Virus record (IMG/VR): IMGVR_UViG_3300000929_000239 | Span: 1-54,772 of that record | Source of the DNA: a virus | Strand: one strand, 5' to 3' | DNA: 54,772 nt | Shown: piece after piece, positions 1 to 54,772 of the stretch | How positions within the stretch are numbered: position 1 is the stretch's first letter | Layout of the letters: the number at the start of each line of letters is the position of its first letter | Position numbers and translations under genes: made by a program | Notes under the pieces: generated by a model | Database searches by the model: none | Told to the model about the DNA's origin: nothing | Seen by the model: only the letters and a program-made list of their open reading frames with translations

Positions 1-852
1 ATTCGTACTACCGCCTCCGCCTCCGCCACCGCCACCGCCACTGGTACCGTCTGTGTTGTTATTCCCATACGCACCAATCCCTCCGTTGCCTGAATATCCA
101 GCTGCTCCTCCTCCGGCTCCTCCAGCATTATTATATGCCCATCTGCCTCCCCGGCCGCCAGTTGCGCCGCCCTGCGAAAAACCACTACTAGACATATTTA
201 CTGAACTAAAAGAAAATGACAACGGCAGTCTTGCCCCGCCCTGGGCCGCTTGAGTAGTAGTTCCGGTACCGCTGCTGCCAGCAGGCGTTCCGCCTTGGCC
301 ACCTTCGGCTGCACATGCGTTAACTCCATTTAATTTGATACCGCTCGATCCTCCACAACTACCTGCGCTTGTAGTACCAGCATTTATCGTAATTCCAGGC
401 ATTCCTACAAATATTTGGCACGATGTAGCAGCTGTAAGAGTAAAATTGATATATGCAAGGCCGCCTCCACCACCTCCGCCGCCTCCACGGTTTGATCCAG
501 TTCCTGCTGCCCCTCCTCCGGCGCCTATACATAAAACCATATAACTAGCAGGTTCAAGCGTAACAGTTTGGGTATAAGACCATCCAATGTTGGCAGTAAT
601 AGTTCCAGCGGCCTGTAAAGCTTGATGTCTAGTATTACGTGGATCGGCTACATCATACACAGTGAATTGCTGATTAGAACCTGCATAAGAAGCGAACCTG
701 TCTGCGTAGTCAAAGTCAGAAATAAATTTAGTATTAAACGACCCGCCAATTTCACCGCGGTTCATAGTATAGTGAGGATTTAAATCTTGTCTTAAGCTAT
801 CTATTGCAGAAATAACATTTCCGCGTGAGCCCCATCTATAATTAGCTGTCAT
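1..852 (-). CDS. Glycine-rich tail fibre / adhesin protein, 3' end outside window
   Basis: An uninterrupted reading frame of 284 codons runs from ATG at 852 to the window edge with no stop, so the C-terminus is missing. An AAGGA-type ribosome binding site lies about 7 bases before the ATG. The first ~110 residues (MTANYRWGSRGN...) are ordinary. From there the protein becomes very glycine-rich, with runs of nine to ten glycines between short beta-prone segments and motifs such as VLCIGAGGG. Poly-glycine-rich distal proteins of this kind are known as receptor-contacting tips in T-even phages (gp38-type) and other tail fibres; that parallel is architectural, not shown homology. It is the last gene seen in the fibre run and lies 23 bases after the MAM-like gene. 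Function as an adhesin is inferred from composition and position. Confidence 0.75.
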   Translation of the reverse strand, partial: MTANYRWGSRGNVISAIDSLRQDLNPHYTMNRGEIGGSFNTKFISDFDYADRFASYAGSNQQFTVYDVADPRNTRHQALQAAGTITANIGWSYTQTVTLEPASYMVLCIGAGGGAAGTGSNRGGGGGGGGGLAYINFTLTAATSCQIFVGMPGITINAGTTSAGSCGGSSGIKLNGVNACAAEGGQGGTPAGSSGTGTTTQAAQGGARLPLSFSFSSVNMSSSGFSQGGATGGRGGRWAYNNAGGAGGGAAGYSGNGGIGAYGNNNTDGTSGGGGGGGGGGSTN

Positions 853-875
853 TTTCTATTCCTTATTATGATACT

Positions 876-1643
876 CTAAGATATTACTCTAAGATATATA
901 TCAAGAGTGCCTATTGTCGCGCCATACATACCAAGCACTGCATTAAAGGTGCCGTTATCTACAACAAAAGTAGGAGAATCGCAAATGAAGTCTTTGCTGG
1001 GGTACCCTGAACCAGAAACCTCTGCGTAAAGATACTGGCTTCCGGCGGCTCCATTGCCGACAAGGCCAGTACCTCCAGAACCTGTACCACCTGCGTCTCG
1101 GTTCCAGCGGTTTGCTGAAGTGCCATTTTGAATAAGGTTGAAAGCAAAGTTTCCTTGATCATAGTTGTCTTTATCCATAGCTGAACTATTCGATTGCGTA
1201 GTACGCCAACCTTCAGCGTTACTTTCAAAACTATAGTTAGTAGAGCCTATATTGACGTCTGCTATTTGGGCATCACCGGTATAACTAGAGCCGCCCGTGT
1301 AGTGAAAAATAAGTCTACAAGTATTACCAATGTAAGGAGTAGCATCATAAGTTTTACTAAGCCAGGAGGTACCTTGATTACCGGTTATTGTATCTATTGT
1401 ATAATCACCGGGCGGTGCACCGGTTTTCGCACCGTCGTTATTATTGTACCAATATCCTGCTCCAGAAACATTAGCCGCCATATGAACGCCACCTTCAATA
1501 GTCTTATATGCTATATTAGACTTATAATTTGTTATACTATGTCTTTGGTCGTCGTCCCAAGGCATTTGATTCTCGCGCTCGGCCTGCGTCACCTGAGAAC
1601 CCAAATTAGGCCTTAGACTTCCTCTTTCAAAATTTACGCTCAT
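876..1643 (-). CDS. Virion adhesin candidate with MAM-like domain (255 aa)
   Basis: Residues ~137-253 read like a MAM domain: an opening F-E-S-x-x-E-G-W, then W-x-R-D-x-G-G-T, Q-Y-L-Y-A-E, S-P-T-F and a closing G-M-Y-G-x-x-I-G-T-L-D-I-Y-L. The segment at 80-133 (LIFHYTGGSSYTGDAQIADV) resembles the end of a second such jelly-roll unit. MAM domains are carbohydrate/protein-interaction folds best known from animal proteins and also found in bacterial and phage surface proteins. There is no signal peptide. It sits between the glycine-rich adhesin and a run of small beta-rich virion proteins, so a receptor-binding or fibre-decorating role is inferred. The domain call is from pattern reading only. 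Confidence 0.6.
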   Translation of the reverse strand: MSVNFERGSLRPNLGSQVTQAERENQMPWDDDQRHSITNYKSNIAYKTIEGGVHMAANVSGAGYWYNNNDGAKTGAPPGDYTIDTITGNQGTSWLSKTYDATPYIGNTCRLIFHYTGGSSYTGDAQIADVNIGSTNYSFESNAEGWRTTQSNSSAMDKDNYDQGNFAFNLIQNGTSANRWNRDAGGTGSGGTGLVGNGAAGSQYLYAEVSGSGYPSKDFICDSPTFVVDNGTFNAVLGMYGATIGTLDIYLRVIS

Positions 1644-1653
1644 CTAACTATCC

Positions 1654-2157
1654 TTACTCGACATTATTTACAAGCCCAATTGAATTTTTCGTGAATGTAT
1701 CAAAATTTATATTTCTATAGTATTTATAAACTACAAGCATGTGAGGCAAGACCGCCGTATTATTACTATTAGTAGAAACAGATATATTAGCAGTAACAGT
1801 GTTTTGCCCGCCTTGGCCTAGACCTGGACCTTGGCCTCCACGGAGCCATAACGGAGTATCTCTATCAATTATTTCTATTATGGACCCGGCCGGGTGTAGA
1901 TATGTACCAAATCTATATTCACTTCCGAAATTAGGAGATGGTGAAGAGCCAACGACCTCCAAACCACTTTTTATTTTGTAATCAGCTGAGAAACTAGAGT
2001 TTCCTGTAGGGTTAACAACTCTTACACTCTGAATTTCAAATATACCGCCAAAGGTATTCGATACACCGCGGGATGCAGCATAAAAATACGCCGAAGCTGA
2101 AGAATTTCCAGGAATCAAAACCATTTGAGTTCCAGGTGCAAAATTTACGTTTCCCAT
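1654..2157 (-). CDS. Small beta-rich virion protein, DR-x-x-PL family (167 aa)
   Basis: The open frame extends upstream to 2265, but the extension overlaps the end of the previous gene (stop at 2174). ATG 2157 (MGNVNFAPGTQM) is preceded by AAGGAT at a workable distance, so I start here. The protein is Ser/Asn/Gly-rich and lacks long helices. It carries IIDRDTPLWLRGGQ, the motif that recurs in the next five upstream genes as [IL]-x-[DNS]-[RK]-x-x-P-[LIV]-x-[LMV]. Similar 'lysine/arginine then P-I-Y-L' turns occur in small tail-associated proteins of marine T4-like phages. Likely a virion or fibre-associated beta-sandwich protein; the exact role is not known. Confidence 0.6.
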   Translation of the reverse strand: MGNVNFAPGTQMVLIPGNSSASAYFYAASRGVSNTFGGIFEIQSVRVVNPTGNSSFSADYKIKSGLEVVGSSPSPNFGSEYRFGTYLHPAGSIIEIIDRDTPLWLRGGQGPGLGQGGQNTVTANISVSTNSNNTAVLPHMLVVYKYYRNINFDTFTKNSIGLVNNVE

Positions 2158-2173
2158 TTTTAATTTATCCTTA

Positions 2174-2626
2174 CTACCAGGTTTGCGCGCCGGCGGCGTC
2201 TGTAAACTCAATAAAACTACAAACAAAATCAAATCGCCTGGAGAAACTCGGCTCACTTTTTTCATTATGCGTAAATACTAGATTATTATATGAATTCGTC
2301 GACGCCGGATTTAAATATACTGGACTTCTTCTATCAATTATTATAGCTGTTGTGTCAGGGTATATTTTTACACTCTGTATTATTCTTGTCGAGTTGCCGG
2401 TACCGTAGCCCGCAGACGAGGCTAGGCCAATACCAATGTCAATTACATCAAACTTATCATTAGTGTTTGAAGAGGTACCAGTCACTAATAAAGACAGTAT
2501 ACACCTGCTTCTATTAGGATCGCAATTTAAAATTGTTCGCGAAGTTGTATTAGCCGCAGTATCGTCATAACTTACTCCAAACGTGGAAAGTTTCATCTGC
2601 TTAGCTGCGTAAAAATTATTTGCCAC
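2174..2626 (-). CDS. Small beta-rich virion protein, DR-x-x-PL family (150 aa)
   Basis: The frame starts with GTG at 2626 (GTG GCA AAT AAT), supported by AGGAAG about 8 bases upstream; no ATG lies nearby. The protein shows alternating beta-strand-like stretches and the family motif IIIDRRSPVYLNPAS around residues 95-110, followed by a region ending in FVCSFIEF. It is collinear with its neighbours and separated from each by fewer than 20 bases, so it is probably co-transcribed with them. It is likely a structural or fibre-decorating protein of the tail. No catalytic motif is visible and no named family was recognised. Confidence 0.6.
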   Translation of the reverse strand: MANNFYAAKQMKLSTFGVSYDDTAANTTSRTILNCDPNRSRCILSLLVTGTSSNTNDKFDVIDIGIGLASSAGYGTGNSTRIIQSVKIYPDTTAIIIDRRSPVYLNPASTNSYNNLVFTHNEKSEPSFSRRFDFVCSFIEFTDAAGAQTW

Positions 2627-2644
2627 TTAATTATCTTCCTTTAA

Positions 2645-3088
2645 TCAGCCGTTGTACAGTCTTTGAAACGTGTAATTAACATAAAAGTTTGACCAGAGTG
2701 AAGTTATTCGCATAGATTGAAATTCAGTCATAACTAAAGGCGTTTTCCTATCATTGAGAACTATCTGATCTCCTCCTTGACCAGAGGATGTAGCATACTT
2801 AACAATCAAATTATTAAACCCATCTTCAATTTCCAAGTCGGCATACGGGGTGTCCAGGCCTACTGATCCCGTTAGATGAGGGTAGTTGCCTGGTTGGGTC
2901 ACAATTGATCTTGTGTAGTTTCTGGTTATAGCTATTCTAGAAATAACCCATGTTTCGTTAGATGGTATCATCTTTAAATAATAGCCGCTTGCTGTTCGAT
3001 AGCCAGCAAAAGTTTGCATGATAAATGACTTGTTGATGCCAAGACCGTAATTACCAACACTATTTGGTGATGTAACATATTCTGTCAT
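2645..3088 (-). CDS. Small beta-rich virion protein, DR-x-x-PL family (147 aa)
   Basis: MTEYVTSPNSVGNYG starts at ATG 3088, overlapping the preceding stop by four bases (translational coupling). The family motif appears as IVLNDRKTPLVMTEFQ near residue 110, followed by a strand ending in NFYVNYTFQRLY. Length and layout (variable N-terminus, central strands, motif, final strand pair) match the adjacent members. Probably one subunit of a set of similar virion proteins made from the same late message. No enzymatic motif is seen; function unknown. Confidence 0.6.
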   Translation of the reverse strand: MTEYVTSPNSVGNYGLGINKSFIMQTFAGYRTASGYYLKMIPSNETWVISRIAITRNYTRSIVTQPGNYPHLTGSVGLDTPYADLEIEDGFNNLIVKYATSSGQGGDQIVLNDRKTPLVMTEFQSMRITSLWSNFYVNYTFQRLYNG

Positions 3089-3612
3089 GTTGATGATGCC
3101 CTACTTATCTTTAAATACGAGCAATGGAAATGCAGCTCTGCAATACCGCCTCCTATATTGTCTTGTACATTTCCTACATACATAGTCCACATTCTTGCGT
3201 TAGAACCGCCAAATTCGCCACCGAATGTACCATCCATCACATAACCCATTACAATAGGCGCATCTTTTGATATAAGCTGCACGGTTTGATTAGGTCCTAT
3301 AGTCATCTCTTTGCACAAAAAACCTTTAGTACTACCTGCATCGCTAACAGTATTAGTGGTACCCACATAAGTTGAAAGCCATACACTCACACCGCCATAA
3401 AAACTATTATCGTCATGATTAAAATTAGTAACAGTAAGATTATTTATTATATACTGATAATTCCAGGAATCAGTACTACCAAAGTCTAATAATCTAGTGC
3501 TATTGGTAGTTACTAATCGTAAGTTTGTAGACAGCATTTCCGCACTTGCACTGCCAACATTGTAAGTGCCATAGTCAGTAGAAAAGTCGGACTGAGATAT
3601 AAAATTCGTCAA
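3085..3612 (-). CDS. Small beta-rich virion protein, DR-x-x-PL family (175 aa)
   Basis: It overlaps both neighbours by four bases (3085-3088 and 3609-3612), a tightly coupled arrangement. The family motif is QLISKDAPIVMGYVMDG near residues 110-125, followed by a C-terminal strand pair (ELHFHCSYLKI). The N-terminal half is rich in Ser, Thr, Asn and Asp with beta-prone segments (YQYIINNLTVTNFN). The overall architecture equals that of the other members of this cluster, while side-chain identity is low, so divergence is old or fast. Structural/adhesin role inferred from context. Confidence 0.6.
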   Translation of the reverse strand: MTNFISQSDFSTDYGTYNVGSASAEMLSTNLRLVTTNSTRLLDFGSTDSWNYQYIINNLTVTNFNHDDNSFYGGVSVWLSTYVGTTNTVSDAGSTKGFLCKEMTIGPNQTVQLISKDAPIVMGYVMDGTFGGEFGGSNARMWTMYVGNVQDNIGGGIAELHFHCSYLKISRASST

Positions 3613-4007
3613 TTAGTACTCCTAAACCTATTTGCACATATTGTGTAATTCATAGTTGCAGTTCCGCTTTTTTCAATGTATATAGCTGTACCGTCATGAA
3701 CAAATATCCTTGAATCTGTGGTAACTGGTGAGTAACTACCATATACAGGAACCCTTACCTTATAGCACAGATAAGCTCCCGAGCCAGTTGTGAATGCAGA
3801 AGTTCCAATAAATACTGATATATCTACCTCACTTCCAGACTCATTGTAGATAGTCATATTGAATATATCATATCCGTAATGTATGGTAGCGTTCGATGTA
3901 AAGGCTGTAAAACTATTACTTGAACTTCTTTCAGCTATCAATACTGGCTTCATATGGTAATTTAACTGATCATTACCGTAGCCATAAAATTCTTGTTTTA
4001 ACGGCAT
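3609..4007 (-). CDS. Small beta-rich virion protein, DR-x-x-PL family (132 aa)
   Basis: This is the shortest member of the cluster, starting at ATG 4007 one base after the neighbouring stop. The motif is degenerate (RIFVHDGTAIYIEKSGT near residue 105), lacking the Arg/Lys-x-x-Pro core but keeping the I-Y-I strand and position. The preceding block FNMTIYNESGSEVDISVFIG matches equivalents in neighbours such as LTLTNISDFDEQVEIDAV, supporting common ancestry. Likely a virion protein; function unknown. Confidence 0.55.
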   Translation of the reverse strand: MPLKQEFYGYGNDQLNYHMKPVLIAERSSSNSFTAFTSNATIHYGYDIFNMTIYNESGSEVDISVFIGTSAFTTGSGAYLCYKVRVPVYGSYSPVTTDSRIFVHDGTAIYIEKSGTATMNYTICANRFRSTN

Positions 4008-4589
4008 TTAACCCTCGTTTTCTTGATCTACTATAGCATAACTGCACACTAGATCTACTGAATTCGCGTTATTCATAGTTTTAAACCTCATATATCTAGC
4101 GAAACCGACTTTTTCTCTAGTTACGTATAGCGGAGACATCTTGTTATATAGCACAAAACTTGTTCCTTTAGGTATCCAAAAACTAGTAGGCATTACACTT
4201 TTGTCTGTGCCTCCGGCAAGGCTTGGGCCATTAATGGTAGTACTTATACTTTCTTGTGACGCTGCTTGTTTTTCCCATACCGCATCTATTTCTACCTGTT
4301 CGTCAAAATCGCTGATATTAGTCAGAGTTAAATTTAAAATAACTAGATCAAAATTAACGGATCCTGTATTATGAGAACCATCTACCGGTGAAGCATTTCT
4401 ATCAGTCGCAATGTGTGCTATATTATTTGACGTGCCTCCATGAAATAAATACTTATCGTACGAAGTAGTCAACCTTTGATATACCATATTTAGCCCAATA
4501 GCGTGCCTTGTGGTACTCCCGGGATCAGGCATTGTATAGCCTTCATACCCGGCAAAGTTCCCGGCTTGGTTATATATCGTATGACTCAT
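4008..4589 (-). CDS. Small beta-rich virion protein, DR-x-x-PL family (193 aa)
   Basis: MSHTIYNQAGNFAGYEG begins at ATG 4589, directly after the collagen-like fibre gene. It carries LTLTNISDFDEQVEI near residue 100 and the family motif FVLYNKMSPLYVTREK near residue 155, then a final strand ending in VDLVCSYAIV. It is the first and one of the longest of the six related genes. The pattern (interaction strands, then a motif turn, then a closing strand) suggests a beta-sandwich that could decorate the fibre or baseplate; this is inference from sequence texture and position. Confidence 0.6.
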   Translation of the reverse strand: MSHTIYNQAGNFAGYEGYTMPDPGSTTRHAIGLNMVYQRLTTSYDKYLFHGGTSNNIAHIATDRNASPVDGSHNTGSVNFDLVILNLTLTNISDFDEQVEIDAVWEKQAASQESISTTINGPSLAGGTDKSVMPTSFWIPKGTSFVLYNKMSPLYVTREKVGFARYMRFKTMNNANSVDLVCSYAIVDQENEG

Positions 4590-4599
4590 AACTTATATC

Positions 4600-6069
4600 C
4601 TATCCAAAAACCAAACCTGCAGCCCAATGTAAACCCCAAGCTACAAATCCTGATGACCCGGTATAACCACGTGCACCACCTGGACCTGGTCCCCCTGCAG
4701 GACCTGGTCCTCCCGTATTACCTTTAGAGCCAGTGTAGCCGCGAGGACCTGCTCCTCCGCCAGGCCCCGGTCCTCCTGTATCGCCTTTAGAACCGGTATA
4801 ACCGCGTGGTCCACCTGGACCGCCTGGTCCGCCTGGTCCTGGCCCTCCTGTATCACCTTTAGAGCCTGTGTAACCGCGTGGACCTCCTCCGCCGGTATCA
4901 CCTTTTGAACCAGTATAACCACGTGGGCCGCCAGGACCGCCAGGACCGGCAGGACCTCCTCCGCCGGTATCACCTTTTGAACCCGTATAACCTCGTGGAC
5001 CGCCCGGACCGCCTGGTCCGCCTGGACCTGCTCCTCCGGTATCGCCTTTTGATCCGGTATAGCCGATGGGCCCTTGAGGACCAGTTCCTCCGGTATCGCC
5101 TTTAGAGCCTGTAAAACCAATAATGCCTTGATTACCTTGAGATCCAGTGTAACCAATGATTCCTTGGGAGCCTGTAAAACCAATAACGCCTTGAGGACCG
5201 GTACTACCTTCAGAACCAGTATAGCCGATAATTCCTTGAGAGCCCGTAAAACCAATAACGCCTTGAGGACCGGTGCTACCTTCAGAACCGGTATATCCTA
5301 TAGGACCGATATCTCCGGTATCGCCTTTAGAACCGGTATAACCAATGATTCCTTGAGATCCAGTGTAACCTATAATACCCTGTGATCCGGTATAACCAAT
5401 AATTCCTTGAGATCCAGTAAAACCGATAGGACCGTTAGTTAAGAAACTAACTACTAGATTTGAATCATTACCTATTGACCCAAGTTGACCAGAAACATAA
5501 GTCACTGTAAAAAACTTACCGTTTCCAGCAGTTTGAACACTGCCAGTTATTTCATATATTAAATAATCGCCAGAATTTACATCGTCACTTTTCAGTAGTA
5601 GCTTACCTCTACTAGCACTAGTTCCGCTATCATCCCACGTATCAATATAAGATCCCCAAGAAGCTCCGTTATTAGCATTTTGATGTAAACCAATTTGTGT
5701 TGCACTCGCAAGTGTTACATTATTAAACAGAAGTTGTCCCGCAACTGTATAAGATCCACCGGTAGAAGTTGCTGTGGTACCTGTATCTACCTGATAAACG
5801 TTTCCAGAATTAGCACCAGAGCCAGTAAATCCTCTAGAACCCGTAAACCCTAATGAGCCATCATCCCCTTTAGAACCTACAAACCCTAATTCACCTCTTG
5901 AACCAGTAAAACCTGATCCTTTAGAACCAGTAAAACCTTGCGATCCAGAATATCCAAAGTTTGCTTGAGTTACCCATGAGGTGCTTGCAGAATCATAAAC
6001 CCAATCTACAGAGTTTTGAGAATATGTATCACCGTTTGCTGGATTAGGTGGAAAATTTAGAAATGCCAT
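4600..6069 (-). CDS. Collagen-like tail fibre protein (489 aa)
   Basis: The N-terminus (MAFLNFPPNPANGDTY...WVYD) is the short attachment module seen on many phage fibres (NFP..P.NG..Y). Two Gly-X-Y blocks follow, ~40-92 and ~215-472, split by a globular insert of about 120 residues. The repeats are built from G-Y-T-G-S-K-G-D-T-G and G-P-G-G-P-G-G-P-R-G units, which should form a collagen-type triple helix and hence a homotrimeric rod. The C-terminus is a short hydrophobic cap (FVAWGLHWAAGLVFG) rather than a folded tip, so the tip may come from one of the small downstream proteins. Located 3 bases after the 1736-aa gene. Fibre role is well supported; the binding target is not. Confidence 0.85.
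   Translation of the reverse strand: MAFLNFPPNPANGDTYSQNSVDWVYDSASTSWVTQANFGYSGSQGFTGSKGSGFTGSRGELGFVGSKGDDGSLGFTGSRGFTGSGANSGNVYQVDTGTTATSTGGSYTVAGQLLFNNVTLASATQIGLHQNANNGASWGSYIDTWDDSGTSASRGKLLLKSDDVNSGDYLIYEITGSVQTAGNGKFFTVTYVSGQLGSIGNDSNLVVSFLTNGPIGFTGSQGIIGYTGSQGIIGYTGSQGIIGYTGSKGDTGDIGPIGYTGSEGSTGPQGVIGFTGSQGIIGYTGSEGSTGPQGVIGFTGSQGIIGYTGSQGNQGIIGFTGSKGDTGGTGPQGPIGYTGSKGDTGGAGPGGPGGPGGPRGYTGSKGDTGGGGPAGPGGPGGPRGYTGSKGDTGGGGPRGYTGSKGDTGGPGPGGPGGPGGPRGYTGSKGDTGGPGPGGGAGPRGYTGSKGNTGGPGPAGGPGPGGARGYTGSSGFVAWGLHWAAGLVFG
4650..5440 (-). repeat. Collagen-coding imperfect tandem repeats
   Basis: The DNA coding the second Gly-X-Y block is a mosaic of imperfect direct repeats whose units are multiples of 9 bp (one GXY triplet), often 27-54 bp. 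The G+C-rich units coding GPGGPGGPRG stand out against the AT-rich surroundings. Such repeats invite in-frame expansion and contraction. Confidence 0.8.
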
Positions 6070-6072
6070 ATA

Positions 6073-9000
6073 TTAAGTCCCCGCGACTTTGCCTTTAAAG
6101 TTTCTTTCAGGATCGAATTCTACAAAAACGCCAGAAACGTCTTTATCCCAAGTTGCTTCTGAGTATCCTGTTACTAAGAAACTAGAACCGTTATTATCTA
6201 TACTGTATGAAAAGTCAGAAGAACCAGAACCAACTTGGTACTTAGACCAACCTTGGTAATTACCTAATCCATCAGAATCAAAATCAAATATACCTAGACC
6301 CATATCTTTTAATCCAAACGTATTCGCATCATCAGCAAATGCACCAGCAGTATTACAAACAACTCCGATTCTACCATCTAGTAGCTTAGAACTAGCTTTT
6401 CCGTTTTGTTCTATTTCTTCAGACGTTTCTGAACCTGTTTGAAAGCCGTTAGACCAAATATCACTATCATAGTTGAAAGTAATAATACCAATATCTTCAG
6501 ATCCAAATGTTTGTGCATTGTTTACTGAGCCAAAAGTAGTATATGAAATGGCTAATGAATTAGGTAGAATTTCATTTATATCATGTAGATTCATACCTTT
6601 GTCATTAAAACCAGAACCTATGTTATAGTATTCAGCATTCCAAGCCCTAGGATTAAATATTCCTAAAAATATATCATAGCCGCCAAATTGTGTTCCGCCT
6701 GCTAAATTACCTGTTGTTCTACCAGTAAAGGCAATGTGACCTTTTTTGGCTCCGCCTGATCCTGTTGAAGTCTGAATCCAGAATGGATGTGCTCTATTAT
6801 ACACAGTGAAATTAATTGTGTCACCCGTATCTATAGTTATAGTTGGGTTATTTACTGCAGGATTAATGTTACCTACTCTATCTGTTCCAGAGAATCTAAA
6901 TGCAAGAGGTACATTATCGTACATAGCAGTAATGTCAATTGATGATGTAGATCCTTGTACGTCTTGGACTACAATTTGTCCATTCATAGAACTATGATTA
7001 CCACATTGATAGTAGTAAGTACCTGCTACGGTTGGTGTCCAACTTACTGTACCTGCAAACCCGCCGTTGTTTACTGCTTCTGGGTCTGTGACTGCTTTAG
7101 ATGTTCCTTCTAGCTCTGTAAGGGCATAGATTTCTTCATCACCGTCATCACCGTTTTGCCATAATCTAAACTCACTGCTTGCGATATCCCACTGAGCTAA
7201 GTAGTAGTCATAAACTCCTGATAAGCCTGTGTTTGTTTTAGCTATATTACCAGAAACCTGACCACCAATATAGTAGTATTCTCCGTCTGAAGATTTTATG
7301 ACATCGTAAGCAAATACGTTACCATCATCTGCAGTCGCATCGCCTACAGTAGAAATCTGGTGTATTTGAAACAGATTATCTGCTCTATGAATAATATTAC
7401 CTGCGGCTTTTTCTTTTCTATATGTTTCAGTATTCAGGAATTCTTGTAAATCATCTTTATCTACAATAGCCATAAATCCAGTGAATAGACCGTTTGCGCC
7501 GTAAGACCCGTTATATTCTAAACCGTAGTATGATCCATCTATCAGTGACGTTCCTATATCACTAGAAGTGTATAATGCATCATTGTATGTTGGATTTGAA
7601 ACTTCTACCTTAGTAGTTTCTATAGCAGTTTCGTTAATAGTATTAATAGTAGCTGAATCATAATAATATGCATTGGAAGTAGAAGCTGTAGTGTGATAAA
7701 CACCTGTTCCCCAACCTTCTTTATCACCTCTAAACAATACTCCGTCTTTACCCTGTGAGTGAGATGTTGAACCTCCTACTGTAACAAAATTACGAGTAAG
7801 ATGATCCCAGACAATATCTTTCCCTATATTATCTTCACCCATGTGGCCCAAAGTATTATTAAAATATATTGATCCATCATTAGTGTTAATGCCGCCAAGG
7901 AGAGTATCAGCCCTCATAAGAGTCCCGCCGTCACTGTCCATATTTAAACCAGTACCAGTAAAGATTACTCTATGATTTCCATTATGAAACTCTTCATCTT
8001 CAAAGAACCACCACGGCCTGCTGTCAGAATCTTCTACTAGCAAGCTATTAACTTCTTCAAAATAACCCAATGGAGAATTAATTTGTTTTGACCATTCAAC
8101 GTCAACAACATAGCTTGCGCTATCAGCTATTTTTACTTTTTGCATTATTGCAAAAGAACTATGTCCTCTTTCTAGCATCATAGCACCCATAGTACCGCTA
8201 TAATCTTCTGCGCCTGAAGCTAGAGATGTGTCTTCTTTCTTACCACCTAAAATTAGCTCGTGTGTTGACAAATCAGAATCGTATTTTATTAAAGCTATAT
8301 CAAGCCATGCTGCCTCATACTCATCCCAACTTTGAGCATCTGATAGTGTATTGTTCGAATAGTTAATATATTTTACAAGATTAGCATCACTTATAGAAGC
8401 CATTCCCCATGCAGGACTTCTGTGAACACTTCCAGCACTGCCATTAGAAACTGAACCGCTAAAGAAGAATTTTCCGGTATCATCTCCACCAGCTACTACA
8501 TTATTAACATACATGCTAATATCAATACCGATTTCACTCAAATCTCTAGTAGATGTAGTATTACCATCAGTGTCAATTACAACTAACGCACCGCCCTTAA
8601 AATCTCCAGTATCAGCAGCTGAGTTGTGTAGGAATGTCGCAATATATAATGTGCCTGAATTTTTAACTAACGTAGCAGAGGTTGGTTTAATATATAAGTT
8701 AGACTGAGATAATTTTTTTGACCAAATAATAGTATCGCTTGAATCAATTTTTACAATTATAGCTGAGCTATAAGGAAAGCTTTCATTATATGTGTATCCT
8801 ACGACGTATTTGTCACCTGTGGCTTCATCGTGCAATATATCCACGCTGACATCATTTCTAAAACCAATATCTATTTTTTTAGATGAGCTTAACGTAAAAT
8901 TCTTATCGTAGTTTGCTAAAAACAGTTTACCGTCTAAAGTGTCAGTTCCAGCTACAGTATAATCACCATTATTATCTCTTATGATAGATTCAAAACTACA

Positions 9001-11283
9001 ACCTGAAGAATCAACAGTGTTGCTAAATCTTCTAGCCCAGCCATGCACCCACTGTTTAGATTTGTCGGCTAGCTCACCTTTTGCATAACCTGATAATACT
9101 AGCTTATTATTTTCAACATCTTCTATAATACCTGTAACAAAGTCGTCACCTTCTAGTCCATAACTATAACTTACAGAGTTGTTTTCATTATCTACGATAG
9201 TAAGAACCATATCTCCAGATAATTCATTTCCTAAATTACCAGGAGCATTTTCTACTCTGCCTACAAGAGCTTTTCTTCCATCTGATAAGTAAATACCTTG
9301 GAAGTAATATTCGGTCGATCCGGTATTAATTTCTTTTCTGTTATAGAATTGTGGAGAAGCTATATCCCATTGAAGAATGCTAGTACCATTTGGAATACCT
9401 TCTGGTTCTAACTGGTTTTTTCTAGTAACTATACCGGTTGCATTATTGTATGATAAATGACCAGATGTATTGCTATTACGATTAATAAACCCACCTGTTG
9501 TCGTTTCATAGTCTAGATGTTCATAACCGGCAAAACTACCACCGGCCAAATCCCAACTGTATAAGCCATCGCCGCTGTAGGTTCCAACTCCATCGTCTCC
9601 GCTTAATAGTGTAAAGTATTTAGTATTTTCTGCATTGTATTTAAAACCATGCACTCTTAGAGGGTTGCTTGGCGGATTCGTTACGATGTTACCTTCAAAA
9701 CTGATGTCTCCGCTGGAATCAATCTGAGTATCAAAGCTGTACATCTGAGCGCCGCCGGATTGACCACCTGCAGCTGTGATATAACCGTTTGAACCCACAG
9801 ATGTAATTAAAGCACTAGGATATACGTCTGTTCCTTCAAAAGGATAAGGCATATTAATACGTTCTAAAGTACCAGGAGAAATAGTATTAGCGTCTGTTAC
9901 TCTCCATATCTGAAGATCGGACGCAGTAGAAAGTTCGGAGACAACAATCTCGCCGTACATACCATTATGCACCGTACAGAAATAGTAATAAGTTCCTGCA
10001 CTTTGCGGTGTAAATGTTACAGTATTAGTACCGTTACCTGAAGATCCTGGAGCATTAATTCCACTAGGGCTTCCGCCATTGTCTGTGAATACATTCATAG
10101 GATGCACGTTTAAAACTAGGTTAGTGAAAACCATAGTGTCGCCAACCTTCATAAGAATATCAGGTTGAATTGCTACCCCATCAAGAGTTCCTGGTTCTTG
10201 TCTATCTGTACCTAATACTTTATACTTATTTGCCTGATTGTTTAGTTGAACTGTAAAACTTTTCGGTTGTGCCTGCATAACAACAGGCCAGTAGATATAA
10301 GATCCAAACGTATGTCCGCTACTTATAGAAAAAGTGTAATCTCTTTGTACGCCTTCAGCTTCTTCGTTACCTCCAGGATAAGGATTAAAGGTAGGTTTTT
10401 GTATTTTAAAATCACCATAATTAACTTGAGCAGTGAAAGAACCTGAAGAAGATGTAAATGTTCTAGAATAAACAGTCCATTCACTATCAGCGTTATTTGC
10501 ATCTTCTAAATAAAATGCATGGAATCTATTTGAACTACCTTTTAAAATTCCAGCTGGAAGATAATTAATTCCGGCCTGATTAGGAAGCGTAACGTCATTG
10601 TGTGAGTTATGTGCACCACCAACTGATGGAGTATGGATTCTTGCTAGAGGTACCGAGTAGGCCAAGCCGCCAGACTTAACTAGGATATTAATCATATATC
10701 CGTACTGTTTATCAGAAGGCCTAATAAACCCATCTGATCCCCAGGTTAATCTACCATCATCAAATTTAGAATAGTTAGAAGGTAAGTGCTTGTGATATTG
10801 GTAGTATTCCCACTCGTCGCCTTGATTTCTTTGATACATTCTATCCCAATAGAATGCGTCATCTTCGAGATCCCCGCCACCTCCAACGCCGTTGTTACCA
10901 TATTGACCAATGTGCGAAAACATAAATGCATCGTTTTCAGAAACACCTGTAATATCATTGGAACCAGTACCAATGTGCTGGCCAGCTCCACCATGATATT
11001 TTTTTGCGGTTCCGTCCCAAGTCTCGCTAATCCAAGCAAAAGTTCCATCGGTTTCAGCATAAGTAGGCTCACTACTATTTAAATAATAAGAAGCATCTAT
11101 ATGTAAAGCCGAATCCCATTTATATAGTTCAATAGCATTACCAGTTTGCGTAGTATTATTAACTATATCGGCAGGATGATACACATACCAATAGCCATTA
11201 TCAGCGATATGGTGCTGAACAGGTAAACCCAGAAAATCTGAATCTACTAAGGAAACTTCTTGTGTTAGATTAGCAATAGCCAT
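6073..11283 (-). CDS. Giant virion protein with propeller-like repeats and cupredoxin domains (1736 aa)
   Basis: One intact frame of 1736 codons. Residues ~330-448 form a cupredoxin (blue-copper) domain with ligand set His394, Cys436, His439 and Met442 (YYYFCTVHNGM). Residues ~450-1400 contain many loosely repeated blades of the type G-x-Y-x-V-A-G-T/S followed by D-x-x-x-x-W-S-K, as in SBBP-type beta-propellers. A second cupredoxin is present in swapped order: Cys1427-x2-His1430-x2-Met1433 comes first and the His-containing half (RAHPFW, His1499) follows. The C-terminal ~230 residues add further G-D-I-G-I/L-I-F-strands. Neighbours are fibre proteins, so it is probably a virion fibre or adhesin. 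No symbol can be given. Copper binding is inferred from ligands, not shown. Confidence 0.75.
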   Translation of the reverse strand: MAIANLTQEVSLVDSDFLGLPVQHHIADNGYWYVYHPADIVNNTTQTGNAIELYKWDSALHIDASYYLNSSEPTYAETDGTFAWISETWDGTAKKYHGGAGQHIGTGSNDITGVSENDAFMFSHIGQYGNNGVGGGGDLEDDAFYWDRMYQRNQGDEWEYYQYHKHLPSNYSKFDDGRLTWGSDGFIRPSDKQYGYMINILVKSGGLAYSVPLARIHTPSVGGAHNSHNDVTLPNQAGINYLPAGILKGSSNRFHAFYLEDANNADSEWTVYSRTFTSSSGSFTAQVNYGDFKIQKPTFNPYPGGNEEAEGVQRDYTFSISSGHTFGSYIYWPVVMQAQPKSFTVQLNNQANKYKVLGTDRQEPGTLDGVAIQPDILMKVGDTMVFTNLVLNVHPMNVFTDNGGSPSGINAPGSSGNGTNTVTFTPQSAGTYYYFCTVHNGMYGEIVVSELSTASDLQIWRVTDANTISPGTLERINMPYPFEGTDVYPSALITSVGSNGYITAAGGQSGGAQMYSFDTQIDSSGDISFEGNIVTNPPSNPLRVHGFKYNAENTKYFTLLSGDDGVGTYSGDGLYSWDLAGGSFAGYEHLDYETTTGGFINRNSNTSGHLSYNNATGIVTRKNQLEPEGIPNGTSILQWDIASPQFYNRKEINTGSTEYYFQGIYLSDGRKALVGRVENAPGNLGNELSGDMVLTIVDNENNSVSYSYGLEGDDFVTGIIEDVENNKLVLSGYAKGELADKSKQWVHGWARRFSNTVDSSGCSFESIIRDNNGDYTVAGTDTLDGKLFLANYDKNFTLSSSKKIDIGFRNDVSVDILHDEATGDKYVVGYTYNESFPYSSAIIVKIDSSDTIIWSKKLSQSNLYIKPTSATLVKNSGTLYIATFLHNSAADTGDFKGGALVVIDTDGNTTSTRDLSEIGIDISMYVNNVVAGGDDTGKFFFSGSVSNGSAGSVHRSPAWGMASISDANLVKYINYSNNTLSDAQSWDEYEAAWLDIALIKYDSDLSTHELILGGKKEDTSLASGAEDYSGTMGAMMLERGHSSFAIMQKVKIADSASYVVDVEWSKQINSPLGYFEEVNSLLVEDSDSRPWWFFEDEEFHNGNHRVIFTGTGLNMDSDGGTLMRADTLLGGINTNDGSIYFNNTLGHMGEDNIGKDIVWDHLTRNFVTVGGSTSHSQGKDGVLFRGDKEGWGTGVYHTTASTSNAYYYDSATINTINETAIETTKVEVSNPTYNDALYTSSDIGTSLIDGSYYGLEYNGSYGANGLFTGFMAIVDKDDLQEFLNTETYRKEKAAGNIIHRADNLFQIHQISTVGDATADDGNVFAYDVIKSSDGEYYYIGGQVSGNIAKTNTGLSGVYDYYLAQWDIASSEFRLWQNGDDGDEEIYALTELEGTSKAVTDPEAVNNGGFAGTVSWTPTVAGTYYYQCGNHSSMNGQIVVQDVQGSTSSIDITAMYDNVPLAFRFSGTDRVGNINPAVNNPTITIDTGDTINFTVYNRAHPFWIQTSTGSGGAKKGHIAFTGRTTGNLAGGTQFGGYDIFLGIFNPRAWNAEYYNIGSGFNDKGMNLHDINEILPNSLAISYTTFGSVNNAQTFGSEDIGIITFNYDSDIWSNGFQTGSETSEEIEQNGKASSKLLDGRIGVVCNTAGAFADDANTFGLKDMGLGIFDFDSDGLGNYQGWSKYQVGSGSSDFSYSIDNNGSSFLVTGYSEATWDKDVSGVFVEFDPERNFKGKVAGT

Positions 11284-11286
11284 AAA

Positions 11287-11655
11287 TTATGATCCTGAAA
11301 TTGGAATACCCGGGCGAAATACAATGTCTGTAGTGTTGATAGCAAACCCAATAAATAAAGCTCTAGTTGAAGCAGTAGGTGTGGGAGGCGATGATTGTAT
11401 ATTACCGCTAGTTGAAAGATAGTAAGCCTGCCCTGGCGTTAGTCCAGTTAGTCCTGAAATTGTTCCAGCTGCGTAGTATTCATCACCTATTTTAAATAAT
11501 ACATTAAAAAGCTGTGAAGATGTATCAGTGTTTGCTGCATTTACTACGGTATTAGATCCAGATATTCTAACCACCTTACCATTATCCCCGCCAGAAATAC
11601 TGGGTACGGTAATAGCATCGGCCGAAAGTGTACTGGTTGATTTGACGAATGCCAT
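11287..11655 (-). CDS. Small virion/fibre-associated protein (122 aa)
   Basis: MAFVKSTSTLSADAITVPSIS starts at ATG 11655, one base before the C1q-like gene stop. It is a compact Ser/Thr/Gly-rich protein with a central segment (LTGLTPGQAYYLSTSGNI) typical of short phage tail proteins that begin with a small beta-barrel: the phrase 'G-L-T-P-G-x-x-Y-Y-L' recurs in fibre-associated proteins. No signal, membrane or catalytic motif. The position inside the fibre run implies a structural part; not further recognised. Confidence 0.6.
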   Translation of the reverse strand: MAFVKSTSTLSADAITVPSISGGDNGKVVRISGSNTVVNAANTDTSSQLFNVLFKIGDEYYAAGTISGLTGLTPGQAYYLSTSGNIQSSPPTPTASTRALFIGFAINTTDIVFRPGIPISGS

Positions 11656-11656
11656 T

Positions 11657-12628
11657 TTATACTCCTTCTCTAACGAGTTCTAAATAAACGGTTGGGTTAA
11701 TAGCACCAGTGTTATCTGAATTAGAAACTAAAAGTTCTAAAAACGTATCTGCTGCTATGTATACTGTTTGATCAAGTTCTAACTGATCATTAGCTGACAT
11801 GGTAGATGTACTAATTGAGGTTTGTACTGCGCCTGCTGTTGTTTGTCTTAAAGTTATAGTATAAGAATTTTTAGATCCTGCTGATGAAGTTTCAACTAGA
11901 GATCTAATCTTATAATACCCAGAAGCTCTTGCTGTTAAACGCTCTGGCTCAGTATTATACCAATATAGATCGCCAAGTACATTAGCGTTGGCGTTAAAAT
12001 CCACATTTGAAAAATCAATTGCCGTAGGAGTCGAAGTCGTACTTACTGCATTTGTTACAACACTTCTTACACCACTAAACGCATTATGGTTAGATATTCC
12101 TGTTCCCGGCGCGAACCCTATTCTATACATTGTAAAATTGGTATCAGTAGTTAAAGCTCCTAATCCAGTAGTCTCTTGACACTGTACAGTGATAAAATCG
12201 CCTTCTACTAGAGAAATAGTTTCATCAAAGTTAACATTTTGATTAGCGCCAAAGGATATTTCACCTAATAAAATAGTAGTATTTTTATAAATTCTAGCAG
12301 TATAGGAAGATCCTGTACCTGAAGAATCACTAAATAAAGAAGCTAGTACTCTATAGAATCCAGTACTAGGAGCTATAGATTTTATATTGTCATCTGAATA
12401 ATAGTTATCAATATTAAATTCTACAGTGTTGAATGGCACATCTGCAAATGAACCTGTCAAATCGAATGCAGCAGTAGTAGAAGCTTTTACACCGCTAAAA
12501 ACTTTTCTTGTAGTACTAGTAATTACGTCCCATACTGTGGAGTCGCTATCATACTGCCAAACAGCTTGATTGGGATCTGAATATAAACCTAAATGAGCAG
12601 GAGAAGCTGGGAATTGAAGTGCAGTCAT
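11657..12628 (-). CDS. Fibre protein with two C1q/TNF-like domains (323 aa)
   Basis: A short attachment-type N-terminus (LQFPASPAHLGLYSDPNQAVW) is followed by two repeats, ~42-172 and ~183-322. Each contains F-x-x-V-x-F-N/D, a G-F/Y-Y-R/K-V/I-x-x strand, a stretch of short strands and E-x-D-x-x-x-L-x-x-x-D-F/T. These are hallmarks of trimeric C1q/TNF-like jelly rolls (tissgFYrV ... ytaRIYkN ... LveGDFITVQ). Such domains cap collagen-like stalks in nature, and a collagen-like protein is encoded two genes downstream. Likely a trimeric fibre head; binding partner unknown. Confidence 0.65.
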   Translation of the reverse strand: MTALQFPASPAHLGLYSDPNQAVWQYDSDSTVWDVITSTTRKVFSGVKASTTAAFDLTGSFADVPFNTVEFNIDNYYSDDNIKSIAPSTGFYRVLASLFSDSSGTGSSYTARIYKNTTILLGEISFGANQNVNFDETISLVEGDFITVQCQETTGLGALTTDTNFTMYRIGFAPGTGISNHNAFSGVRSVVTNAVSTTSTPTAIDFSNVDFNANANVLGDLYWYNTEPERLTARASGYYKIRSLVETSSAGSKNSYTITLRQTTAGAVQTSISTSTMSANDQLELDQTVYIAADTFLELLVSNSDNTGAINPTVYLELVREGV

Positions 12629-12636
12629 ATTATTTC

Positions 12637-13848
12637 CTATCCATTAAAACTTACGTTAATGCTTACTTCGTCCACTAAGCCTAATGGGTTAGTAACTTCT
12701 GCCCAGATCCACCGACCAGCATCTATAGTAGCATTAGAAATACTGCCAACGTTTCCACTAGTTGTACTATTAATCGTGCCAGAAGTTATCAGAGTTCCTG
12801 AAGAGCTTCTATCAGAATCATACTTAAGAGACATGCTCACACTTGATCCAGGGTAGCTAACTATTGATCTTACTTCAGAAACTATCATCTGCCTATCAGT
12901 ATACATTAATGTTTGCTGATCGCCTGAATCTGGTGCTTGGAAAGAAATAACACGAGGACCGTATACACCCTGAGAACCAGTATAGCCAACTGAGCCAGAA
13001 TAGCCTCTATCTCCATCAGATACTGTAGGATCTGCTTGCAGCACCCATTGCGACTGACTTGTCGAGGGATTAGTATAGTAGATATATGATTTCCCAGTGT
13101 TTGAATTGTACCAAATTTGACCGGCTGTAGGATTAGCCGGAACATTTTCACCTTGAAATATAGCCCCAGCAGATCCTGTAAATCCTCGTTGAGATGCACT
13201 TGCGTCTACCCACTGAGCACTAACGTCAGCTGCATCAACTACTATAATTTGGCCTTGCATTGATGGATGGGCTGAGCAGATATAGTAATATGTTCCTACG
13301 GAATTGAACTGATAGCTGATTGTAGTACCGTTATAGCCACCATTATTAGTTACACCTGGAATATTATAGAGGGCATCATATGAGTTACTAAGACTTAACT
13401 GAGAAACTAAGAAGAACGGGTGAATTGCTGTAGCACTATTAACTACATTTAGTGTATCACCTTTATATATGTAAATAGTAGGATCAGGGTCGCTCGAGAA
13501 CGTAGAACTTCTATCGCTACCAGTAAACAAATAATCTCCTGATTGTGCATTTGTTTGTGTAGCTGCTAAATTAATTGCTGCGGCTGCTGGAGTTGGTTCC
13601 CCATAGTAAATTTTTAACTTACCGTTTACTGCATCCCACCATAAAGAACCATCTTGCAACGAGCTAGTAGGAGCTGCAGAATCTGTTTCCGCACCTCCAC
13701 CTGAAATACTTGAAACAGTATTAGATGAGGTTTTATAGTACAATCTACCATCGGCGTAGTTTAAAGCAACTTCGCCGTAGTCCAGATCTCCAGTTCCAGG
13801 AATCTTTCCAGAGACCGCGGATCTTTTTAGTTTTATATTTGCTGCCAT
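12637..13848 (-). CDS. Tail fibre protein with cupredoxin domain (403 aa)
   Basis: The N-terminus (IKLKRSAVSGKIPGTGDLDYGEVALNYADGRLYY, read in two pieces) is the common phage-fibre head in which a G-E-x-A-L-N-x-A-D-G-x-L-Y turn is diagnostic. Residues ~95-205 form a cupredoxin domain with His143, Cys191, His194 and Met197 (YYYICSAHPSMQG), all four type-1 copper ligands in amicyanin spacing. A short GXY stretch (GDRGYSGSVGYTGSQGVYG) follows near 280-298, then a globular C-terminal domain. A late promoter lies ~60 bases upstream at 13910-13917. Fibre role is firm; copper binding is inferred from ligands. Confidence 0.8.
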   Translation of the reverse strand: MAANIKLKRSAVSGKIPGTGDLDYGEVALNYADGRLYYKTSSNTVSSISGGGAETDSAAPTSSLQDGSLWWDAVNGKLKIYYGEPTPAAAAINLAATQTNAQSGDYLFTGSDRSSTFSSDPDPTIYIYKGDTLNVVNSATAIHPFFLVSQLSLSNSYDALYNIPGVTNNGGYNGTTISYQFNSVGTYYYICSAHPSMQGQIIVVDAADVSAQWVDASASQRGFTGSAGAIFQGENVPANPTAGQIWYNSNTGKSYIYYTNPSTSQSQWVLQADPTVSDGDRGYSGSVGYTGSQGVYGPRVISFQAPDSGDQQTLMYTDRQMIVSEVRSIVSYPGSSVSMSLKYDSDRSSSGTLITSGTINSTTSGNVGSISNATIDAGRWIWAEVTNPLGLVDEVSINVSFNG

Positions 13849-13909
13849 TTTGTAACCCTAGTAAGGAAAGTCTTTTTTATGAGTAATAACTCGACTCCAC
13901 AATTTACAT

Positions 13910-13917
13910 TATTTATA
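13910..13917 (-). promoter_or_regulatory. T4-type late promoter (TATAAATA)
   Basis: Read on the minus strand the site is TATAAATA, the T4 late consensus recognised by gp55/gp33-modified RNA polymerase. It lies in the 73-bp gap after the 1895-aa fibre stop, ~60 bases before the 403-aa fibre start. Confidence 0.7.
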
Positions 13918-13921
13918 CAAG

Positions 13922-16900
13922 TTAATATGTACCGCCGTCAATAACACCATCAATTAATCCTGCTACTTTAATACCTCCTGGAGTTGACCACACGCGTCCT
14001 CCTCCTGTCGTATTAGTATTGGCTGAATTACCCATGTATGGATGATTTAAACATTGGTATGCTATAGTTCTTGGTCCGTAGTCGTGAACCCTAATTTGAG
14101 CGTAAGAGTTTCCTACGTTTTTATCTCCAGCCGTTCCTACATAAGATATAGTAGCCGCACTATCAGAGATAAGTCCATTCTTCGCATCATCATAGTAGAA
14201 CCTAACATCGTGAGTGCTCATTGATGAATCGTGCATATGGAATTTGTATGTAACACCTGGTGTTAAATCAAGATGTGGAGCCTCGAGTGTGTAACCATAG
14301 CCACTTCTTATATAATCAGAATCGTGAGATATGTAATATCCCTTTAATGAACCATTACCATAGTACCTATGGTCTGTCGTTTTAAAATCAGATCTCATAT
14401 AGAAATTAACAATAGGATCGCCAAATGAATCGTGATCGCCATCATTACTGTTTGGCGAAGCGTCTGAATCTCTATTTTGATATGTTCTAGCAATCATACC
14501 CACTTTAGGAGTCACAGCAAGGTTGCTACCGCTCATACCGGTAATATTTTGAATCCCGCTTAAATAGTTACCAAGGTATCTAGCGGCTAGTCTATTTAAG
14601 CCAATACCTGAAGTATTACCGTATTGGAGGTTTACACCGGTCTCACCAGATATGGCTACATAAGAACCTTCATTGGTAATCCAAGTTGGGATTTTGTAGC
14701 TATCGCCCGCTGGGGTAGTAGTTTGAAATCTAATAGGTCCTGAATTAGATTGATAAAGATCACCTGTGCCGCTTTGGCCAAATACGCCTTTACCTATTTC
14801 AAGCTTCGTGCCAGTCTGAAGAGTAACATCAGCGCCAAATTCGTCTATTACTTCATCAAAAGATCCGCCATCAGCCGTAGATACGTTGTAAGTATTAGTA
14901 GCAGGTGTCCATGATGTAGAAGAAACCCCTGCGACACTTACTGTAGTTGCACTGGTAATTTGACCTTGATCATTGATTGTTAATTGCGGTACTGCCGAAG
15001 CGGAACCATATGTATTTGCAGTTACTCCAGTATTAGTAATGTCTATGGTACCAGTCGCGGGAGTATATGTTATCCCTGTTCCGCCGATAAGAGAATTTTT
15101 AGAATCACTATCGGCTCTTGCACTAGTATAATATAGGTTGGTAGAACCTTCTGAAAGATTATCCGTAGACTTAAGTGCCAATCTTACATCAAAATCTGAA
15201 TCAGCTCTTACTGTGGTGTAATATAAGTTGCTACCTTCGGCAACATCACCTGTAGACTTAGTTGCCAGTCTTGTGTCAAAATCTGAATTAGCGCGAGCTG
15301 TGGTATAGTATAGATTAGTTCCCTCTGGTAATATAGTTGTTGATGAACTGCCTAAGTCGCTATCGAAATTAGCCTTACTATAAACTTCTTCAACATCAAT
15401 ACTGATAACACCAGTACTAGAATTATAAGAAAGGTCTCCTGTAACACTAATAGCGTTTTTAGCATCACTATCAGCTCGAGCAGCGGTGTAATAAAGATTA
15501 GTAGAACCTTCTGAAAGATCATCTGTAGATTTAGCTGCAATGTTTGCATCTACTCTAGCATCAGTATAATATAAATTTGTTAGTTCTGGTATTTCAGCAG
15601 TGTTTACAGCTCCTGGAGTTGAGCTGAAATTAATTGTAACAGCGCCGCTTGTTACAGCAAAATCATCACTACTGAATGAGGCAATACCTTTATTAGTATC
15701 GGTTGCATCCTCTCCCTTTATTTCACCCGATGATATATCAATACCCTCACCGGCAGTAAAATGAGCTCTAACTTCAGCAGCAGTAGGACCAGTGTAAGAT
15801 ATTACTCCAGTTGATTCTGTATATGATAAAGAACCATCACCACCGTTATCAGTAACACTAATTGATCTTTTAGCATCGCTATCTGCTCTTGCAGTAGTAT
15901 AATAAAGGTTTGAGCCTTCAGTTAGATTAGTAGTAGTATGATTTGAAATATCAGAAGCTGTACCAGTTAAAGTACCAGTAAATCCCGTAGTCGCTTCAAT
16001 TGTTGTACCAGAAATCTGTTTTGCTCTTAGATCTGCATAAGAGTATGTAGCGTGAGCAGTATTAATACTACCTGATGGTTCGGGCGTATAGTTATCAAAG
16101 AACTTCCAAGTACCGTCTGATGTATCTCTAAACAATCCAGCGTGGCGATAAATATCATCTGGTTCGTTATAGTTACCAGCGAGACCAATTTGAACGTTAA
16201 TCGGTGACGCATCACCTGACCAGCTATCATTAAGATCATGCCCAGTAGCAGCATCAAAGTCTATAGAAACACCATAGCCTAAAGGCGCTATAAGTCCGTT
16301 ATTAGTAAGGTTCCATGTAGATGGGCCTAGTGCAGAATCAAATGGTTGTACACCAGCACCAAAACTATCTAACGCCCATTCAATAGTATCTCCGCCGGTC
16401 GCACTAATTCTAACTCTAAAAGTCTCGTCTGAATCGCCTTTAAAGTGGCCAGTGAATGTAGCGTTTTGGTCGCCAGTACCATTAAAGTTAGTATTACCTG
16501 CACCGATTGTATCACCAGCACCAAGATAGATAAATGTATCCGCAACGTTGAGGTTTGATACCGCAGTACGAGTTTCCGTACCTAGAACGTTTAGGTTACC
16601 ACCGATAGTAAGATCTGCATCTATTCTACCGTCACCTGCAACTCTTAAAGTTTCTACTACTTCTTTTGTAATAGTAACTTGAACACAACCACCAACATTA
16701 TTTGCTTCGGCTGAATCAGCAACCAGAACCGTACCTATTTCAACTGCATAGTTTGGATAAACTGGGTTGTCAGAAATTAACTCACCTGCAGAATCTACTG
16801 ATACGTGTACTACATCGCCGGCTACAAAGTTTTGAGTGTCTAATCCTCCGACTAAACCCCTATTAATTACTAAACCATATTGGCCAGGAGAAATAATATC

Positions 16901-19609
16901 TTTAGTTAAACCTAAAGTTTTGTATACTGTATTTAAACTATTTGCTCTTGCTAGTGCTACAGTTGGGAAGTCATTTGATGCACCAGTTACATAAACTGCT
17001 TTACCTTTATCAATCTGGCTACCAGAGTTATTAAAGACTCTTGTTACTTCTTCTTGTCCCAGTTTTATTACACTTGCAGTAGAAGATTTATATACTAGAG
17101 CATCAGGTCCAGGGTTGTACCATAATCCACCTTCAACTGTTGTTGGAGCACTTCCGTCAGGATAACTAGTGGGATCTAATTCAATATACCCTAAGTTTGC
17201 CCGGCCTGCGTCAATGCTATCTACGGTAAGGTTAGATGCATTTATTTGTGTTATAGATGCAGAATCACTTGTAATTTGTCCTATTGTCGCAGAATCGAAA
17301 ACACCTTGACCAGCTTGTAATTTTATTTTACCTGAATTATGATTTCTCATAACCATGCTGCCATCGCTATCTGCCATGACTAGTGTGCCCAAATAAATGG
17401 AATTACCGCTTAGGTATAAATCTTTCCATTTTTGTGCTGAATCACCTAGATTATAAGCACTATCTGCTCCTGGAAGTAAATGGCCTGTAACAGTAACTGG
17501 ACCGGTAACATCTATTCCTGCATTAAATTTTACTGCAGTACCAAAGCTATCGATTAGAGTATTAAACTCTCCACCATCAGCTGTATTAATTGTTAGTGTA
17601 CTATTAACCCCGCTCCAAGATGTAGAATCAACACCTGCAACATTCACAGTTCCAGCCGCAGTTAACCTACCTTGTTGGTCGACAGTAAATGTAGGAACCA
17701 AGCTAGCCGATCCGTATGATCCTGGAGTCACGCTTGTGTCGTCTAAATTTACTGTATTTGTTGCAGCATCATACGTAAGAGCGGTTCCACCAGATATAGC
17801 AGCGTCAAGGTCTGAATCAAAATTAGCAGCAGAGTATATGCTCTCAACGTCAATGCTAAAATCGCCAGTAGTTGAGTTATATGATAAATCACCGCTTGCA
17901 CTAAGATGACTTCTAACTGCAGAAGCAGATGTGGCATCTCCTAATGCACTATCAAATCTTGATCTAGTGTAATAAAGATTATCGCCTTCTGAAAGATTAG
18001 TAGTGGATTTAGTTGCTAATCTTACATCAAATGCACTATCTACTCTCGACTGAGTATAATAAAGGTTTGTACCTTCAGCAACATCAGTTGTAGTTCTATC
18101 TGCAAATCCTTGGTTAATGTCGGAATCTGTTCTTACCTTAGTGTAATAAAGATTAGAACCTTCTGTAAGATCTGCAGTTGATTTTGTCGTTAGTCTATTA
18201 TCAAAGTCAGAATCGGCTCTCGTAGTTGTATAATAGAGGTTGCTACCTTCTGATAGATCGCTAGTAGTGTTGGATTTTATTTCATCAATATAGAATGTAC
18301 CAACCATAGCGGCATGTATTCCGCACTGATAAACTAAAGTATCGGGTGCATCAAATGGTACCGTGAATGTGATTTGATTAGTACCGTCACCTACTACGCC
18401 TGAAGTATATTGCGTACCTCCGTCTTCCAATCTTATTTCGATAGGATGCGAGCCGTGTGACGGATTATTGATAATATATGTTTTACCACGTTGAAGATAT
18501 ATAGATGGATTATCGCCAGATTGTACAGGGAAACCATCTCCTGTAAATTGATAAGCTCCGCCATTTGCACTTGCTACATCAATTATAACTTCAGCTCTTC
18601 TGATAATTTCGAAAGTGTCATGAGCTGAGTCATAAGTTAAAGTAACTGAAGATTGTAAAGCGTTATCTAGATCTGAGTCAAAGTTACTAGCGTCGTAGAC
18701 TTGAGAAACGTCAACAGAAAATTCACCAGTACTAGAATTATAGACAATATCGCCAGATGTAGAAAAATAGTTTCTAATAGCAGATATGCTAGTAGTATCT
18801 CCTAATGCACTATCAAATCTTGCTCTAGTATAATAAAGATTAGAACCTTCTGCTAAATTACCAGTATTATAAGGATCTAAAGTAATTACTTCGGCAAAGG
18901 TTCCGCCATCTGCGGTACTAATAGTAAACGTACCATTAGATGAATCAAAGTCTATACTTGAAACGCCTGCGACTGCAACCTCTCCGGCTGATTCCACTAA
19001 ACCTAAATCATTTAACTTAAATACCGGAATATTGGTTGCGCCGCCATATGTTCCTGCTGCTGCTCCAGCACTATCTAGAGCTATGTTTAAGTTATAGTCT
19101 AATCCTACTTTTGCGCCAGAAGTAGTTATTCCATTTCCGCCAATAGCATTTACAATTTCATTGCCGTATAGCTCAACAGAATCTATAAATCCTTCATCTG
19201 TTTTAAATTGTAAATTCGAAACTTTTCCTATTTCCGTATCAACATATATCTTAGGAGTAAGGTCATTATTATTAAATACTGAAACGTCATCTACACTAAC
19301 AGTATTAGCTTCTAAATTGCCTGCTATATCTACAGCACCACTTATAGTAGTTGCAGCTGAAGTAATAGTTAGATTATTACCAGACATTGTTAGCGTATCG
19401 CTATCAAACTGGAAATTATCTATATTAAGATTATTAAGAACAGAGGTATTTACAAAGGCGGCCGCTGCAGAATCGTACCTTAAAAGCTGGTTATCAGCTA
19501 AAGATGTTAAAGAAAATCCTGAAAGGTTCTGGATACTGAATGACCCTGAAGTAACATTTCTTAAAGGAGTTCCGACAACAACCTTTTTAATTATAGTAGT
19601 TACTGCCAT
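13922..19609 (-). CDS. Giant tail fibre with NLYYT repeats and two cupredoxin domains (1895 aa)
   Basis: A single 1895-codon frame. It contains 11 copies of a D-L-x-E-G-S-N-L-Y-Y-T-x-x-R-x-D-S-D unit (residues ~250-1495), a repeat seen in fibres of marine T4-like phages. Inserted cupredoxin domains lie at ~355-445 (His388, Cys429, His432, Met435) and ~1785-1865 (His1800, Cys1853, His1856, Met1859). Residues ~735-775 carry the 'NLGDSAQKWKDLYL' segment of fibre shafts, and ~840-1010 a beta-rich globular block (VTRVFNNSGSQIDKGKAVYV). A late promoter precedes the 118-aa gene just upstream. It is a rod-like long fibre component by composition and place. It has no S74 chaperone, unlike the 1462-aa fibre. 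Confidence 0.85.
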   Translation of the reverse strand: MAVTTIIKKVVVGTPLRNVTSGSFSIQNLSGFSLTSLADNQLLRYDSAAAAFVNTSVLNNLNIDNFQFDSDTLTMSGNNLTITSAATTISGAVDIAGNLEANTVSVDDVSVFNNNDLTPKIYVDTEIGKVSNLQFKTDEGFIDSVELYGNEIVNAIGGNGITTSGAKVGLDYNLNIALDSAGAAAGTYGGATNIPVFKLNDLGLVESAGEVAVAGVSSIDFDSSNGTFTISTADGGTFAEVITLDPYNTGNLAEGSNLYYTRARFDSALGDTTSISAIRNYFSTSGDIVYNSSTGEFSVDVSQVYDASNFDSDLDNALQSSVTLTYDSAHDTFEIIRRAEVIIDVASANGGAYQFTGDGFPVQSGDNPSIYLQRGKTYIINNPSHGSHPIEIRLEDGGTQYTSGVVGDGTNQITFTVPFDAPDTLVYQCGIHAAMVGTFYIDEIKSNTTSDLSEGSNLYYTTTRADSDFDNRLTTKSTADLTEGSNLYYTKVRTDSDINQGFADRTTTDVAEGTNLYYTQSRVDSAFDVRLATKSTTNLSEGDNLYYTRSRFDSALGDATSASAVRSHLSASGDLSYNSTTGDFSIDVESIYSAANFDSDLDAAISGGTALTYDAATNTVNLDDTSVTPGSYGSASLVPTFTVDQQGRLTAAGTVNVAGVDSTSWSGVNSTLTINTADGGEFNTLIDSFGTAVKFNAGIDVTGPVTVTGHLLPGADSAYNLGDSAQKWKDLYLSGNSIYLGTLVMADSDGSMVMRNHNSGKIKLQAGQGVFDSATIGQITSDSASITQINASNLTVDSIDAGRANLGYIELDPTSYPDGSAPTTVEGGLWYNPGPDALVYKSSTASVIKLGQEEVTRVFNNSGSQIDKGKAVYVTGASNDFPTVALARANSLNTVYKTLGLTKDIISPGQYGLVINRGLVGGLDTQNFVAGDVVHVSVDSAGELISDNPVYPNYAVEIGTVLVADSAEANNVGGCVQVTITKEVVETLRVAGDGRIDADLTIGGNLNVLGTETRTAVSNLNVADTFIYLGAGDTIGAGNTNFNGTGDQNATFTGHFKGDSDETFRVRISATGGDTIEWALDSFGAGVQPFDSALGPSTWNLTNNGLIAPLGYGVSIDFDAATGHDLNDSWSGDASPINVQIGLAGNYNEPDDIYRHAGLFRDTSDGTWKFFDNYTPEPSGSINTAHATYSYADLRAKQISGTTIEATTGFTGTLTGTASDISNHTTTNLTEGSNLYYTTARADSDAKRSISVTDNGGDGSLSYTESTGVISYTGPTAAEVRAHFTAGEGIDISSGEIKGEDATDTNKGIASFSSDDFAVTSGAVTINFSSTPGAVNTAEIPELTNLYYTDARVDANIAAKSTDDLSEGSTNLYYTAARADSDAKNAISVTGDLSYNSSTGVISIDVEEVYSKANFDSDLGSSSTTILPEGTNLYYTTARANSDFDTRLATKSTGDVAEGSNLYYTTVRADSDFDVRLALKSTDNLSEGSTNLYYTSARADSDSKNSLIGGTGITYTPATGTIDITNTGVTANTYGSASAVPQLTINDQGQITSATTVSVAGVSSTSWTPATNTYNVSTADGGSFDEVIDEFGADVTLQTGTKLEIGKGVFGQSGTGDLYQSNSGPIRFQTTTPAGDSYKIPTWITNEGSYVAISGETGVNLQYGNTSGIGLNRLAARYLGNYLSGIQNITGMSGSNLAVTPKVGMIARTYQNRDSDASPNSNDGDHDSFGDPIVNFYMRSDFKTTDHRYYGNGSLKGYYISHDSDYIRSGYGYTLEAPHLDLTPGVTYKFHMHDSSMSTHDVRFYYDDAKNGLISDSAATISYVGTAGDKNVGNSYAQIRVHDYGPRTIAYQCLNHPYMGNSANTNTTGGGRVWSTPGGIKVAGLIDGVIDGGTY
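15100..18870 (-). repeat. Eleven NLYYT-unit repeats in the 1895-aa fibre gene
   Basis: On the minus strand, eleven imperfect units coding E-G-S-N-L-Y-Y-T-x-x-R-x-D-S-D occur in two clusters, 17,940-18,870 (five copies) and 15,100-15,910 (six copies). The clusters are separated by unrelated fibre sequence. Neighbouring copies are ~80-90 bp apart. Confidence 0.8.
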
Positions 19610-19610
19610 C

Positions 19611-19967
19611 TTATGCTCCTGCCTGTGTAACGTTAGGAGTTACTTGAAACCTACCTTCTAAAACTCTTTCAACAATAGTATCTCCATCGCTATCAGTAAA
19701 AGAAAGATTAACGTCATAAACGTATCTTCCAATTTGAAGCGCACTAGTATCAGTATTGGTGAGAGAAATGGTTGCTATACCGCCCGTAGGCGGAGCAGCT
19801 ATAATTGAATTAAAATCTACAGAAGCTTCTGAGCTATAATTGCGCTTTAAAGATGCACTAACTGAATGATTTGTTAAATTCTTAGTATTACCATTGGCAT
19901 CAAGCATATGAATCTCAATGGCAATGTCAGTACCCTTGTCTACACTAAATTCTTCGTATTGGGCCAT
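19611..19967 (-). CDS. Small tail/baseplate beta-domain protein, BppU-N-like (118 aa)
   Basis: MAQYEEFSVDKGTDIAIEIHML starts at ATG 19967 with CAGGAG upstream. The layout, f-x-x-x-K-G-T-D-I-x-I-x-x-x-L followed by N-L-T, D-F-N and G-R-Y-V-Y-D-V-N-L, matches the small Ig-like or BppU-N-type beta domain found in many phage baseplate and fibre-adapter proteins (…GRYvYdv.v.dsdG.…rvleGrf.VtP.vT). Its stop is one base before the 1895-aa fibre start, suggesting it is the co-expressed adapter of that fibre. A late promoter with an extended match (20021-20039) lies 60 bases upstream. Family call is moderate. Confidence 0.65.
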   Translation of the reverse strand: MAQYEEFSVDKGTDIAIEIHMLDANGNTKNLTNHSVSASLKRNYSSEASVDFNSIIAAPPTGGIATISLTNTDTSALQIGRYVYDVNLSFTDSDGDTIVERVLEGRFQVTPNVTQAGA

Positions 19968-20026
19968 AAAACACTCCTGGTTTCTTTGTCGGACGTGCTA
20001 AATCGCCCCTGCCTTATATTTAGTGT

Positions 20027-20034
20027 TATTTATA
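20027..20034 (-). promoter_or_regulatory. T4-type late promoter (TATAAATA), extended copy
   Basis: TATAAATA on the minus strand, ~60 bases before the 118-aa/1895-aa pair. The surrounding 19 bases (CTTATAAATAACACTAAAT on the minus strand) are identical to those around the promoter of gp25 at 38276-38283, so sequence downstream of the -10 is conserved too. Confidence 0.75.
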
Positions 20035-20069
20035 AGAAAAGGAACTTATGTTTGATGAATTATAAGAAT

Positions 20070-20654
20070 TTATCTCCACCACATTTCGTGGATCCAGGAC
20101 ATGCTCGAGGCGGTCGAGCCTGGCCAAGATATTATAATGTCATCTGAAGTAAGATCAACACTTTCATTTACGAAAATTCTTTTATACTTAGACACTTTGT
20201 TTGATTCAACGTTCCTTGTGCCAACGCTTTGATAACTTGAAAGGTAAAATTGCGGTCTCGTAGGAGAGTTATTTCCTCCACCAGCTTTAATATATACAAA
20301 AACAAAAGAGTTTATTCCAATATTCACCGCAGAGTCATCCATTGTATAAGCTCTGGAAGTTGCCGTACCTGCATTACTAAACTGTAATGTGATGTTTCCA
20401 GTCCAACTCTGAGTTCCGGATGCAATTGAGTTACATGTCATTTTTAATAGTGCTTCACTAAAATCATTTGTAGTGGGTTGTACGTTTTGTGTGTTCAAGT
20501 TCACAGTACCTGCCGTCCAAGAAGCACTGCTTCTTTGATAAGACGAACCATTGTTCCACCGCCTTTGATCGTGAACGCTAGTAGGGACTACTGCAATATT
20601 AGATAACCCATAACTATCACTCAAAACTTCTACACCGTTAATTTTATATCCCAT
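20070..20654 (-). CDS. Fibre-associated protein, tandem paralogue 3 (194 aa)
   Basis: The last of three tandem related genes. It opens with M-x-x-K-I-N-G-x-x-V-L-S, carries the shared block NTQNVQPTTNDFSEA, and ends in the shared tail M-S-W-I-H-E-M-W-W-R. The related blocks in its neighbours are RTQNVQPTTNDFSDA and RAQQCWPQTKDFREA, with tails WTHRCFWRG and WTHKCYYR. All are beta-rich, ~195-207 aa, with no membrane or catalytic signature. A structural or receptor-binding role is inferred from the strict tandem placement inside the fibre run. Confidence 0.6.
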   Translation of the reverse strand: MGYKINGVEVLSDSYGLSNIAVVPTSVHDQRRWNNGSSYQRSSASWTAGTVNLNTQNVQPTTNDFSEALLKMTCNSIASGTQSWTGNITLQFSNAGTATSRAYTMDDSAVNIGINSFVFVYIKAGGGNNSPTRPQFYLSSYQSVGTRNVESNKVSKYKRIFVNESVDLTSDDIIISWPGSTASSMSWIHEMWWR

Positions 20655-21083
20655 TTGTTATACCTTTATTTGCAACCATTAACCACGCCAGAAGCATCTG
20701 TGCGTCCATGTCATAGTTGAAGGGCCGCCTCGCCATCTTATTTCAACGTCATCGGTAGTGTAATCCATATGTTGTCCTGCTAAGCTAACTGATGACATGA
20801 TATCTTCCACATTTGGATCTGTATAATAAGCTCTGATAAGACTCTTTCGATCATTATTAGGATTGGATATATTACTCTCTGTTGTTCGCACATGTATTAA
20901 TAACTTTTGATTTAAACTAATTGGTGGATTCGACGTAAACGCAAGCCAAAGCCATTGATGGCTACTGCCAAATCTGTATTCGATATTATTTGACCAGTTT
21001 TGACCTGAACCACCACTTAGCGCAGTGCACTTAAATTCAAACCAAGCATCGCTGAAATCATTTGTAGTGGGTTGTACGTTTTG
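20461..21083 (-). repeat. 29-bp direct repeat between adjacent paralogues
   Basis: The 29 bases at 20461-20489 and 21055-21083 are identical (both begin aaatcatttgtagtgggttg on the plus strand). They code the shared N-x-Q-P-T-T-N-D-F block of paralogues 3 and 2. The third paralogue (around 21700) has diverged there. This indicates a recent duplication or gene conversion between the first two. Confidence 0.8.
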
Positions 21084-21266
21084 CGTACGCAAGTTTACAG
21101 TAGTGTCAAAAAAGGGGCCCCAGGTGGGACCTAAAGAGTATGTGCTTCCTGTTGACCAATTTCTATGACTATTAACACTACTCACATCGTCTACGTTTAA
21201 TAGACTTCTAGAGCCATTTATAATGGTCCACGTATTACCGTTGGCGTCTGATGTGATCAAACTCAT
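20679..21266 (-). CDS. Fibre-associated protein, tandem paralogue 2 (195 aa)
   Basis: Middle of the three tandem paralogues. It contains RTQNVQPTTNDFSDA near residue 65, an F-K-C-x-A-L-S-G-G-S-G segment and the terminal TMTWTHRCFWRG. It shares a 29-bp exact DNA match with the next gene (21055-21083 with 20461-20489). Divergence outside the shared blocks suggests separate binding faces. Not recognised as a named family; a tail-tip or adhesin role is inferred from context only. Confidence 0.6.
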   Translation of the reverse strand: MSLITSDANGNTWTIINGSRSLLNVDDVSSVNSHRNWSTGSTYSLGPTWGPFFDTTVNLRTQNVQPTTNDFSDAWFEFKCTALSGGSGQNWSNNIEYRFGSSHQWLWLAFTSNPPISLNQKLLIHVRTTESNISNPNNDRKSLIRAYYTDPNVEDIMSSVSLAGQHMDYTTDDVEIRWRGGPSTMTWTHRCFWRG

Positions 21267-21300
21267 TGCTTAAGCTCCGTTTTAGATAAGTAAAGATAAT

Positions 21301-21924
21301 TCATCGATAGTAACATTTGTGCGTCCAAGTCATGCTTGGCGCTGAATGGGTCGGATATGCTATTCTAATAGTATTTTGATCCGATGAATTAAATGACCCC
21401 CAATTAAAAAATCCAAAAAAGCTTTTATAACTGTTAGTAAGCTGATCAAGATATCCTGTTTGTGAATTAAATTTCTGATAAGCATGTGCAAGATAATAAG
21501 TATAAACCGAGGAGTTCTGAGCTCCGTTAAACACAACATGAATATACGCCTGATTACCAACATTTGTGTAATTGGCAAAGCTAATTAATGGTTCATTCTC
21601 ATAATTGGTCCCAATCTCCCATGTCACACTACCATTAAAAGAATAGGTGTTGGATCCACCTGACATCGCAGTGCAACGAATCTCGAAAACGGCTTCTCTA
21701 AAATCCTTTGTTTGGGGCCAGCATTGTTGAGCTCTAAGATCGTAGGTTGTCGCTGTCGAAGTGTTGGCATGAGTGAAGCTACCAAATGCTTCGTTCCATC
21801 CACCCGACCCAAAGAATTTTTGCATAGTCCCTGTGTCAATATCAGTTATATTTTCGATATCAGGTTTGGTCCCAAAAGTAAAACCAGATGGTATAACCGT
21901 ACTACCGTTTATTTTAAATGCCAT
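21301..21924 (-). CDS. Fibre-associated protein, tandem paralogue 1 (207 aa)
   Basis: First of three tandem paralogues and the longest. It begins MAFKINGSTVIPSGFTF, has RAQQCWPQTKDFREAVFEI near residue 65 and ends SMTWTHKCYYR. The opening I-N-G-x-x-V-[IL]-x-x-[GS] and the closing W-[TI]-H-x-x-x-[YW]-R are the family signature. Upstream is a tail-assembly-chaperone-like protein. Function is not known. Confidence 0.6.
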   Translation of the reverse strand: MAFKINGSTVIPSGFTFGTKPDIENITDIDTGTMQKFFGSGGWNEAFGSFTHANTSTATTYDLRAQQCWPQTKDFREAVFEIRCTAMSGGSNTYSFNGSVTWEIGTNYENEPLISFANYTNVGNQAYIHVVFNGAQNSSVYTYYLAHAYQKFNSQTGYLDQLTNSYKSFFGFFNWGSFNSSDQNTIRIAYPTHSAPSMTWTHKCYYR

Positions 21925-21927
21925 TAA

Positions 21928-22239
21928 TTACACCTCGGGTTGGCTGGGCCAATCGTCATCTTCTAATAACGGCCAGTTAGAGTGTGTAGGTAAGTCTCTT
22001 AGAGATGCTCTATAAGTCTGATAAGGGCTTCTAATAGAATCTGGAACATCTACACCTTGTGTCCAATCACATTTTTTTAGAAGCTCTGTTCTTCTTTCCT
22101 TTTGTGCATTAATAAAAGCAGGATCTGTAAAAAGAAATACTCTGTGTGCCTCTGCCTGCTCAATCATTTCAGGTGTCATATCTGCGGTCTGGACTGTGCC
22201 ATCGCTGTCAATGTAATCATATGTTGTTACTACTGGCAT
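21928..22239 (-). CDS. Phage tail assembly chaperone-like protein (103 aa)
   Basis: The C-terminal half has the fingerprint of phage fibre-associated assembly chaperones: R-R-T-E-L-L-K-K-C-D-W-T-Q-G-V-D-V-P-D, then Y-R-A-S-L-R-D-L-P, then a closing W-P-S-Q-P motif. Proteins of this shape (tail_APC-type, with 'W-T-Q-...-D-V-P' and 'Y-R-x-x-L-R-D-L-P' blocks) sit immediately after side-tail-fibre genes and assist fibre folding. Here it follows the 1462-aa S74 fibre by 1 base and precedes the three paralogues. The short acidic N-terminal domain (TYDYIDSDGTVQTADMTPEM) precedes the conserved block. No symbol assigned. Confidence 0.75.
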   Translation of the reverse strand: MPVVTTYDYIDSDGTVQTADMTPEMIEQAEAHRVFLFTDPAFINAQKERRTELLKKCDWTQGVDVPDSIRSPYQTYRASLRDLPTHSNWPLLEDDDWPSQPEV

Positions 22240-22240
22240 T

Positions 22241-25200
22241 TTAGTTACCCTTCAATTCTTCTATTTCTTGTTTTAATTCTTTGATAGCTTCAATTAGTAC
22301 GCCAACCATCTTACCATAGTCAACCGCTTTCATTCCTTCAGTATCAGTATGAACAACTTCTGGAAGAACCTCTTCTACCTCTTGAGCAATCACACCAACC
22401 TTACGCTCATCTTTACCAATCTTGTTATACCACACACCACGTAGCTGTGATACTAGATCTAAGCTATTCTCAACAGTTTCAATGTTCTCTTTGGTTCTTA
22501 CATCAGAAACAGATGTAATGTCACCTTGAACTGTTAGATCATCACTACTGAATGTTGAGTTAAGAGTCGCTAAGTTGGCTCCAGTATAGATTTTAAGAGT
22601 GTTGTTTGTATTTAAATCAAATCCAGCACGTTCAGTACCATCAGCGTACAAACCAATTTGCCCGGTTTGGGGATTTAAATTAACATCACCGCCGTTGTCC
22701 GCCGCATCACCCGTGTATAAGGTTAAGGCACCGTTAGTTGCACCTACGTTTAAATCATCAGTTGCAATGATTTTTTGGTCTATTACTCCGAGATAAAACT
22801 CGATTTGATCATTAGCTGTTGCGCCTCGCATATAAACACGACCATCAGTTGGGACTAGATAAATATCCTCTGTTGCTTTAATATACGTTTGCACAGGGCT
22901 GTTTATAGTTGTGCCAACAAGACTTTGGTTTGAGCTCGTGATTGAATTAAACCCAGAACCACCGTTTTGAATATAGAATTTTAATACCCCGTTTTCATCA
23001 CCACTAGTGGTTGATCCAGCCGTGTATCCAGTAGTGCCTTGCATCCATGCATAATCATGTCTAACATTTGAAGAGTTTCGTCCTGCAAATCTTATATATC
23101 CGCAATTGGTGTTGTGAGCCATAGAAGTATCAGTATTCATTAACCTCAGTTCTATAGGGCGGCTTAGTGAATTTGAAGTAGATTGAGATAGCGTTAATGC
23201 ACCAGTACTTGTAATATTACCTAACGTTTCAGACAATGTAATTGGTTCAAATTTAATTCTGTCGTGTTCGTAAGTCGAGTCAAAGCTAAACTCTGTACCT
23301 GATAGAACTAAGCCGTCACCAGCTGAGTAGGTAGTATTTGTATCAGCATCATCCCGCCATGCAGGATTACCACTTACGTCTGTTTTCCAAACTTTACTTG
23401 CAACAGAACCTGGTGCAGCCACATAACCAGCTATAGTTTTAGTGTTTGCATTCCAAGTGTTTGTATTTGTATCGGCATCATCTCGCCATGAGGGAACACC
23501 ACTTGCATTTGTTTTCCAAACTTTATTAGCTTGGCCAGCGCCTGATGCAACATAACCATCCTCCGTACTACTGTTTGCATTCCAAGTGTCATTATCAGTA
23601 CCGGTAATAGTAAGTTCGGTGGCAGAATTTCTGGTAACTGAAACGCTTCCAGAGCCTGTGAACTTTACTCTATCTGAATCTCCATCAGAACCTAAAAGTC
23701 TTATATCTGTCCCACCGCTAGGAGAAGCTAGACCGTAAGTAGTATTGTCATTATCATCAGTCCATGGAACATTAACATATGCCTTATCACCAGATAGTTC
23801 AACAGGATAGTTCTTACCAGATTCAGTGTAACCTACCTGTATACCACCTCTAGTACCATTAGTTGCCTTTGGTAAAGAATAGACGTTGTTATTATATTCT
23901 GAAGATACTGGAATATTGTAATAGGTTGTGCCGTCATTTGTAAACTGCCAACGATCATCACTCTCGTCCCACTTTAACACAGTATTACTTTGAGTTCCGC
24001 GCTCAATTTCAATGCCAGCATCTTCTGATGGATTAGTACCACCAAAGTCATTGTTGAGGACAATAGTGTTATCACCAATATTAAGTTGTGTAGCATTAAT
24101 TTCTGTTACTTCACCTTGGAATACTACATTGCCGTTAAATGTAATGTCTGAGTCATTAATATGGATATAACCGTTATTGGTATCACCGTGTATTTTAACC
24201 CCATTACCACTTTTAACAAATCTACCAAAACGAGTACCGTTATTTTCTAAGAAAACGTTACCGTTGCCAGCATCAAGGTTAATGCTGTTAACTGTATCAA
24301 GAGTTACGTCATAACCTTTAGTGGTGACATCAATTTGATCTGTTCCAATGTGTAGATCTCTACTAGACCAAATACGAGATTTATTCCCACTTAGATATGG
24401 TTGCAATGACAGCCCAACATTAGTACTATCATTATGAATTACGCTAAGGGCATTACTCTTTACATAGAAACTATTAGTTCCATCAGTTGTCATGATTGGA
24501 GCATTAGTATCAGTGTAATAACCAGCTGTATCAATTTTCAACGAAGGATTAGCAAAACCATCTTGCTTAAAGTTAAAGTTGCCATCAGCAGCTGAAGTAA
24601 GGTTAATATCAGCAGCTGAAGTAAGAGTAATATCCCCGCTAGTATTTTGAATACTGTCTACTGTTAAGATACCAGTTGTTGCTGCGTTTGCAGTAAGGTC
24701 GCGAGTAAAGATATTGTCAAATGCCGCGCTATCATTTTGAAGTGCTAATCTATTAAGGCCAGTAAGTGTTCCTGCTTCCCAATAATCTCCTAATTCATTC
24801 CATTGTAGTACTGCGCTATCAGTGCTTGGACGATCAACAGCTAATCCTGCTCTATTAATATCATTTACTGAAACACCGTCGTTTACTATCGTATAGCTGC
24901 TTGCATTCCTACTTACTCCAGTGGTAGTAAATGTTCCATTCACAGTAAAACCACTAGAAACACTCAAAATGTCGAACGTAGCGCTATCTGCAGAAATACT
25001 TCCTATACCTGATATCTTATCTGGTAAACTGATAGTAGCGGAAGATCCTTCTCCCGGCGTATGAGAAACAGTAATCTCATTAGCTGTGCCTGAGATACCT
25101 GACACATAGTTGCCAGTAGTTTCTGTTCCAAGAATAACACCATCGTCTTTGATTGTTACTGCACCGTCAGTCACAGAGAAGTTTTGTGTACTGAATGAAG

Positions 25201-26629
25201 CTACACCTTTGTTAGATGATGTTGCCACTTCGCCATCAATCTTAATATTATTATTAGATACAGTTGTGGTAATACCTTCACCTGCTTCAAAAGTTATCGT
25301 ATCTCCTAACGAAACATTATCATCAGTACCTGTTTCAGCAGAAATAGTGAATGCAGTTCCTGTTGAAGTTACATCACCACCAATGTCCAAATTACCTGTG
25401 ATATACGCTGAGTCATTAACCGTTAAGGCATCATCAAGAGTAGTAGTTCCCTGAACATTTAAAGCGTTACTTACAGTCGCGCTATCAAGAGTGGTAGTTC
25501 CCTGAACATCTAAATCACCTGATATAGTTGCGGAATCAGCAGCTAAATTATCAGCGTTAACTGTACCAGTAAAATAACCATCGCGCCACTGCTGACTATT
25601 GCTACCTAAATCAAAAGAGTTATCTGCGTTGGGAATAATACTAGAATTAACATCGGCAGTGAATACTACATTGTCGGTATTAGCATCACCAAGAGTAACT
25701 GAGCCATTTGTACCGGCTTTAAAATTAACGGTACCGTCTACAGTAAGAGAGCCATCTACTTGTAAGTCGTTTGTAACTGTCACGGTAGTATCTGCAACTT
25801 CAATTCTTGAAGATCCGCCAGTATGTATATCTACTGCATCCGTACCAAATACAACTTTTGTATTATCATTACCTGAATGGATAATAGCATCTTTTACGTG
25901 CACGTTTGCTACGTCGTTAATATCGTATGTTCCAAGGGATAGTTCACCGTCTATCGTAGTACTGTCAAGAGTAGTCAATCCAGTTACATTAAAAGTAGTA
26001 TCATCCCATGTAAGGTTGGCATTATCTTCTAATTCTCCAGAAGTACCCGCAAATACAATTCTGTTATCAGTTAAGTCAGTAACTTTCATAGTACCAATAG
26101 TAGCACTATCAGCTGAAACTTCATCAATGTAGCCTGTTCCATCTACATATAAATCACGCCATTCTTGTCCAGTGCTACCTAGATCAAAGGCGTCATCTGT
26201 ATTAGGAATAATACTTGAATTTATATCAGCATCGAATACGACGTTATCTGTATTGTCATCTCCAAGTGTTACAGTTCCTGAAGAACCAGCTTTCATGTTA
26301 ACAATACCGTGGACTGTTAGACTTCCACCGATATCAACATTAGTATCTACTTTTAAATTACCTGCAAGTCTACTTGTAGATGAGCTATCATACGCATCTA
26401 TTTTTGGTGTTCTTACTTTAATTGTGTCAGCAGAATCTAACCTTGCCTCGTGCTCTTGTAATGCCTCGCCAATAGTAGGTCTGCTTCCAGCGAAAGTAGA
26501 TCTACCGCTAGTTTGATCAATGCTTGTTAGGCTCATATCACCAACTGAATCTAACAGCTGGTTAATTCTTCTTCGCTGCGTATTTAACGTATCAGTTAAA
26601 GTTATATTAGGTATTTTTGAATTAGCCAT
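22241..26629 (-). CDS. Long tail fibre with C-terminal S74 self-cleaving chaperone (1462 aa)
   Basis: A helical-capped N-terminus ([15 protein letters not shown]) leads into long fibre-shaft repeats, including two copies of the NSSIIPN-[AT]-D-x-[AS]-F-D-L-G-S block and repeated VQGTTTLD segments. The C-terminal 88 residues are a peptidase S74 intramolecular chaperone: Ser1375-Asp-x-Arg-x-Lys1380 at its start ([10 protein letters not shown]), V-G-V-I-A-Q-E-V-E-x-V-L-P-E in the middle and a coiled-coil end. In phage fibres this domain trimerises the shaft and then cleaves itself off at the Ser. The mature fibre would therefore end near residue 1374. Probably the main long fibre that is matured before assembly. 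Confidence 0.9.
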
Positions 26630-26837
26630 TTGAACCGTTCTCTAATAGTTTTTGGAGCATTGTTTTTATATCGTTTACATCACTTTTAAGTTGATCTATT
26701 TCATCTAGCTCTTTTTGCTTTCTCACATTAATCAGATTATTATACTTATGTTTGTTCTTATTTATATTCAAAATCATGTTAGTATTAGGATCTCTTACTA
26801 AATCCGGATAATCTTTTACTGGTATATAGTCTGCCAT
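26622..26837 (-). CDS. Small coiled-coil protein (71 aa)
   Basis: [20 protein letters not shown] begins at ATG 26837, overlapping the 555-aa gene stop by one base; its end overlaps the 1462-aa fibre start by eight. Residues ~38-65 ([20 protein letters not shown]) form a heptad-patterned, highly charged coiled coil. Small coiled-coil proteins of this type recur next to the tail genes of marine T4-like phages. Its job is unknown. Chaperone or scaffold for the following long fibre would fit the overlap but is not shown. Confidence 0.7.
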
Positions 26838-28504
26838 TATGAGGTAGCTATTGTTCTTAAGTTTCTAAAACGAGGGAATCTAGTAGATTTCTCAGCATTC
26901 ATTGTTATTTTTATTTGATATTCGTCAAAAGGAGAGACATTGAATACGTTAAACTCATATTCAACAAACCTAGAAAGGTCGCTGCTAGGCGGAATGTCTA
27001 TATAACTATTACCCTTAGTTACTTTTATGTCTTTAGAAAAAGCTGTCCAATCTTGCTCAGAAAGTTTGTTTCCACTTGAATTTAAATTGGTCCTAAACCA
27101 TATATCAAAATCAGCTCCTATAGGTCTTACTGCATCTACTAAAGTTACAATAGATGTAGAGGAGTTAGTAAGACTATAAACTATTGAAATATGTTTACTT
27201 CCACAAGTCCCGCCATCTGGAGAGGTTTCAGGTACATAATCTACAGTACTAATAAAGTTTCTATCAGTGGCTGTACCCACATCAGACTGCTGGTGGTCAA
27301 TAAAATATGACACAGTTTCGACTTGAGAACTATTAACATTAAAATAAGGAGCCGTATTTGCATTCGAAGTAGATAAGTTTACGCTTACCACAGTTGAAGG
27401 ATTCCCACCTAGTTTATTAACTTCTTGTGCTCTTGATGCTATTACAGCAGGTTCATCAAGTATTTGAGGCCCTGATAGATTTAAGCCAACCCCAGTAATA
27501 GATTGGTATCCTGTATTAGTGTCATGCCAAGCTCCTATAGATGTAAAATCAGCACTAGCAGAAATGTTAGTACCAGATGGAGCTGATACTGGAATCTTAA
27601 CCATAAATTCATCTATTTCGTGTTGTTCAGTAGCATATAAACCAGTACCGCCACCTCTAACAGAAGCAGTAGCTACTGAACCCATTTCAAACGTATAACC
27701 ATACGGGTCTGCTGCAGTAATAACTCTATCGCCTAAAATGTTACTACCTAAGACGCCATTTACTGTATCTCCACTACTAAATCCTGTCGCGTCAGTGCTA
27801 AGAGTTACTGTATCTCCTACTCTAAAACCATGAGCGGGATGAAGAACAGAAACAGTAGCATCGCCAGCTGTAAATACTAAAGGATCATACACGTAATCGC
27901 CCAGTTGATTTTGTACTAGGCTTTCTGTTAATTTTTTAGGAGGTGGAGTATTTATTTCTAGCTTAGCAACAGAAGACAGCGCTGTATCGAACTGCGCTTT
28001 ATATACTTTAAATGTTAAATCTTTTGTATTATCACCTTCCCATGTTGTGCCATTTGAAGATGAGTATAACGCGCCGCCCGAAGTATTCACGGTAGAGTTA
28101 TATCTCGATGTAGTAGTTCCAATATTAAATTCACCGTTCTGAGCAAAATACGTTTGGTATGCACCAGCACCAGCGCTACTGTATATACACACCGATAAAA
28201 GTGTATTGGCTGGCACTTGTATAGGAGATGAAAATTCGAATTTGTATTCAGTCGCAGCTGAAAATGTTGTTGCAGCTTTGGCTCCAACTGCTGCAGCTGT
28301 TGCTACAACTCTGCTGCCTGGTATATACCTCTTCGAAGAAGGTTGGCCTCCCTCAGTCGTAGGCCTAAGCTCTAATGTGATAGGAAGCAATGGATCAGCT
28401 GAGTAAAAGAATATGCCTATACCTGTTAACACACTTGCTTCATCAACCACAAAGGTTTGTGCTGTAGGAGATTTTTGCTCTGTTAATTGTAAAATACCTG
28501 TCAT
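26837..28504 (-). CDS. Virion structural protein, baseplate/fibre-related (555 aa)
   Basis: An intact 555-codon frame. The N-terminal ~150 residues (PTAQTFVVDEASVLTGIGIFFY... and VPANTLLSVCIYSSAG) form a jelly-roll-like domain with strand-turn periodicity, as in the C-terminal parts of DUF4815-type marine-phage virion proteins. A middle domain has VLHPAHGFRVGDTVTLS, a segment common in baseplate-linked proteins, and the C-terminus (YEFNVFNVSPFDEYQIKITM) is beta-rich. It ends at the start of the coiled-coil gene. Position between the DUF4815 protein and the long fibre suggests a connector of baseplate to fibre. Confidence 0.7.
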   Translation of the reverse strand: MTGILQLTEQKSPTAQTFVVDEASVLTGIGIFFYSADPLLPITLELRPTTEGGQPSSKRYIPGSRVVATAAAVGAKAATTFSAATEYKFEFSSPIQVPANTLLSVCIYSSAGAGAYQTYFAQNGEFNIGTTTSRYNSTVNTSGGALYSSSNGTTWEGDNTKDLTFKVYKAQFDTALSSVAKLEINTPPPKKLTESLVQNQLGDYVYDPLVFTAGDATVSVLHPAHGFRVGDTVTLSTDATGFSSGDTVNGVLGSNILGDRVITAADPYGYTFEMGSVATASVRGGGTGLYATEQHEIDEFMVKIPVSAPSGTNISASADFTSIGAWHDTNTGYQSITGVGLNLSGPQILDEPAVIASRAQEVNKLGGNPSTVVSVNLSTSNANTAPYFNVNSSQVETVSYFIDHQQSDVGTATDRNFISTVDYVPETSPDGGTCGSKHISIVYSLTNSSTSIVTLVDAVRPIGADFDIWFRTNLNSSGNKLSEQDWTAFSKDIKVTKGNSYIDIPPSSDLSRFVEYEFNVFNVSPFDEYQIKITMNAEKSTRFPRFRNLRTIATS

Positions 28505-28527
28505 TTAAATTTCTTTCTTATAGTAAT

Positions 28528-29286
28528 TTAGAACCAACTATTGGTATCCATCCAACTACTAGGTCTAGCCTTTGGTCGAACAGATCCCATGTTCAACGGC
28601 GCTGATGAGCCCGGTAGAGAAAAAATAGGTTCGTTTGTAGGAGCAAAACACTGGTTAACTCCCGCCCATGCGTCGTTATCATTATCATTGTTATCTTCAT
28701 AATAAACGCTTTCAAAATATGAGTAACTTTCAGAAAACTGCTTGCTTTCAGTATTAGTATATTCGTACCAGTATTCGTTTTGACCTTGAGCATAGAACTG
28801 AGCAGCAGCGTATGATAAAGCTTCATTTCTATCTAGAGCGGATACATCTAGTGCGCTAAAGTTTGTACCATCAGTATTGATAGGCCAGTTTGTAGTAACG
28901 TTAGATTGCAAATAAAATAACCCACTTAATGAACCATCTGCAGAAGAAGTTAATGCGACATCGGCACCACCATTTGTAGCTCCTCCTAAACCAGCGGGAA
29001 AGGCTGTTTCAGTTATATAAGAATCTCCAGGCTCTTTAATAGTTGAAGTTCTTGCTGCAGTCGTATAGTCTGTTAAGCTATATGAGGTATTGCAGTATTT
29101 TGTTATCTGCTTATCAGCAAAGAAAATCCAATGAGGAATATTAGGTCTCAAACCTTTAAACTCAAAAAATATAATTTTTGGTCTATGTATATCTACTTCA
29201 CTATAACCTAAACGGTCCTGTTTTATAACATCACGTGTTCGTGTAACGTTTCTACTGCCCGTTCTTTTTACTTGTCTATATGGCAT
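28528..29286 (-). CDS. Virion structural protein (252 aa)
   Basis: The N-terminal 35 residues are basic (MPYRQVKRTGSRNVTRTRDV), followed by an aromatic stretch FFEFKGLRPNIPHWIFFADK typical of the second half of large DUF4815-type virion proteins in related phages, here on a separate gene. The rest is Ser/Thr/Asn-rich with a Tyr-rich segment (YAQGQNEYWYEYTN). The C-terminus (VRPKARPSSWMDTNSW) is likely flexible. It lies 15 bases after the 990-aa protein. A structural role is inferred; not recognised precisely. Confidence 0.65.
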   Translation of the reverse strand: MPYRQVKRTGSRNVTRTRDVIKQDRLGYSEVDIHRPKIIFFEFKGLRPNIPHWIFFADKQITKYCNTSYSLTDYTTAARTSTIKEPGDSYITETAFPAGLGGATNGGADVALTSSADGSLSGLFYLQSNVTTNWPINTDGTNFSALDVSALDRNEALSYAAAQFYAQGQNEYWYEYTNTESKQFSESYSYFESVYYEDNNDNDNDAWAGVNQCFAPTNEPIFSLPGSSAPLNMGSVRPKARPSSWMDTNSWF

Positions 29287-29301
29287 CTCTTTACCTTGTT
29301 T

Positions 29302-32274
29302 TTAACTGTAAGCACCAGTACTTACTGTGATAGTACCTTGAGAACTAATTTCTACAGTTCCATCTGGTAGCAATGATGCGTTTGATTGAGGCACAAAGGA
29401 TTTGTCCACCAAACGTTTATTCGTCCAATAATCGCCTTCTGGCGTAAGCTCTGCTGTACCAATACTTTGAGGTATATCAAATTGATTAACAGATATAACA
29501 CCTGTAGCTTCGTCTTGGCCAAAACCTGAAACTACTTCAGTATATTTTGGCCAGACATTATTGCCCTTTATTACACATGTGTCTAAAGATAAGTCAGAAT
29601 CATATGTTAGACCTATTGATTTGTTGAAATAAAGCGGGAACAGCTCACGCGTGTCAGCCATATGGCCAGCTCTATAATCATCATCAAACCAATTTGATTG
29701 AAGAGTAGTTTCAAAATTATCTCCGGTAACGCCTTCAGTTTGCCTAATAAACGTAGCATTATCAGGATCGTATACTTCTAAAGATGATAACTCAGCTTCT
29801 ATTAATGAGAGAGTTGTTATTCTTTCAACATTAGAAATTCTATCATCTAGTCTTCGGATATCTGACATCTTATATCCGCGATTATCATACTGTGTTACTC
29901 TTAAATCTTCATTATTAAATGTGAATGGATACATAACAATATCATACAACTTCATGTCCCTGCCATCTACACCTGTAGGAGGAACTAATGAATAAGATGA
30001 AGCACCTTGGTGATACTTTAAAGTTCCAGAAGAAGTTAGAGTAAGCGTATCTCTTCTAGGTAACCAATACTTAGTTAAACCTACGGTAATAGTTGATTGA
30101 TTTTTAGGCAATGGTTCAACGCGAGCAATTCCTCCGGTAAACGTTTCATCAGCAGGATTTTTTAAGGATCTCATATCAATTACGTCGGCTAGGTGGTATG
30201 TATCACCTCTTGCCGTAGTATATTTGGGAATCTGACTAAATGTGATATCACCATAAGAAGCCGCTCCTCCAAAATACCCAGCGCCGATCGGAGTATCGTG
30301 TTGAAAGTACTTATATTCTACCGTGACCGTTCCGGCCGGAGCAGCTTGGCCACCTCTTAACTTACCTCTACCTGGTCCGTAATAGTTATCATCTTGTCCG
30401 TTATCTAAAATAAATTTATATGTTATAATTTCGTTAGTAGTATCATCTGTTACTTTATTAAATGAGAAGATATCAGCTTTTGAAAGTATAAACTCGTCGT
30501 TAACCAAACTAAGAGTTTCAGATGCCCAACTATTTGCGGCTGTGCCAGGTTGTAGCGATTTATTCTTACGAGTTAAAGTTGTAGTCTGATATGCAACAAC
30601 ATGGCCGTTACCATTCGAAGGACCGGTAATAGCAGCCTGTGTATTTGGACCGTTTCCACCATCGCTTAACGTTACACTTAAGTCAGTACTTAAATCGCCT
30701 CCTGAGTTAACCTGATACACCCAATCATCTGTTTCAGTAAATGTATCGGTGTTACCAGTATTAATTGTTACGCTACTAGCAGTTTTATTTACAGTGTACA
30801 CTTTACCAACAGTAGCAGTCACAGAACTTATTTCTTGTACTCTGTCACGTGGCAGTTCAAACAATAGATCATTTTCTTGTCTATTATAAATGTCAAACCT
30901 ACTTTGCACTGATTTTAAATTTGCATAGTTATCAGCATCTATACCAATAGATCTAATATCGCCAGAGCTATATGAACTATTTGTAATATTAATATCAAAT
31001 ATGTGAATTCTATAGTTTGTCTGTAGGTAATATAAAGCTCTTACTCTTGCTGTACCAAAATTTATTCCGCCGCGATCTACGGCAGTGTATAGATTAACTT
31101 CAGTAAAGTCTTCTATATATCCTACGAGACCATACGCACTATCTGCTAACAGAAAATTACCTATATTAGCTCCGGACTTTTCACTAGTCTTTGATACGGT
31201 ATCATTTATAATATTTCTTGGCTTTGATACTTTGATTGGTAGATTAAAATCTCTTTCGACTCTTGATCCATTTACAAAACCAGTTCCTCCTGAAACTTTA
31301 AAGTTTAAGAAGTCGTCGTCAGTATCAGTATTTATTGACAGGTCAAATTCACCGGTTGGTCTACTCTCAATAAAATTACCTGTTTGAGAATAGGTTCTTG
31401 AATCGATAATACTACCTATTTTAGAAAGAATCTTATCGGGAGTTTTAGTAAGCGAAACTTGACCGTTGATTACCTTATAGACTTCATAAAATGTATCGCT
31501 TGCAACAATCTGATCTTTTGTTGTTAGAGTTAATGTAATTTTAAGTCTATCAGCGCCTGGAGATGTAAGGTTGGGAGTAGAACCTGAATTATCAAAAAGA
31601 GCTATATTATCAGCTGTAGTAATAATTTCTTCTACTACTTTAAAACCAACAGTGCCTGTAAAGGTAGAAGTGTATTTAGAAAGAACTAATGATTGAGCGT
31701 CAACCATTACAAGATGGTTTCCAGCATACGTATCAAACTGAGGAATATCAACAATAGAACATTTTCCAACCGCGTCATTCACTGACTGAATGGTAATATT
31801 ACCTAAATCAGTTGTAAGAGTAGCTCCTGCAACAAATGGCTTAGAAACTGTAGTAACTTCAGCTTCGTCTGCTCCTCCAACTTTACCCTCTGACATCTTT
31901 ACGAATAGCGTATCAGGATCTCCATTTGCAGCCGGTAAGACATCTTTTACTATAGCAAACAAATCACCATCATTTATTTTAGTACCCTTTAAAGCTGCAT
32001 AACCTATAGGTAAAGAACTGACTTTCAAGTACGTGTAAGAAAAGGCATTGACACCTGAAGCAAGGCTTGCTGAATTATTAAATATTGCGCCTTCATTTAC
32101 TATAAACCGTGAAAGCCTGGCTAGTTCTGCTTGTATAATAGATTGTGATTGCGTTAGCTCTCTAGCTTGAAGAGCACGACCGTTATTAAAAAGAATACGA
32201 TGGTAGTGATCACTATCTCTGAAGTCATCATTATATTCACTCAAGAACGTGGTGTTAGTAAGATTAGTTGCCAT
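29302..32274 (-). CDS. DUF4815-like virion structural protein (990 aa)
   Basis: The N-terminal signature YNDDFRDSDHYHRILFNNG followed by RALQARELTQSQSIIQAEL (residues ~14-50) is the DUF4815 hallmark of large virion proteins in T4-like phages of cyanobacteria and SAR11. The remainder is a long beta-rich body without enzymatic motifs. It lies 9 bases after gp8 and heads a string of structural genes. In related phages the protein is part of the baseplate periphery or fibre network; that is knowledge of the family, not seen here. Length is normal for the family. Confidence 0.8.
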   Translation of the reverse strand: MATNLTNTTFLSEYNDDFRDSDHYHRILFNNGRALQARELTQSQSIIQAELARLSRFIVNEGAIFNNSASLASGVNAFSYTYLKVSSLPIGYAALKGTKINDGDLFAIVKDVLPAANGDPDTLFVKMSEGKVGGADEAEVTTVSKPFVAGATLTTDLGNITIQSVNDAVGKCSIVDIPQFDTYAGNHLVMVDAQSLVLSKYTSTFTGTVGFKVVEEIITTADNIALFDNSGSTPNLTSPGADRLKITLTLTTKDQIVASDTFYEVYKVINGQVSLTKTPDKILSKIGSIIDSRTYSQTGNFIESRPTGEFDLSINTDTDDDFLNFKVSGGTGFVNGSRVERDFNLPIKVSKPRNIINDTVSKTSEKSGANIGNFLLADSAYGLVGYIEDFTEVNLYTAVDRGGINFGTARVRALYYLQTNYRIHIFDINITNSSYSSGDIRSIGIDADNYANLKSVQSRFDIYNRQENDLLFELPRDRVQEISSVTATVGKVYTVNKTASSVTINTGNTDTFTETDDWVYQVNSGGDLSTDLSVTLSDGGNGPNTQAAITGPSNGNGHVVAYQTTTLTRKNKSLQPGTAANSWASETLSLVNDEFILSKADIFSFNKVTDDTTNEIITYKFILDNGQDDNYYGPGRGKLRGGQAAPAGTVTVEYKYFQHDTPIGAGYFGGAASYGDITFSQIPKYTTARGDTYHLADVIDMRSLKNPADETFTGGIARVEPLPKNQSTITVGLTKYWLPRRDTLTLTSSGTLKYHQGASSYSLVPPTGVDGRDMKLYDIVMYPFTFNNEDLRVTQYDNRGYKMSDIRRLDDRISNVERITTLSLIEAELSSLEVYDPDNATFIRQTEGVTGDNFETTLQSNWFDDDYRAGHMADTRELFPLYFNKSIGLTYDSDLSLDTCVIKGNNVWPKYTEVVSGFGQDEATGVISVNQFDIPQSIGTAELTPEGDYWTNKRLVDKSFVPQSNASLLPDGTVEISSQGTITVSTGAYS

Positions 32275-32283
32275 TGTTTATCC

Positions 32284-33669
32284 TTAGAGTTTAATAACTA
32301 CTTTAATATCTTCAGTTTGAGCTGCATCTCGTGGGAGTTTTTGTCTGTTATTTAAAAAGAGTAACTCTCCAGAATATATATCAATCTCTCCAGCGACAAT
32401 ATCAGATATAGTAAATGTTCCAGCTTTACCTGTTATAGTTACGGTTTCTCCGATAGTAAAGTTCGAAAATCCAGTTTCTTCATTTTGATGATACCAAATT
32501 GTAGAAATACCATCAAAATAGTCTATATATCCGCTGGCACTACCCGCTCCATTAATTGTTACGTCGTTGGCCCAAGAAAGCTCAGATATGGTTTCACTTA
32601 ATACTATCTGCTTAACTGCTCTACCTTGTGTTTCAGTAAATAACGCACCGCCAGGTTGCTTAATATTTTTTAATAAGCCTATCTGTCTATACTCGTTATC
32701 AACTATCCAATCACCAGATACGTCGCCTTCGGGTTTGATATTAAACATTATGCTTGTAGATCGTAGATCCGATCTAGCATCTGCACCAATTCCTCCTTCA
32801 ACAGCAAAAATGGGAAATACCTCTGCACTTGCTCCACTTGTTAAATTAGTTTGATCTACTGTTATTGAGGCTTGATTATACCCTGATCCTAAATCTGATA
32901 CAATATTAGTAACGGCCGAACTTGTTCCAACTTGAACTGCAGCAAGCTTTCCGGTATTATCTAAAATAGCGTGTGCATTTGCTCCAGTACCGTCACCAAC
33001 TACTGTAAGGCTAGGAGCTGCCGAGTAAACACCGCTGTTACTTTTAACTCTATAACCTATAATTTGTCCATCAATTGATGCATCCTGCACAGCTTTTTGA
33101 GGAGCTTCAGGATCAGTTGGCGCAGCATCAATTACGAACTTGACAGGCATAAAGTTAGAAGTTAAAAATCTATTTGCATCAGCAGTAGTAATAGTATACA
33201 TGTACTTCCATATATATCCATCATTTTCAACCGGCAAAGTAGTATCTGTATGGTCTGGAAGGAAATTAGATACGACCGGAGATCCAAAACTATTTTTACC
33301 TTGACGAATACAAACATAAACATGGTTATCAGCTGTTTTAACGTAGTAACCAGGAGTTGGCTGACCAACTTGGTTGTCATTAAAAGAAGGGTAAACGGTA
33401 TTGGTTGTCCAATCAGTTAAAGGTACAACGAAAGAAAAAGCTTCAACTGCTTTTACAGATTGCATATTATATCTAAATAGTCTTCTATCTCTTTCAGTAT
33501 TGCTGGGATCAGGCGTGACATCAGTGCCCAGCGCTGGCTGCCAAATTTGAGAGTGCCCTACGCCGATATAGAAATAGTTATCGGAATCACCAAGGTTTAT
33601 GCCCTCATTTTCATCGAATACCTGTTGTGTAAATTGTCTTTTTATTCTGTCTGTAATAATTGCTGGCAT
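32284..33669 (-). CDS. gp8: Baseplate wedge protein gp8 (461 aa)
   Basis: The N-terminal part reads as T4 gp8: MPAIITDRIKRQFTQQVFD, then YFYIGVGHSQIW (gp8 'F-x-G-x-G-x-S-x-x-W' block), a W-T-x-N-T-V-Y-P-S segment, and DGYIWKYMYTIT near residue 150, which is the gp8 'Y-x-W-x-Y-L-x-x-I' strand. T4 gp8 forms a dimer in the baseplate wedge and binds gp7, gp10 and gp6. The protein is longer than T4 gp8 (334 aa) owing to a C-terminal extension with G-S-G-Y/V-x-x-A-P-x-L/I-T-V repeats at residues ~210-280. Placed between gp7-like/gp6 and the DUF4815 protein, consistent with baseplate order. Confidence 0.75.
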   Translation of the reverse strand: MPAIITDRIKRQFTQQVFDENEGINLGDSDNYFYIGVGHSQIWQPALGTDVTPDPSNTERDRRLFRYNMQSVKAVEAFSFVVPLTDWTTNTVYPSFNDNQVGQPTPGYYVKTADNHVYVCIRQGKNSFGSPVVSNFLPDHTDTTLPVENDGYIWKYMYTITTADANRFLTSNFMPVKFVIDAAPTDPEAPQKAVQDASIDGQIIGYRVKSNSGVYSAAPSLTVVGDGTGANAHAILDNTGKLAAVQVGTSSAVTNIVSDLGSGYNQASITVDQTNLTSGASAEVFPIFAVEGGIGADARSDLRSTSIMFNIKPEGDVSGDWIVDNEYRQIGLLKNIKQPGGALFTETQGRAVKQIVLSETISELSWANDVTINGAGSASGYIDYFDGISTIWYHQNEETGFSNFTIGETVTITGKAGTFTISDIVAGEIDIYSGELLFLNNRQKLPRDAAQTEDIKVVIKL

Positions 33670-33679
33670 TGTCTATTTC

Positions 33680-34681
33680 CTATACGACTGCGTATCCATA
33701 ACCACCTACTATAATCCATCCACTTGTAGTATTCCATATAAGATGAACTGAATCGAGAGGATCAAAATTTATGCTTGTTCCGTGAGCGAGTGTGTCGGGT
33801 GTTAAACTTACTGTTCCAGTTCCTCCAGCGACTCTCGTGAATATTTTTGTTTCGCCCTGAAAGGTTCCATCTGCTAGTTGTACTGTGCCAGAAGATGTTC
33901 CTGTAAGAACTATATATCCGTATTCTTGGTCTGCTGCGGTTCCATTTGCTGCAGTAGCCGATTGTACACCAACTTTATCTGCTACTACAACACCAATTCC
34001 CTTAGGCCTTAAAATCAGGTTTACGTTATTATCAGCCCCAATAGCTTCGATAATCGGAGAAGAACCGGTAGCTGTATCTGATACTTTAATGTTATTTCTC
34101 GAAGAAGTAAAGTCATCAGTAAAAGATATTACTGAGTTCCCAATAGAATCTGCTAAATATTGGTGAACTCTTGCTTGCTGTATGATTGGATCAAACAGTG
34201 TTTTATTCGTAAGAGTACCTGCAGCATCATTTAAAACTAAAGTATCATCTGCTGTTAAAGATGGAATACCAACGTCTTGATTTGCAGTTAATGCACCCGC
34301 AACAAAATTGTAAGCGTGACTGAGGTCATTATCTTTTATACTTAAATTAAGTATAGAAGGATTATTTAAATCAGCACTATCTACGGTTTTATTTCTTAAG
34401 GTTTGTGTCGCAACATCAACTACTATGTTACCAGCCGAATCTGGAAAATCAATACTAATTTCTTGTGTAGGATCTGCTGCTCCTATTTTAGTTCTAGCAG
34501 TAACACCAATTATATCAAAACCACTGTCTGTAAGAGAAGTCGTATTAGGACCTACTACCTCACCGCCTAAAATGTTGTATAATTCTGTAAAATTGGCATT
34601 CATTTTTAAGCCTGCAGCACGTAAGGTATCTCCGGTCCTATCATTTGCCGCTGCGCCTACATTGATTGTCTGTCTCGCCAT
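33680..34681 (-). CDS. Fibre-like virion structural protein (333 aa)
   Basis: The N-terminus (MARQTINVGAAANDRTGDTLRAAG followed by KMNANFTELYNIL) is the standard head of short fibre proteins in marine T4-like phages, in which 'A-N-D-x-T-G-D-T-L-R-x-A-x-x-K-x-N-x-N-F-x-E-L-Y' is diagnostic. A shaft-like middle (LTNKTLFDPIIQQARVHQYL) and a beta-rich end follow. A late promoter (34708-34715) lies 27 bases before the start, just after the stop of the gp7-like gene. Its place beside gp8 suggests a short fibre attached to the baseplate; gp9/gp11 analogy is only positional. Confidence 0.8.
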   Translation of the reverse strand: MARQTINVGAAANDRTGDTLRAAGLKMNANFTELYNILGGEVVGPNTTSLTDSGFDIIGVTARTKIGAADPTQEISIDFPDSAGNIVVDVATQTLRNKTVDSADLNNPSILNLSIKDNDLSHAYNFVAGALTANQDVGIPSLTADDTLVLNDAAGTLTNKTLFDPIIQQARVHQYLADSIGNSVISFTDDFTSSRNNIKVSDTATGSSPIIEAIGADNNVNLILRPKGIGVVVADKVGVQSATAANGTAADQEYGYIVLTGTSSGTVQLADGTFQGETKIFTRVAGGTGTVSLTPDTLAHGTSINFDPLDSVHLIWNTTSGWIIVGGYGYAVV

Positions 34682-34707
34682 AACTTACTCTCTAATTTGG
34701 TTTATAG

Positions 34708-34715
34708 TATTTATA
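34708..34715 (-). promoter_or_regulatory. T4-type late promoter (TATAAATA)
   Basis: TATAAATA on the minus strand in the gap just after the gp7-like stop, 27 bases before the 333-aa fibre gene. A GAGAG-type ribosome site follows, leaving room for a normal leader. Confidence 0.75.
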
Positions 34716-34719
34716 CATG

Positions 34720-35775
34720 CTAAAGTGGATAATCTGATGAATCAGCACTATTAACAGTGTCAAATACGGTTGAGAATTTGCCCATATCCATTGTAGCAAA
34801 TATAGCTGTTTCGGCAGAGTCTTGATCCACTGTAAGTATAAGTTCTGAAGTATCTCCAGAATCATCCATCAAGGTACCTGCAAATCCAGTAATATCAAAC
34901 ACAGATCTATCTGCATCCATATTTCCGATTTGGATATCTGAAGTATTAGAAACTGTAGCTTCTGTTGTAATTCTAACTATACCTAAATCGCTATCACGTA
35001 AAAGCAGTGTTTCTGAAGTATCTGCTGTAACACCTAGCTCTGCTTCAAGTTCAACTAGTAGTAACTCATCAGGTTCATCTATAATTTCAGATTGCTGTAT
35101 CTGAAGTCCATCAGTATTAACAAGTTCTAATAAAAGTTCAGCTCCAAGAAAAACTCCTGCAGGATGCACAAATAATTTATAGGTATCTACCCACTCATTT
35201 AAAGGTATGCCTATTCGAATAAGTACAGACAATACTTGATAAAGTTTATCATCTGTAATAAACTTGCGTGACTCTGGGCCTATTACAGAAGCCTGGGTCT
35301 TTATCTGTTGGCCATTACCATTAACATCACTTAGATCATAGTCTATAGCTGGCCCAACTTTAAATACATTATCTTTTGGATATATAATTTGCGGGTCTTC
35401 ACCAAAAAATCCTCTAAAGAACTGCTCAATGCTATATTTAGTACCCTTTGACCTGTACAGAGTATTAGAAAACTTTATAGCTTCTCTTTTATTAATGAAC
35501 CCGCCAAAATACGCTTGACCCAATAGAAGCTCGTCTTCAAGATACTGTAATAAATCAACTGGTACTTGAGTAGCGTCTCGAGAAGAGTTTAGTCTTTTAA
35601 TTTTACCAGAAGGGTTATCAGCTGATTCCATCCATTCATAATAAGCTTCAAATAACTTTATTAAGTTTGGATAATCCGTTTTAAAATGATCTGGTAAAAC
35701 ATTTCCAATATCACTTCTTAAGAAGCTTAAGTCTGTTCGATTATTATCGAGAAGGGTTTTATCATTAGTAGACAT
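34720..35775 (-). CDS. Baseplate wedge protein, gp7/P2 gpI-like candidate (351 aa)
   Basis: Residues ~31-122 carry FKTDYPNLIKLFEAYYEWM and YRSKGTKYSIEQFFRGFFG, the latter matching the 'H-R-x-K-G-T-x-x-A-I/V-x-x-x-L' turn of P2 gpI-type tail proteins, which are the counterparts of the T4 gp7 core. Gene order gp25 - gp6 - this gene equals W - J - I in P2. The C-terminal ~130 residues are very acidic (DEPDELLLVELEAEL) and end in repeats of D-S-x-E/D-T. T4 gp7 is about three times as long, so only the core function can be equivalent. Overlaps gp6 by one base. Confidence 0.6.
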   Translation of the reverse strand: MSTNDKTLLDNNRTDLSFLRSDIGNVLPDHFKTDYPNLIKLFEAYYEWMESADNPSGKIKRLNSSRDATQVPVDLLQYLEDELLLGQAYFGGFINKREAIKFSNTLYRSKGTKYSIEQFFRGFFGEDPQIIYPKDNVFKVGPAIDYDLSDVNGNGQQIKTQASVIGPESRKFITDDKLYQVLSVLIRIGIPLNEWVDTYKLFVHPAGVFLGAELLLELVNTDGLQIQQSEIIDEPDELLLVELEAELGVTADTSETLLLRDSDLGIVRITTEATVSNTSDIQIGNMDADRSVFDITGFAGTLMDDSGDTSELILTVDQDSAETAIFATMDMGKFSTVFDTVNSADSSDYPL

Positions 35776-37802
35776 TAGTTGATTGCACTTACTGTTACTG
35801 CAGTTGTGGTTGACCTATCTTTATCAAAATTTAATATTTCATTTCGCGTAGGAGCTATTGCACTTTGGTTAGATGGTACCGCCGCCAGTTTTATAAGGTT
35901 AAGTCCAGCCGATATACTAGTAGGATTAAAATTGTTGATAGTAACTATTCCATCAACTGCATTAAAGTTACCTATATTGTCAACTAGTATATCGTCACCA
36001 GCAGAAGCTACAATCTGTATAATATTTGTAGACAACTTATTTCGTAGCAAGCATGTTGTACCTTGATAAGTAAAAGCATTACTCGTAATGATATATTCGT
36101 TGTCATCTGGTATAGCAATAGGAACTGGAAATTGAAGGTTTACACTCTTATTCACTGCAACGGCTTTTAATGTATCAACAATATATGCAAAATTCTCGTT
36201 GCTAATATCTAGTTGGATCATTAGGTTAGCAGCATCTTCATATCTGCCTTCAACAACATTATTAACTATAGTATCAAACGATGATTCTACTCTATTTCCT
36301 ATTAAAACAGATCTAGCCGCAGGAGCTATTAAAAGAGAATTAATGACCAATATTAAGTTTGGTGAGGTAGGAGTAAACCTTTGCTGCATTCTTATATTAG
36401 ATCTAGATGAAAGAATAGCTGGAGAAGAAGCATCGACTTCTGTTAGTACGTTTGATCTCCTAAATGCTTGCTTAAAGCCACCAGTGTTGTCTGTAAAGTA
36501 CCCCGCAATAATATTGTTTACATTATTTTGTACGGCATTTAAAGTTAAGTCGGTAAGCTTAGGGTTAAATTGAAAGAATGTATCAGTTTCAATAAAAGTC
36601 TCAATAGGATCTATGAATCTAATATTAAATGAAACTATTGATAATTGTGCAGCTAAATTTCTTATAGCCTGTTTAGTAGTAGAGATAGTATCTGCAGTTA
36701 CTCCATTTTCAAACAGGATAGAAATATATACCGCACCAAATTCTGGATTAACAGCTTCTTCGCCACCCCATGAAGCTATATCTTCAATGAGTGTAGAATA
36801 GCTTTGTAAGATAAGTGAAGAATAGTCTCCGGCAGTAACCATCCTATTCTGAGTAGCGTATTGAAACGGAGCGTTTTTCCTAATTGACTCTATTGATTCT
36901 TTATTATCACCACCTATAGAATTTACGTATGTTACTACGTTTAAGTCTGCTGATATATTACCCTGAGAAAACTGAGATGCAGGAGTAAAATCTGAGGCTC
37001 CATTTGCAGTAGCGCCTTTTACTGAAAGATAGCTAATTTCAATTCTGCTACCTGTAGTTGGAGCGATACCAAACGTTTCGCCATCACCAAACGATAGATC
37101 AAAATACCCATTTGGCGATTCTTTTAAAATATATATCGTCGAGTTAGCGCTAATCGAAGTAGCGCCTGAAATATTTTGGTACTGAGTAAAATCTGAAGAT
37201 ACTCCAGAAGCATATACCTTTACGGTGACAGTATCGGCATCAATAGTTGTATCAGGTATAACATACACTGGGTTGTCTTGATATTCACCCACTAAAAATG
37301 TTTTAGTTCTCAAAGAACCTTCAAAAATAGAAATCCTATTAGAACCATCATTAGTTTTAAACTCATAAAACCCTGTTCCGTCATCAATAGCTTCAAAAGG
37401 TTGTACAGTTTGAAACGAATAAGAGGTATCATCTACGCTTGTAGTAAATTTAGTATAGGCTGGTAAGGATACTGTTTCTTCTCTTCCTGCAGCACTCGAA
37501 TTAAATGTTAACCTTACCTTCGCTTGTGCAGCAGTATCAGTATCTGGAACATAACCGATTCCTTCAGATAATGATACCACTGAACTTCTTAATTGTGCTG
37601 TTGGTAGGTAAGATTCGTTAAGAGCAAAATTTGCTATTAAAGCATTAAGATGAGTATTATATGCTAATACATCAAGAATATTAGAAAGGCCAGATGCCTC
37701 AAAATTGTAGTCTCTAAACTCATCTTTATTAGCAAGATAGTCCTTTAAATTGCTTTTAATATTATTAAAGTCTAAAGCTGATGATTTTATAGTTGTGGCC
37801 AT
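35775..37802 (-). CDS. gp6: Baseplate wedge protein gp6 (675 aa)
   Basis: The N-terminus (SSALDFNNIKSNLKDYLANK and SGLSNILDVLAYNTHLNALI) is a clear T4 gp6 / P2 gpJ-type baseplate-J-like start. The middle region (FVKVY..., QYATQNRMVTAGDYSSLILQ at ~300) carries the conserved 'A-x-x-R-x-V-T-x-x-D-Y' turn that joins J-like domains. gp6 forms the inner ring of the baseplate with gp25 and gp53 and drives its dome-to-star change. The start is ATG 37802, two bases after gp25, and the end overlaps the gp7-like gene, so the three are co-translated. Confidence 0.9.
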   Translation of the reverse strand: MATTIKSSALDFNNIKSNLKDYLANKDEFRDYNFEASGLSNILDVLAYNTHLNALIANFALNESYLPTAQLRSSVVSLSEGIGYVPDTDTAAQAKVRLTFNSSAAGREETVSLPAYTKFTTSVDDTSYSFQTVQPFEAIDDGTGFYEFKTNDGSNRISIFEGSLRTKTFLVGEYQDNPVYVIPDTTIDADTVTVKVYASGVSSDFTQYQNISGATSISANSTIYILKESPNGYFDLSFGDGETFGIAPTTGSRIEISYLSVKGATANGASDFTPASQFSQGNISADLNVVTYVNSIGGDNKESIESIRKNAPFQYATQNRMVTAGDYSSLILQSYSTLIEDIASWGGEEAVNPEFGAVYISILFENGVTADTISTTKQAIRNLAAQLSIVSFNIRFIDPIETFIETDTFFQFNPKLTDLTLNAVQNNVNNIIAGYFTDNTGGFKQAFRRSNVLTEVDASSPAILSSRSNIRMQQRFTPTSPNLILVINSLLIAPAARSVLIGNRVESSFDTIVNNVVEGRYEDAANLMIQLDISNENFAYIVDTLKAVAVNKSVNLQFPVPIAIPDDNEYIITSNAFTYQGTTCLLRNKLSTNIIQIVASAGDDILVDNIGNFNAVDGIVTINNFNPTSISAGLNLIKLAAVPSNQSAIAPTRNEILNFDKDRSTTTAVTVSAIN

Positions 37803-37803
37803 A

Positions 37804-38250
37804 TTACCTTAACCTTGATAGCGAAGTCGTAAATACCACAACTTCTTCTGAGTTTATAATTTGAAATTCTATCATAACGCTTATAGAATTTTGTGATTCT
37901 TTATAACTTACCTGTACATCTCTAACTATGGCTCTAGGCTCGTATATTTGAATAGCATTAAATATATTTTCTTTTATTTCATCTTCAACATCTTCATCTG
38001 CAAGTTCAAATAAGAGGCTTGTAATATCACCGCCATAAAAAAGCTCAAAGGGTTTTTCATAGAAATTAGTAAGAATAAGATTTTTTACAGCCTGTTTAAC
38101 GGCTGCAGCTTCTTTTTTAACAAATATCTCACCATTCGCCTTTGCAGTAAACGAAAGATCTATATCTCTATATTCTACGCTTCTACTTGCATTGATAGTA
38201 GACCTGCTAAGATCTCCGTCTTCTCTTGATAATATTCTTGCAGTAGCCAT
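37804..38250 (-). CDS. gp25: Baseplate wedge protein gp25 (148 aa)
   Basis: It matches the gp25/GPW family: RDIDLSFTAKANGEIFVKKE at ~28-47, AVKQAVKNLILTNFYEKPF at ~50-68 and the E-P-R-A-I-V-R-D-V motif at ~107-115, the EPR loop of gp25-like proteins. Known role: inner-baseplate wedge core that nucleates the sheath and, through the EPR region, contacts gp6. Length (148 aa) is close to T4 gp25 (132 aa). A late promoter lies 26 bases upstream at the end of the 826-aa spike gene. Confidence 0.95.
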   Translation of the reverse strand: MATARILSREDGDLSRSTINASRSVEYRDIDLSFTAKANGEIFVKKEAAAVKQAVKNLILTNFYEKPFELFYGGDITSLLFELADEDVEDEIKENIFNAIQIYEPRAIVRDVQVSYKESQNSISVMIEFQIINSEEVVVFTTSLSRLR

Positions 38251-38275
38251 AAAAGTTCTCTGTTTTATTTAGTGT

Positions 38276-38283
38276 TATTTATA
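38276..38283 (-). promoter_or_regulatory. T4-type late promoter (TATAAATA), extended copy
   Basis: TATAAATA on the minus strand overlapping the stop codon of the spike gene (38279), 26 bases before gp25. The surrounding 19 bases are identical to the extended promoter at 20027-20034. Confidence 0.8.
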
Positions 38284-40759
38284 AGGCTTTAGCAAAAGAA
38301 ACATCAAAACCTTTACTCCAAGTTCCAGCAGATCCTGCACCACCCTGTCTCCATGTACTCTCATCATAATGAATAAACCCAGTCCTCTCGGTCACTCCCT
38401 CAACGGTCCTTTCCGAAGAATAACCACCAATACCGGGACGAACTCCACGTGCCTTTGCGTTCTTAACTAAAATACGAATATACCGTTGGTAGAGGGATGC
38501 GTTTTCTGACGGCATTATTCTGACGCCATTTAGCATTAAATAATGATCAGCTGCTTCTCCAGTTGGATGATTTTTAGTTCCTGTGGCTCTTCTAGCTCTA
38601 CCGCCGTTTGATGTAATTTGAGCGGTATATTCTGGCCCAAGTTCACGAACAGCAGCCGCAATCGCATCAACAATATTTTGATTAGGCCAGTATATTCTGT
38701 TGCTACCTCGTTCGTGAGTTACAGCTCCATCAGCTGGAGGAACCGCTCTTTTAGCTATAGCTCTTTCCTCAAGAACTGAATTATCTTCGAGTAAACACTC
38801 TATTAACTCTCCTTCTGCTAATAGCTGTCTATTATACTCGGTAGATACTTTTCTTCTAAACGTTCCGCTCCAATTATCATCGATTAGTGGCAAGATCATT
38901 ATGAGTCTGGAATTTAATACAGGATTGTCTGATGTACATTCTAAGGTATCATATGAAAGAATCATCTTATCAAAAAATGCTACATCTTTTAGATATTCGG
39001 CTATATCAAATAAATCTAAATTATTTGGTTTGCCGGTTTTATCAATAGATTTGTAGATAACTGCTCTACCACTTGACTTTAAATCATTAATACTTCCAGG
39101 AGTTATTACTTCTGAAGGACCAGGTTTATAGATCCCCTCTGAAACAATAAGATTTACTCCTTTAAACTTATCAGTATTGTCTTGGATCTTTTTAATAATA
39201 AGATTTTGAATATAAAGATTTTTAGCTATGTTTCTTTTAACGCTTAAAGCTTTTATGTATTTAAGATTAGTGGCGTCATCAGTTCCCAAGAACTTAGATA
39301 TAGTAGTATCTTCAGACAATTTAGTCTTAATTGTAATATCATCCTGTCTAAGAGGATTATACTTATCCTCAGGAATAATACTTACCACTTTATTTTTAGG
39401 TATATAAGTAGCTGCAATTTGAGGCGAATATATGTTTGCTGGCACGTTGCTAATGACAGGAGTCGATTCCTGCTTAATAGTCCTACCTATTCTTTTTGGT
39501 GTAGGATTATTATATTCAGAACATATAATATTTTCTTTAAGTAGCTGCGCTACAAACTGTGTGTTTCCCGAATTAGCAGCATCTCTCAGTTTTGATCTAG
39601 CCTTTCCTGTAGTCATCTCTCCTGTAGAAATACCACCATAACCCTGTGACTTGTCGATAAAGTTCTTTAAGTAGTCGCCCTTGTCAATGATCACCTTACG
39701 AATACCACCTGCGGCCTTAAGCAAGTATGTAAGAACATTTGTCGAAGTTGGCGTAGTGATAGTAGGAGTCGCAGTATTAGTAATACTACCTGCAGTTCCT
39801 GTAACTGCTTCTCCATAGTCTTGAGACTGAGTTACTGTTGAAGTAGTCGCAGTTCCATCTAGGTCTCCATGGAATGTCGGGGCAGTGATACCTTTATCAA
39901 ACACAGCGCCGTTACCCACAAAGTTAACGGCAGTGCCACCTATGACTCCACTACCACCTTGTACAGTCATATTTTGTGCTGAAGCAGTCACGTTATCTGA
40001 AGCAATATTAATGTAGTCCTGTGAGGTGATGTTCATTTCACCACTAGAGAATAAACCAACATTACCGTTAACGTTATAATCAAGATTACCTTTGACATTG
40101 TGTTGATGCCCACCTAAGAACATATCTGTGACTAAACCAGTTGAGTAGGTCGTTATCGGACCTGTAACAGAAGTTTGTAATCCGTTGCCAACATTCTTTT
40201 CTTCTGATCCCTTTACAGTCTCTACTTTATTACCATTCACTGTAACATTGTAATCTAAACAATCGACATTAAACTCGCCTACAACCTTTATATTTAGGTT
40301 GCCTTTATATACTAGCTGTGCATCACCTTCAACGATAACATCATTAGTACCACCGATTATTTCAACTTTACGCTTTTTAGTGCTAACTACTATGCTTCCG
40401 TCTGGAGTTAATTCTATGCCGCTACCTTCAGAATGTTTTATAAGAATACGCTCGTTTCCATCAGTATCATCTATTTCCCACACGTGACCCTTTTCAGATT
40501 TAGATACCTGATTTTTACCATACTGTGAAGGAACTTTAACTCCAGTAGATAATTCTATGTCTTCAAACTGTGAGAAAAGTTCTAGATCATTTCTCGCAAC
40601 GCCTCGTGCTTCTTTTGCAATATTACTTGAAAAGAAATAGCTTGTTTTTGGATACTCACCAGTGGGATCTTCTGGAAGATTTTTAGATTTATCAGATGCT
40701 CTTGAATCAATAGCTTGCTGCGTAAGTGATGATAGATTGTTTTCATATTGTTCGGCCAT
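38279..40759 (-). CDS. gp5: Baseplate spike: gp5-C-type beta-helix fused to M15 peptidase (826 aa)
   Basis: Residues ~80-330 are a VgrG/gp5-C-like beta-helix (repeats such as GDAQLVYKGNLNIKVVGEF and VTVNGNKVETVKG, then LGGHQHNVKG), the needle used to puncture the outer membrane. The C-terminal ~180 residues are an M15-type peptidase: an S-N-G-G-R-A-R-R turn, H731-P-T-G-E-A-A-D738 (HxxGxAxD zinc motif) and I-H797-Y-D799. All three zinc ligands are present. In T4 one gp5 carries OB, lysozyme and helix; here the helix is separated and gains a peptidase. A linker of ~350 residues (340-690) rich in Lys/Ile separates the domains and is not recognised. Likely cleaves peptide crosslinks during infection. 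Confidence 0.75.
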   Translation of the reverse strand: MAEQYENNLSSLTQQAIDSRASDKSKNLPEDPTGEYPKTSYFFSSNIAKEARGVARNDLELFSQFEDIELSTGVKVPSQYGKNQVSKSEKGHVWEIDDTDGNERILIKHSEGSGIELTPDGSIVVSTKKRKVEIIGGTNDVIVEGDAQLVYKGNLNIKVVGEFNVDCLDYNVTVNGNKVETVKGSEEKNVGNGLQTSVTGPITTYSTGLVTDMFLGGHQHNVKGNLDYNVNGNVGLFSSGEMNITSQDYINIASDNVTASAQNMTVQGGSGVIGGTAVNFVGNGAVFDKGITAPTFHGDLDGTATTSTVTQSQDYGEAVTGTAGSITNTATPTITTPTSTNVLTYLLKAAGGIRKVIIDKGDYLKNFIDKSQGYGGISTGEMTTGKARSKLRDAANSGNTQFVAQLLKENIICSEYNNPTPKRIGRTIKQESTPVISNVPANIYSPQIAATYIPKNKVVSIIPEDKYNPLRQDDITIKTKLSEDTTISKFLGTDDATNLKYIKALSVKRNIAKNLYIQNLIIKKIQDNTDKFKGVNLIVSEGIYKPGPSEVITPGSINDLKSSGRAVIYKSIDKTGKPNNLDLFDIAEYLKDVAFFDKMILSYDTLECTSDNPVLNSRLIMILPLIDDNWSGTFRRKVSTEYNRQLLAEGELIECLLEDNSVLEERAIAKRAVPPADGAVTHERGSNRIYWPNQNIVDAIAAAVRELGPEYTAQITSNGGRARRATGTKNHPTGEAADHYLMLNGVRIMPSENASLYQRYIRILVKNAKARGVRPGIGGYSSERTVEGVTERTGFIHYDESTWRQGGAGSAGTWSKGFDVSFAKAL

Positions 40760-40760
40760 A

Positions 40761-42260
40761 TTAATTTCCTACGCCATCTATTATTTGTTTCTGCGTTAAT
40801 GGCAGTGACTTTCGAGGATTATATCCTTTTACATTTTCTTTACCATACCAGACTTTTACAGTATTCTGAACATCCCACCATGGTGCTTCTGTAGTAGCAA
40901 GAATATCATACAGCGCCAATGCTTGTATGCCAGGCTTAACTTCATATATTGCTTGCAAAAGATTGCGCATAGTTTTAATTTGTGCTGCGCTAGCGTTCCA
41001 TTCAAGTTGCTCAAGCGCAATCAATATAGTTCTTTCAGAATGATCTGGAAGACCATCATAATAAATACCCGTACCCTTTATTTCTAATGGTCTACCTCTA
41101 TGCACAACACCGGATTGATCAACGAATAGGTGTGGTTCTAGTCCTTGATTATATTCATCTACAAATACCTGGTGATATTCTTCAACCTTTCCTTTTCCAT
41201 CAGAAGCAAATACATTCCATGCTTCTATTACTACCTGCGTGACATCTCTTTTTAAATTAGCTATTTCAGTACTAACTTCGGCATAGTCCACAATAGAATC
41301 AAATATTTTAGAATTAGGATTGGTGTTAGCTTCTCTCCAAACATTTGTATAATCGTCAGTTCTTTTTGTAGGTATATCTATAGCAGCTGCTTTAGGCTCT
41401 AGCGCTTTTGATGCTCTATTATCTATTTGCCTAATAGCATTTTCTAATTCAGCATCTGGTCGATCAGAATACTTTTTAAGTACTTTGACGCCTTCTGCAA
41501 TATTGCCTTCTTTCTTTAGATTTACAATTCTAGTAATATCTTCAGGTGAAACATTGCTAACTACATTATTCTTTATAGCTACTTTGCCTAATGTGTTTTC
41601 AGTTGATCTAAAAGATTCTTCAACTAAATTGCCTATAAGATCATCAAAACCAAAGGAAACTTTATTTAAAATATTATTAAAGGATTTTAATTGCGCGTTA
41701 ATAGCATTATTTGACACGCTGCTAATAGATAAATCGGTATTCTGTAAAACATCACCAAGTACTGTATCGAGTATATTATCTTTAAAAAGTTCAGAAGAAA
41801 CATTATTATTTACGATATCTTTTATTCCACTAGAATTTATATCAGTGGTATCTTTTATAACTTGGGCTAGCGCTTCAGGAAACGGTGCGCTAATGGCTAC
41901 ATCCAAAAAACCATCGGCCGCAAGTCTAGCATCTCCAGCAATAGCAGTTAAATCAATCTTATCAGCTGCTTCAACAACTTTAACAAGATCTGGTGTGCTT
42001 GCAGAAGGATCTAATTGGACTAGACCTAATTGTTTTGTTACTTGTTCAGGAACAGAACCAGTAGCATTTGAGATAATATCTCTATCAGTACTGGCAACAG
42101 ATTTAAATCCTCCTGACACAGCCGCATCAGACTTATACTTAAAACTTAGTGCTGCGCTCTGTAACTCTACCAAATCGCTAACATCAGAAGAAGCTTTTGA
42201 CAAATTAAGAAACGACTCTACAGTCTTAAGGCTACCTTCTAAAAGATCTTTTGCCGACAT
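40761..42260 (-). CDS. Hub-associated protein with degenerate amidase/PGRP-like domain (499 aa)
   Basis: Residues ~335-480 resemble an N-acetylmuramoyl-L-alanine amidase (amidase_2/PGRP) fold: VTQVVIEAW where active enzymes have VVIHHT, GLEPHLFVDQSGVVHRGRPL matching G-x-x-Y-H-F-x-I-D-x-x-G-x-x-x-x-G-R-P, and a later ALYDILATTEAP in place of the G-H-x-D-x-x-P zinc loop. The first His ligand is Glu (residue ~346) and the second position has no His, so catalysis by the zinc mechanism is unlikely. The first ~300 residues are helical and unrecognised. The gene lies between the two gp5-like genes, with start/stop overlap. Probably part of the spike/hub; fold call moderate. Confidence 0.55.
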   Translation of the reverse strand: MSAKDLLEGSLKTVESFLNLSKASSDVSDLVELQSAALSFKYKSDAAVSGGFKSVASTDRDIISNATGSVPEQVTKQLGLVQLDPSASTPDLVKVVEAADKIDLTAIAGDARLAADGFLDVAISAPFPEALAQVIKDTTDINSSGIKDIVNNNVSSELFKDNILDTVLGDVLQNTDLSISSVSNNAINAQLKSFNNILNKVSFGFDDLIGNLVEESFRSTENTLGKVAIKNNVVSNVSPEDITRIVNLKKEGNIAEGVKVLKKYSDRPDAELENAIRQIDNRASKALEPKAAAIDIPTKRTDDYTNVWREANTNPNSKIFDSIVDYAEVSTEIANLKRDVTQVVIEAWNVFASDGKGKVEEYHQVFVDEYNQGLEPHLFVDQSGVVHRGRPLEIKGTGIYYDGLPDHSERTILIALEQLEWNASAAQIKTMRNLLQAIYEVKPGIQALALYDILATTEAPWWDVQNTVKVWYGKENVKGYNPRKSLPLTQKQIIDGVGN

Positions 42261-43201
42261 TATCTAGCTCCTGATGATATTAGATTGGTTTCAGCGCTTA
42301 ACACTAAAGATGCTTTATATGTATCATATGCTTTTCGTGCTGCAGCAGGACGAGACCTTCCGTTGTGTGTGTAGTATAAGGGATCTGCTTTTTCAAATAC
42401 GTCAAAAAAATGAAAGGTTGAGTTAGTATCATCTTTTGGACCATCAAAGTTAGTTATATTAGATGCTTCTTTTAAATGATTCCAGCATTTGTGAATACCG
42501 CCTGTTTTCATATCATACACTAAAAATTTTAATTGTAAGAAAATGTCATAAGGATCTTCATTTAGTTCTGAAGCATATGCTTCCACTCTTTGCCACCTTC
42601 CCCACCTAGAGTTCCACTGAGCTATACCTCTAGAATCTTCTATACCATCTTGGTTTTTAGCATTCGGATTAAAGTTACTTTCTATTTCGAGATTACCGCA
42701 AACACCTGCAGCAGATTTAATTGGAAGGCCATTCGAAATTAAAAAGTCCATAACTAAGATTCTTAACTGATCTATATCTTCAGTACCGTTTTCATATATC
42801 TGTCTTTGCTGTTGGCTTATTACAACGCCTTCTTTACCGATATTTCTTTTATCTAAGAGATTAATTCTGCCAGCTTGTGCAGCTGCAGTTACTTGAGTGC
42901 TAGAAGGTTGTTCAATATGACTCATAGATCCGACTATAATAGGATTTTGAGATAGTGCTCCATCCATAAAAAACCCAAATACTAGTGCGCTCTTTTTCAT
43001 TTGAGGTATTTTGCCTATTCCAGAAACACCACCTTCAGTTGTAGGCAATACTGTTTCAGCCCAAGGAAGGTACTTGTCTTTTACCTCATTTGAATGTATA
43101 CCGTATATTCTTACCTGAAACCTACCAGCTTCATCTGGATCCGAGTCACTAATAATTCTACCAACAAACCATCTAATATTGTCGCCATAATACTCATTCA
43201 T
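42260..43201 (-). CDS. gp5: gp5-like hub protein: OB fold plus phage tail lysozyme (313 aa)
   Basis: Residues 1-97 are the gp5/VgrG OB fold (FVGRIISDSDPDEAGRFQVR followed by GIHSN), which in T4 attaches the spike to the gp27 cup. Residues ~135-305 are a Phage_tail_lysozyme domain: AAGVCGNLEIESNFNPNA with putative catalytic Glu174, D-S-R-G-I-A-Q-W-N and FLQLKFLVYDM. T4 gp5 uses a T4-lysozyme domain instead, so the muramidase has been swapped. The C-terminal beta-helix is missing and is found two genes downstream. Located between gp27 and the amidase-like gene, overlapping both. Confidence 0.85.
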   Translation of the reverse strand: MNEYYGDNIRWFVGRIISDSDPDEAGRFQVRIYGIHSNEVKDKYLPWAETVLPTTEGGVSGIGKIPQMKKSALVFGFFMDGALSQNPIIVGSMSHIEQPSSTQVTAAAQAGRINLLDKRNIGKEGVVISQQQRQIYENGTEDIDQLRILVMDFLISNGLPIKSAAGVCGNLEIESNFNPNAKNQDGIEDSRGIAQWNSRWGRWQRVEAYASELNEDPYDIFLQLKFLVYDMKTGGIHKCWNHLKEASNITNFDGPKDDTNSTFHFFDVFEKADPLYYTHNGRSRPAAARKAYDTYKASLVLSAETNLISSGAR

Positions 43202-44565
43202 GCTATACTACTCCGATTGGCCAATTTGCTTAAACCTAAAGATATATTGTGAGTCTCACTTGGAATATTAAAATTATGTCTCTTACTTAATATGACAAAA
43301 TGTCCAGACCTTTTTTCGTCTATTGTCACAGCACCAAAATCTGTATCGTTTCTTTTTATATCCATCGCAACTTGATGTCCTACACAGGACTTTATATTTT
43401 TTACAGTAAAGAGAAGTCCAGGCATATTAATAGTGTACATGTTCTTTAGAAGATGATTAAAAATTGACTGCCGAAGCGCAGACAATTTTTCCTGGCCAGG
43501 GAATGCTTCTTGATTAAAGCCATATGCATCTTTATATGGTTGTGTTATTATTTTTGTAGTTATTTTAGAATTATAACTAGTTATAGGAGATCGGTCAATT
43601 CCTGCTGGGTCTGCTACGAACTCTTTATCTATGGCAACAAAATTTTGTTCTTTAGGAAGTATTTGTAGATCTTTTAAAAGTTCGAAGTGTTCCTGCATAT
43701 CTATGTGGTAAGGACCAAAGTTTTGTCCTGTAGTTGCATTAACGGATTCGTAATTTGACCCTATAGCTCCATTTTGTGCTATTTCATGTGTATTTTCTGA
43801 CAGTGTAGACTTAATAGCTGCAATGTTCACTATCTGAGATTCTAAATCGTCTCTTACTGTATTAGACTGATCATATACAAACGGTCTATTAACATTAAAA
43901 GATTCCGTTTTTAAAATAGTTTCTAGATCTGTAAGATAAAACTTATTATCAATAATTGAAGAATAAAAAAAGAAAGGCATACCTGATTCAGTTGTCATTT
44001 TAGATAACACCGTCTTAATTGCGTTAAGAGGAGTTTGGTACGGTACAATATATCTAAAAACCGATTGCGTTGATCTAGATTCGCTTTCAATAACAAGTTC
44101 TCTACCAAGCTTATCTTTTACGATACTAGCAATTATTTGTTCTCCAGTGCCAGTATAGGCTTTACTGAATCTAGTTAAATCACTATAAAACTTTATATCT
44201 TCTATTAAATGAAAAGATATTATAGAAATATTATTAGAATTTCTTGCGTTACTAATAATTTCTTCTACAACAAAATTTAATTCTATAGATCCGGCTGATT
44301 CTTCGTCCGGACATGTAAATTCTAAAGTAACTTTTTCAGTTCCTACTATATCGACCATTCTATAGAAATCTTGATCGTCTTGTAGTACCATATCAGCAGT
44401 CAAGTATCCCTTTGAAAGATCTTCATAAACATTAATTTCTGCAACAATACCAGCTATAGACAAAGGCTTGTTGAACCTTTCTGAATCCATAGTTATACCG
44501 ATTAAATCGAGCTGCTCACTAGACGTAATAGGAGGCTTTTGCTTTTTTTCAATATTTTCTCTCAT
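43198..44565 (-). CDS. gp27: Baseplate hub protein gp27-like (455 aa)
   Basis: An unbroken frame of 455 codons. Residues ~20-220 match the gp27/P2 gpD tail-hub fold (IAGIVAEINVYEDLSKGYLT with duplicated beta-barrels and SLTRFSKAYTGTGEQIIASIV), and the later region (FLTDLETIL) and strands follow that pattern. In T4, gp27 forms the trimeric cup between the tube and gp5. The gene precedes the OB-fold gp5 gene by overlap (43198-43201), as 27-5 adjacency would predict. Family fit is clear at fold level; identity to T4 gp27 is probably low. Confidence 0.75.
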   Translation of the reverse strand: MRENIEKKQKPPITSSEQLDLIGITMDSERFNKPLSIAGIVAEINVYEDLSKGYLTADMVLQDDQDFYRMVDIVGTEKVTLEFTCPDEESAGSIELNFVVEEIISNARNSNNISIISFHLIEDIKFYSDLTRFSKAYTGTGEQIIASIVKDKLGRELVIESESRSTQSVFRYIVPYQTPLNAIKTVLSKMTTESGMPFFFYSSIIDNKFYLTDLETILKTESFNVNRPFVYDQSNTVRDDLESQIVNIAAIKSTLSENTHEIAQNGAIGSNYESVNATTGQNFGPYHIDMQEHFELLKDLQILPKEQNFVAIDKEFVADPAGIDRSPITSYNSKITTKIITQPYKDAYGFNQEAFPGQEKLSALRQSIFNHLLKNMYTINMPGLLFTVKNIKSCVGHQVAMDIKRNDTDFGAVTIDEKRSGHFVILSKRHNFNIPSETHNISLGLSKLANRSSIA

Positions 44566-44566
44566 T

Positions 44567-45625
44567 TTAAGTTCTCAGTAGTTTTTGGAATTCATTATTT
44601 ACTTGATTAGCCACTTGTGGTTTAAGAATTTTTATACTTCTTAATTTGTTATTCTCTTCTATAAGCCTATCTAAATATGAAACCGGAGTTCCAGATTCTG
44701 TATCTGGTCTGTTTTTTACGCCACCGGAAGCATTAATTACTAAATCTATATCTCTACCACTACCATCTATATACCTTTGCGGCGCATTATACTGTACAAT
44801 ATTATTATGAGTAATAAGCGATCTTACTAAATCGTCGTCCCATTGCTTCACATCCGGTTGATCTTTCTGAGAATATATAGTAGTATTTATTGGGACGTTA
44901 AAGCTAGAAAGTGTAGAAGTAGCAGTAGCTTGAACACCATTAGGAATATTAGGCTCTGAAATAGTTATAGTTGGTGCTGATGTATAACCTTCTCCGCCAG
45001 TGAGAACAGCTATAGACTGCAATGATTCAGAAGTAACTACTTCAGTTCCATCAATGTAAGTCATTACGGCCTGACCAGTTGCACCGCTACCTCCTCCACC
45101 GGAAATAGTTATTGTTGGCGGAGATGTATATCCGCTACCTGGATTTGTTATATTAATAACCTTTACGTCTATAATAGGTTTTATAACTATCTGACCTAGG
45201 TCATAGCTTTTTTCTAGAATTCTACCTTTAAAGAGCGTTCCGAATTCATCAAAATTTACTCGGTCAGCTACTATATCTCCAATATAAAATTCACCGTGCA
45301 TAGTAGCGTCTGATCTAATAACTGTGTTGGGATAGTATACTTTAGCGTAATCATATACTTCAGCACTACTCATAGGCCAACCTTGGTATCTTAAAGTATG
45401 ATTAAGTAGAAAGAAAGTCCAATACAAATTAGCTGTTTGATATAGTTCGTATGAAAGGACGTCTGGTCTTACTCCGTCTTGAATAAAAGTCGTTTCATAA
45501 AAAGAACCGTCGTTAGCTATTTGATCGATGATATCTATGTATGTGGTTAAATCCTGAAATAAAGCTGAAGCATTTTCTTCACCGAATCGGTAGTTTGTAA
45601 TTGGAAAATTTCTAAAGAATGGCAT
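44567..45625 (-). CDS. gp53: Baseplate wedge protein gp53 with inserted repeat domain (352 aa)
   Basis: The ends match T4 gp53: MPFFRNFPITNYRFG..., TFIQDGVRPDVLSYELYQTA, LYWTFFLLNHTLRYQGWPMS and, at the C-terminus, EENNKLRSIKILKP. gp53 bridges wedge inner rings in the baseplate. Between, residues ~150-250 hold two copies of a G-S/E-G-Y-T-S-x-P-T-I-T-I-S block (e.g. SGYTSPPTITISGGGGSGAT). T4 gp53 (196 aa) lacks these, so they are an insertion or a decoration. The gene lies between gp48 and gp27-like, as in other marine T4-like phages. Confidence 0.8.
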   Translation of the reverse strand: MPFFRNFPITNYRFGEENASALFQDLTTYIDIIDQIANDGSFYETTFIQDGVRPDVLSYELYQTANLYWTFFLLNHTLRYQGWPMSSAEVYDYAKVYYPNTVIRSDATMHGEFYIGDIVADRVNFDEFGTLFKGRILEKSYDLGQIVIKPIIDVKVINITNPGSGYTSPPTITISGGGGSGATGQAVMTYIDGTEVVTSESLQSIAVLTGGEGYTSAPTITISEPNIPNGVQATATSTLSSFNVPINTTIYSQKDQPDVKQWDDDLVRSLITHNNIVQYNAPQRYIDGSGRDIDLVINASGGVKNRPDTESGTPVSYLDRLIEENNKLRSIKILKPQVANQVNNEFQKLLRT

Positions 45626-45626
45626 A

Positions 45627-46661
45627 TTATCCGGCTCCTGCTGATATTAGGTAATCGTTTGATAGCTCATCCACTTCGTTTAAAATATCCTTTTTAGTAA
45701 GAGCTCTTTCTTCTATGAAGGAAAGAGAAATATCTGTTTCTTGAAAATTACCATCTGAGTGAAATGACATACCAGTAGAGTTATAACTAACATCAACATT
45801 AGCCAGAAACGAAGGAAGTATTTTTGTTGCGATTCTCTTATTAGCATAAAACATTTTAATTCTAAACTTGCTAGGAAATCTTAGAGCTAAATCGATTCCT
45901 TCGTTTGAAGTATCTGGATACATTTCTTCTCTAAAAAACTGAACTATGCTTTTAACTTCTTCGGCTTCTCTTTGTGATGTTGGAATCATTTTAAAAGCAA
46001 ATCTAAATTGTCTAACTCCAACCCCTCGTAGAGATGATCTTCTGTTGGGATTCATCGAAATTCCTGTCGATGTTTCAACAGCGCCTTGAAGCTCTGGGCT
46101 CAGTCCTTTTGCAAGTCTTAAGGATGCAATTTGAGCAGCTTCTGATCTAAGACCTCTACCCGCTAAATCTGACAAACCACCAAGACCAGTAGCTTGAGAA
46201 ATAGTGTCTTTCATAGCAGCATTCGGATCGCTTATTAACCTTGCGGCGCCTGAACCAAGAGCCCCTAAATCTACGTTTGTATATTCTATATTATCTTGAA
46301 ACTGTAAGGCAGAAGGAAGATATAGCGTAGCCTTTCTTCCGCTTGCCACTCTAGCAGCAGCAGACCCGCGTCTCGGTTCGTTCGTTCCTCTAAAATTTAC
46401 AAGAGCTTCCTTAGCCTCTTTGGCTTTATTAGAACCGTCATTTCCTATTAAACCACTAAGTAAACCCGCTGCGTCTTCTACTACTCCATTGCTATTATCA
46501 CTAATAATCTTAGCTGCTGCTGACGTACCATCGACGAATGCGTTAAAGGCCGTTTGAGGTAAAGTCTTGTAGTTTTCACCGAAGGCTTCAAAAACTATTC
46601 TACCCTGATAGCCTTCGTCCTCGATGGGAAACTTAAAGTTTCTTTTATTTTTATATGACAT
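45627..46661 (-). CDS. gp48: Baseplate tail-tube cap protein gp48-like (344 aa)
   Basis: MSYKNKRNFKFPIEDEGYQG followed by RIVFEAFGENY is the head of gp48-type baseplate-tube proteins, and the second half contains LYLPSALQFQDNIEYTNVDL and FRFAFKMIPTSQREAEEVKS, typical of the tube-cap family. In T4 gp48 completes the hub so that gp54 and gp19 can polymerise. The gene starts the leftward baseplate operon. A late promoter (46695-46702) lies 34 bases upstream and a divergent one faces gp4. Confidence 0.85.
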   Translation of the reverse strand: MSYKNKRNFKFPIEDEGYQGRIVFEAFGENYKTLPQTAFNAFVDGTSAAAKIISDNSNGVVEDAAGLLSGLIGNDGSNKAKEAKEALVNFRGTNEPRRGSAAARVASGRKATLYLPSALQFQDNIEYTNVDLGALGSGAARLISDPNAAMKDTISQATGLGGLSDLAGRGLRSEAAQIASLRLAKGLSPELQGAVETSTGISMNPNRRSSLRGVGVRQFRFAFKMIPTSQREAEEVKSIVQFFREEMYPDTSNEGIDLALRFPSKFRIKMFYANKRIATKILPSFLANVDVSYNSTGMSFHSDGNFQETDISLSFIEERALTKKDILNEVDELSNDYLISAGAG

Positions 46662-46672
46662 AAGGAGTCCTT

Positions 46673-46680
46673 GATAAATA
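46673..46680 (+). promoter_or_regulatory. Possible plus-strand late promoter (GATAAATA)
   Basis: GATAAATA, one mismatch from TATAAATA, lies 31 bases before the gp4 ATG in a 50-bp divergent intergenic gap. It would serve the rightward genes; the mismatch at the first position makes it weaker than the opposing copy. Confidence 0.45.
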
Positions 46681-46694
46681 TATAAAGTTTACAT

Positions 46695-46702
46695 TATTTA
46701 TA
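46695..46702 (-). promoter_or_regulatory. T4-type late promoter (TATAAATA) for gp48
   Basis: TATAAATA on the minus strand, 34 bases before gp48, in the 50-bp gap between the divergent gp48 and gp4 genes. Confidence 0.75.
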
Positions 46703-46711
46703 AAGGTATCT

Positions 46712-47209
46712 ATGGCATATTCAGGTAAGTATAAGGTTAAAAACAGATCTAAATACAAAGGTAACCCCGATGGTGTAGTATTTAGGTCATTATGGGAAAG
46801 AAATGCCTTTAAATGGTGCGATGATTCGCGTGATATAAAGTATTGGTCAAGTGAAGAGGTTGTAATACCGTATTTTTATGAAGTTGATAAAAAGTACCAT
46901 AGATACTTTATGGACCTTAAATTGACCTATAACAACGGTAAGACTGTGCTGGTTGAAATAAAACCAAATAAAGAAACAGCTCCTCCTAAGTTTAGTGGAC
47001 GAAAAACCAAGAGATATATCAATGAAGGCATGACGTATGTTAAAAACGTAAATAAGTGGAAAGCAGCGCAAAGCTATGCTGCTGATAGAGGTTGGGCATT
47101 TCAGATATGGACTGAAAATGAATTAGGAGCTATGGGCATACTACCTCAGCCTAAGAAAAAGATTAAACCGTTAAAGCCACTTCGGAAGCCCAAAAACACA
47201 TATAAATAA
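46712..47209 (+). CDS. gp4: Head completion protein gp4 (gp50) (165 aa)
   Basis: MAYSGKYKVKNRSKYKGNPD is the T4 gp4 start (T4: MSYSGKYIPKNISKY). Conserved blocks SLWERNAFKWCDD and YFMDLKLTYNNGKTVLVEIKP follow. E29, D68, E82 and K84 have the arrangement of a PD-(D/E)xK nuclease core, and a basic C-terminal tail (PKKKIKPLKPLRKPK) would bind DNA. T4 gp4 is needed for completing heads before tail attachment. The gene opens the rightward operon; its stop overlaps a TATAAATA. Length (165 aa) matches T4 (150 aa). Confidence 0.9.
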   Translation: MAYSGKYKVKNRSKYKGNPDGVVFRSLWERNAFKWCDDSRDIKYWSSEEVVIPYFYEVDKKYHRYFMDLKLTYNNGKTVLVEIKPNKETAPPKFSGRKTKRYINEGMTYVKNVNKWKAAQSYAADRGWAFQIWTENELGAMGILPQPKKKIKPLKPLRKPKNTYK

Positions 47210-47213
47210 CGAT

Positions 47214-47798
47214 ATGGCAGATTTATTTAAGAATTTAGAAATAGAAGCTTTTAGAGCTGGAATTACACCTAGAACGCAAGAGTCTAGAGAGTGGTTCCGT
47301 AAAAAACTTACGCGTATTCGTAGGGTTAATCGTAATGAAATATTGAAAGATGATTCTCTTAATTTGGCTAACCGTCAATTAGTAGGATCTATGCAGATGT
47401 TTTTCTACGACGCTAAGAACAAAAAAACTTTGCCGTACTATGACGCGTTTCCTTTGACAATTGTTATAGGTCCGGCAGAAGGAGGATTCTTAGGATTAAA
47501 CCTACATTATTTGCCTCCTGCTCTTAGAGCTAAGTTTTTAGATGCGCTAATGGACATTACAAATAATAAAAAATATGATGACTCAACAAGATTTAGTGTA
47601 ACATATAACACTTTAAAAAGAGCTGCAAAATATAAGTATTTTAAGCCTTGTGTAAAACATTACCTATCACAGCAAGTAAGAAGTAGATTCGCAAGAGTGC
47701 CAGCACCGGAATGGGAAATTGCAACGTTTCTACCTACGGCTAGCTGGCAAAAGGGTAATGGTACTCAAGTATATAAAGACTCTAGAGGAATGATTTAA
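47214..47798 (+). CDS. Conserved T4-like protein of unknown role (194 aa)
   Basis: A basic N-terminal half (FRKKLTRIRRVNRNEILK) is followed by a conserved-looking core MFFYDAKNKKTLPYYDAFPL and GGFLGLNLHYLPPALRAKFL, and a C-terminal WEIATFLPTASW block. This combination is a regular neighbour of gp4 in marine T4-like phages, but I cannot attach a T4 gene number. Its stop TAA shares a base with the next gene's ATG. The Tyr-Pro-rich core could be a small assembly or DNA-associated domain; no catalytic motif is obvious. Confidence 0.7.
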   Translation: MADLFKNLEIEAFRAGITPRTQESREWFRKKLTRIRRVNRNEILKDDSLNLANRQLVGSMQMFFYDAKNKKTLPYYDAFPLTIVIGPAEGGFLGLNLHYLPPALRAKFLDALMDITNNKKYDDSTRFSVTYNTLKRAAKYKYFKPCVKHYLSQQVRSRFARVPAPEWEIATFLPTASWQKGNGTQVYKDSRGMI

Positions 47799-48517
47799 TG
47801 GCTAGTCTCGACCAATTTAAAAGCTTAGTTTCACAAAAAGGTGGTGCTGCCAGAAATAACATCTTTAGAGTAAAGATGCCATCTATACCTGGTGCTTCTT
47901 CATCTGATGTAAATTTACTGTGCAAGGATATAGTTCTTCCTGGAAAGCAGATTCTTACTACTGAAAGAAGAATAGGAATGCAAATACAGAAAGTTCCGTA
48001 CGGCTATGCTGTTACAGATATTTCTATGACATTCCACGTTCTTAACGATTATGGTATTAGAAAATATTTTGATACTTGGCAAAGATTAGCCATAGACCAA
48101 AATGGTCAATCAAGTGGTTATTTAAGAGGTCAATCGGGGTATGGAAAGCAAATTGTAATAGAACAACTTAGAAAGGGAATAGGGCTTCCTGTATATTCTA
48201 CTCCTCTTGGTATTCCTACTTTACCAGCGGAGATTCAGAGTCGCTTACCTAAACTAGGTCCATTTGATTTTGCTCAAGGTCAACTAGACTTAGATTTTAT
48301 TACGAGCGCTGATGTTGTTTATTCGTGCACACTTCAAGATGCATTTCCTACTACGATGAATGATATAAGCCTTAATAACGAACAAAACGGTACTGTAGAA
48401 CTAAACGTACAGATGTCGTATACAAAATGGGTTGCAAACGAGGCCGAAGCTACTAGTAATGCAGATAGATTCGTTCAAACGCAAATTGGAACAGCCTTAG
48501 GAAAAATATTTAATTAA
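47798..48517 (+). CDS. gp54: Tail tube-fold protein, gp54/gp19 family (239 aa)
   Basis: The sequence has the tail-tube signature of gp19 and gp54: NIFRVKMPSIPG at ~22-33, CKDIVLPGKQILTTERRIG, then YAVTDISMTFHVLNDYGIRKYFDTWQRL in order, and a closing TVELNVQMSYTKW. T4 gp54 binds the baseplate hub (gp48) and starts tube assembly; gp19 is the tube itself. The location next to the hub genes, 239-aa length and only one copy in the window favour gp54 over gp19, but this is not proof. An insertion at ~105-165 (GYLRGQSGYGKQIVIEQLRK...) distinguishes it from short tube proteins. Confidence 0.7.
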   Translation: MASLDQFKSLVSQKGGAARNNIFRVKMPSIPGASSSDVNLLCKDIVLPGKQILTTERRIGMQIQKVPYGYAVTDISMTFHVLNDYGIRKYFDTWQRLAIDQNGQSSGYLRGQSGYGKQIVIEQLRKGIGLPVYSTPLGIPTLPAEIQSRLPKLGPFDFAQGQLDLDFITSADVVYSCTLQDAFPTTMNDISLNNEQNGTVELNVQMSYTKWVANEAEATSNADRFVQTQIGTALGKIFN

Positions 48518-48530
48518 AGGATGAATTGAA

Positions 48531-49238
48531 ATGGCACTACCTAAACTAAATGATAAACCAAAATATGAACTTGTAATACCTTCAACAGGACAGACCGTAA
48601 GATTTAGGCCTTATCTTGTAAAAGAAGAAAAGGTACTAATGATGGCAATGGAAAGCGAAGATCAGGTATCTATGTTCTCTGCCATTGTTGACACAATCGA
48701 GGCTTGTGTTGATGGAGATATCAACAAGCAAGCTCTCGCTAGTTTTGACGTAGAATATATGTTCGTTAAGATTAGATCAAAGTCTGTAGGAGAAAGTATA
48801 ACTATTTCTCCAGAATGCAACCAGTGTGAAGAAAGAAATGAATTAAAAATAAGTCTAGATACACTAGATGTAAAAAAACCAGATGCAGCTAGCATCATTG
48901 AATTGAATGAAGATATTAGTATTCAAATGAAATATCCGTCATACCTTAGTATGTTAGATAAGGATATCTTAGAATCTAAGTCTACTACTCACCAGACATT
49001 TGCTATGATTTTAAAGTGTATTGAAAGTGTAATGACCGAAGACGAAAATATGGCATTTAAAGATGAGACTCGCGAATCACAAATGGAGTTTATTGAATCA
49101 TTAAGCTCAGAACAATTTGATTCGATTCGTAAGTTCATTGAATCTATGCCTCAAATATCACATGATGCCTCTTACACCTGTAAGAGCTGTGGCCACAAAA
49201 ATGATTTATTACTAAAAGGCATGTCTGATTTTTTTTAG
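48531..49238 (+). CDS. gp26: Baseplate hub / assembly protein gp26-like with zinc-ribbon cysteines (235 aa)
   Basis: The N-terminus (ALPKLNDKPKYELVIPSTGQ) and the block RFRPYLVKEEKVLMMAME belong to the T4-baseplate family (PF12322; T4 gp26). Two Cys pairs, C96-x2-C99 and C217-x2-C220, form a likely zinc ribbon closing the protein. T4 gp26 is needed for hub assembly. The gene ends in ...MSDFF-stop over a run of eight T, immediately before a GTG-started gp51-like ORF in the -1 frame, followed by the tape measure. That order is the one used for tail assembly chaperones. Confidence 0.75.
   Translation: MALPKLNDKPKYELVIPSTGQTVRFRPYLVKEEKVLMMAMESEDQVSMFSAIVDTIEACVDGDINKQALASFDVEYMFVKIRSKSVGESITISPECNQCEERNELKISLDTLDVKKPDAASIIELNEDISIQMKYPSYLSMLDKDILESKSTTHQTFAMILKCIESVMTEDENMAFKDETRESQMEFIESLSSEQFDSIRKFIESMPQISHDASYTCKSCGHKNDLLLKGMSDFF
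49229..49236 (+). other. Putative -1 frameshift slippery site (T8) at the gp26 end
   Basis: Eight consecutive T (GAT TTT TTT TAG) cover the last two Phe codons and the T of the gp26 stop. A -1 slip would replace the stop with TTA and continue as ...FFLVSLSHDTLVNYY, in frame with the 64-aa ORF. No equally good RBS precedes that ORF, and this is the location where lambda-type G/GT chaperone frameshifts occur. Confidence 0.55.
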
Positions 49239-49432
49239 TGTCTCTTTCTCATGATACACTCGTTAATTATTACCAAGTGAATTTTCAGCTGATACAAAAC
49301 CATAATTATTCTTTAGCTGAAGTTGAAAATATGATACCGTGGGAGAGAGAAATATACTTATCTATGTTACTGGATCAGATAAAAGAACAACAAAAAGAAG
49401 CTGAAAGGCAAAAGATGTCAAATGGCAGATGA
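49238..49432 (+). CDS. gp51: gp51-like hub assembly protein / frameshift extension (64 aa)
   Basis: The frame starts at GTG 49238, whose G is the last base of the gp26 stop. Residues ~15-45 (NFQLIQNHNYSLAEVENM and IPWEREIYLSMLLDQI) match the small hub-assembly protein next to gp26 in marine T4-like phages, a region similar to the T-parts of lambda-type chaperones. T4 has 26 followed by 51. The nearest AAGG lies ~19 bases upstream, too far for a normal start. It may be made by reinitiation, or as a gp26-gp51 fusion by -1 frameshifting. Its end overlaps the tape measure start by 11 bases. Confidence 0.6.
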   Translation: MSLSHDTLVNYYQVNFQLIQNHNYSLAEVENMIPWEREIYLSMLLDQIKEQQKEAERQKMSNGR

Positions 49433-51281
49433 TTTTAAAGATTTCCAAAAGATTATTAAGGCTTTGGCCGGTAATAGAGATTTGCTTTTAGCGCAAGAAG
49501 AAACGACTGATGCTATAGAAAAGCTTAACGCTACTATGGCAAATCATTTCGAATATCTTAAACGGCAAGAGAAAGATAAACGAGAAGAAAAGCTAGAGAC
49601 TAGTAAAGCTAAAAATCAGCAACAGCAGCAGGCTGGTGGAAGCGTTACAAACAATAATAGTAAGATTGGCTTATTAGGTCTTTTTGGAGGAATGAAAGGC
49701 ATAGGAGCAATGCTCCTTCCTCTCACTGCAGGAATTGCGGCAGTAGCGGCAGCTTTTGCTGGTCTTAGAGGATGGGAACTCTCTGCCATTAAAAAAATAA
49801 ATAGCATGGTAAAAGTACCATTAACTATGAGTAATGGCCTCATAAGAATGAGGAATGCAGCTTTTGCCATGTTTGGGCTGACTCCTGAAGGTCTTTTAAC
49901 ACGCGATGCAAAGGGAAGGTTTCAAAAAGCCGCACCTATAACAACTCAAATTGGAATGAGAATGAATGCTCTAAGAATTAGGGCATTAAGAATGTTTGGT
50001 ATTGGTGCGGATGGGAAGTTACTAGCAATTAAAGGCGGTGATGGCCTATTTAAAAAGAATATAATTGGTAGAGTAACATTTCAAATTGGCAGAATCTTAA
50101 GACCACTTGTTGCCGTTTCAGAGGGCGTGGCGAAGTTTGCTACTAGTAAGGCAGGGGCTTTCTTAAAAACAATAACATCATTTGGCGGAAAGTTTGGCGC
50201 ATTATTCGCAAAGATCCTATGGCCTATTGGATTTATCGTAAGTTTATTTGATGGCGTAAAAGCTTACCAAGAATCAGATGCGGATGGCCTTATAGGAAAA
50301 CTTGGAGATGGTGTTGGCGGTTTCTTAGGTTCATTGATTGGTGCTCCATTCGATTTGCTCAAGAAGGGGATCTCATGGGTAATCAAAAAGCTATTTGGTG
50401 TAGAAACTGATGCTGATGGTAAGGTGAAAGAAGGTCAGGGTATGGCTGGTTGGGTCGTAAAACAACTCGAATCATTTAGCTTTGAAGAAACTATAAAAAA
50501 GATAACCAGCGGAATATTTGGTGTTGTTGAAGGTGCCATAGAGTGGGTTAAACTTTTATTCTCAGATCCAAAAGAGGCTCTTACAACTGCTTTCACTAAT
50601 TTGCTATCCGCGTTAGGTTTTGCTGGAAAAACTTACTTAGATATTTTGTTTTTTCCAATCAACGCAGTTGTGCGATGGGCCAGTAAAATGTTTGGTTGGG
50701 ATGATAAAGAATTGGAGGAGTTTAACTTAAGAGAAACAATCACAGGTTGGGTGAGTGATTTCTTTAATTGGTTAGGAGGCTTTTTACCAAATATTTCAAA
50801 GCTAGCATCAGATTTAACTGCATCTATTACTGGCTTGTTACCTGATTGGCTGGTAGAAAGTTTAGGTCTTGCAAGGTCAAATGCATCTGTAGAAGAAATA
50901 GCTGCGGCCGCTAATAAAAAATCTACGAGAGAAAGCGACCTAATACAAGCTATATTAAAAGCAGATGCAAATGGTGATGGGATATTAACAAAAAAAGAAG
51001 CTTTAAGTTTTGACAAGTTTGGAATGGGAAAAAACTCTGAACTTGCTAAGAATATAAATGAATTAGATAAACTGAGAGGCGGAACGATCGGGCAGGCCGG
51101 AAATCTAATGCAAGGTTACTCGCTGACAATAAACAATGTTGATAACTCTAGTATACAAACTGCTCCAGCTACAGCACAAGCAGCGCCCTTTTCTGTTGAG
51201 GCCACTGGCTCTATTGATGAACATAGTGCTAAAAAACTTACGATGCGTGATTTTATTGTAGGCAACGGTCTTATACAATAA
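49422..51281 (+). CDS. gp29: Tape measure protein (gp29-type hub protein) (619 aa)
   Basis: Residues ~1-75 are coiled-coil and charged. At ~80-115 a hydrophobic Gly/Ala segment (IGLLGLFGGMKGIGAMLLPL) starts a series of hydrophobic stretches (around 250-320, 345-365, 400-430), usual for tape measure proteins that enter the membrane. Residues 515-526 (DANGDGILTKKE) are a textbook EF-hand loop with Asp/Asn/Asp at 1,3,5 and Glu at 12. gp29 in T4 sets tail length and caps the hub; here the length (619 aa) is near T4 gp29 (590 aa). It follows gp26 and gp51, as TMPs follow their chaperones. The start ATG 49422 overlaps the preceding ORF. Confidence 0.8.
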   Translation: MADDFKDFQKIIKALAGNRDLLLAQEETTDAIEKLNATMANHFEYLKRQEKDKREEKLETSKAKNQQQQQAGGSVTNNNSKIGLLGLFGGMKGIGAMLLPLTAGIAAVAAAFAGLRGWELSAIKKINSMVKVPLTMSNGLIRMRNAAFAMFGLTPEGLLTRDAKGRFQKAAPITTQIGMRMNALRIRALRMFGIGADGKLLAIKGGDGLFKKNIIGRVTFQIGRILRPLVAVSEGVAKFATSKAGAFLKTITSFGGKFGALFAKILWPIGFIVSLFDGVKAYQESDADGLIGKLGDGVGGFLGSLIGAPFDLLKKGISWVIKKLFGVETDADGKVKEGQGMAGWVVKQLESFSFEETIKKITSGIFGVVEGAIEWVKLLFSDPKEALTTAFTNLLSALGFAGKTYLDILFFPINAVVRWASKMFGWDDKELEEFNLRETITGWVSDFFNWLGGFLPNISKLASDLTASITGLLPDWLVESLGLARSNASVEEIAAAANKKSTRESDLIQAILKADANGDGILTKKEALSFDKFGMGKNSELAKNINELDKLRGGTIGQAGNLMQGYSLTINNVDNSSIQTAPATAQAAPFSVEATGSIDEHSAKKLTMRDFIVGNGLIQ

Positions 51282-51291
51282 TAAAAAGTGG

Positions 51292-51317
51292 CTGAGGGCA
51301 GCATTAGCCGCCCTCAG
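51292..51317. terminator. Bidirectional intrinsic terminator hairpin
   Basis: CTGAGGGC at 51292-51299 pairs perfectly with GCCCTCAG at 51310-51317 around a 10-base loop. On the minus strand it is followed by CCACTTTTTATTATT, a usable U-tract; on the plus strand by TTATTAGTTAA. It lies between the convergent tape measure and gp32 genes, so it can stop transcription from both sides. Confidence 0.85.
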
Positions 51318-51324
51318 TTATTAG

Positions 51325-52245
51325 TTAATCTTCTGCTGCAAGCTTAGCGAAATACGATAAAGTATCATCACTTTCAGCAACTTCAGCTGCAGAAGGAGGT
51401 GGCGCGCTAGGAGCACTAGGCGGAGTATGAGATTTAAAATCACTGATTGGCATACTATTATCAAGAGACTCCATTACCTTTGCATTCATAGGCATTGAAG
51501 ACTCGCCAAGAACCAAAGCGAGACGTGACTTAAGTTCGTCATACGATTTAAAGTTTTTAGCATCAGTCCATTCAGTCATTTCGTGTTGCTTCTCATAGAT
51601 GGTTTCTTTCTTTTTATCATCTCCAGCACATAGTTCTGTTGATGGTTTAAAAGATGAAGCATCATAGTTTGGATAACCTTCAACCTTACGAATCTTTAAT
51701 GTAAAGTCTGCACCTTCCCACATATCGAATGGGTTGACTGGTGCTTCGTCAGGAAACTGAGGTTGCATGCTATCCATAATCTTATCAAAGATTTTCTTAC
51801 CAAAGCGATAAAGTTTAACTTGACCTTCATTCTCCGGATTTGCAGGATCTGCAATAACAAGTACGTTTGCAATATAACGTAGATTACGCTTACGCTCACG
51901 TACGGTACGTTTGGCTTCGTCAGAGCCATCTTCATTCCATAGCTTGCTATTACTTTCGGATAGTGGATCCTGTTGACCAATAGATGTAAGAGATTTCTCA
52001 ATGTACCATTGACCTGTTGGGCCTTTGAAGAAGTGATCCCAATACCGAACCCATGGTGTTGGGGCTTCTGCGTCTCCTGGTAGGAAACGAATTACAGCAT
52101 AACCATTACCAGCCTTATCACGAGTAGGTGTCCAGAACCGAGGATCCTCTGACATTTTTGTGCTTTGTTGGGTATTATTCTCTTGGGCCTGACTAATCAA
52201 GCTGCTGAGATCTGTACGGTTACGTTTTAGTGCTGCGAACGACAT
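51325..52245 (-). CDS. gp32: Single-stranded DNA-binding protein gp32 (306 aa)
   Basis: MSFAALKRNRTDLSSLISQA begins as T4 gp32 (its basic, Leu/Ile-patterned cooperativity domain), and the core includes DPRFWTPTRDKAGNGYAVIR and FFKGPTGQWYIEKSLT as in gp32-type OB folds. The acidic, flexible tail ends in DDTLSYFAKLAAED, the region that binds other replication proteins. Only one Cys is present, near residue 208, so the T4 gp32 zinc site (3 Cys, 1 His) is missing. gp32 binds ssDNA in replication and recombination. A sigma-type promoter sits 50-80 bases upstream; the terminator lies 7 bases beyond its stop. Confidence 0.95.
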   Translation of the reverse strand: MSFAALKRNRTDLSSLISQAQENNTQQSTKMSEDPRFWTPTRDKAGNGYAVIRFLPGDAEAPTPWVRYWDHFFKGPTGQWYIEKSLTSIGQQDPLSESNSKLWNEDGSDEAKRTVRERKRNLRYIANVLVIADPANPENEGQVKLYRFGKKIFDKIMDSMQPQFPDEAPVNPFDMWEGADFTLKIRKVEGYPNYDASSFKPSTELCAGDDKKKETIYEKQHEMTEWTDAKNFKSYDELKSRLALVLGESSMPMNAKVMESLDNSMPISDFKSHTPPSAPSAPPPSAAEVAESDDTLSYFAKLAAED

Positions 52246-52300
52246 ATGTATTTTCCTTATATGTTAATATGTATTTTTTATCCACTGTATTCATAATAAT

Positions 52301-52329
52301 ATTCTACCACAATTTACTCAAAAGGTAAA
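52301..52329 (-). promoter_or_regulatory. Host-sigma-type promoter before gp32
   Basis: On the minus strand: -35 TTTACC (52324-52329), a 17-bp spacer and -10 TAGAAT (52301-52306) preceded by TGG (extended -10). An almost identical -10 block with the same spacer is at 53112-53140, arguing for a genuine class of early or middle promoters. Confidence 0.6.
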
Positions 52330-52556
52330 CTGTTTTGTCGAGGCAAGTAGTTTAAATTCATTGCTTCTGCCTCTAACTTTGTCTTTATAATAGGAGATAT
52401 GAATTTCTTCACGTCCTCTAAATCGACATCGTTTTTGTCACACAACCAAATGATTGCGTCCATGTAGGAAGACTTATGAGACTTAACTGTCTTTTCTATT
52501 AGTCTTCCGAACTCGCTTTTTGTTAGGAATTGGGCTGGTTGCTTTTGCTGTTCCAT
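52314..52556 (-). CDS. gp33: Late-transcription co-activator gp33 (80 aa)
   Basis: I start at ATG 52556 (MEQQKQPAQFLTKSEFGRLI). A longer frame to 52616 exists, but it overlaps the previous gene further and adds a weakly conserved leader. The domain SEFGRLIEKTVKSHKSSYMD, WLCDKNDVDLEDVKKFIS and KLEAEAMNLNYLP closely follows gp33 of marine T4-like phages, and the protein ends in an N-S-L-P-F-E tail suited to binding the sliding clamp. gp33 bridges RNA polymerase beta-flap to the clamp to activate late TATAAATA promoters. It overlaps the end of the 200-aa gene by 74 bases. Confidence 0.85.
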   Translation of the reverse strand: MEQQKQPAQFLTKSEFGRLIEKTVKSHKSSYMDAIIWLCDKNDVDLEDVKKFISPIIKTKLEAEAMNLNYLPRQNSLPFE

Positions 52557-53085
52557 AGTCTTGATCTGCCATTTCGTTTGTATACTCTTCTCCAATATCA
52601 GCATAAAATACTCCAACTGTTCGTTTAGGTGTGCCGTCTGCGTGGTATGCCATAGCTACAGAACGGTAACGGATTTTGCCTTGTTTTTCATTGCCGAAGC
52701 GATGATCGCGGTATATCCCATCATTGAGATACTTTTGCAAGTTAAAAACATATGCCTCAGTATCCCAATACTGCTGTCGTAGAGCAGAATCTTTACTGTC
52801 TTTCTGGGGCTTTATAGACCTCAGCATATCCTTTTGTTCTTTTAGCCACTCTTTAACTTTAGTAGGTGATAACTTGTCACTATCTGGCAAGTTGCGGATT
52901 GATTCGTGTATCGAAAGGTGCTTAGCAGGACCACGAGCTTCTCTTGCTTTAGCCATACGATCAACTAATACTGCTTTTTGCTCTGGTGTAAGAGTACGCT
53001 TTTTACGCGTTTTTTTAACCGGCTTGACAGTTGAGGTTTTAGAGAATTCTTCACGCATTTGATTTAGTTTAGATTTACGGGCCAC
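52483..53085 (-). CDS. Basic DNA-associated-type conserved protein upstream of gp33 (200 aa)
   Basis: The frame reaches ATG 53100, but AAGGAG stands six bases before GTG 53085 (GTG GCC CGT AAA), which gives a better start: M-A-R-K-S-K-L-N-Q-M-R. The first ~50 residues are strongly basic (KPVKKTRKKRTLTPEQKAV). The middle, HLSIHESIRNLPDSDKLSPT and KVKEWLKEQKDMLRSIK, is helical, and the later segment RYRSVAMAYHADGTPKRTVG is a small beta unit. It overlaps gp33. Not recognised as a named family; a DNA- or RNA-binding role is suggested by composition only. A sigma-type promoter precedes it. Confidence 0.65.
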   Translation of the reverse strand: MARKSKLNQMREEFSKTSTVKPVKKTRKKRTLTPEQKAVLVDRMAKAREARGPAKHLSIHESIRNLPDSDKLSPTKVKEWLKEQKDMLRSIKPQKDSKDSALRQQYWDTEAYVFNLQKYLNDGIYRDHRFGNEKQGKIRYRSVAMAYHADGTPKRTVGVFYADIGEEYTNEMADQDYGTAKATSPIPNKKRVRKTNRKDS

Positions 53086-53111
53086 ATTGATCTCCTTCAT
53101 AATATACTACT

Positions 53112-53140
53112 ATTCTACCACATCGTGATAGTAATGTACA
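53112..53140 (-). promoter_or_regulatory. Host-sigma-type promoter before the gp33 gene pair
   Basis: On the minus strand: -35 TGTACA (53135-53140), 17-bp spacer, -10 TAGAAT (53112-53117) within TGTGGTAGAATA. The same TGTGGTAGAATA block with identical spacing precedes gp32, so the two replication/late-transcription genes likely share a regulatory class. Confidence 0.6.
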
Positions 53141-53164
53141 CGTTTTCTTTTTGTTAGATATCAA

Positions 53165-53386
53165 TTAGTTATGATTTTTTTCATCGATGGTCAATATTTC
53201 TATATCACCGTTTTCGTCACGCTTCCATCGAATGAAGTTTTCGTGTATAAGATAAGTTATAGTACTGTCTATTACTTCTTCTTGAGACTTACTTCCTCTT
53301 ATCTTACCTATAGCGTACCAGCATATGCAAGACCCGAGTAGTGTTAGCCATAGGCCAGTTTCAGAGGAAATATAATCTTGATACAT
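53165..53386 (-). CDS. Small membrane protein (73 aa)
   Basis: The open frame extends to 53476, but ATG 53386 has a near-perfect AAAGGAG eight bases upstream and is the likely start (MYQDYISSETGLWLTLLGSC). Residues ~11-28 form a hydrophobic membrane segment (LWLTLLGSCICWYAIG), followed by a short basic loop and an acidic C-terminus (ENGDIEILTIDEKNHN). A late promoter lies 21 bases before the start. Single-pass proteins of this shape recur in marine T4-like phages; the role is unknown. Confidence 0.7.
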   Translation of the reverse strand: MYQDYISSETGLWLTLLGSCICWYAIGKIRGSKSQEEVIDSTITYLIHENFIRWKRDENGDIEILTIDEKNHN

Positions 53387-53406
53387 AAAAACTCCTTTGT
53401 ACGGTA

Positions 53407-53414
53407 TATTTATA
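53407..53414 (-). promoter_or_regulatory. T4-type late promoter (TATAAATA)
   Basis: TATAAATA on the minus strand, in the short gap after the 88-aa gene stop and 21 bases before the start of the small membrane protein. Confidence 0.65.
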
Positions 53415-53681
53415 CTAGGTAAAAGAGATAACATTTGCCACACGGAAAGAGCGATACTCAGATTTTTCTTGATCAAATGCTACTATTACTTCTTCATTAA
53501 TAGCTCTAACTTTTTTCTGAGTAAGTGGCTCATCTTTCTTAGCATCTGGCAAAACATCTGCCATAAGAGTGCAAGTCATATCACGCTCTTCACCGTTTAC
53601 TTTTTTAAATATGACACGGCAAACTCGCTCTTTGAGCTGAGCAACCATGTATTCACGAGAACTTGAATCAATTTCATTCAT
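53415..53681 (-). CDS. DUF2693-like small protein (88 aa)
   Basis: The sequence (VAQLKERVCRVIFKKVNGEE, RDMTCTLMADVLPDAK, EVIVAFDQEKSEYRSFRVAN) resembles small SH3-like DUF2693 proteins of T4-type phages, which carry the pattern 'V-x-F-x-K-x-x-G-x-x-R-x-M-x-C-T-L' and end in 'W/Y-R-S-F-R-V'. Its ATG overlaps the end of the preceding 52-aa gene by eight bases. Function is unknown; such domains often bind proteins or nucleic acid. It is part of the overlapping small-gene cluster. Confidence 0.65.
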   Translation of the reverse strand: MNEIDSSSREYMVAQLKERVCRVIFKKVNGEERDMTCTLMADVLPDAKKDEPLTQKKVRAINEEVIVAFDQEKSEYRSFRVANVISFT

Positions 53682-53832
53682 TATCTATAATCTTTCCTGC
53701 TTTGCGGAATCGTTTATTATATCCGCGTTTAATTTTTTTAATTTGCCCTCTGCTCCACATAAAAAATTTACGTGAACGTTTAGTTAGAGCATCGTATTCA
53801 TCTCCTCCCTTCATGGGGATTCTTTTAGCCAT
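53674..53832 (-). CDS. Small basic protein (52 aa)
   Basis: ATG 53832 shares its A with the TAA of the previous gene (TAATG). The translation (MAKRIPMKGGDEYDALTKRS and a Lys/Arg-rich C-terminus ending in GKIIDNE) is highly basic, suggesting nucleic-acid or ribosome contact. Its stop overlaps the start of the 88-aa gene. Short basic proteins with this MKGGDEYDAL motif occur in related marine phages, but the role is not known. Confidence 0.65.
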   Translation of the reverse strand: MAKRIPMKGGDEYDALTKRSRKFFMWSRGQIKKIKRGYNKRFRKAGKIIDNE

Positions 53833-53966
53833 TACACCATTTCCAGATAGCAATAGCCGAACTCTAACCGAGACGAGTGAGAGTCTAGCTCGATCTTGAC
53901 TTGTTTAAGCCTACGAGCAACTGCAGGCCCTGGCTGACCCTGTGCATTTAATTTAAGTGCCCACAT
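53832..53966 (-). CDS. Small protein of unknown function (44 aa)
   Basis: ATG 53966 is preceded by GAGGAG (the tail of the previous gene's last codons) at an ideal distance. The protein (MWALKLNAQGQPGPAVARRL ... YCYLEMV) is a short mixed helix/strand chain. It ends in TAA overlapping the following ATG, so it is translationally coupled to the 52-aa gene. No family is recognised. The case rests on the ribosome binding site, coupling and the lack of any longer alternative on this strand. Confidence 0.5.
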   Translation of the reverse strand: MWALKLNAQGQPGPAVARRLKQVKIELDSHSSRLEFGYCYLEMV

Positions 53967-53968
53967 TA

Positions 53969-54310
53969 TTATCTCCTCATTGATGCAGCATCTATAGCTG
54001 CTTGTTTGTTATCTCTACGTACTGGCATAAGGTTTGATTTGTGTGTAGTAACAATTCCAGCAATCTCGGTACCAGTATATTGCTTACGTTCTTTTGCAAG
54101 ACCATTGCCTGCTATACGATCACTCGTCATACTAGGACCGCAATTATAGTCAGGTAAGTCAGGTCTATAATTTGACTTACCTGAAATAAGTTTATCTAAA
54201 AACTTTTGATGTTCGGCTTCCGCCTTCAATAATTTATTCGATTTTCGTTTCGCCTTACGGCGTTTCCCTACACCATGGACCTGAACTCCTCTAATCATAT
54301 GCATAGACAT
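53969..54310 (-). CDS. Conserved-type phage protein of unknown function (113 aa)
   Basis: The frame starts at ATG 54310 (MSMHMIRGVQVHGVGKRRKA) after AAGGATGCAG; alternative starts M3 or M5 would change little. Residues ~15-30 are Lys/Arg-rich. The middle (NYRPDLPDYNCGPSMTSDRI) is Pro/Asp-rich and the end (HKSNLMPVRRDNKQAAIDAA) helical. TAATG coupling joins it to the SWIM-domain gene. Not recognised; a DNA-associated role is possible given the charge but unproven. Confidence 0.55.
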   Translation of the reverse strand: MSMHMIRGVQVHGVGKRRKAKRKSNKLLKAEAEHQKFLDKLISGKSNYRPDLPDYNCGPSMTSDRIAGNGLAKERKQYTGTEIAGIVTTHKSNLMPVRRDNKQAAIDAASMRR

Positions 54311-54516
54311 TACGCTGCATCCTTATAATACTGATCAAATGTGCCATAGATACGTAACTTAACATTACGAATATGGTTACATGGTTTGCGCGGTGCTTTT
54401 TTACAAGAACAGCTGAAACCTTCAGGATGCATGGTGACAATACCTTTGGCATATTGCCACTCGGTGCCTACCATCCAATGGCCCTTAGTATCGATGAGAC
54501 TGGTACTAAAAATCAT
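54310..54516 (-). CDS. Small SWIM-type zinc finger protein (68 aa)
   Basis: Residues ~34-50 contain C-S-C-K-K-A-P-R-K-P-C-N-H (CxCx7CxH), the SWIM zinc-finger signature, followed by the basic I-R-N-V-K-L-R. The upstream half (HWMVGTEWQYAKGIVTMHPE) is beta-prone. SWIM fingers bind DNA or proteins in nucleic-acid-processing complexes. Start ATG 54516 has AGGAGA upstream and overlaps the previous gene's stop; its own stop overlaps the following ATG. Role in the phage is unknown. Confidence 0.65.
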   Translation of the reverse strand: MIFSTSLIDTKGHWMVGTEWQYAKGIVTMHPEGFSCSCKKAPRKPCNHIRNVKLRIYGTFDQYYKDAA

Positions 54517-54722
54517 TCTGTGTATCTCCTATCAACTGCAGATGCATCCCACACATATGGCAGCTTCTTATACTTTGGTCCAAAGATAACGACATCATCA
54601 TCGCCAACTTCACTAAACACACGATCATCATAATCGCGGTGGATATAAACCGGTCCACCGAAGATCCTATGAGCGCGGACGTACTCGTCGCCTCTAAATC
54701 CTACATAGTGTACAGTCCTCAT
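54513..54722 (-). CDS. Small protein of unknown function (69 aa)
   Basis: The open frame reaches TTG at 54734, but ATG 54722 (MRTVHYVGFRGDEYVRAHRI) has GGAGG five bases upstream and is the better start. The protein is beta-prone with acidic and aromatic residues (VGDDDVVIFGPKYKKLPYVW). Its stop overlaps the start of the SWIM-finger gene. Not recognised. It is the first gene seen of the run of small overlapping genes that continues beyond the window. Confidence 0.55.
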   Translation of the reverse strand: MRTVHYVGFRGDEYVRAHRIFGGPVYIHRDYDDRVFSEVGDDDVVIFGPKYKKLPYVWDASAVDRRYTE

Positions 54723-54772
54723 AACATCCTCCAAACTCCTTAATACTGAATAGTAGTCTTAACTTAGTCCCT

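Follow-up and report, generated by a model that had tools for sequence, protein, structure and literature searches.

The window, which is the whole stretch of 54,772 bases from a virus record analyzed here, encodes five ligand-complete cupredoxin domains (D1–D5). The best overall explanation, which we consider fairly probable, is that they are modules, stabilized by metal, in the fibers and the fiber-baseplate connector of a T4-like marine myovirus. On the minus strand, genes for a baseplate tube cap, a hub, wedge proteins, and fibers make up a tail module of the T4 kind, and the three ORFs with these domains (table 1) lie in the fiber block, next to a collagen-like protein (4600–6069) and a fiber with an S74 chaperone (22241–26629). 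The collagen-like protein adjoining the fibers contains G-F/Y-T-G-S-x-G repeats.

Table 1. Fiber proteins with cupredoxin domains in the window (positions are those of the window; residues are numbered within each protein).
Feature	Position	Strand	Description
1895-aa fiber protein	13922..19609	-	gp9-like connector part and D1, then long shaft and D2; phrog_677, phrog_697, and phrog_30742 matches
gp9-like part preceding D1, residues 33-335	18605..19513	-	PHROG profile match
D1, residues 336-445	18275..18604	-	H388 C429 H432 M435; gp9 C-terminal lineage
D2, residues 1731-1872	13994..14419	-	H1800 C1853 H1856 M1859; divergent lineage, common to Pelagibacter and Methylophilales phages
403-aa fiber protein	12637..13848	-	one cupredoxin (D3) and short collagen-like stretch
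D3, residues 91-210	13219..13578	-	H143 C191 H194 M197; cupredoxin by predicted fold
1736-aa fiber protein	6073..11283	-	normal cupredoxin D4 and permuted cupredoxin D5
D4, residues 336-452	9928..10278	-	H394 C436 H439 M442; Pfam Copper-bind above cut-off
D5, residues 1396-1530	6694..7098	-	circularly permuted cupredoxin, C-terminal half leading
D5 C-half, residues 1396-1441	6961..7098	-	C1427 H1430 M1433
D5 N-half, residues 1455-1516	6736..6921	-	H1499

A preliminary description of this DNA had reported five H/C/H/M sets in three neighboring fiber ORFs, and all 20 of the 20 residues were found at the positions given there. The C..H..M motif occurs five times in these three proteins, and all other frames of at least 100 amino acids in the window lack it; five of their eight cysteines fall inside such motifs.

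Profile and structure comparisons indicated that the domains are true cupredoxins, D2 being more divergent. The Pfam Copper-bind family (PF00127) recognized D4 with 38.6 bits (cut-off 21.2), D3 was at or near the cut-off (20.4 bits with the whole protein and 22.9 in a genome search), and the C-terminal half of D5 scored 15.7 bits, which is below it. D1 and D2 are under PF00127 detection and were tied to cupredoxins through profiles. Eight divergent phage domains (27–38% identity to the first) have ten columns in common that never vary, the four ligands among them. Comparison of a profile of 88 domains with PDB gave 114 sequence matches at E ≤ 1, and the best 60 of the 114 are all copper proteins of the cupredoxin family (E values of 1e-7 for NirK, 7e-7 for rusticyanin, 2e-6 for plastocyanin, and 7e-6 for amicyanin); the H, C, H, and M positions fall on the copper ligands of rusticyanin in this alignment.

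As to the possibility of another fold, Foldseek placed the AlphaFold model of D3 (pLDDT 88.6, pTM 0.83) as a cupredoxin Greek-key beta-sandwich, with 225 PDB matches at E ≤ 1e-3, the top ones being rusticyanin, the Nitrosopumilus purple cupredoxin, small laccases, and nitrite reductase. BFVD models of phage proteins that carry such domains also match D3, best at 1.5–3 Å, and none of these phage entries is named cupredoxin. D2 was joined to the family by profile-profile comparison (98.5% probability). The best cupredoxin match of its model had an E value of 4e-3 in Foldseek, where the matches were mostly but not solely cupredoxins and a Shewanella protein of other description appeared at the same level; a cupredoxin fold of D2 is thus probable from modeling. 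In the D2 branch, two more residues (Lys13 and His17 of D2, 13994–14419) are invariant and located off the type-1 site.

The likeness to amicyanin suggested earlier stands for one side of the site. Its C-x2-H-x2-M loop resembles that of amicyanin, but at the other side the first histidine stands in H-P-F/I/M (H-D in D2), and the nearest solved relatives are equally rusticyanin, nitrite reductase, and plastocyanin. HPF is a feature of the type-1 site of multicopper oxidases, which the H-P-F/I/M of the fiber domains resembles.

The 1895-aa protein links the domains to a known tail component. Residues 33–442 of this ORF match positions 47–409 of the PHROG 677 profile (E 9e-26), which is nearly the whole profile. 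The N-terminus of gp9 in cyanophage S-SSM5 contains the T4 gp9/10 domain (T4_gp9_10_N, PF07880); since a search of the window protein for this Pfam domain gave no match at E ≤ 1, we call that protein gp9-like and not gp9. D1 matches 326 phage records, almost all of cyanophages, and in isolates the matching gene is gp9, the baseplate wedge-tail fiber connector, whose C-terminal domain is the cupredoxin. Searches for the N-terminal part of gp9 gave 292 records and those for its cupredoxin gave 331, two counts that are not paired by record. The D1 lineage is thus represented in about 290–330 public T4-like cyanophage records, and a cupredoxin forms the gp9 C-terminus in most T4-like cyanophage records searched. 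Pfam reported no cupredoxin in S-SSM5 gp9 at E ≤ 0.01, which may explain why the domain has stayed unlabeled: public annotation of cyanophage gp9, filed as "connector" or "hypothetical," mentions no cupredoxin.

Copies of the fiber and D2 types were detected in phages P-SSM2, P-HM1, and S-CAM4, in Pelagibacter phage Mosig, and in Methylophilales phage Melnitz. When D3 was searched as a single domain against viral contigs, its near-identical twin was the sole match, and an alignment of diverse domains contained no segment conserved enough to serve as a query. In the T7-like podovirus P-GSP1, a cupredoxin is found at the N-terminus of a protein adjoining the tail fiber gene; the presence of this gp9-type domain in a cyanopodovirus indicates a transfer of the module from one tail type to another. 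The P-GSP1 cupredoxin is followed by TTAKIADDAVT repeats (L462:3444-5444).

In the phylogenetic tree, the gp9, D2, and fiber/cellular groups are separate. D1 falls with gp9, D3 and D4 lie in different fiber branches, and the relatives of D2 form a group of their own, so that recent duplication as the source of the five sites is unsupported by the tree, in which many forks are weak. Cellular domains close to the fiber type (up to 48% identity, mostly ligand-complete) lie at the C-terminus of lipoproteins from marine Flavobacteriaceae and in a small Prochlorococcus protein that is apparently secreted. Many lipoproteins or surface-type proteins of marine Flavobacteriaceae (L335-L388) have such fiber-like cupredoxins at the C-terminus, often several per genome. 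The Prochlorococcus protein, found in single-cell genomes (L389:5001-5297 and L392:5001-5294), has a signal-like start and one fiber-type cupredoxin with C-x2-H-x4-M spacing.

Retention of the ligands was examined at several distances. Two relatives of this phage (G007 and G008, 46–74% protein identity) keep 20 of 20 and 16 of 16 comparable ligands, whereas the remaining C/H/M residues in these proteins are conserved at 59 of 93 and 41 of 93 positions, respectively; the loss of ligands in close homologues that would have spoken against a metal site was thus not seen (36/36 vs. 100/186). G008 seems to have no D1, but that contig begins within the ORF, which says nothing about the domain. Among gp9 proteins gathered through their N-terminal 300 residues, a part unrelated to the cupredoxin domain, all 77 of the 77 complete ones keep H, C, H, and M while many other columns vary. 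A search model with the four ligand columns masked returned 368 full-length domains, 351 of which are HCHM, and the ligands are among the most conserved columns even when the search ignores them.

Loss of ligands occurs in groups. Across all loci, with odd rows re-read by eye, 88 of 94 phage clusters (<70% identity) are complete and six are degenerate, percentages which are upper estimates because some seed patterns included ligands; the gp9 test and a subset of 26 clusters without domains from ligand-bearing patterns are unaffected. Every degenerate cluster lost at least two ligands, and loss of a single ligand was observed in none of the 94. Loss of the first His goes together with loss of the C..H..M motif (Fisher's test over the 94 clusters, uncorrected P-value = 1e-6). 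In the 26-cluster subset, 22 clusters are complete, and each of the remaining four has lost several ligands together (one row being an alignment shift). Apparent losses in L053 and L455 were explained by an alignment shift or by C-x3-H spacing instead. Copies with multiple ligands lost were located at L018:5900-6230 and L288:3980-4309, and in L305, L311, and L250. Groupwise loss of this kind is expected of a metal site. On the other hand, degenerate copies are still recognized as the domain, implying that the ligands are not simply required for the fold, and their persistence in some fibers in ligand-free form implies that the module can serve without metal.

Family-wide retention and loss only in groups give good support to the earlier suggestion of selection for metal binding. 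The domains probably bind a metal, most likely copper in a type-1 site. One alternative is that they are carbohydrate- or protein-binding adhesion modules derived from bacterial surface proteins, with the ligands kept by inheritance or fold packing in a metal-free virion. The Flavobacteriaceae lipoproteins as close cellular relatives and the persistence of degenerate copies fit this reading, but it does not account for ligands that rank with the most conserved columns in a ligand-blind search and are lost only in groups, or for several divergent tree lineages, each of which is complete; we consider it unlikely. Similarly improbable is another metal, such as zinc, serving structure alone. Apo-cupredoxins can bind zinc, which is more readily obtained in the cytosol; however, structural zinc seldom has a His2-Cys-Met set, which is typical for copper sites, and the Met is conserved as strongly as the other ligands.

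D5 shows an unusual arrangement: its C-terminal half, with the last strands and the C..H..M motif, precedes the N-terminal half with HPF. Neither half has another partner within the 1736-aa protein. A nested insertion was rejected, as there is no unpaired N-half upstream and no unpaired C-half downstream. The same order occurs in a second contig (99.9–100% protein identity) and in relatives of 53–81% identity (L417-L424), all with four ligands, making an assembly artifact unlikely and confirming the ligand set that had been described as permuted. Phage S-CAM1 has another permutant (AOV57849), with a later cut and likewise with all four ligands, in a protein with an S8 peptidase. In AOV57849 (L415:3407-5662), the permuted cupredoxin lies before or within the S8 (subtilisin) peptidase protein; an S8 peptidase of S-CAM4 has an ordinary C-terminal cupredoxin, and proteins of ACG-2014e/h look similar. 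From sequence, we infer that D5 and the S-CAM1 permutant would each fold as one domain. We know of no earlier case of a blue-copper domain that is circularly permuted in nature, and no description of a natural permuted cupredoxin was found in the open-access literature searched.

With regard to function, free copper in the cytosol is kept extremely low. Considering that the virion is assembled there, the domains would probably be made copper-free and take up copper after virion release. At one end of the beta-sandwich, the metal would then hold the two loops together, giving a stiffer module. T4 gp9 and fibers are trimeric; if the present proteins are assumed to be trimeric as well, three sites would stand side by side per trimer. 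The gp9 site would be located at the joint from which the long fibers hang, and the best guess from this location is a metal-stabilized structural or docking module rather than an enzyme. Such a role is the best of several and, in our opinion, somewhat favored. The fullest version of this hypothesis, on which we are evenly divided, is that T4-like marine phage virions may contain working type-1 copper centers, which would be fixed at the gp9 joint across cyanophages and multiplied along fibers, and that this lineage and, separately, S-CAM1 may have evolved permutants.

A redox or metal-triggered switch, in which copper binding or reduction at the host surface would bring about a change at the joint that helps to signal attachment to the baseplate, is somewhat less probable than either alternative discussed above. 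The position at the gp9 joint, a full type-1 ligand set permitting Cu(I)/Cu(II) cycling, and the presence of the domains in proteins adjoining or fused with proteases agree with a switch. No redox partner was found, however, and some copies lie distally in shafts, such as D2 at residue 1800, or in a protein of a podovirus, where a trigger for the baseplate would be meaningless. Delivery or scavenging of copper, a copper version of the iron Trojan horse in which the phage brings copper or exploits host copper uptake, is very doubtful: five sites in one fiber set and several per genome might suit it, but no link to a receptor or to uptake was found and the inner-connector sites are badly placed for a receptor. 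Finally, chance motifs within unrelated beta-structure are exceedingly improbable, since five motifs were found vs. 0.0016 expected in the three fiber proteins from composition (one motif turned up in 38 of 20,000 shuffles, and no shuffle had two or more) and the profile, fold, and family evidence is also contrary, which refutes this reading for D1, D3, D4, and D5, the case of D2 depending on its profile-profile match.

A structural or docking module with a metal site therefore remains our preferred reading. If copper is bound at the fiber joint of these cyanophages (about 300 sequenced from the ocean), virions from one of the most abundant groups of marine viruses would be copper proteins, and phage stability and entry would be linked to a scarce, toxic ocean metal. 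Copper in virus tails is a concrete, testable idea. The preliminary description knew of no proposal of copper in phage tails, and this agrees with the open-access literature searched, as distinct from the whole literature: nothing there links cupredoxins or copper to phage fibers, and neither a paper text on gp9 in a virion proteome nor a proteomic paper naming copper was found in it. Some individual proteins may already carry a cupredoxin-like label in automatic databases.

Comparison with known systems places the fiber domains apart from each of their relatives. Rusticyanin (1a8z), plastocyanin (2plt), amicyanin (1aac), and the Nitrosopumilus purple cupredoxin (5fc9) resemble D3 in fold and have the same ligand order and identity. 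Small blue-copper proteins are free secreted electron carriers, whereas the fiber domains are embedded in virion fiber proteins, have H-P-F after the first ligand, and are predicted to bind copper. Amicyanin has the same C-x2-H-x2-M loop length, but it is a stand-alone periplasmic protein serving methylamine dehydrogenase; the fiber domains sit inside ORFs of 403–1895 aa and are thus not amicyanin. The Flavobacteriaceae lipoproteins and the Prochlorococcus protein have the domain at up to 48% identity with all ligands, but they are cellular proteins with lipoprotein or signal peptides.

Among phage proteins, cyanophage gp9 (PHROG 677) resembles D1 and the part preceding it, with a C-terminal cupredoxin that has all ligands, but the window connector differs in being fused to a fiber of 1450 residues. 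The fibers of P-SSM2, P-SSM5, and P-HM1 (AAX44675, AAX44672) contain one or two ligand-complete domains each, of the fiber and D2 types; unlike in the window, their domain order is normal and the connector is not fused. We know of copper-centered proteins in cyanophages solely as the metabolic gene petE. Its product, plastocyanin, is a cupredoxin of the same phage group, yet it is encoded by a separate metabolic gene within a carbon/photosynthesis cassette and is not a virion domain (PMC3037559). In D2, an HxH-like HMH departs from the consensus of the D2 relatives; HxH motifs are those of potential iron-binding fiber domains. Such potential iron-binding domains have been proposed in phage fibers as part of the Ferrojan Horse idea (PMC11705849), and they are likewise metal sites in tail fibers, but for iron and not copper.

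Follow-up and report, generated by a model that had tools for sequence, protein, structure and literature searches.

A probable natural circular permutation of a cupredoxin domain in a tail-region protein of a T4-like phage

Main finding and gene setting

In a 54,772-nucleotide stretch of viral DNA (IMG/VR record IMGVR_UViG_3300000929_000239, hereafter 'the window'), a 1736-residue protein of the tail region (6073..11283, minus strand) has, according to its translation, one cupredoxin domain in normal order and a second one whose halves are swapped. We consider it highly probable that this second domain, residues 1396-1512, is a naturally circularly permuted cupredoxin, which is the best explanation of the data when taken together with the fold, role and origin proposed below. 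A first-pass annotation, made from the sequence alone, had already read the stretch as an apparent circular permutation. This reading is supported by the effect of rotating the domain, by reversed two-piece matches to solved structures, by a confident structural model, and by the order of the halves in 21 of 21 contigs that contain the site.

The gene lies in a tail cluster together with genes of baseplate wedge, hub/lysozyme and tail-tube-cap families. The normal-order cupredoxin of the same protein (about residues 337-451, with His394 and Cys436; 9931..10275, minus strand) matches Pfam Copper-bind with an E-value of 1.5e-9. Motif placement and domain comparison identified normal-order copies in two neighbouring proteins, of 403 residues (13231..13557, minus strand) and 1895 residues (18278..18598, minus strand), which we used for comparison. 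The 1895-residue protein (13922-19609, minus strand) also has a second cupredoxin-like stretch near its C-terminus (residues 1800-1859), with the motif CLNHPYM. The ligand His is followed by Pro in three of the window's other four cupredoxins, and this second copy, the fourth, has His-Asp instead. In these four domains the His precedes the Cys by 42, 41, 48 and 53 residues, as the previously given range of 41-53 correctly states.

Layout of the permuted domain

The permuted domain (about 6748..7098, minus strand) was delimited by motifs, conservation among contigs, a structural model, profile matches and rotation. Its C-terminal half comes first (residues 1396-1441; 6961..7098, minus strand), begins with KAVTDPEAVNNGGF (1396-1409), and comprises what we take, by analogy, to be strands 6-8. 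This half contains the C-x2-H-x2-M ligand loop with Cys1427, His1430 and Met1433 (6985..7005, minus strand), which is invariant in the 21 contigs with the site. A linker of about six residues (about 1442-1447; 6943..6960, minus strand), placed by the rotation test and by comparison of linkers, connects the former C-terminus with the former N-terminus; the motif VQGSTSSIDITAMY occupies residues 1442-1455. The N-terminal half follows (residues 1448-1512; 6748..6942, minus strand), with RAHPFW at 1497-1502 and TSTGSGGA at 1505-1512. The fourth copper-site ligand, His1499 (6787..6789, minus strand), lies within RAHPFW, and its His-Pro pair is kept in all 21 contigs. The translation thus bears out the order of motifs that had been reported, with the Cys/His/Met half first and His1499 later. 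The range originally given, 6775-7080, has the right location and clips the domain at both ends.

When the end of the second piece is rejoined to the start of the first, the spacing from His to Cys becomes 45 residues, within the range of the other copies. The equivalent spacing is 44 or 45 in all 11 distinct permuted domains of this family, in which the linkers are about 4-8 residues long, and none of the 21 contigs with the site lacks any of the four ligands (His, Cys, His and Met). The permutation has moved the chain ends to the loop that connects the His strand with the following strand. The canonical order of strands along the chain is not found in the window domain, whose halves are swapped; we therefore classify it as a circularly permuted cupredoxin and not as a standard member of the cupredoxins.

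Rotation restores the match to normal-order cupredoxins

We built a profile from 13 normal-order cupredoxins, of which 12 come from the neighbouring proteins and other phages and one is residues 337-452 of the window protein, and scored every rotation of each domain against it. In its native order the window domain scored 49 bits over one half only. Rotated at the linker it scored 99.5 bits with nearly the full model covered, which is no chance match and agrees with the earlier proposal that joining the pieces recreates the usual domain. Ten window-type domains behaved likewise: in native order they scored 44-64 bits with half of the model covered, and with the best cut, at or near the linker, 89-119 bits with nearly all of it covered. 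Seven domains of a second, subtilase-type family described below rose from 64-74 to 89-105 bits. For twelve normal-order controls, each scored against a profile built without it, the largest gain from rotation was 2.3 bits (P0001_436 is a profile seed and hence was not used as a control). A match to a whole-domain cupredoxin profile was thus obtained only after rotation: cutting at the old termini restores homology over the full length, and without rotation the halves match in reverse order.

Searches against solved structures gave the same picture. A profile of the permuted domains was compared with all PDB chains. Its matches to auracyanin A (E 0.0033) and to amicyanins (E 0.016 and above) each fall into two pieces of reversed order; on auracyanin A, profile positions 31-67 align to residues 99-138, and positions 105-149 align to residues 32-77, a piece that is weak alone. 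These two proteins are the nearest solved ones by sequence, both halves of the window domain align to their matching halves, and the amicyanin alignments contain a C-x2-H-x2-M loop as in the window domain.

The plastocyanin/azurin family (Pfam PF00127, Copper-bind) has the same ligand set of His, Cys, His and Met. The window domain differs from this family in that its halves are reversed, it lies within a host domain of a phage protein, and its native score, 18.3 bits over the C-terminal half only, is below the cut-off of 21.2 bits. After rotation it scored 23.2 bits over positions 15-99, above the cut-off. Three other rotated window-type domains scored 14.2, 16.7 and 18.9 bits, such that one of four of this type passes; with two rotated subtilase-type domains, of which one scored 19.0 bits and the other (L128_A) had no match, one of six rotated domains overall is above the cut-off.

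The swapped order is shared by independent assemblies

Two cupredoxins in one protein might mislead an assembler, and the first-pass annotation had asked for misassembly to be excluded. We looked at relatives found with residues 1513-1736 as query; these residues are outside the domain, so that the scan is blind to the domain itself. Among the 22 contigs found, 21 contain the site (the other, L034, is truncated, lacks the site and was left out of the counts), and all 21, from 21 IMG metagenomes, have the Cys/His/Met half followed by the His half in the same place. They comprise 11 distinct domain sequences, whose pairwise identity has a minimum of 43% and a median of 53%. One contig from another metagenome, IMGVR_UViG_3300005941_000013, shares 99.9% identity with the window along 18.5 kb, and its halves are swapped likewise. 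Crude dN/dS values in six pairs were 0.01-0.25, with synonymous sites near saturation in several. A related permuted case occurs in seven records of the cultured phage S-CAM1. Since independent assemblies share the swapped order, misassembly is excluded, and a chimeric contig has a practically negligible probability. The swap of halves is real and old, and the circular permutation has been stable in evolution.

Structure models

An AlphaFold model of the permuted domain, made with 11 aligned sequences, is a single all-beta domain (pLDDT 84.1, pTM 0.76). The structure prediction that had been suggested as a check thus yielded a confident single-domain model, a result that concerns the overall fold. 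In a search of BFVD with this model, the S-CAM1 protein was the sole match under E 0.001 (E 4e-6, rmsd 2.7, 93 columns). None of the 138 matches from a Foldseek search against the PDB was under E 0.001, and the 50 matches listed include no cupredoxin. VIA-align 2 gave ten rows with Z of 2 or more, none with Z 5, which were mostly fibronectin-III-like and reached Z 2.7. Both programs align in sequence order and therefore may miss a permuted fold, so these searches are proof neither way.

We propose that the chain would fold into one closed cupredoxin, which would keep a type-1-like Cys/His/His/Met site with a short loop of the amicyanin type. That the two pieces belong to different domains, which had been named as a finding that would refute the permutation, appears unlikely from the sequence, because the pieces rejoin into one complete domain. 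Adhesins of phage tails are often trimers, and the two pieces might instead pair between the subunits of a homotrimer, in which case the order along the chain would have no meaning for folding. Against such a subunit swap, the linker has only about 4-8 residues, the single-chain model is confident, and rejoining gives a loop of the usual length, with His and Cys 44-45 residues apart, in all 11 distinct domains; we regard the swap as very improbable.

The insertion site and relatives in which it is empty

The domain around the insert (residues 1163-1736; 6076..7797, minus strand) is predicted to be a beta-propeller. In VIA-align 2 its model resembled CylK (Z 23.1, rmsd 3.8, 306 aligned) and, at Z about 17, PLL-type lectins. 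This model is weak overall, with a mean pLDDT of 53, and most of the inserted domain has values of 68-90 by blocks of ten. The gene had been called a fibre gene, which is a loose term: it is indeed part of a tail gene cluster, but the C-terminal domain that surrounds the insert is a predicted propeller. A Foldseek search of BFVD with the same model found other propeller-like proteins with high rmsd and was set aside.

Within the predicted propeller, the permuted module occupies a hairpin turn. The first arm is the strand EEIYALTEL (7111..7137, minus strand; model strand 220-228) and the second is GHIAFTGR (6718..6741, minus strand; model strand 355-362), both of which are supported by relatives that lack the insert. 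The two ends of a loop are close together, and a permuted module with its ends there therefore fits the turn of a hairpin.

These relatives were found with residues 1-330 of the window protein as query, which matched 22 contigs. Three of them, 37% identical to the window protein where aligned, encode full-length proteins without either cupredoxin, and a scan with this empty-site clade added one further contig (L223), giving four proteins of 1391-1401 residues. Where the window protein has ALTELEGTS, the permuted domain and then KKGHIAFTGR, they have a plain hairpin turn, ALTELANGKIAFVGR or a close variant, with the hairpin ALTEL-ANG-KIAF or a close variant of it. The normal-order domain is missing from them too, and they read FPVILNNVSSGFDLEIW or a close variant at its position. 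The other 19 contigs of the scan all have the normal-order copy; 18 include the second site, and in 18 of 18 the domain there is permuted (L161 ends before the second site and was left out of this count). All four empty-site contigs come from one metagenome, and the domains may therefore have been lost, so that the empty sites may reflect loss and not primary absence. Residues 1513-1736 and the empty-site protein L171 had no match in the collection of annotated phages, and residues 1300-1736 had none among plasmids; thus, more outgroups were not found there.

A second permuted family in S-CAM1 and its relatives

Neither the empty sites nor a second family with a different cut had been foreseen by the first-pass annotation. 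Synechococcus phage S-CAM1 encodes a subtilase-like protein of 751 residues (L039:2407-4662) with a Peptidase_S8 match, annotated as 'putative proximal tail fiber protein'. It contains YWYQCTAHPNM, a linker, an N-terminal half with THPFEI and then the strand DVVW, in this order, which is that of a permuted cupredoxin. The stretch is present in seven of seven S-CAM1 records.

Like the window family, this family has a permuted cupredoxin with four ligands inside another domain, and a relative with an empty site (L149). It differs in its host domain, Peptidase_S8, in having up to two permuted copies, and in its cut, which comes after the next strand, between HPFEI...GDVVW and YWYQC. The cut is about 20 profile positions further on than in the window type: native profile matches end near model position 68 in the window type and near 89 in the subtilase type.

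Among the IMG/VR relatives of the S-CAM1 protein, some carry a single permuted copy, and others have two, which lie at different sites and are cut at the same point. A scan with the S-CAM1-type domain found 42 contigs, 38 with permuted and four with normal order. Two copies are present in 13 of the 38, one copy in 24, and only the second site in L217, where the contig is cut. The 22 IMG/VR subtilase loci have 28 permuted domains, each with HPF downstream (28 of 28); L149 and L150 show none. We also noticed that the S-CAM1 protein reads VDIVTLES at what is presumably the position of the usual catalytic Asp of subtilases, so that the enzyme is possibly inactive or relies on a different residue.

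Normal-order relatives and known permutations

A scan with the C-terminal half, linker and N-terminal half as query retained the best 80 of 141 relatives. Within these 80, 21 loci are of the window family and permuted; among the other 59, the N-terminal half precedes the C-terminal half in 58, and in L106 the contig is cut and only the C-terminal half is visible. In annotated phages, the order was determined in 11 stretches from ten species (S-CAM1 twice), which are a part of the phage records matched; S-CAM1 is permuted and nine species are normal. The order is normal in all five bacterial loci, each of which is from Bacteroidetes.

The closest sequence relatives are the cupredoxins of P-SSM2, AG-345-E02, S-H9-1, S-CAM4, ACG-2014e, P-HM1, Sf-CH5 and others, and those of marine Bacteroidetes. 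These normal-order domains share motifs around SGTDRNG, HPFxI and YYYxC with the permuted ones. They differ in that the N-terminal half precedes the C-terminal half, in the nine phages other than S-CAM1 and in five of five bacterial loci. The normal-order cupredoxins of marine Bacteroidetes (L175-L179) are close to the phage domains, and four of them are in small open frames of 134-155 residues.

A circularly permuted azurin has been engineered, in which the ends were moved and the copper site was kept. In both this man-made protein and the window domain the ends have moved; the permutation in the window is natural and conserved.

In the literature that we covered, which included few subscription papers, we found no natural permuted case, either in work on permutation of cupredoxins, azurin or blue-copper proteins or in work on cupredoxin or plastocyanin domains of phage tails. 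The parts seen of PMC4532836, PMC3143127, PMC12051499, PMC3037559 and PMC8115048 likewise yielded no natural permuted cupredoxin.

Origin of the permutation

We propose that the starting state would have been a head-to-tail duplicated cupredoxin, and that loss of the first N-terminal half and the last C-terminal half would have left the C-terminal half, linker and N-terminal half in this order. Head-to-tail arrays with short linkers from C- to N-terminus occur in L071 and L096 and also in L219, there inside a subtilase-like protein that has an empty site of its own, and we therefore favour this route. The route by duplication and partial loss that had been suggested from the sequence is thus plausible. 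No tandem-array intermediate was seen inside the propeller site among the contigs with the site. In the arrays of L071 and L096, later copies lack the Cys (YYYQSS and the like). A different arrangement occurs in L070, L072 and L123, where cupredoxins are nested: a complete one lies inside the N-terminal half of another, just before His-Pro, giving the order N, N, C, C.

The cut unit might instead have been a DNA circle, excised from an array or from one copy, that entered at a codon within a loop, with permutation and insertion being one event. This one step would explain why both permuted families are inserts in other domains, and would account for the same cut at both subtilase sites, which a copied cassette would also explain. 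Against it, the copies at the second site could equally derive from the first. Flanking repeats were looked for at the window junctions and none were found, nor was there an integration signature, and we consider a circle unlikely.

The two permuted groups might have one origin or two. In trees of 90 and 47 domains, with the permuted ones rotated, both groups are monophyletic, each with full bootstrap support. The best trees do not make the two groups sisters and place normal-order domains between them, but the deep forks are weak, and an AU test did not reject a single clade of all 16 permuted rows (p 0.4). A profile-profile alignment of the two groups runs through the linker (99.7%, E 3e-26, 103 columns). 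Either there were two permutations, or one array fragment had its doubled strand trimmed at opposite ends; the sequences are compatible with both. Under a single origin, the propeller and S-CAM1-type modules would come from one ancestral piece of an array, consisting of C-terminal half, linker and N-terminal half. The AU test, the alignment and the BFVD search, in which only the S-CAM1 protein matched the domain model under E 0.001, speak for this. However, any two cupredoxins with linkers of similar length would align likewise, the cuts are about 20 profile positions apart (near 68 versus 89), the modules sit in different host domains, and the groups are apart in the best trees. A common ancestral piece is thus a serious possibility, though one that falls somewhat short of being probable.

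Possible function and wider meaning

The permuted domain would serve as a decorating module on a propeller at the virion surface, where a metal-stabilised domain would add surface for adhesion. We likewise propose that the propeller with its copper-type domains would be exposed on the virion and have a role in adhesion or stability. The strict conservation of the ligands suggests that the metal site matters, with copper as the putative metal.

As a tentative and rather doubtful generalisation, marine phages could share a pool of cupredoxin decorating domains that recombination spreads through tail and protease genes as units cut from arrays at any point. Permuted forms would then arise repeatedly, with different cuts, since a unit cut in a loop fits the hairpin of another domain, and virions would bear natural permuted type-1 copper sites.

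We judge natural permutations for which empty-site, occupied-site and normal-order relatives are all available to be rare. In this protein family the same kind of domain occurs once normal and once permuted, each as an insert, and relatives have neither; therefore, both the route by tandem duplication and the link between permutation and insertion are testable, and the family is a natural test of protein domain rearrangement. Moreover, standard profile scans miss or halve permuted domains, and copper-type domains in phage proteins are therefore undercounted.

The tail region also varies in another gene. A collagen-like protein with GYTGS repeats, encoded next to the 1736-residue protein (4600-6069, minus strand), has 489 residues in the window. 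Its counterpart at 17489-19324 of contig L002 has 611; the adjoining 18.5 kb of that contig are 99.9% identical to the window, so that this collagen-like tail gene varies in repeat length.
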